From positions 1 through 25,219 of the forward strand of contig WIXG01000712.1 in NCBI GenBank assembly GCA_009869945.1: a DNA stretch of 25,219 bases. Direction: 5' to 3'. This document shows, piece by piece, positions 1-25,219 of the stretch (positions are counted from its first letter, which is position 1; each line of letters starts with the position of its first letter). The translations under genes were made by a program, and so were the position numbers. Source of the DNA: Mesaphorura yosii (lineage: Eukaryota > Arthropoda > Collembola > Poduromorpha > Tullbergiidae). The notes under the pieces were generated by a model. It ran no database searches, had not been told where the DNA came from, and was given only the letters and a program-made list of their open reading frames with translations.

Positions 1-545
1 TTCGGAGCTGTGGATCACTCAACCCAACAAAATTACGAATAGTTTGGAACTCTTTAATTTCTCAGATCGATTCCTGTCATTCATTGAGATTTTTCTGGGC
101 GGAGGCTTCGCGTTTTGTTTTGTGGTTTTGCTTGGGGAAATTCTTCGTGCGGCTAAAATGCCAACGGACGTTTTGGCGTTCATGAAAATGGCGGGCGTGG
201 TTGCTAAGCAACAGCTCCATTTATTCAAGCTTTTGTTTGGGAAGGTTGCATGCAGATTTTGCAAGCCGCTGAGTTTTTAAACCCCAACTCAAAATTATTA
301 CTCAATCCCAATCGTAAAATTGTCGTATTAAGTCATCAAAGATGAATAAGTAATAAGTCAAGGAATCGACCAAAGTTTCATACAACATCAATTTATTGAA
401 GAATGTCGAAAAGATTATGCAATTTTATCGAATTACGATAAGAACTGATTACAACAATGACTTTTAACATAATAGCAGCATTATATTTTATAGAATGATC
501 GGGAGCAGGGGTGCTCGGGGGGTTGCTTCCCTCGCAATTCCCGTG
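1..545. other. Left-edge stretch without a supported gene
   Basis: Both strands hold open frames of about 80 codons between 19 and 280, but neither shows a recognisable domain, a signal peptide or convincing splice sites. The stretch from about 280 to 540 is AT-rich. A TTTATT near 392, which reads as AATAAA on the minus strand, could be the poly(A) signal of the cysteine-rich gene to the right. Nothing else can be supported. Confidence 0.4.
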
Positions 546-555
546 TCAGGTCAGA

Positions 556-1430
556 TCAGCGTATGATATCCGCGCGTCTTTCGCACATCCCCCGCGTGCA
601 CGCCCCCTCGCCCTCCGCCCCCTCTTCACACCCCACTGTGTAGTGATGACAAGCGAAGCGTAACCACGGATCCCCATCCCAACCTCCGCCATCGCCATCC
701 TCTTCGTATGGAGGAATGTCTGGGCAGTTATTCTGACGTTTAAAGTTCCCACACTTCCCTCCACAGGGGGCCACACAAATCCCCCGCTCCTCGTCCCATC
801 TCACCCCAGAATTAGAATTCATACACACACATTTCCGGACATACACACCACAGGGACCGGAGTTCCCCTCCCAGGAGCACTTCAACCCCCTTCCCCAGTC
901 GCACTTGTTCGCAACCATCTGACACGCTACCCCGAATGACAGCGCCTCAAAGCACCACACCCCATTGTCAACTGGTTGGAGGTCCTTCCTGCTGCACACA
1001 CACTGCCCTGCCCCCTCCCCCCTCTCCATATTGCAGTACACAGATGACCTCTCACCCAGGTATGTGGACCATGCTGCACAAGAAGAGTTGGTGGTGCAAC
1101 CACCGCCCAGAAATGACTTGCATGCCTTGTCCAAGGGGTGAAAAACCTGATGGTGCTGGGTCGGGGCGTCTGCACTCCCCGTCCCCACTGCATGTCAGTC
1201 CGTACAGGCGCACCTCGGAGCCCAAACCCAGGCAGGAGCCCCCATGTGATACCCCGTACTGACCATCAGGCTGTGTTTTCAAAGGCCTGGACGCCGTCCC
1301 CGTACACTATCCCCCCAATGCAGGCTGTGTTGGCGGTACATTCCTCCTTCCCCTCCACCGCCACCGACGCAGGCTCCAGCTTCCTTGATGATACAGTCAT
1401 AGTTGGGCAAACAATTATAGTTCCGTTATG
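556..1430 (-). pseudogene. EB-like cysteine-rich secreted protein, paralog 1, frame-broken
   Basis: Reading on the minus strand, 556 to about 1150 encodes closely spaced cysteines in the style of arthropod EB modules (CKSFLGGGCTTNSSC, GQCVCSRKDL, KCVCMNSNSG, CGGKCGNFKRQNNC), ending at a stop at 556. Further 5' the cysteine pattern continues, but in other frames: TCSGDGEC around 1190-1250, ECTANTAC around 1330-1350 and NYDCIIKEAGAC around 1390-1410. At least two frame changes are therefore needed, with no obvious splice sites to explain them. The neighbour at 2100-2785 has the same module order (CDWGRGLKC against CDPGKGLVC, then GKCGNF against ASCGQF, then HHYTVGC against EDYEVGC), so the two are tandem duplicates. 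No signal peptide exon was found. Function is unknown; EB-type modules occur in extracellular proteins. Decay is the simplest reading, but assembly indels or unseen introns are possible. Confidence 0.55.
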
Positions 1431-2099
1431 AGTCAGTCCAGTCAATGACTAAGCAGTTACCTGGTGAGTTAACCGAGTTATGTACTACTACTCACCTCAT
1501 TGTTAAGCATCGCCTTGTTCTTTGGCGCCGCTGACCCTCCAACGACACGTTGGCTGTGGCACATGTTGGAATGTGGAATTCAACCTTCAAGCTCGAGTTT
1601 CAAGCGACTGTCGTCACAGTCGTCAAAATACTGGAGAACAAATATGTTGTAACAGAAGGAATCTGTTATGATGTTTTGTCTAACTTGGGAATTTGCATTT
1701 CTTAAAATCGCATTACCGTGTGCAATCCTTTTGTCTTGCTTTGTTTTCCGCTTCAATAAATACGCTGATCACAGTCATATTAGCACAGCAGTTCGAAAGA
1801 TCCACACTTGCCATTGTCTTTTCACAACAGCGCTGTTGTCCACTGTTCCTCCAAATCTAATTTGTAATTAATAACTAAATGCATACGCAAGTACGAATTA
1901 ATGAACATGGAATATGAAAGGAAGTCACAATCAAAAGAGGCAAAAGGAAGTCGCAACTTCCTTGAAACTTACACACTGCACAGGATGTGTGACCACATTG
2001 ATTTCATTTCACATTTGCACAAATTTTAATTTCGCGTCACCAGCAAGTTGGTACCAAATTAAAGGGGATTTTTGCGAGAAAGAAAGGTTTAATTTATGA
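1431..2099. other. Intergenic spacer between the two EB-like genes
   Basis: About 670 AT-rich bases. Short open frames on the plus strand (1668-1871, 1914-2099) have no domain, signal peptide or codon pattern supporting them. A small perfect hairpin, GGAAGT-CGCA-ACTTCC, lies near 1947. The stretch could hold the promoter and first exon of the left EB-like gene, but no start codon followed by a signal peptide was recognised on the minus strand. Confidence 0.4.
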
Positions 2100-2785
2100 T
2101 TACATGGTACCGGCATCAGTTTTCTCAAAACCACTGCCGTCGTCCACCACTTGCGCACCCTTCTTGACACACACCTTCGCGGCTCCTCCGACTCCTACAG
2201 CTCCCTCCTTTCGCCTATGTCCACACTCTGCCCCTGGGTCGCAACCCACTTCGTAATCCTCACATCGAACACGCAGGGCGCTGGCACTCGCACTCAGAAG
2301 GCCCTTTTCTCTTTCGGCTACAGGCAGGCAGGATCCTTTCAAGCTAAACTGGCCGCAGGATGCCCCCACCGGCGCCACGCAAGCTGCAGTCCCCTCATGA
2401 TACACCAGGCTCGCGTCCATGCACCCGCACGTCCTCGTCTCCTCCACGCACACGAGGCCCTTCCCAGGGTCGCAGTCCCCTGCGCTGCAGGGCGGCATGG
2501 CTCCGAACCCCAACGCCTTCAGACATCGAGCCCTGTTCGAGGCTACGACGGAGCCGAATCGGGAGTCACACTCACAGCGCCCAGTGACATCATCGCAGTA
2601 GGAACCCAAGACGCATCGCGTAGAGGAGTTGCTGCTGCAGGCTCCGCCAACGAGTGTGAGACATTTTCCGGACTTCTTCTCGTCGTAGTACTGGCTCCAT
2701 GCGTCTGGACACGTGCAGACTCCGTCGATGCACGCCGTGGTCTCCTTGCATGCAGCCGCTTCCTCTTTCCCGATATTCTCGAAAA
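2100..2785 (-). CDS. EB-like cysteine-rich protein, paralog 2, 5'-incomplete
   Basis: A single open minus-strand frame runs from about 2785 down to a TAA at 2102-2100. It encodes regularly spaced cysteines: AACKETTACIDGVCTCPDAW, then CLTLVGGACSSNSSTRCVLG, YCDDVTGRCECD, CSAGDCDPGKGLVC, CGCMDAS, GASCGQF, VRCEDYEVGC and AKVCVKKG. This is the alternation of CxC pairs and spaced cysteines seen in arthropod EB modules, which form disulfide-bonded extracellular proteins. There is no ATG with a signal peptide: upstream the frame hits a TGA near 2800, and the sequence immediately becomes the tail of a MULE transposase on the opposite strand. The first exon may lie beyond the element, or the insertion may have removed it. 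The module order matches the decayed paralog at 556-1430. The body is open, so this could be a working gene with a distant first exon or a recent casualty. Confidence 0.55.
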
Positions 2786-3333
2786 TTATTCAACCTTTCC
2801 GGACTTCGCCTTACAATTGAAGCAAATCGCGGCATTGGCCTTCGTGCCTCCAGAAGATGTGTGCGCCGCCTACGATAAGTTGTTGGACACAGAATTCTTC
2901 AAAGTCAATGATGATCTGCTTCTGCCTTTCTTGACCTACGTTGAAACTACTTGGATAGGTGTCGTTGACGAAGGCAAAGGAGTAGGGCAACACTTTTCTC
3001 CATCGACTTGTGGAATTCGTTATATGTCGGTCTTGAACAATTTGAATAAAACGAACAACCACCGCGAGGGCTTCAGCAATGGATTTCACTCTCTGTTAGG
3101 ATTAATACATCCATATTCAAATTCTTGATGGCTTGAAGAAACAACAAGCGCTCACAGATCTGAAGAGAGAGCAATTACTTGCTGGCTCACAACAAGCCGT
3201 AGGGCGAAATGCATACAAGGCGTCTGCCGCGAAACTCAAAGCTGTTGTTGAAGACTATGCAACTTATAAGGGTCGAACCACTGTACCTGATTACCTTCGC
3301 GCAGTCTCACACAACATAGAGTTCACTGTTTAG
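2785..3333 (+). mobile_element. Mutator-like (MULE) transposase C-terminal remnant
   Basis: The plus strand from about 2790 reads as the C-terminal part of a MULE-type, FLYWCH-associated transposase as found in arthropods. Family-typical pieces in order are DFALQLKQIAALAFVPPEDV, LLPFLTYVETTWIGV, STCGIRYMSVLNNLNKTNNH, EGFSNGFHSLLG, LDGLKKQQALTDLKREQLL and KAVVEDYATYKGR, ending DYLRAVSHNIEF and a TAG at 3331-3333. The frame changes once near 3120-3130, between the GLIHP segment and the LDGLKK segment, so the copy is dead. The N-terminal zinc finger and the catalytic half are absent, and no terminal inverted repeat was found. Its 5' edge abuts the truncated EB-like gene on the other strand. Confidence 0.8.
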
Positions 3334-3640
3334 ATTGTATCTTTGTCATATTTTATTGTTCTAATTTTATATTCATGTGCTCATTTTTTACGCATATACT
3401 ATTTTATTATTTCGATTTCATTTTTAACGTTTCAGTTTGTTTCTTAACAGAACTTTCTCTTAACGTCTTACAATTCTCATTTTCTGACATTTCGGCAATT
3501 TCCTTCCCATCAACCTAAATGACTGTAATAACCCGAGTTCACAGGCATTTCCTTCCATCCTTCCTTAATCAATACACAGCACAGGGGAGAATTGGCTTCA
3601 GCTCGACGCGAACAAGCATTTCTTCAAAACATCTTTTCAC
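3334..3640. other. AT-rich spacer after the MULE remnant
   Basis: T-rich sequence with no open frame of note. It may be the untranslated tail of the MULE element or unrelated intergenic DNA. No inverted repeat partner was found. Confidence 0.35.
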
Positions 3641-3644
3641 AACA

Positions 3645-3725
3645 ACTGAGCCGTGTGGTTCAGAGTCTATTAATTCAGACTGAACTCGGCTTTGAAGGCT
3701 TGTGGTTCAAACTCGAGCCAGTGAC
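3645..3725 (+). repeat. tRNA-derived SINE-like head (A and B box)
   Basis: A stretch starting at about 3647 (GAGCCGTGTGGTTCAGAG) resembles an RNA polymerase III A box. GGTTCAAACTC at 3704-3714 matches the B-box consensus GGTTCRANNCC closely. The spacing of about 50 bases suits a tRNA gene or a tRNA-derived SINE. The arms do not fold into a sound cloverleaf (the T-stem pairs poorly), so a SINE head or tRNA relic is more likely than a working tRNA. Confidence 0.35.
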
Positions 3726-3765
3726 GGACATGTTAATCTGAAGCCTTATTTTTTGCAACTTTTGT

Positions 3766-3946
3766 AAGGGAGAATTGTCGCAGGGAGAAAATTGTCTTAG
3801 GGAACAACTGGGAAGGGATGAATTGACGAGGGAGAATCGACAGGGGTGAATTGACTAGGGAAACTCGACAGGGGTGAATTGACGGGGGCGAATTGGAAGG
3901 GGTGAATTGTCGTAGGGAGAATTGACGGGGGTGAATCGTCATGCGT
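3766..3946 (+). repeat. Degenerate ~14-bp minisatellite, about 12 copies
   Basis: A run of imperfect units of 13-17 bases with the core RGGGRTGAATTGACN is repeated head to tail about twelve times. Examples are AGGGATGAATTGACG, GGGGTGAATTGACT, GGGGTGAATTGACG and AGGGAGAATTGACG. Divergence is mainly in the G-run length and at the seventh base. The array is G-rich on the plus strand. The open antisense frame over it is a by-product of the repeat and is not a gene. Confidence 0.85.
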
Positions 3947-4514
3947 TCGGAGATTCTAAGCCGCTAAGCCGGAGACAGGAATACTAAACTGTGTACAGAA
4001 CATACATTTATTGTGCCAGGTACTCGGAATGGAGGTCGGAATTAAATGCCGGTTCGCACTTATCGTTTCTACAATTGCTGCTGAATTTCAGAGTTCAAAG
4101 TTCAGTAGTTTTTATCTCGGAATTCAGAGTTCAGATTTTAGTTCAGTATTTTATCCCGACCCAACGTTTTGCTGTAATTTACCAGGAAATCACGTTCTGC
4201 GTCCGTCGCTGGAAACACGAGCCGCATGCCCCGAGCATGTCAAAAGTTGAGGAACCCGGGAAGATTTTGCTATATTCAAGCACTCATTGACCGAAAGTTG
4301 TAAGCCTGAGCGGAAATGAAGCATTAAAGGCGTGGCCACATACCGGCGCATCAGTTTCGTCCCGGAAGTACAATTTGGTCCAATTGGCGTGATTCTTGCT
4401 TCCGCTAAAGCTTTCGGACTTGGCTCGGCTTTGTATCTCCCTCCTATACCGCCGCCAGGCGCTCTGACCCCCAGGCGCCGAGCCGGAGCTTCAGTTTCCC
4501 TGGAAAAAGGCGAG

Positions 4515-5023
4515 AAGAGCGGAGTTTCACACAATGAATGATGAAATCCAGGCCCAGCATCGCAGTCTTCTTCGCTCCAGATTCCATCCGGATTGACGAT
4601 GACACAATTCTTTGTCCTGTTCGTCGATGGAGAACCGCTCCTCCAGTTGGCGTATTCAAGCGGGCCTTTGTGCGAATCCATGCTAATTGGCCTTCAGAGA
4701 CGAAGTCGGTAGCCGGAAGCCAGAATGATGTTGGGCTCGGGTTGTCGCTGTAGGAGTTCAAGTATTCGGCGATAAGCTCATTCTCAAACTCGTTGTCAAT
4801 TGAAGCCGGGTGTCTTCAGCCAATCGTACTGTGAATACCATAATGTGAATGTCGTAATTTTTTAGTCGAAATGGCAATGACTTACGGCGCTATGTAAGGT
4901 AAAGAAAGCCTTTGCTTAGGTCACACCGACGAGTCGTCCGAAAGAATCCTGTGCAAGCGTTTGACTGGTCAGGAATCCTGCCAGGATTAGCAAGGCTGTT
5001 GAAAGTTTCGCAAATATCTCCAT
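4515..5023 (-). pseudogene. Secreted C-type lectin-domain protein, probably disrupted
   Basis: The ATG at 5023 opens a clear signal peptide (MEIFAKLSTALLILAGFLTS) and a short mature start ending near 4927 at a possible GT donor. A good acceptor (TTCACAG) lies near 4829. The following exon has C-type lectin landmarks: YDWLK, then PASIDNEFENELIAEYL, FWLPATDF and SEGQLAW; after a frame change, GPLEYANWRSGSP, NCVIVNPDGIWSEEDC and FHHSLCE. Two things are wrong. The segment between YDWLK and PASID is too short, changes frame and lacks the usual first cysteine. The reading frame also slips by one base right after SEGQLAW (near 4680). No sugar-specificity tripeptide of EPN or QPD type is visible. Lectin-domain proteins of this kind usually bind sugars or microbes outside the cell. 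A decayed copy is the best reading; a sequencing error at one site would not repair both. Confidence 0.6.
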
Positions 5024-5530
5024 GTTTGGTGAACTCTCCTCAAACAAATATTGTAATGTCGCTGTCCGAGTCCATGCACACATTTATATCGACAGCTCAT
5101 CGTAAATTAAAGTTTCGTACTCTTAATTGACAAATCAACGCCGTGTGTGTTCTCATACACCTGGCTCATTCGACAGTGGCTCCTATAAAGTTGAAGTGTT
5201 CTTAAGGCGAAAATTCTGGTTGAATAGTGCGCACGACTCCGCTAAACACTCTCTGTCACTGTCACTGGCATGTCACAGGTTTGATGTCAAAGAGTTGTCC
5301 GAGTTGTCCAGGTTGACATTCTCACGCCGTCCTCTCCCGTGTTGTTGTCGCAAATGCAGAAATTGATAAAGAAAAGGTACCGGCAAATATGTGTTCTGAC
5401 TTGTCTAATAATTTTCTATTCTTAGAATATCTATTCGAATTTGACTTCAAATGCCAATTCGTAAATCCGATTTGGATTATTGAATGCTTGGATGAAGGAT
5501 GAATTTTGCTCAGTTTATTCTAGAATATAG
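5024..5530. other. Upstream region of the lectin gene and spacer
   Basis: About 500 bases, moderately AT-rich. Short open frames on the plus strand show no domain. The part next to 5023 would hold the lectin promoter, but no clear TATA box at the right spacing was seen. Confidence 0.35.
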
Positions 5531-5533
5531 CAA

Positions 5534-5743
5534 CTACAACTCACACAAGACATTAGACTTGTGTTCCATATTCTGGACCATCCATTGAAGGTTATTTCCA
5601 TCCCATGCAACCAAGGCCATGGCTACGCTGTACCCCAAGTTAAATCTGTCTATCAGCTCACCATCATTCCATTCATACTTCTCTATGTATAGCGGTTGTC
5701 TTCCATCCAACCAATAAACGGGTGAGTTGCATTTTTCCGGCAA
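5534..5743 (-). pseudogene. C-type lectin domain, C-terminal fragment
   Basis: The minus strand from about 5743 to a TAG at 5536-5534 reads as the last half of a C-type lectin fold: VYWLDGRQPLYIEKYEWNDG, then an aliphatic strand (SVAMALVAWDG), LQWMVQNMEHKSNVLCEL and a stop. The W-x-x-G and terminal LCEL landmarks fit the family. The cysteine that normally precedes the final strand is replaced (NMEHKSN), and a TGA lies just upstream with no acceptor-plus-first-half exon recognised. It may be a relic, or the last exon of a gene whose earlier exons were displaced by the MMAB-like insertion directly to its right. Confidence 0.4.
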
Positions 5744-5779
5744 ACATCAAATTCAGGCTCAGGCTCAAGCTCAGAGTCC

Positions 5780-6166
5780 ATGTCGAGGGAAGCTCATTTT
5801 AAGAAGATTGTAGCAGAATTCTGTCCTGCAGCCTACTGTGACGAGTTGGAATCATGGATTGATGAGTACACATCGAAGTTGCCTCCACTGGTCAATTTTA
5901 TACTGCCCGGTGGTGGAAAGGCTGCCGCATCACTACATGTTGCCTGGGTGGTGTGAGGAAGAGGAGAGTGAGTCGTGGCGGGCCTGGTGCAAGCTTCTGG
6001 CATCGAAGAAACGAGACTGAAGGAAATCCTTGTGTACCTGAATCGATTGAGTAATTTTCTGCCTACGGTGGCCCGATAAGCTGGGAAGAAGGAGACTATG
6101 TATAGGAGGCAGCACACCGCGCCTGGAGGAGCTGGAGCTCCAAAAGCTGCTCGAACCAAGTCGTAG
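5780..6166 (+). pseudogene. MMAB: Cobalamin adenosyltransferase (MMAB) pseudogene, C-terminal part
   Basis: In one plus-strand frame the segment reads [58 protein letters not shown] and KKETMYRR. These align in order with the second half of ATP:cob(I)alamin adenosyltransferase, the mitochondrial enzyme that makes adenosylcobalamin. The catalytic ILPxGGK-to-LHxxR stretch is recognisable, but the helix-final Arg after LHVA is lost. In-frame stops sit at 5954-5956, 5969-5971 and 6077-6079, before a final TAG at 6164-6166. No intron is visible and only the C-terminal part is present, so this is a processed or duplicated relic. AATAAA follows near 6219. It lies between a lectin fragment and the dioxygenase pair on the opposite strand, with no functional link to either. 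Confidence 0.75.
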
Positions 6167-6242
6167 TCATAGTCATAGTCGTTAACTAAGGACAAACCCT
6201 TTATTTTTGTATCCACAATAAATCGACCACGTATGGAAATAC

Positions 6243-7011
6243 TTAATCTACATTGATTCCAATGTATAAGGAAGCCACAAGCCCTTCGGCGCTCCCGACG
6301 TTTCCCCGTACGTCGTTGAAGGTAGTCTGCGCTCCTCCATAATTGGGGTAATCAACATCGTCCTCGTTGGACGTCGGCGGGTCTGGTCGCAACGAGTAAG
6401 GTCGAACGGCTCGAATTCGTTGGGTTAAGGCGTTGGTAAAGTAAAGTGTACCAGTGTGCCTGAGTGTGCGTCCTCCACACCCGCCAGCGCCTCCACCACC
6501 GCCAAGAAACACCTTAATATGTATATGAGGGCAGCGGAATGGATACCAACCCGGGTAAATGGTGTAGAATGTAACTCGACCTCGGGCGTCGCTGATTTGA
6601 GTCCCACGAAGGTAAGTTTGCCCCAGTTCGAAACCTGAAACTCGAGAACTAAGAAAATGGCGATGGCCCTGAAGGGGTTAGATGAGGTCATACCCCATCT
6701 GCGTACGTACCAAGTCCCGAATGCCTTCCAAAGGCATCAGCATGCCAGAGGTCCACTTTGGCGTTCGGTACTTGGCTACAGGTTGCGTTGGCAGTGTTAT
6801 TGGCGCGTACAAACACTAGATGGAGGGCCAAAGGTACTCCGATGCAGTCCTCAGTGATGTTCTTCCGTACAAGGTTCAGGGAAAGATAAGTTGGAGGTTT
6901 TGGGGTTTCTTGGTCGAGGAAACAATTTTCCCCGCCCGCGCTGCTGCTTCCTTGCTTACAGCAAACAGCGGCAAATTTAAAAAGGAGGAAAAAAAATAAA
7001 GCGAGCACCAT
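6243..7011 (-). CDS. Secreted intradiol ring-cleavage dioxygenase-like protein (open paralog)
   Basis: Two exons on the minus strand, 7011-6711 and 6634-6243, are joined across a 76-base GT-AG intron (donor CTTG|GTACGT, acceptor TTTCAG). The join is phase-consistent and gives 230 residues; an upstream in-frame ATG at 7050 would add 13. Residues 1-17 are a signal peptide (MVLALFFFLLFKFAAVCC). Family landmarks follow: RKNITEDCIGVPLALHL, VDLWHADAFG (residues 86-95), QTYLRGTQISDARGRVTFYT and IYPGWYPFRCPHIHIKVF. The two ligand His (137, 139) and the second ligand Tyr (131) are present. The position that normally gives the first ligand Tyr, in the WHADAxGxYSG motif, is His 97 (GRHSG), and the usual GR of WYPGR is FR. 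The family cleaves catechol-type aromatics with non-haem iron(III). Secreted forms in mites and springtails are attributed to horizontal transfer from fungi. Whether this variant is active is unclear. Confidence 0.85.
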
Positions 7012-7231
7012 TTTGCTTCGTCGCAGTTTTCGAGTCACTGAAGAAGGCATTTAGAGGAGGAATTGGAGTAAGAAATTCGTGCTCCTCCAAATTAGGACGA
7101 CATTAACCGTCTTCGTCAAGTTGTCAGTCAGTCTTCAATCAGTGAATCGAGTAAGCGAAGACAATTGATCAAATCTTAATTAATTCCTTAATTCGAAGTC
7201 AATATTTTATTGTCTGCAGCCATTTCACCCT

Positions 7232-7942
7232 TCATCCTCTCCTGCCTCCGTGTCTTGGACCGCCACCACCGCCTCTTGTCGACGGCGTGACAGCTGGATC
7301 GATTCCAATGTACATGGTCGCCACTAAACATGGCCAGAGCCCGTATAGCCTTGCACGCCCTCGAAAGTCGTCTCCGTTCCTCCGCGCCTCATGAAGATAT
7401 CGTCCTTCTCTTGAGACAACGGATGGCTGTTTCTGGTGGAGTATGGCTGGATACTTCGACTGGATTCGGAGAAGTAAAGCTAGCCCACATGCTTAAGCGC
7501 TCTACTCACATAACCTTCGACGTGTATATGAATAAAACGACCAGGATACCAACCAGGGTAAATGGTGTTGAATGTCACGTCTCCGTGGGAGTCAGTGGCT
7601 TGAATTCCACAGAGAAAGGTCGTGGAAGAAGAAGAAGCACCAGTTTGAACTTCCAAGGCGTAAATTCTGCCAGGGGACTTAAGAGCAGTTGAATGGAGCC
7701 TTACCGTATCCTGAATAAACCCCCATCGCATCAGCATGCCAAATATCTACCGTCGCATCCTGAACTGGTTGACACGTATTCGAATCGACGACTGTCAATT
7801 GCAACTGAAGTGGAATCCCTGCACCGTCTTCAGTTATGTTCCGGCGGAGCAAATGGAGTGGAAAATAAAATGGCCCTACGACAGATTCTGGGTCAAGGGC
7901 ACAGGTTACGTTTACAGTGTGAACTTGACGTGTGTCTTGAAT
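7232..7942 (-). pseudogene. Intradiol ring-cleavage dioxygenase-like paralog, inactivated
   Basis: Minus-strand homology runs over almost the whole mature domain: VTCALDPESVVGPFYFPLHL, LRRNITEDGAGIPLQLQLTV, VDIWHADAMGVYSGYG, then a 55-base intron (7704-7650, GTAAGG...AG, phase 1), TTFLCGIQATDSHGDVTF, IYPGWYPGRFIHIHV and, past the lesions, LYFSESSRSIQPYS and VATMYIGIDP with a Gly-rich tail. All four metal-ligand positions (Tyr, Tyr, His, His) are of the standard type. The gene is nevertheless broken. A TAG at 7482-7480 replaces the Gln expected in HVGQLYF, the frame slips near 7321-7330, and the 5' end lacks a start codon and signal peptide because the frame is closed by a TAA at 7945-7943. 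It lies head-to-tail with the open copy to its left, with the single intron at the homologous place, so the two are tandem duplicates. Confidence 0.85.
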
Positions 7943-8660
7943 TTAAGGTGCATTATGTAACACGCAGGGCAATGGATATGACTTTGAATCTTCACGCTGT
8001 GTACATTTTGTGGTGAAACGCGAAATCCAGATTTTGCTGCAAACGAACTCAAATTGTGAGCAAAATGTTCCACATTTTAATTCCATTTCGCAACAATTCG
8101 CAATTACAATTATGTAGTCCAAATTCCAATTTCGCAATAGTGAGTGGAGTTGAGTGGCGAATTGATGGGTGTCATCGTTTACGCGAACAACCGCGTTCGA
8201 CCTTCAAGAATTCGCATCATTTATTCGTGGGGGGTGGCAATTTGCAATTTTCTGCACATATTTGCATAATTTAGCAACGAAGAGCTTGGTAAATGGTAAC
8301 CGGCATAAATTGGACTTCAAATTGGCAGCATGTTGAAGGAGAATTATTGATTAGGAATCAGAATAGAATTTTGTCATAAAATCTTAATTCGCATCCATTC
8401 AGCTACTCTCATCAACTTACTCTCTGAGTACGCGGGACTATTTGAATTCATAAATGTTCGACTCGACGGCGATTAATTGAGTGATTTATTCCTTTGGGAT
8501 TCTAATTACCAGTTCCCATCTACAATTCCATAAAATTGGCATACGCTAACGACAGGAAGTTTTAAGCCACATAAATTAGGATTAATGTCCACTTTAAGTG
8601 CCATTAAAGCTATTAAGTTGTGATTAAGAGAAACGACTCCCCATTTACAGCTGAATTCGA
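7943..8660. other. AT-rich intergenic region without a gene
   Basis: About 700 bases with many AATT-type words (for example around 8090-8140 and 8330-8400) and no supported frame on either strand. The missing 5' exon of the dioxygenase paralog would be expected here but was not found. The right end leads into the promoter of the small secreted gene at 8727. Confidence 0.5.
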
Positions 8661-8663
8661 AGA

Positions 8664-8671
8664 TATAAAAA
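8664..8671 (+). promoter_or_regulatory. TATA box (TATAAAAA) of the small secreted protein gene
   Basis: TATAAAAA is followed about 30 bases later by an initiator-like TCAGAAGTC (about 8696), giving a leader of about 30 bases before the ATG at 8727. This spacing fits a classical arthropod TATA-Inr core promoter. Confidence 0.65.
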
Positions 8672-8726
8672 GGAGTTCGGAGCACTGTAACCACATCAGA
8701 AGTCGAAGCACCAGAAATTCTACAAC

Positions 8727-9005
8727 ATGGCTACAATTCGTGTACTTTTCTTCCTCTTATTGATTGCGCTGGCTGCTGTGGTAGCTGAAGAAGCAGCAGC
8801 ACGCCAAGAGAAACGATTTGAACATGACGGGAAGACCATTTCCATTTGCTGGACTTCAGGAATCCCTGGGTCAGGATTTCCTTACCCATGCCGTCGTAGT
8901 GCCCTGCTGCCGGAGTCTGAAGGACGTCAGGAAGAAAGACTGGAACCAGCGTCAGCGCTGACGAAGGAGGCACGAATCTGTACTCCTTGGGAATGCGACC
9001 CGTAA
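8727..9005 (+). CDS. Small secreted preproprotein-like peptide, unknown function
   Basis: Single-exon frame of 92 residues with a strong signal peptide (MATIRVLFFLLLIALAAVVA), then an acidic/Ala/Gln stretch ending in a dibasic site (RQEKR, about residues 26-30). The remaining peptide of about 60 residues has four cysteines (SIC, YPC, RIC, WEC). That layout (signal, short pro-region, KR site, Cys-containing peptide) is seen in precursors of neuropeptides, antimicrobial peptides and other secreted peptides; no specific family is recognised. The start is fixed by the TATA box at 8664. A second frame stays open across the C-terminal half (8870-8965), so a frameshift or an unrecognised intron cannot be excluded for the tail. 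No AATAAA lies close behind the stop. Confidence 0.6.
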   Translation: MATIRVLFFLLLIALAAVVAEEAAARQEKRFEHDGKTISICWTSGIPGSGFPYPCRRSALLPESEGRQEERLEPASALTKEARICTPWECDP

Positions 9006-9286
9006 ACCGATCCGTCGGATCACTGGATCCGGACACTCAATATTGTGCCAGCCGCTGCTGCAGGTTACGTAGTATTCTTATCAATAGCTTATCAATGAAT
9101 TAGAATTGCTTAATTGTTAATTTGCTGATGATGTCATTTGACTTTTTCACAAAACCTGAATTAAAATGACGCATTTAGATGAATGAACGAATGAATGAAT
9201 CCGGTTTTGAGGTCCACGTCTGCGATACGATTCTGCGCGCCTTTTGTCATTTAAATTTCCCGTACGTCAATTGTGCGCAGTGTGTG

Positions 9287-9294
9287 TATAAATA
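9287..9294 (+). promoter_or_regulatory. TATA box (TATAAATA) of the secreted Nudix gene
   Basis: TATAAATA sits 54 bases before the position where the leader would reach the ATG at 9348, with an initiator-like TCAGAATCAGG near 9306-9316. It also decides the start codon: the longer in-frame ATG at 9273 lies upstream of the TATA box and is unlikely to be in the mRNA. Confidence 0.6.
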
Positions 9295-9347
9295 TAATCT
9301 CGTTATCAGAATCAGGAGCCAAAAAAGCTTCATTTAATTCTGCCGTC

Positions 9348-9887
9348 ATGAAGAAATCTGTTCTCGGCTTAATTCTCCTCACTTTTCTGGTGCTTGACTC
9401 CATCGTAGCCAATGCAGCCGTTGACAGGTACCTTGCAGGGCTCGTCCTCTACAGAAATAGCACCAGCCGCAGCCGCGCCACCGGAATCGAGTACTTGCTC
9501 CTGAAGAAGGCTCGTGGTGACAAAGAATGGCAGCCCGCCAAAGGTAAGGTCGAACCTGACATCGACGCCTCCATATTCGACGGCGCTATTCGTGAAGTGC
9601 TGGAGGAGACCGGGTTCACTCCATCTGATTACGACTCGGTCTCGTACGAGAGCCTCCACCTGGTACACCAGTACGTGGCTCGTGACGGCATCGCCAAGCA
9701 GGTCGATATGTGGCCCGCATGTGTGAACAAGTCAGCTGCTTCGAGGCCAGTAACCTTATCTCATGAACATTCCAGATTCAAATGGGTCGCCATTAAGAAG
9801 GTAAAGGAGCTAGTTAATAAACGCTGGTTTCAGAACGTTTTCGAGCCGACGGAGGAGTTTCTCAAGGCTCGCCGAATGAATTTGTAA
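9348..9887 (+). CDS. Secreted NUDT2-like Nudix hydrolase
   Basis: Intronless frame of 179 residues. Residues 1-23 are a signal peptide (MKKSVLGLILLTFLVLDSIV to the NA-A junction). The rest aligns along its length with the Ap4A hydrolase (NUDT2) branch of the Nudix family: AGLVLYRN at 30-37, EYLLLKKA at 48-55, W61 with QPAKGKVEP (62-70), the Nudix helix AIREVLEETGF (80-90), W122 and LSHEHSRFKW (137-146). NUDT2 enzymes split diadenosine tetraphosphate in the cytosol or nucleus, so secretion is unusual. The Nudix box is also odd: two extra residues lie between the GK and the REVLEE helix, and the usual first Glu position is Ile 72. The metal-binding REVLEE core is intact. N-glycosylation sequons occur at 37-39 and 127-129. 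It stands alone, with its own TATA box and a poly(A) signal at 9923. Confidence 0.85.
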   Translation: MKKSVLGLILLTFLVLDSIVANAAVDRYLAGLVLYRNSTSRSRATGIEYLLLKKARGDKEWQPAKGKVEPDIDASIFDGAIREVLEETGFTPSDYDSVSYESLHLVHQYVARDGIAKQVDMWPACVNKSAASRPVTLSHEHSRFKWVAIKKVKELVNKRWFQNVFEPTEEFLKARRMNL

Positions 9888-9922
9888 TTCACATGATAGC
9901 GCAACCACAGTCAGAAAAAATC

Positions 9923-9928
9923 AATAAA
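9923..9928 (+). terminator. Poly(A) signal AATAAA of the Nudix gene
   Basis: AATAAA lies 36 bases after the Nudix stop codon and is followed by CT/TTTC-rich sequence. This is consistent with cleavage shortly downstream. Confidence 0.6.
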
Positions 9929-10028
9929 TTCGCTTCACTCTGCACTTTCGCTTCTACTCTCACTGGTACTTCCTCCAGTCGTACGGCATATATGTACGGA
10001 TATGTAATGGATTTTAATCACCCGAATC

Positions 10029-10418
10029 TCATCGTTGGTCCAATTCCAATTCGTATCGAGCAATTACAGAGATGATTAATACGATAAGAGCCCCAACTAA
10101 TACCCACAATCCATAATATTCAAATTTTTACCGTACGTAGATCTTCGTGATTACACTCACCTTCATCGCTATCGCAGTCTGCATCACAATATCCGAATAC
10201 TACAGAGTGCTACGTGACACAGGGCAGCTGATAAGCGTCGGCATCTACGCCGCTGACTCCGCCAGCAACGGCGGCGGCTGCGATTACCGTTATCACTCCC
10301 ATCGATCGAGAAAGAAGATCGAAGTTGATCTGGCCATCAAAATCTGCATCATACCAATGCTCCTCAATTGCACCCTGTTCATTGTTTGCAAACGGATTCG
10401 AAATCCTGATTGGCGTCA
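10029..10418 (-). CDS. Putative small Asp-rich two-helix membrane protein, partial
   Basis: Three minus-strand segments can be chained by phase-matching splice sites. Exon A is 10418-10258 (acceptor ATTTGCAG), exon B is 10209-10161 (acceptor CACGTAG, donor GAAG|GTGAGT) and exon C is 10096-10029 (acceptor GTATTAG). The introns are 48 and 64 bases, and the chain ends at a TGA at 10031-10029. The product contains an acidic stretch (HWYDADFDGQINFD), a hydrophobic segment (VITVIAAAAVAGG), a second acidic Cys-bearing stretch (FGYCDADCDSDE) and a strong transmembrane helix (VGALIVLIISVIARYELELD) just before the stop. The donor after exon A (GGA|GTCAGC) is weak, so the join A to B is less sure than B to C. 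No start codon with a signal sequence was found upstream, so the 5' end is missing. The function and family are not recognised. Confidence 0.4.
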
Positions 10419-10689
10419 CTGCAAATATTCGGCATTAAATTCAGTCAAGGAGTGTTGTCTGCACTTGCTTCAAGCTGACGTTCGGATTATGGAGCCTGAT
10501 AGCAGTCATTCTTGCTGCAGGTTACTTCGGAATATTATTGGCCCATGTTGCGTGAGTCAATGCAAATGCAGGATTCAGAGTCCAAGTTACAATCAGAGTT
10601 ATAGTATGATAGAGAGGCGGAGAGTGCAAGAGAGAGGAAAAGAGTCAGACAAGGAGAGAAATACGAACCCTAATTTTTTTTTTAAATGC

Positions 10690-10950
10690 TGAGTTTATGC
10701 AGGTAAGATGTATTCTTATCATAAGATTCCGTGTTCAATAGAAATGTACATGGTTTAACTTATCATTATTTCATAAGGGCGCTTAATTTCAAATGACGAC
10801 AGGTTATATCAACTCGCGGAATTTTGGTGAACTTGAATATTTAACAACATCACATCGTAAGATGGATGACATTTGAATATGAAAAGTACTTGTAACCTTA
10901 ATTGGAGTGTTTCTCATATCCGGTGAGAGTGTCTGCCACTTTTCTTGCCA
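10690..10950. other. AT-rich spacer
   Basis: No supported gene. The sequence around 10700-10880 is AT-rich, with several GATA-like words but no feature that can be named. Confidence 0.4.
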
Positions 10951-10952
10951 AC

Positions 10953-11392
10953 CTAAAGCGCCCGAAGCCTCTTGTACATAATTTCCATGAAAAATGTCAC
11001 CGCCGCAGTGCCAATCAGAATTCCCTACAACTTAATGGCTCATAACATCGCCGTATTGAAAGACAACCGTTGAAATACGAATGGTGACGCTGATCCGGTT
11101 CCTCGAAACTCTTTTGAGTCACCAGCCAGGTATAGTCCGTCCCAGAATTTTGGCAAAATTCCAGCTTGCATCGGCCGCATGATAAACTCTTTGATTGGTT
11201 CTTGTAAATGTCCATCAACCTGAAAGATATACCTTTGGTTACTGTCCCAAACTTCTTTGACCGTATTACATTACATGATGTCGTCATTGGGATAACGGCT
11301 ACAAATTTGGCGAATTGATCGTCTAACAAATTTTTTGAATACCAACCGAGTACCGGTATCAAACCAGGCTGCAAGGCAGAGGCCCCAATCAT
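10953..11392 (-). pseudogene. Ionotropic-receptor-type C-terminal relic
   Basis: The minus strand encodes LQPGLIPVLGWYSKNLLDDQ and FAKFVAVIPMTTSCN. A likely 50-base intron follows (11269-11220, donor AAT|GTAATA, acceptor CTTTCAG), then VDGHLQEPIKEFIMRPMQAG, ILPKFWDGLYLAG and, in the same frame, a last membrane helix (GILIGTAAVTFFMEIMYKRL) with a stop at 10955-10953. This is the layout of the end of a divergent arthropod ionotropic receptor: S2 ligand-binding lobe, then the final helix and a very short tail. Two stop codons (TGA, then TAG) interrupt the frame between AML and GILIG, and the first two helices and pore are absent upstream, so the copy appears dead. A small unseen intron removing the two stops is an alternative. 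Sequence divergence makes the family call tentative. Confidence 0.45.
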
Positions 11393-11700
11393 TCCAGTTA
11401 GGGTTCTGGCAGGCTAATGGCGACTCTGACATGAAGAATGATCGAATATTCGCAATGCACTAAAGAACATGAAAAACAAAACTCTTGACGAAACAAACAA
11501 GGCAAATGTGACATGAGTCAATTACATTAGTCAATTGTTGAATCGTGCCTTATCAGAACACGTACAAGATGAAGTAATTAAATTCCCAATTAAATTTCAC
11601 AGGAGACCTTTGTACCCAATCAAGGCTTCAAGTGCTGACTCGGATAGCAACTGATGGCTTCAAATACCAACGTCGGATGAGCATATGTCTCACATTTTGC
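11393..11700. other. Spacer and 5' region of the crystallin/aerolysin-like gene
   Basis: About 300 AT-rich bases. An upstream in-frame ATG at 11632 exists, but the signal peptide starts at 11704. No clear TATA box was seen. An acceptor-like CACAG at about 11600 could belong to a leader intron. Confidence 0.4.
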
Positions 11701-11703
11701 AAA

Positions 11704-13014
11704 ATGGCACGATTTGCGTTCGCACAGTTTTTGTGGCTCCTGGCGCTCCTGGCGGCGCCATTAACATCCGGGCTGACCACAATCCGCTTGTACGAGCATT
11801 CCAACTTTGGGGGCTCCTCCACGGTCTGCTCCGACCTGGAAGACTTTAGTTACTGCTGGCTCGGCGCGTTCAACAACAAAATGACGTCTTACCGAATCGA
11901 AAGCGGTTCCTGTGTAATCATGTACGACGAGAACCCGCCAGGTGGCTTCTCATTCTGGTCGGACGGCGACGTTGCCAACGTTGGCTCAGAGTACAACGAC
12001 CAAGTCAGCAGTATGTCTTCCTGTGGGCGGAGCACGACCACTGCTGGCTGTCCCGAGGGAACCTTCGTCCGCACGGTGGAGTGGGCTAACGACGAGCTGC
12101 GTCGGGGCGTGCGTCTCCATTGCATGTACCCCAACACAACCACACAGACGTCGGCGGTGTTGTACACACACCCCGAAGACGAAGAAGCGGACCTGCCCCA
12201 GCGCCAGACCTGCGACGGGGTTCACGGTATTGCCTTCAAGCGTGACGAGCAAAAAGAAGCCGACGTGAGTCTGACGCCCGTCTGCAGGCCCGGCGAGACC
12301 GAGGGCAACACGATCATGTGTGGAGAACGCCAGGCCGTCGTCGGGATCCACGTCGAAAAGGAGAACCTTTCGAACCAAATCAAAAGCTCGACTCTGTTCT
12401 GCCAAGATGTGGGCAACATTGAAGAATTCTGCGCTGCATTCGACCGCCTGGAGCAGCTTTTCATTTGCGATGCCACGAACGCAGCTGCCCCGCTGAAGTG
12501 CACGCACGCCAAACGAATCGGGTACGGAGTGTCGAGCTCCATGACCGAATCGGAGCGATACGAGCACATTTTCTATCAGCAATACGGTTTCAATATCAGT
12601 TACGCGGGTTTTGGCCTGAAAACCAATTTCCAGTTCCAAATTGGGGAAAGCGAAGTCACGGGCTATGATTGGACGAAGACAACAGGTGAGACATGGAGTG
12701 AGGAAGTTACGCTTACTGTCGAGGCGGAGGCACCACCTGGCTGCAGGACGACTGTGACAGAAGTTGTTGGCGACTGCTCATTTATGAAGGTGAGACCATC
12801 CATCTTCATCCGGACTGACGAGTGTGTGGACCGCAAACCCTACGTGACTTGGGAACGGATTCCAGAGGGCGCTAGTTCTAGTGGCAAATTCAAATACACG
12901 AGTCATGCCCCGGAGATCCTGCTGACACCAGCGGCGGGAGCGAATGTGGGTGTCCCTCACCAAAAAATTCGACCTGATAAAGTCAATCTTGATAATATTG
13001 TGAAATTAAATTAG
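11704..13014 (+). CDS. Secreted beta/gamma-crystallin domain plus aerolysin-like region protein
   Basis: One uninterrupted exon of 436 residues. Residues 1-23 form a signal peptide (MARFAFAQFLWLLALLAAPL). Residues about 25-108 are a beta/gamma-crystallin domain with two Greek-key motifs (TIRLYEHSNFGG; VIMYDENPPGGFSFWSDGD) and both calcium-clamp hexads matching N/D-N/D-x-x-S/T-S (NNKMTS and NDQVSS). A Cys-rich middle part follows (about 110-280). The C-terminal third is a Ser/Thr-rich amphipathic beta region (YGFNISYAGFGLKTNFQF, then TTGETWSEEVTLTVEAEAPP and GCRTTVTEVVGDC) that resembles the insertion and receptor-distal part of aerolysin/ETX-MTX2-type beta-pore-forming proteins. Fusions of crystallin and aerolysin-like domains are known from amphibian skin complexes and scattered invertebrates. 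A defensive or digestive secreted role is inferred. The crystallin call is firm and the aerolysin call moderate. An earlier ATG at 11632 would hide the signal peptide. Confidence 0.75.
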   Translation: MARFAFAQFLWLLALLAAPLTSGLTTIRLYEHSNFGGSSTVCSDLEDFSYCWLGAFNNKMTSYRIESGSCVIMYDENPPGGFSFWSDGDVANVGSEYNDQVSSMSSCGRSTTTAGCPEGTFVRTVEWANDELRRGVRLHCMYPNTTTQTSAVLYTHPEDEEADLPQRQTCDGVHGIAFKRDEQKEADVSLTPVCRPGETEGNTIMCGERQAVVGIHVEKENLSNQIKSSTLFCQDVGNIEEFCAAFDRLEQLFICDATNAAAPLKCTHAKRIGYGVSSSMTESERYEHIFYQQYGFNISYAGFGLKTNFQFQIGESEVTGYDWTKTTGETWSEEVTLTVEAEAPPGCRTTVTEVVGDCSFMKVRPSIFIRTDECVDRKPYVTWERIPEGASSSGKFKYTSHAPEILLTPAAGANVGVPHQKIRPDKVNLDNIVKLN

Positions 13015-13330
13015 GGTTAATAAATTAAAATTGTGACACCAGTGCATTCAAGAATAAACATGATTTCTGCAATTTAAGGACGACGTGGACGACATAATAA
13101 TTGAGGCCGAGGATTCCATATTTGTCAAACTGATTGATTTGTTTTCGTCGAATCGTTACTCTTTCTCTGCTATTCTTGGTCCTGTTCCTTTTCCTATACA
13201 ATTACACCAATACGTGCATCGACAGCAAAACAATATTAAAGTATTGAACTAACAAAACAACCTGTCAATAATCCTCTTCTGTGACCTATTTTACAATAAC
13301 TTTAAAACAAGCAGACAATTTTCGTGCTAG
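13015..13330 (+). other. 3' region of the crystallin/aerolysin-like gene
   Basis: AATAAA occurs right after the stop (13019-13024) and again near 13055, giving the likely poly(A) signals. A frame of about 57 codons (13078-13251) is open on the plus strand but carries no recognisable domain or start. Confidence 0.45.
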
Positions 13331-13406
13331 CTGACGGCGGTGACGGCTGCCCGGATGAAACCGATTTACGATTCTATAATTGCGCTGAGTCAGAAGATTT
13401 TATGAG
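13331..13406 (+). other. Possible orphan exon with an LDL-receptor class A-like end
   Basis: This 76-base segment has a strong donor (ATGAG|GTGAGT) and an acceptor (TCGTGCTAG). It would encode DGGDGCPDETDLRFYNCAES, resembling the acidic calcium-binding end of an LDLa module (D-x-C-x-D-x-T-D ... C). No partner exons were recognised on either side, so it may be a relic or a chance match. Confidence 0.25.
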
Positions 13407-13861
13407 GTGAGTCATTCTTGTTTCAGTTAATATCTTGGGACAATTTATTCAATTCTAATTCCTTGTAACAAGACAGTTTAATGGAAAGGGTGAAAGGGAC
13501 GAGAGCATTTGAACAGAAACTCCTATAGCCATGTCTATCGAATTTGAAGCACGAGCTCCATTTCTTTGAATGCGCTAGCATAAAATCACGCGCCATGTCC
13601 CGAAGCCGTGGGTTGGCAACTGGCTCGGTGTGGAAGTGGTTATCTAGTACTCGTAGGCCACGACCGTCGGCTCGTTGGTCAGGTCGACTCTTGCAAACCC
13701 AGCAGTCATGCATGAATCACGAATGAATTGGCGTTTCGTTGTGGTACTCATTAAAGGAATCACTATCAGGCAGTGTCCGTCTCCGCCTCCCGCCAGGGGC
13801 TCACAAGAATCACGGATGCCACACCTCCCTCTGAGCCTCCTCATCCTGTCCCCTCCAGGCA
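13407..13861. other. Stretch before the LRR relic, no gene resolved
   Basis: Open frames exist on both strands but change often. The GC content rises toward the right, like the LRR relic, so this may be its eroded N-terminal part. No F-box or other domain could be read with confidence. Confidence 0.3.
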
Positions 13862-15369
13862 CCACAAATGACGCCGAGGCGCTCCAGGCCGCCGCCGCTC
13901 TCGTCCGTGATTTCAACTTCGGGTCCGCTGACGCCATCAAGTCACTTGAATGCTGTTATGGGGCGGAAGGAATGGAGTCTCGGCTCTGGCACCTGTTCAA
14001 GCTCGTCTCCTCCAGCGCTCGCCACCTCACGTTGGGGCTGGCACTCCCGGAGGCGGCGACAGAGTGGGAATTTTATAGCTCGACACCAGCCTGGCTGCAG
14101 GAGGAGAACAGGCTCGCACCTTCGTCTTCAATCCGCTTCGACCTGTCGCCCCAATGCGGGGAAGATGTTGGCTTTGGGGGCATCGAAAAAGATGCGGCCC
14201 GCAAGATCATGGCGGCCGCCTCGAATCTGAAGTCCGTGCACTGCTCCCGCTCTGAACACGTGGTCCCGTTTCGGGGGTCCCCCGCTTAAATTTTGATGGC
14301 TCTTGTGGAAGCGCCCGCAGGCAATTCCGCCTGGCTGGAGAATTTCCTGTAGCTTGACGTCACGCTGGAAAACATCTGGGCATTAGCGCCACAGCTGGAG
14401 AGATTTCAATTTGTCAGACTGCGCACGCTGTCGATCAGCACCCCAGAAACGCTTTAAGGCCAAATTTTTTCTCGCGGTTTCTGGAAAATAGCTGCCCAGC
14501 TCTGGAATCTTTCCGAATGACGAATCTCGTCCCGCCGAACCAGACCGAGAGCGCGTTTACCCTTGAACCCTCCAACCGGTTCCCATCGAGGAACCTGTGC
14601 CTGCATCGCTGCCAGGCGTGACTGAATTCCAATTTAAAACCCGCCAGACGGCGCCCGCCATCGTCACATCGCCCATGTTTCCACGCTCGCTCGATGGCGC
14701 CAGAAAGATGCTGCTCCTCATGCGCAGGTTTCCGAATCTCCTCGCCGTCGTGACGAATCTCGACACTTGCATGGCGCTCGTGAAGCTCTGCCAGTGCCTG
14801 CAGCGTGAGGAGGCATTGGCCAGCCTGCCCACACGCAGATGTTTGAGGGCGCCACCTGGCCTGCAGTTTCGAGACTGACCCTCGAAGTGTCGCACGCCGC
14901 CGTGGGTGCGGAACCCGACATTTCCCTCATGCGGCGACGGCGGGCCTGCTGAGCGAAATAATTCCCAGCCTCCAGCAATTTGTCGTGCAGCTTGGCGCTG
15001 ATCGTCTGGCGTGGAAGGTGACCTCTGACCTGAGCTCTGTCCTGGGCTGATATTTAGGCTAAGTGGGATCGTCACGGCCGAGATTCGCAATTTGTACAGG
15101 TCATGGACCCTCGCACCGCCTCTTGGAGTGTGCAAAACGGGAGTGAACATGCATTCCGCCCCTCAGAGGCTCTCGATTCGAGGAATAACCCGCTCCTTCA
15201 CTCGGCAGCACGTTGACACGTCGACACGTGCGAAGTTTTGCCTGCATGTGACTAATTTACTCGCTCACATTCCGCACGCCGTCAAACCAGGCCTGGAGCT
15301 CCAAGTTGAAGCCGCACTCTTTCTGGAGGACATCAACGCCTGCAAGAACCCCAGAAACATCCTCCACTG
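13862..15369 (+). pseudogene. Leucine-rich-repeat (F-box/LRR-type) pseudogene
   Basis: A GC-rich stretch reads in pieces as a leucine-rich, LRR-superfamily protein: AIKSLECCYGAEGMESRLWH, LVSSSARHLTLGLALPEA, AARKIMAAASNLKSVHC, then in the same frame past stops WALAPQLERFQFVRLRTLSI, SCPALESFRMTNLVPPNQ and, after frame changes, LLSEIIPSLQQFVVQLGADR and LLAHIPHAVKPGLELQVEAA. In-frame stops occur at 14287-14289 (TAA), near 14350 (TAG), near 14455 (TAA) and near 14612 (TGA), and at least two frame changes follow before a final TGA at 15367-15369. The alternating SxLxxLxL pattern fits the LRR parts of F-box proteins that choose ubiquitination targets, but no F-box was found, so the family call is limited to LRR-like. 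The amount of damage shows a long-dead gene. Confidence 0.6.
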
Positions 15370-15808
15370 AAGACTCGAACAACGCCTCTTCGTATTTGTA
15401 CAAATTTGCGCATAGTTGCATTTACATGTGTTTACAGTTGCCCATTTCATGCAATTATGAGTGAAATGTTGTCATTCTTAATAAAATATGGCGTGACATG
15501 ATTAACATCAGCTTATTTTTAAAACATTCGCGAAATGTACAGAATATTTGCTTGCTATATATTAAATTGAACTTGAGCATGATAAGTGATTGCACGTGGC
15601 CAACGAACATTGCAGTGCAATTCAACTAAATTGGACATTGAAATTGAATAAATAACAGAGTTGTTGAGATTCTACGAGCCAATTAGCCAGTTGTCACTCA
15701 GACACCTGGACTTTTCGATTGCGAAGTTAATTTGCGCATTGTCTTGTTAGTAAAAACTGTAGGTTGACAATTTCAAGCTATCAGTGAAGTCACACAATAC
15801 AATTAAGG
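15370..15808. other. Spacer and promoter region of the LPMO gene
   Basis: About 440 AT-rich bases with no open frame worth naming. It must contain the LPMO promoter, but no TATA box with proper spacing to 15809 is evident. Confidence 0.4.
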
Positions 15809-16447
15809 ATGTACAAACTTGCGCTAGTTGCCGTTCTCGCCGTCGCAATCGCCTCGGTGGTGTCGGGCCACGGACGGCTCATGAAGCCCCCGAATCGCTC
15901 CTCCATCTGGCGTTTCCCAGAATTCCAGGCGCAGAACCCGCCTCCGAACTACAGCGACAGCGAACTGTACTGCGGGCAACTTTTCCAGCCTGAAAACCCG
16001 GGTTCGGAGTGCGGCGTGTGTGGCGACCCGCTTTCGGCGCCCGCTCCGCGCCCCAACGAACACGGGGGTACTTACGGGCTCGGAGTTGTGACGGGGCGCT
16101 ACACGCCCGGGCAGCTTATCGACGTCGAAGTGGAACTCACGGCCGCACACAAAGGATTCATGGAATTTCGCCTCTGCACCGACCGCCGAACGGAGACACA
16201 AGCGTGCTTCAATCAGCATTTGCTCCGTCTGGAAAATGGCAGCACAAGAGTCGAAGTGCCGCACCCGGGAAAAGGATTCTACTTTGTGAAGGTTCAGCTC
16301 CCGGAGGACGTGCGCTGCTCGGAGTGCGTCATTCAATGGAATTATCGGACTGGAAATCGTTCAGGCGAATGCGAAGACGGATCAACAGCCGTTGGGTGCG
16401 GACCACAGGAGACATTCAGAGGATGTGCTGATGTCGTCATTAGTTAA
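15809..16447 (+). CDS. Secreted AA15-type lytic polysaccharide monooxygenase
   Basis: Intronless frame of 212 residues. The signal peptide (1-20, MYKLALVAVLAVAIASVVSG) ends exactly before His 21, so the mature protein starts with the copper-binding His (HGRLMKPPNRSSIWRF) as in all LPMOs. The second histidine-brace His is 114 (TAAHKG) and the axial aromatic is Phe 203 in QETFRGCADV. Family cysteines are present (CGVCGD, RLCT, CFNQH, CSECVIQW, CADVV). AA15 enzymes oxidatively cut chitin or cellulose and occur widely in arthropods, for feeding or cuticle remodelling. The catalytic module is complete with no linker or carbohydrate-binding module, as is common for short arthropod AA15 proteins. 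One unusual spot is GNRSG, where the family normally has GNSWG. The gene is isolated, between a dead LRR gene and a mariner relic, and uses G/C-rich codons. Confidence 0.9.
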   Translation: MYKLALVAVLAVAIASVVSGHGRLMKPPNRSSIWRFPEFQAQNPPPNYSDSELYCGQLFQPENPGSECGVCGDPLSAPAPRPNEHGGTYGLGVVTGRYTPGQLIDVEVELTAAHKGFMEFRLCTDRRTETQACFNQHLLRLENGSTRVEVPHPGKGFYFVKVQLPEDVRCSECVIQWNYRTGNRSGECEDGSTAVGCGPQETFRGCADVVIS

Positions 16448-16571
16448 ATGCTTCGGGTCATGAAAAATTGCTGGGATTCTTCGAAATGCAGCTGAAAAGG
16501 ACCAATTTGCATACACATAAATATTCTAAACTGCGTAAACCCGGGGCACATATTTATCGGGCCAATACCCA

Positions 16572-17030
16572 GCCCAAATTCATCATGAGCTGAAACGTGT
16601 CTATGGCAGCGATTGCCCCTCATACGAAGCTGTCCGTAATTGGTGCAAGAAGTTTTCGCATTGAGAGGAAAGTGTAACAGATGCGCCCAGAACTGGAAGG
16701 CCTCGTGCGGTGAACACAGACATTAACATTGCAGAGGTTAAGGGTGTATTGGACAAAGATAGGAGGCAAACGCTTCGTGAGATTGCGCAAAAAACCAAGC
16801 TTACTTTCTATGCCGTCAGAAAAATAATCACAGCCTCGCTTAACCTCATCTTTCTTTGTGCGCGACGGATTCCGGAAGTTTTGAACGAGGAGCAAAAACA
16901 GAAAAGGAAAAATGCTTCAGAAGAAATCTTTTTCTCCACCACTTGGACCCTGAATTTTTTTAGAAACAAATTCTCACCGGAGATGAAACACACGCAAAAT
17001 TCGTGTGCACATTGGCTGCAAAGCGCTTGA
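16572..17030 (+). mobile_element. Mariner-type transposase N-terminal relic
   Basis: Plus-strand pieces match the helix-turn-helix part of mariner transposases: QIHHELKRVYGSDCPSYEAV then RNWCKKFSH and a TGA; after the break, VNTDINIAEVKGVLDKDRRQ, TLREIAQKTKLTFYAVRKII and PEVLNEEQKQKRKNASEE, ending near 17030 soon after a FSPEMKHTQN segment that corresponds to the start of the catalytic domain. The catalytic acidic residues are missing, a stop and at least one frame change are present, and no terminal inverted repeats were found. It is a short dead copy. Confidence 0.75.
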
Positions 17031-17040
17031 ATGAGGAGCA

Positions 17041-17700
17041 ATCTTTAACCGACGATATCTTTTAATAGCAGTAATGAATCCAAAAAATAAATAAAACTAC
17101 TCTAGGTATTGAGCCATAGTTTACTTACCATTTTTCGGATTTTTGCCCCGGTCACTCCTGAAGGCTGCAGGCGTGTACCAAGATAGGTCTTTCTGGGCCA
17201 AAAAACACGCATTTTCGTGGATATCTCGAAATAGAGGCAAAATTGTCAAAAACTGGAAATTCACTTTTTTAGGCTCATCGGGCACTACACTATAGCCTAT
17301 TAATTTTGACCCAAGTCGATACCACCGGAATTGGCCTCGGAAGGTTTCAGAAAAACCTACTCGAAGACATTTGCAAATTTACACTACATACAGGAGGGAG
17401 TTTCCTTATTCTATCCGGCAGTCCCCGCCCGTCTAATTACTAGATGATCACAATTCTGCAGTGTATCAGCCGATAAAGCCTGATTAGCTTGGTTAATTAG
17501 GTCGTAGACTCGAATTGTAGAGTCCAGCGAGTCTTTGTTTTTGTTGGCATCAAACTCGTACAGCAAAAAAGTTCGAAATTCATGCCACAAATAAATACTC
17601 GAGCCATCATTCCATACATTTCATTTTATCATTGGGGCGTAGTACAAGTTAAACCCATTTAATGTTTCAGGTACACACCAATCTATTTAGGCATCAGCGA
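17041..17700. other. Non-coding stretch, possibly repeat-derived
   Basis: No supported gene. The part from 17130 to 17400, with A-runs and words such as CGTGGATATCTCGAAATAG, has the look of an interspersed repeat, but no terminal repeats or coding remnant were recognised. An acceptor-like TTTCAG near 17670 precedes the helicase relic. Confidence 0.35.
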
Positions 17701-17702
17701 GT

Positions 17703-19077
17703 ATGGAACTGAGCCGTGCCCCCACCGGGTGCACTACTCCACTGCACCAGTGTCGGCACGGAACTACTTGTAACACATTCGGCTGCCGATTCAATTACCC
17801 TCGCCGTGCTCACTGCAGACACGACCGGATTGGCTGCCTGAGAATTGACTGTTATTACAATCACAAAGTGCTAATTTGCAAGCTTAATCTTGGCTGCACG
17901 AAGAAGGCTTGTCCATACCGCCATGTACCTGCATCAGCATTAACCAAACCGGCCATCGCTCCGACTCCGTCGGGGCACAGAGGACCCTCAAAACTGCCTG
18001 CTCTTGCTGAAGCGCGGAGGAAGTCTACCCATACTGCTTCTACTACCGTTAAGAAGTATCCTGCCGAGCCTGGGGCGGGCTCCATCTGCAAGTTAGTCCG
18101 ATTGCTTCAAATTGCCGTAAGCAGGAGTGGCGACGAGATTCAACAATAATCAATGTGCCTCTTAGACCGAGTGACAAACCAAAGAAGGAAGTATCTGCCA
18201 TCGCCGGTCACAAGCTTAAGCTGGCCGCTGAGAAACAGAAGCTCACCAAACTCAGCTTATCGCACGAATTCAACAAGGCGAAACCCGGTGCATTGAAGAC
18301 TGCGGCTGCGTATCGGCTTCGTATCCAGGAGCTGGAGGCCCAATTACGACAGTTCCATCAAGTAAAGCTGAGAGCCATCCAGCACCTTTCTAAGAACGAG
18401 CTCAGATTGCAGCTCCGCCGAGAATTGTATCGACTCTGCTCTGGCCTTCCAGCCCTCGGCAAGCGAGTTGAAATCGAGACGTGTCTAGATAACGAGACCT
18501 CAAGATTCTTGATTGTGCAAGGCGAGACCGAAAGAGCACGCAAATCGTCCAGTACCTTGCCGACCTCCCGCTTTTCAGAGGAAAACGAATCGTTTGTACG
18601 CAGCCGAGGAAAATCGCCGCGGTTTCCCTCGCGAATCGGGTCACCTTTGAGTACGCGGGCGGAAGCGATCGTGCTAAGCCGGGGTTCCAAATTGGGTTTC
18701 AAGTCGGAGGACAGCGTCGAAGCTTCAACCACAAGCTTACGCGCATCGAGTTTGTCACTGAAGGCATTATGCTGGAACGGGTCATCACCGGATCAAAGGA
18801 GCCGTTCATGGACGTCAGCTGCATTGTAATTGACGAGGCGCACGAGCGAAGCGTCACGTGCGATTTGCTTCTGGGCTGCTTCCGGTTGGAAGATCAGAGA
18901 TGGAAGGACATCAAGATCGTGGTTACGTCAGCAACAATTGACTTGGATGTTTTCTCGGCGTACTTTGACGGGGCTCCGACGGTAGAGATTTCGGGCCGTA
19001 CCTTTCCTGTGGACAAGCACTATTGTCCGTTGTCGGAGGAGGGCGCCGACTTGCAAGCAGCATATACGTTCATGTGA
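17703..19077 (+). pseudogene. CCCH zinc finger-DEAH RNA helicase relic (truncated, frame-broken)
   Basis: The ATG at 17703 opens a region with three Nab2-type CCCH fingers (CRHGTTCNTFGCRFNYP, with Tyr in place of the last His; CRHDRIGCLRIDCYYNH; CKLNLGCTKKACPYRH). A frame change near 18090-18149 leads to a basic, helical linker (AAAYRLRIQELEAQLRQF) and a DEAH helicase start (LPALGKRVEIETCLDNETSR, LIVQGET). At 18530 the Walker A motif is broken: between the GET and KST codons 2 bases remain where 9 are expected, which removes the GSG core and shifts the frame. Helicase motifs continue in the next frame: CTQPRKIAAVS (Ia), TEGIM (Ib), IDEAHERS (II, about 18830) and VTSATID (III). The copy ends at a TGA at 19075-19077, before the second RecA-like domain. 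No introns are seen, which suggests a retrocopy. Full-length relatives remodel RNA. This copy cannot bind ATP normally. Confidence 0.75.
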
Positions 19078-19099
19078 AATATGAATGGAGAAAAAATGC

Positions 19100-19378
19100 T
19101 CAAGTGGCATTGATGATAACATTTATTACTTGGTACACGAGATATTTACAATTCGAGGCTGGCTCATTCAATACAGAGAAAGCAGATACTGGAAAACCCG
19201 GTTCAGTTCCATTCGGGTGGATTGATAATCCGGTGTGCCAAACGCAGAATCCTTGCCACATGCACTCTCCATGCGGGGCACAATCAGCATTGCTTCTGCA
19301 GTATGTCAGTCGATTATATGCGTTCATACCCGCGACACCTGCGATAGCGCCACCGTTAAGTGGTGATGTGATCACAAC
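19100..19378 (-). CDS. Cysteine-rich small protein exon, incomplete
   Basis: An open minus-strand segment from about 19378 to a TGA at 19102-19100 encodes a Gly/Ala-rich stretch (GGAIAGVAGMNAYNRL) and then a compact cysteine cluster with five-residue spacing, YCRSNADCAPHGECMWQGFC. A less conserved tail follows. Spaced C-x5-C-x5-C-x5-C clusters of this type occur in small secreted disulfide-rich proteins, but no family is assigned. Upstream the frame is closed by a TAA near 19393; an acceptor (GAAAGCAAG) lies just inside, and no signal peptide exon could be joined in phase. A minus-strand AATAAA overlaps the end of the frame (about 19113-19119), suggesting that transcripts end here. An ATG at 19327 is an alternative start. 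Confidence 0.4.
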   Translation of the reverse strand, partial: VVITSPLNGGAIAGVAGMNAYNRLTYCRSNADCAPHGECMWQGFCVWHTGLSIHPNGTEPGFPVSAFSVLNEPASNCKYLVYQVINVIINAT

Positions 19379-19426
19379 TTGCTTTCCTTATGAATCATGA
19401 AGCAAGAATCAATTTCAAGGTGAAGG

Positions 19427-20091
19427 TTATGTCAATGTTATTTGTATCTCGCGCTCTGACTCGGCGGGCATGGCCGTGGCGGCGCAGAGCACCACAAAAA
19501 GAACCAATTTGCACATTTTGGCGTCTGCCGTGTCAACTTGTTTACTTGCGTTGACCTGTCTCACGAAAAATATTTTGGCGAGAACTATGAAGCAGAAACC
19601 AGATTTGATTAGGTTGGAACACCTTATTGACAGTGACCACCACTTGCGGTTCCGTTGCCTGAATGGCTGAGCAGTTTGTGGTCAGGCTGAGCCACCCGAC
19701 GCAGAGACATGTCAGCAAGATCGTAGTCTTGACAGGAGCGGCGGAATCTAGGGCGGCGCCTCCGTAAGCAGCACCGACGATCAACCCGGCGAGCACATCG
19801 AAGAGTTCCAAGGCCCACGCGAGGTATTTATGAAAAGGTCGAGTTGTTATGGCCAACTGACCGTTGGAATTCCAGAATAAAGGAAACACCTTCGCCTTGA
19901 CCCCGACCGTCAGCAGAAACCCAATAGTAGCGGTCACTCCGGGCGGAAACAGGACTGCGACTGCGAATTGCGCAGTGCTGGACACTCCGAGGTCACTCTA
20001 TTCCAATAGACGAAAGAGAGAGTTTAATTAATTCATGAAACATCGACAACTTGCCGTACACGATGAAAGTATCTTCGATTCCTTTCTTCAT
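19427..20091 (-). CDS. Four-helix membrane protein, three exons, function unknown
   Basis: The exons are 20091-20062, 19997-19623 and 19555-19427, with GT-AG introns of 64 and 67 bases, both phase 0. Acceptors are TCTATTGGAATAG and TTCGTGAGACAG. The joined frame is open for 177 residues and ends at a TAA at 19429-19427. Four hydrophobic helices are visible: FAVAVLFPPGVTATIGFLLT (about 18-40), YLAWALELFDVLAGLIVGAA (about 68-90), TTILLTCLCVGWLSL (about 100-118) and MCKLVLFVVLCAATAM (about 149-165). The segments between them are short, as in tetraspan proteins, but the tetraspanin CCG motif and claudin signature are absent, so the family is unknown. The agreement of splice phase, open frame and helix spacing argues for a real gene. 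It is divergent to the gustatory receptor at 20294, with about 200 bases between the starts. Confidence 0.65.
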
Positions 20092-20293
20092 TGTGACATT
20101 CAACGACGAGTATTAAAATATTAAACATTATATTCGTACATTTTATGAAATCATTAAAAATTGGGCATGCCATTCGAGCGTCCTTGGAAGGGAGAAGCTT
20201 CTTTTGAAACACAATGGAAAATTTAGACAGAGAAAATTTGTCGCATTGCGAATTTCATATTCGGCCGATCCACCTTCCCATTCGGAAATTGCC

Positions 20294-21478
20294 ATGTTCT
20301 CCAGGTTGACACTCCGGAAGATTGATTCGACTTTCTGGCTGGGGTCAGTTTTTTGTCTGATTCCTTTCGACTGGCAATGGAAAAGGCCGTTCAAACTGAG
20401 CCTAACACGGCGCCGGTACAAATTATTCTTCAACGCTCTGATCCTCTACGGCCTCCCTACTATATTCGTCTACGCGGGGGTGTCCGTCTTCGTGGATCTA
20501 ATCCTTGGCAACCTCACTACCTCACAAATGTTTATTGTGGGCGTCTACTACTGGTTTGGCGTCTTTCTCTGCTTACTCGCAATCGCAGTCCATAGTTACA
20601 TTGACGAATTTGTCTGGATGGTCAACAATCTCCTCTATATTGACCAACTCTTCAAGGGCCTCGATTTCCCACCACAAATTCTCGCCGCGCAGCAGGCGGC
20701 TCAGTCCCAAACGGTCCTTCGTTTCCACAATGTCGTGCTCCCTGCTGCGATGATCCACTCAATCGCGGCAGCTGCACTCTTCTTTGAGGATTTCGACATG
20801 TTTCGGAGGTACGCCTACAACGCGGCAGTTGCGGTCGTCGGACCCGCCATCGACGGCCCTGTTTTCATGGGAGTATGCCTTCTAGCGTATATCGGCCTGA
20901 TTCGACTCTGCTACAGTTATGTTGTGTACGTCGGGTACTTAATTTCCATGTCCATCCAAACATTGAATTTCTGGATATGCGCACTACTTCGCTGTGCACG
21001 CGGTAAGGACTCACGAGCGCCCTCTGTGGACCAACTGGTGGCGTTTCGAATTCTGTACACATTTGGCAAAATATGGCGCCATTCTCACATGAACAGCGTC
21101 CTATTGCCGCTGATGCTGAGCGCCGTCTTCCTCCCCACAATTCTGGCCATGTATGTGTCCATCAAACTCTACTCTCTCCTGCCCCTTGGTCCTTATCTCT
21201 TCATGCCAAGTGCAACCGCCATTGTTTTCATGTTTGTCCATCAATTCTGGCTGGAAGTCTCCAACGGTCAAGAGGCAATGGACGAACTCATCAGGGCGTG
21301 GCGACAGATGGCGTTGACCGACAACTCAGAAGGAATTGCAGTGTTGCAAAAGGAATTGGATGCCTGCCAAAGCAATTATGCGACGATTGGCGCGTTCTTT
21401 CAAATCAACCACGAGACTTTCATACTCTATTGCGATCAAATTGTTGACAAAACAATTGCACTTCTTCTAGACTTTTAA
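20294..21478 (+). CDS. Gustatory receptor (insect-type 7-helix chemoreceptor)
   Basis: Single-exon frame of 394 residues starting at MFSRLTLRKIDSTFW. An in-frame ATG 30 codons earlier (20204) is less likely, because that extra stretch is polar and not family-like. Hydrophobic helices follow one another: FFNALILYGLPTIFVYAGVS, MFIVGVYYWFGVFLCLLAIA, AAMIHSIAAAALFF, GVCLLAYIGLIRLCYSYVVY, VLLPLMLSAVFLPTILAMYV and LFMPSATAIVFMFVHQFWL. The C-terminal segment FFQINHETFILYCDQIVDK, ending at TIALLLDF, matches the tail pattern of arthropod gustatory receptors, where the conserved TYhxhhxQF is loosely kept in springtail lineages. Length and topology (long intracellular loops, intracellular N-terminus) fit the family, whose members are ligand-gated cation channels in chemosensory neurons. 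No frame breaks are present, so it is probably functional. AATAAA follows near 21581. Confidence 0.8.
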   Translation: MFSRLTLRKIDSTFWLGSVFCLIPFDWQWKRPFKLSLTRRRYKLFFNALILYGLPTIFVYAGVSVFVDLILGNLTTSQMFIVGVYYWFGVFLCLLAIAVHSYIDEFVWMVNNLLYIDQLFKGLDFPPQILAAQQAAQSQTVLRFHNVVLPAAMIHSIAAAALFFEDFDMFRRYAYNAAVAVVGPAIDGPVFMGVCLLAYIGLIRLCYSYVVYVGYLISMSIQTLNFWICALLRCARGKDSRAPSVDQLVAFRILYTFGKIWRHSHMNSVLLPLMLSAVFLPTILAMYVSIKLYSLLPLGPYLFMPSATAIVFMFVHQFWLEVSNGQEAMDELIRAWRQMALTDNSEGIAVLQKELDACQSNYATIGAFFQINHETFILYCDQIVDKTIALLLDF

Positions 21479-21550
21479 TTGCGAACTAAGGTTTGGTTAA
21501 TCTTACTAATTTTCAATTGATAATTTGGAATTTTTGGGAACTGTGATTGC

Positions 21551-21730
21551 AGCTGGACTTAAATCTTATTAGCTCAACAAATAAACAGAATAGAATGGAA
21601 TTTTGGATGAAACTTGTTGCAAATTACTATACCTATGTTTGCATTCACAAACCGAGACCAAATATGCTACTTTTTATCGCCTGCCATGCGATTATGAATG
21701 CAGCGGCCATTTCACTGAGGAAAACCAATG
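21551..21730 (+). other. Possible cysteine-rich exon
   Basis: An acceptor-like TGTGATTGCAG ends at 21551 and another possible acceptor (CAGAATAG) lies near 21593. The frame after it gives LDETCCKLLYLCLHSQTE, then RLPCDYECSGHFTEENQC, with a donor CAG|GTTGAT near 21731. Seven cysteines in about 43 residues is high for chance sequence. A second Cys-dense plus-strand segment lies at 21995-22140 but is codon-aligned antisense to the Ala-rich start of the microprotein below, so its cysteines may be a shadow. No signal peptide was found. Confidence 0.25.
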
Positions 21731-21857
21731 CAGGTTGATTTACACTGTTACTGATAATTGTTATGAATTAAGAATTATTGCTGCACAAAATTATATAACA
21801 ACTGACGTGATTTAGTGAATTCGGAGAATTCCTGACCTTCGTTTGCACGAGGAGAGC

Positions 21858-22116
21858 TTAAATGAAGTTATTAAGCCGTTTGAAGGATTTTTGTTCTGTT
21901 GGAATCTCCTCGTGGGTGACATTGCATGAATTCTGAGACAATGCAATTGTTGCAGTTCTCAATCTGTTATTACAATAATCTTCAGATTTTTAGTGCCCGA
22001 CGTCAGTGGTACCTCAGAAATTGGATTACCGCAAAGATGCCTGCGAGATTGAAGCACACAACCATGGAAACTGCAAATGTTGCTCCCATTTGCAATCCTT
22101 TCAATTTTGCTGCCAT
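21858..22116 (-). CDS. Putative 69-residue single-pass membrane microprotein
   Basis: The ATG at 22116 lies in a good start context (GCCAGCATGG). Exon 1 (22116-22013) and exon 2 (21963-21858) join across a 49-base intron (donor CTGAG|GTACCA, acceptor TAATAACAG, branch-like CTAAAAA). The phase-2 join leaves an open frame of 69 residues ending in a TAA at 21860-21858. The N-terminus is a short basic lead (MAAKLKGLQMG), then a long hydrophobic helix (ATFAVSMVVCFNLAGIFAVI), then a polar tail (CNVTHEEIPTEQKSFKR). This suits a small membrane-anchored or mitochondrial inner-membrane-type protein, but no family is recognised. The plus strand over exon 1 reads Cys-rich in the same codon register, so strand assignment is not certain. 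Confidence 0.4.
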
Positions 22117-22117
22117 G

Positions 22118-22448
22118 CTGGCCACAATTTATGTCACCAGACGGTTTTTGTGCTGGCAACAACTTACCGCACAACTAGCCTGGTGGGTACGACGAGAAAA
22201 GAAGTGATAACTTCCAAACAACTGTCACCTATGCTGAAAATAGGACAGAAAGAAGATTAATATCACATCACATTACAGTGGTAATTAGTTTGATTTGGAT
22301 TTGTCGCATGATAATTGTGGTTAGCTCATTAAACTGCTGCATGATAATAAATGTTTAGTACTAACTTGCAATGGATTGCAATAAATACAAATGTGAGGAC
22401 CGAAGAGAGTTTTAGTTCCTAACTTGTTTCTTGTGCTTTGACTTCAAC
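22118..22448. other. Spacer and promoter region of the FABP-type gene
   Basis: About 330 bases, AT-rich on the right, with AATAAA words (about 22348 and 22380). The plus-strand leader of the FABP-type gene (GTTTCTTGTGCTTTGACTTC) lies at the end. No TATA box was evident. Confidence 0.4.
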
Positions 22449-22947
22449 ATGGCTGAAATAGACGAGAAACTCTTTGTCGGGCGCTGGAAATACGCCCCCA
22501 CCGCGGAGGATGACGCCGGGTTCTACGAGTTCCTCCACAAATCAGGTAAGTTTGCCCCTAAAATTACTATTGGCCGCTTTTCGATTGAAATCGATCGTTT
22601 ATGCGGTCTCAGGGCTCTCGGAGGCGCCCGTTGGCACCGCCGTCATCGTGGAGTTCAGCGTGAACTCCGGATTCTGGACTCAGGAGGATACCTTCGAAGG
22701 AGTCAACACTAAAGCGTTCAACTTTCAGCCAGGCGTGTCCGAGTCGTACACAACGGATGACGGCATCGCCGTGTCGAGCCAAATCGACATCGAGGGCAAG
22801 ACTTGGAAGACAGAGAAGACTCGCGGAGCCGACAAATACTCAAAGGTCTACGAATTCGACGGCGACACAATGAACGCGTCGTACAAGTTTGTCGGAGGAG
22901 ATGGAACCGAGTTGAAGGCTCAGGCGTGCTTCAGGCGCCAAAATTAG
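22449..22947 (+). CDS. Fatty-acid-binding-protein (FABP) family protein
   Basis: Two exons, 22449-22545 and 22613-22947, flank a 67-base intron (donor TCAG|GTAAGT, acceptor GGTCTCAG, phase 1) and give 143 residues. No signal peptide is present, as expected for a cytosolic FABP. The start EKLFVGRWKYAPTAEDDAGF with EFLHKSGLSE matches the first strand and helix-turn-helix lid of the FABP/CRABP fold (F-x-G-x-W-K...F-x-E-x-x-x-x-x-G). The rest alternates beta strands (TAVIVEFSVNSGFW, KAFNFQPG, GIAVSSQIDIEGKTW, KYSKVYEFDGDTMNASYKF), ending in AQACFRRQN. The first intron after the lid helix is at the position common to this family. These proteins carry fatty acids or other small hydrophobic ligands inside the cell. 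Length is slightly above the usual 130-135. The C-terminal ligand-binding R-x-Y is not clear, so the ligand cannot be named. Confidence 0.75.
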
Positions 22948-22959
22948 ACAAAAATTTAT

Positions 22960-23035
22960 TCGGGCCACGGCTAAAGAATAAATTCAAAGATTCAAATTCA
23001 AGCACAATTTTGAAGGGACTCCCGCGCAAATAAAA
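22960..23035 (+). terminator. Poly(A) signal region of the FABP-type gene
   Basis: AATAAA occurs at about 22978-22983 and again (CAAATAAAAG) near 23030, downstream of the TAG at 22945-22947. Either could direct cleavage. Confidence 0.5.
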
Positions 23036-23109
23036 GTGTGTACTTCAGATGAAATTTGTAATTCCCGGGCTCCGTCGGTTTGTAGACGAGTCCGGAGTCA
23101 GCAACTTAC

Positions 23110-24889
23110 CACCAATTCGTGTCAATACGGTAGCTGGAGTGTGTACTTGCAAGTACTGAGCAAGATGACGCAGTTCGTCCTTCGTCTCAACTGTATATAC
23201 TTTGTGACAGGTCGAAATTGCTGCCACGTAGCTCTTTACTTGGGAGGGGTCGAGGGTGGGCACACTTTGCCCATATGGTTCCAACATGGATGCTAATACT
23301 GATAAGCGTGGAAAGTTACGAATATCTGTTCCGATGCTGAGGTTCTTTTTACTGACAACCCAGTCGAACCAATTTGGAATTTCTTTCTCTCCAATTCCAA
23401 GCCTTTCAAGGGTTCGTATGACAGCTACGTTCTTTTGTGAAAACGCGGATTGATTTGTCGCTGTAGAGTTTTTGTATCGCCTGTAAAGAGGCCCGGTCAT
23501 TCGTCCAACGTAGTGTTCGTTTCCAAGGAGTACTATTTCGGAATTGGTCCGGATTTCTTTGTGTAGAATGTAAATTCGTTCAATTCATTGGTTTCTTGCC
23601 ACTTTGATCTTGTAGGCATGAGACCAGTGAGTTCTGATACAAAGATTCCCTGATACGCCCCAAACAACACGACTGACATGAGCTCCAAAGCTCCAAACTT
23701 AAACATGAAACAAGCCAGCGCGACCTTTTTACTCCGAATCTCTTGCCTGAGTTCGGGTACAATTCCGATGAACGTCCCAAATGCTGTTGTGAGTAGATTG
23801 AAGGAAATAGCCCAGAACGAAGCTCCTTGTGACGATAAGAAAGTGATCACGGCCAGGACAAAGAATGTAGCTGTAAAAATTGATGCTAGCAACAGAGACC
23901 ACGTCGTGAAATCGTAAGGAGTTAAGAAAAATCTGAAGCTCAGACTGTCGTAATTTCCATCACAAGTTGCACGTACCAGTCGTCATTTTCAGTCACGACT
24001 AAATTTTTCAACCCAAGCGTGTAGGATTTGGAATGACTCACTCGTATTGTTGGAAACATGGCCTGTATCCATTCATTGAACAATTCCACTTCTGGGATTG
24101 TGTCATACTCGAAGCATTGGCATATCGAACTGTAGCCCGGTTACAACCAGGTATTTGATTATCGCGTCCAGGCTCACGCTGACGCCATCGGCGGTGCCTT
24201 CTGGTGGCTGGAATGGATTTATGAACTTGTACATTGCGTTGAAAGACTTTCTGTTCAAACTTTTCGAGATCGCTTCCAAGTATGAGTCCAAGCTACCGAA
24301 TTTCACGAAGCCTGCACATGCTCGGGCTCGCTTGCTATCATTGTACAGACTCCAATTTCGTTTCACTCTCAATTCTTTCGGTCCTACTTCTTGAAGCTTC
24401 GAATTCATGTGTTAATTTGCTGTCGGCATTTCCCAACCTTGAACCCCGGCCACTTCGTTCAGTGCGAAGTTGACAAGTTGGCATATTATCAACACATTAC
24501 CTGCATAAGCTTCACTGACATCATAGTGCACTGAATTCAAGCTGAAGTCAGTATCGTCGCGTACACGTGCATCTGTTTTAAACAGAATGAACTGAAGTGT
24601 GTTGGGTGAATTTAAATGATCCAGTGTCAATATACCGTGTGCCACTTTGAGATCGTGACTCCATCCGATCGGCATTAGAACAAATGTCTTAGGATAAGTC
24701 CAGCAGTCTGTACTGACGGTACGAGTCGCAACTCTTCCTAAACAATCATCTGTTCTGTAACTGTTGACATATATGGACACTTGTTTGTGCAGATCCTGCA
24801 TCTGCATGACCCCGGGATCATTCTGCTTACCCCGATGAGAAGAATCATGAGACGATGAATCGGGCGTACTTGAGATGTCTACTTGGAAC
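23110..24889 (-). pseudogene. Divergent ionotropic receptor (IR), frame-broken and 3'-incomplete
   Basis: Minus strand. An acceptor ATCGTTTTCAG opens an exon at 24889 (DISSTPDSSSHDSSHRGKQN, then WTYPKTFVLMPIGWSHDLKV). A phase-matching 54-base intron (24437-24384) removes a stop, and RNWSLYNDSKRA to LVVTGLQFDM follows. The frame then changes near 24110-24140 into CFEYDTIPEVELFNEWIQAM, and again near 23935 into the membrane part. Next come RFFLTPYDFTTWSLL (pre-M1), M1 (LASIFTATFFVLAVITFLSS), a pore-like segment (NLLTTAFGTFIGIVPELR) and M2 (KKVALACFMFKFGALELMSV with LFGAYQGIFVSELTG). Another frame change near 23535-23600 leads to the S2 lobe (EIVLLGNEHYVGRMTGPLYR, NWFDWVVSKKNLSIGTDIRN), ending at a strong donor (GGTG|GTAAGT) at 23110. 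No exon with the last helix was found before the FABP-type gene. The layout is that of arthropod IRs, ion channels of chemosensory neurons. Three unexplained frame changes and the missing end suggest decay. Confidence 0.55.
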
Positions 24890-25219
24890 CTGAAAACGAT
24901 AGACGTGCAGACACGATAGAAATTGGAGTGTCACAGGGTTCGTGTAGTTGAAGACTTGAGCAGTTGACTATCAGATGGATCATGTGATCATCAAATTGAT
25001 GGATGATGGAGTTGAGTGGCTAAATGACACCCGGCTGTGCAAGCGGTATTCCTTCGGCGACCGCGACCTTGATGCTTAATGTCAAGGTCGTGGTCACCAT
25101 GATCAGACTCACGGTCTTACATGGAAACCCCACTAGCTGATTACCTAAGTAGGACTCGATAGTTATACTGGGTGATAGGGCATCCTGAAAAATAATCGTG
25201 CGCCAAGTCGTAGATCTGG
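24890..25219 (-). other. Right edge, upstream of the ionotropic receptor
   Basis: A minus-strand ATG at 25100 gives MVTTTLTLSIKVAVAEGIPL followed by a short tail to a TAG, which could be a weak signal-peptide first exon of the receptor, but no donor joins it in phase with the exon at 24889. Otherwise nothing can be supported before the window ends. Confidence 0.25.

Follow-up and report, generated by a model that had tools for sequence, protein, structure and literature searches.

The left of two intradiol dioxygenase-like genes found on the minus strand of contig WIXG01000712.1 of the springtail Mesaphorura yosii (25,219 nucleotides; this whole stretch is hereinafter called the window) carries His in place of the first of the four iron-ligand residues typical of the family. 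Beyond the ligand loss, four strongly conserved positions carry changes as well, and five gene models that look intact, each retaining the complete ligand set, are present in the same genome. The favored reading, to which we assign a probability of roughly 0.6, is that the left gene represents a paralogue whose catalysis is impaired or lost and whose constraint is relaxed, residing beside a recently broken normal gene, while the family keeps its activity. In mechanistic terms, it would be a diverged member of a secreted intradiol ring-cleavage dioxygenase family with at least seven loci in this animal genome. Its product would still be secreted and would retain the same fold, and its iron site, devoid of the equatorial Tyr, would cleave catechols poorly or not at all. 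Constraint on this gene would be relaxed since the other copies carry the activity.

The left gene (6243..7050, minus strand, stop codon included) is predicted to encode 243 amino acids in two exons (6711..7050 and 6243..6634), the second of them harboring a glycine-rich in-frame insertion. The exons are separated by a predicted 76-bp intron (6635..6710; GTACGT...TTTCAG, i.e., of the GT-AG type). Alternative splice choices are also in frame; the one adopted yields a phase-1 intron, matching the other copies, and the resulting spliced model comprises 243 codons with zero stops. The length differences between this gene and the other copies keep its frame open as well. The N terminus resembles a signal peptide in being hydrophobic (mean hydropathy 2.6 over 12 residues, with hydropathy alone as the measure). 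The protein passes the curated Pfam cut-off for PF00775 (Dioxygenase_C), scoring 31.5 bits vs. the cut-off of 27.3; the protein of another locus of the same genome, C982, scores 55.5 bits. As in the secreted animal family of intradiol ring-cleavage dioxygenases (DOGs), the gene contains an intron (by predicted splice sites) and is accompanied by related loci in its own eukaryotic assembly.

The characteristic set of two Tyr and two His is incomplete in this protein, with three of the four ligands present. The second (axial) Tyr position is occupied by Tyr144 (6543..6545, coordinates worked out from the gene model), both His ligands are kept in the stretch His150-Ile-His152 (6519..6527), and the first Tyr position is taken by His110, encoded by CAT (6721..6723); all these features are on the minus strand. 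Arg147, the R of the WYPGR motif, is also kept (Arg in all 144 public rows with 200 aa or more). Judging from the sequence, the left gene descends from intradiol dioxygenases; its metal site lacks a defining feature of the family, hence it is not to be called a working enzyme. The original prediction of an open frame reading GRHSG, with the first ligand Tyr turned into His 97, was borne out, the number 97 counting from the second Met and 110 from the first.

In intradiol dioxygenases, Fe(III) is held by two Tyr and two His, and the axial Tyr gives way to the substrate, which binds in a two-handed manner (PMC8231159 and PMC3543765). According to PMC8231159, the Tyr coming first in the sequence, Tyr-167, is the equatorial iron ligand and Tyr-201 is the axial one; the ligands of another such enzyme are given as Tyr164, Tyr198, His222, and His224 (PMC3112211). 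In a phmmer alignment, gap-free nearby, His110 of the left protein is matched with the GIYSG Tyr of the enzyme 6BDJ from a spider mite, and the Tyr at the same position of the C982 protein falls on Tyr164 of the catechol 1,2-dioxygenase 1DLM, as counted along the alignment. By alignment, the axial Tyr and the two His ligands are thus retained in the left protein, and the equatorial Tyr is replaced by His; the assumption that this His sits at a ligand position is sustained by 6BDJ and, through C982, by 1DLM.

The public relatives compared comprised 284 proteins from three similarity searches (two of which contributed the best 120 of 172 and the best 120 of 3153), collected by similarity to this dioxygenase family and not as a random sample; the rows listed were mostly bacterial or unnamed, plus a few named animals (Medioppia, Oppiella, Didymodactylos), and two of them, P0047 and P0167, are relatives of the C982 exons. 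The 144 rows with a length of 200 aa or more were aligned together with the genome's six open copies; every one of these rows shows Tyr at the ligand position, and of the open copies only the left protein has His. A looser, pattern-based count over the 284 rows gave 262 readable ligand positions, all of them Tyr (261 by pattern plus P0034, scored as G by the pattern but reading GVYGG), and 22 unreadable ones, including incomplete sequences; in the short rows P0156 and P0157, the motif was absent, in a stretch resembling frame-shifted sequence. The survey proposed earlier for a clade of GRHSG-type copies came out empty: protein searches revealed no His-type relative of the left gene among the public rows listed, including the best 120 of 172, and the exon 2 search (best 120 of 3153) could not inform on His, the position lying outside that exon.

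In each of the five remaining open copies of the genome, the ligand position is occupied by Tyr, encoded by TAC or TAT. The latter codon, found in C984, is one transition away from the CAT of the left gene, so the His could in principle represent a base error or a rare allele of a gene with Tyr as its usual residue, the more so as the evidence comes from one assembly with the stretch present in one copy (no second haplotype of the stretch was seen there; besides itself, only the C982 gene matched it at the DNA level, with 67% identity). At the same time, four more strongly conserved positions are changed in the same gene, and two of the replacements, Gly to Pro and Gly to Phe, each need more than one base change. 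An error or a rare allele is hence regarded as very unlikely.

These further changes emerged from the comparison of 35 conserved columns, defined as those filled in at least 90% of the public rows and containing one residue in at least 95%. The left protein departs from six of them, one of which (Arg13) is within the N-terminal leader. The departures outside the leader are P47Q, G52P, Y110H, G146F, and Q176T, and the public rows display Pro47 in 136/143, Gly52 in 141/143, Gly146 in 143/144, and Gln176 in 142/144 cases. Over 33 columns (Met1 and Arg13 omitted), the left protein shows five departures vs. one in C982, two each in C984, C1020b, and C291, and three in C1020a, an excess that appears modest. 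Gly146 and Gln176 each vary once among the other genome copies (Leu in C984 and His in C291, respectively), so the replacement of the Gln of the GQLYF stretch by Thr176 has a parallel in C291, also lacking this Gln. The change of WYPGR to WYPFR by Phe146 (6537..6539, minus strand), to which the original prediction drew attention, is real; its weight is low, because the equivalents of Gly146 vary in shorter public rows (YPSR in P0167, YSPR in P0275 from Oppiella nova, YIYR in P0191) and C984 reads WYALR. It can therefore be considered as weak evidence of altered chemistry.

The likely consequence of the ligand loss can be approached by analogy. His at the equatorial Tyr position is shared by the left protein and the Y408H mutant of protocatechuate 3,4-dioxygenase, reportedly the protein of the PDB entries 1YKO/1YKP; their beta-chain sequence is distinct from that of the wild type 2PCD. 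Reportedly, Valley et al. found in 2005 that Y408H displayed activity below 0.1% and that the replaced residue did not reach the iron. Unlike this laboratory-made variant of a bacterial enzyme, the change in the left gene is natural and is joined by others at conserved positions. In view of this precedent, a lost or nearly lost cleavage would be the likeliest outcome in the left protein, a third His serving as a new ligand being possible but unlikely. Of the two possibilities raised originally, changed metal chemistry or lost catalysis, a probable impairment of catalysis was thus upheld, because His is present at a ligand position.

By the same token, new metal chemistry in the left protein seems unlikely. 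An enzyme remaining active with His110 as the third His of a 3-His/1-Tyr site would be compatible with His itself being a possible ligand and with the intactness of the remaining ligand set. It would have to be reconciled with the reported behavior of Y408H and with the loss of Gln176, presumably equivalent to the second-sphere Gln that bacterial enzymes conserve, so an active enzyme of this kind is deemed very improbable.

Among solved structures, the best match by sequence of both the left protein (1.2e-20) and the C982 protein (3.9e-41) was the spider-mite DOG Tetur07g02040 (6BDJ/5VG2), and the spider-mite DOGs appear to be the closest characterised relatives found. This match and the rows from oribatid mites would by themselves suggest a mite as the source, but searches for the mite-allergen family PF11642 and for COX1 gave no match. 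Like the family of the left gene, the spider-mite DOGs are multi-copy secreted proteins of an animal: PMC9167512 mentions 17 DOG genes in Tetranychus urticae, five DOGs of this species cleaving catechols, and 0.3–1.0 iron per purified protein. The left protein differs from these DOGs by His in place of the first Tyr ligand. The C982 gene belongs to the same family and possesses the same phase-1 intron site as the left gene, but it features four ligands, WYPGR, and GQLYF, and it is the closest relative found of the right copy, not of the left gene. A paralogue which lost ligands and kept the fold is known in the alpha chain of protocatechuate 3,4-dioxygenase, harboring a vestigial site and obligately associated with the beta chain, the catalytic one. 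The left protein is not known to pair in this way. As for animals, no ligand-loss intradiol paralogue was encountered among the matches listed in the open-licence literature (titles and abstract starts).

A six-frame search with the left protein, covering the whole assembly (93.0 Mb, 1127 contigs), revealed at least seven loci of the family, the counts being lower bounds: two in the window, one in C982, two in C1020, one in C984, and one in C291. The five models outside the window, lying on four other contigs, are complete from Met to stop and open, and each contains GxYSG as well as the second Tyr and the two His ligands. Thus, the view of the left gene as the only open copy is valid within the window; in the genome, six of the seven loci found are open and five of them have all four ligands. 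The phase-1 intron located just after GxYSGx is found in the left and right copies, in C982, in C984, and in both C1020 models, and in C291 it is situated some codons later. The intron site noted originally as common to the two window copies is indeed present in both; since it is common to the C982, C984, and C1020 models as well, it is ancestral and not a mark of this pair.

Several of these loci are peculiar in their own right. The open copy C984:1573-2339, with its WYALR in place of WYPGR and four ligands kept, represents a natural variant beside the second Tyr. The open copy C291:74338-75280 is far diverged, with His for the Gln of GQLYF and the shifted intron. Its exon 1 looks nearly identical, by eye, to part of the ENA-sourced protein P0048, judging from which this species or a close one is probably represented in public DNA data. 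The C1020 copies (6231-7106 and 9685-10579) are adjacent and very similar, and possess an extra leader intron absent from the left, C982, and C984 models; they likely stem from a recent tandem duplication, unlike the pair in the window.

The right copy of the window is disabled; the stretch of it alignable to the C982 gene spans 7294..7912 on the minus strand, with a 55-bp intron (7650..7704, acceptor judged by eye) at the same site as in the left gene. It retains GVYSG, WYPGR, and HIH, i.e., all four ligands, and compared with C982 it shows an in-frame gap of 12 bases. As predicted originally, it is interrupted by a nonsense TAG codon (7480..7482, minus strand) and by a frame change at about 7350-7327. 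Its similarity to C982 begins abruptly at NVTCALDPES, and its leader displays no similarity to that of C982. A 5' end, missing according to the original prediction, may yet exist: seven Met-led frames are listed upstream (minus strand of 7880-8727), and the best of them (from 8604) has a hydropathy of 1.86, within the range of 1.77–2.61 in six control rows and near the weakest of them, with hydropathy alone as the measure.

The right copy shares 75% identity over 159 columns with C982, the C982 gene also being the single match to it at the DNA level in the rest of the assembly (67%). In a tree of 19 rows, built from the genome's seven loci plus 12 sequences selected among the 284 public ones, with several inner branches left open, the highest identity of the left protein is with the right copy (49%), so there is some ground for the pairing of the two. 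Still, forcing a left + right clade costs 17 log units (p-AU 0.036), whereas forcing right + C982 has zero cost (p-AU 0.545). On these grounds, the notion of the two copies as a contrasted duplicate pair is probably wrong, and a recent tandem origin of the pair was rejected. The right copy is a relative of the intact C982 gene that was disabled recently, and probably not the twin of the left gene.

Selective constraint was assessed with an MG94-type codon model (F3x4 frequencies, fixed trees, 182 columns). With the right copy left out, the dN/dS of the left branch was 0.36 and 0.41 on two trees vs. 0.15 for the rest (2ΔlnL 2.42 and 2.62, not significant); with it included, the estimate was 0.61 vs. 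0.14 (2ΔlnL 4.93, p 0.027), and when the right branch was given its own value, 0.39 vs. 0.16 (2ΔlnL 1.98 over the right branch alone). Freeing the left branch hence reached the 0.05 level in one of four fits, and the value of 1 for this branch, tried in three fits, was rejected in none of them (2ΔlnL 1.76, 0.76, 0.98). As yardsticks, C982 alone had a dN/dS of 0.055 (2ΔlnL 4.4) and C984 alone 0.24. Because C982 alone gains about as much, the branches differ in general, the left one not being singled out by significance. All these values rank the branches without proving relaxation, as synonymous change is saturated on most of them, the trees are assumed, and several tests were carried out.

For the right branch, dN/dS was about 0.09 and the value of 1 was rejected (2ΔlnL 18.57), so the dead copy appears to have been constrained until recently. 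The same figures would suit a right copy that is still functional, with assembly errors mistaken for lesions, and the candidate frame from 8604 makes an upstream leader exon possible. Nevertheless, the co-occurrence of a premature stop and a shifted frame in one short gene argues against it, and a functional right copy is highly improbable. Taken as broken, this copy is what simple loss of a redundant gene would predict, its closest relative C982 being intact. The original prediction saw in the window the opposite of such a loss; what is left of this paradox is that the branch of the open copy looks less constrained than that of the dead one.

Simulated neutral frames stayed open in 0.45–1.1% of 2000 runs (substitutions only, 0.66–0.72 substitutions per codon); therefore, the left gene would have been constrained for much of its history. 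The dN/dS estimates and the simulations together suggest that the gene was either constrained for long and then relaxed, or weakly constrained all along. The left gene may, alternatively, encode a maintained non-catalytic secreted pseudoenzyme, e.g., binding catechol or iron without cleavage, its ligand loss being adaptive or tolerated. This option draws on the frame open despite long divergence and in spite of length differences from the other copies, and on the three ligands and the Arg retained. It is difficult to reconcile with a dN/dS not separable from 1, and no His-type relative that would attest conservation of the His state is among the public rows listed. Such a pseudoenzyme is considered rather unlikely. 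It is also deemed improbable that this natural animal relative of the intradiol dioxygenases persists in secreted form, its metal site being of the 3-His/1-Tyr type or partly empty, and has acquired a role other than cleavage, for instance the capture of catechol or iron.

Elsewhere in the window, a NUDIX-domain protein (9348-9887, plus strand; 38.7 bits) has a signal-peptide-like start (MKKSVLGLILLTFLVLDSIVANA), which is odd for a NUDIX hydrolase. A secreted-looking LPMO_10 protein (lytic polysaccharide mono-oxygenase) is encoded at 15788-16447 (plus strand; 64.9 bits). The long open frame at 11578-13014 (plus strand) resembles beta/gamma-crystallins weakly in its initial part (20.4 bits, under the cut-off of 25), its C-terminal half having no assigned domain.

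In spider mites, laterally acquired dioxygenases are linked to detoxification of plant chemicals (PMC9167512). Against this background, the left gene, read as a catalytically weakened or inactive paralogue, does not show a loss of the activity in the animal, because five intact-looking normal copies remain; it would represent ordinary family turnover. As a ligand-loss paralogue, it shows how such an expanded dioxygenase family may turn over, and if its protein is really kept, it would constitute a natural test of the role of the equatorial Tyr.
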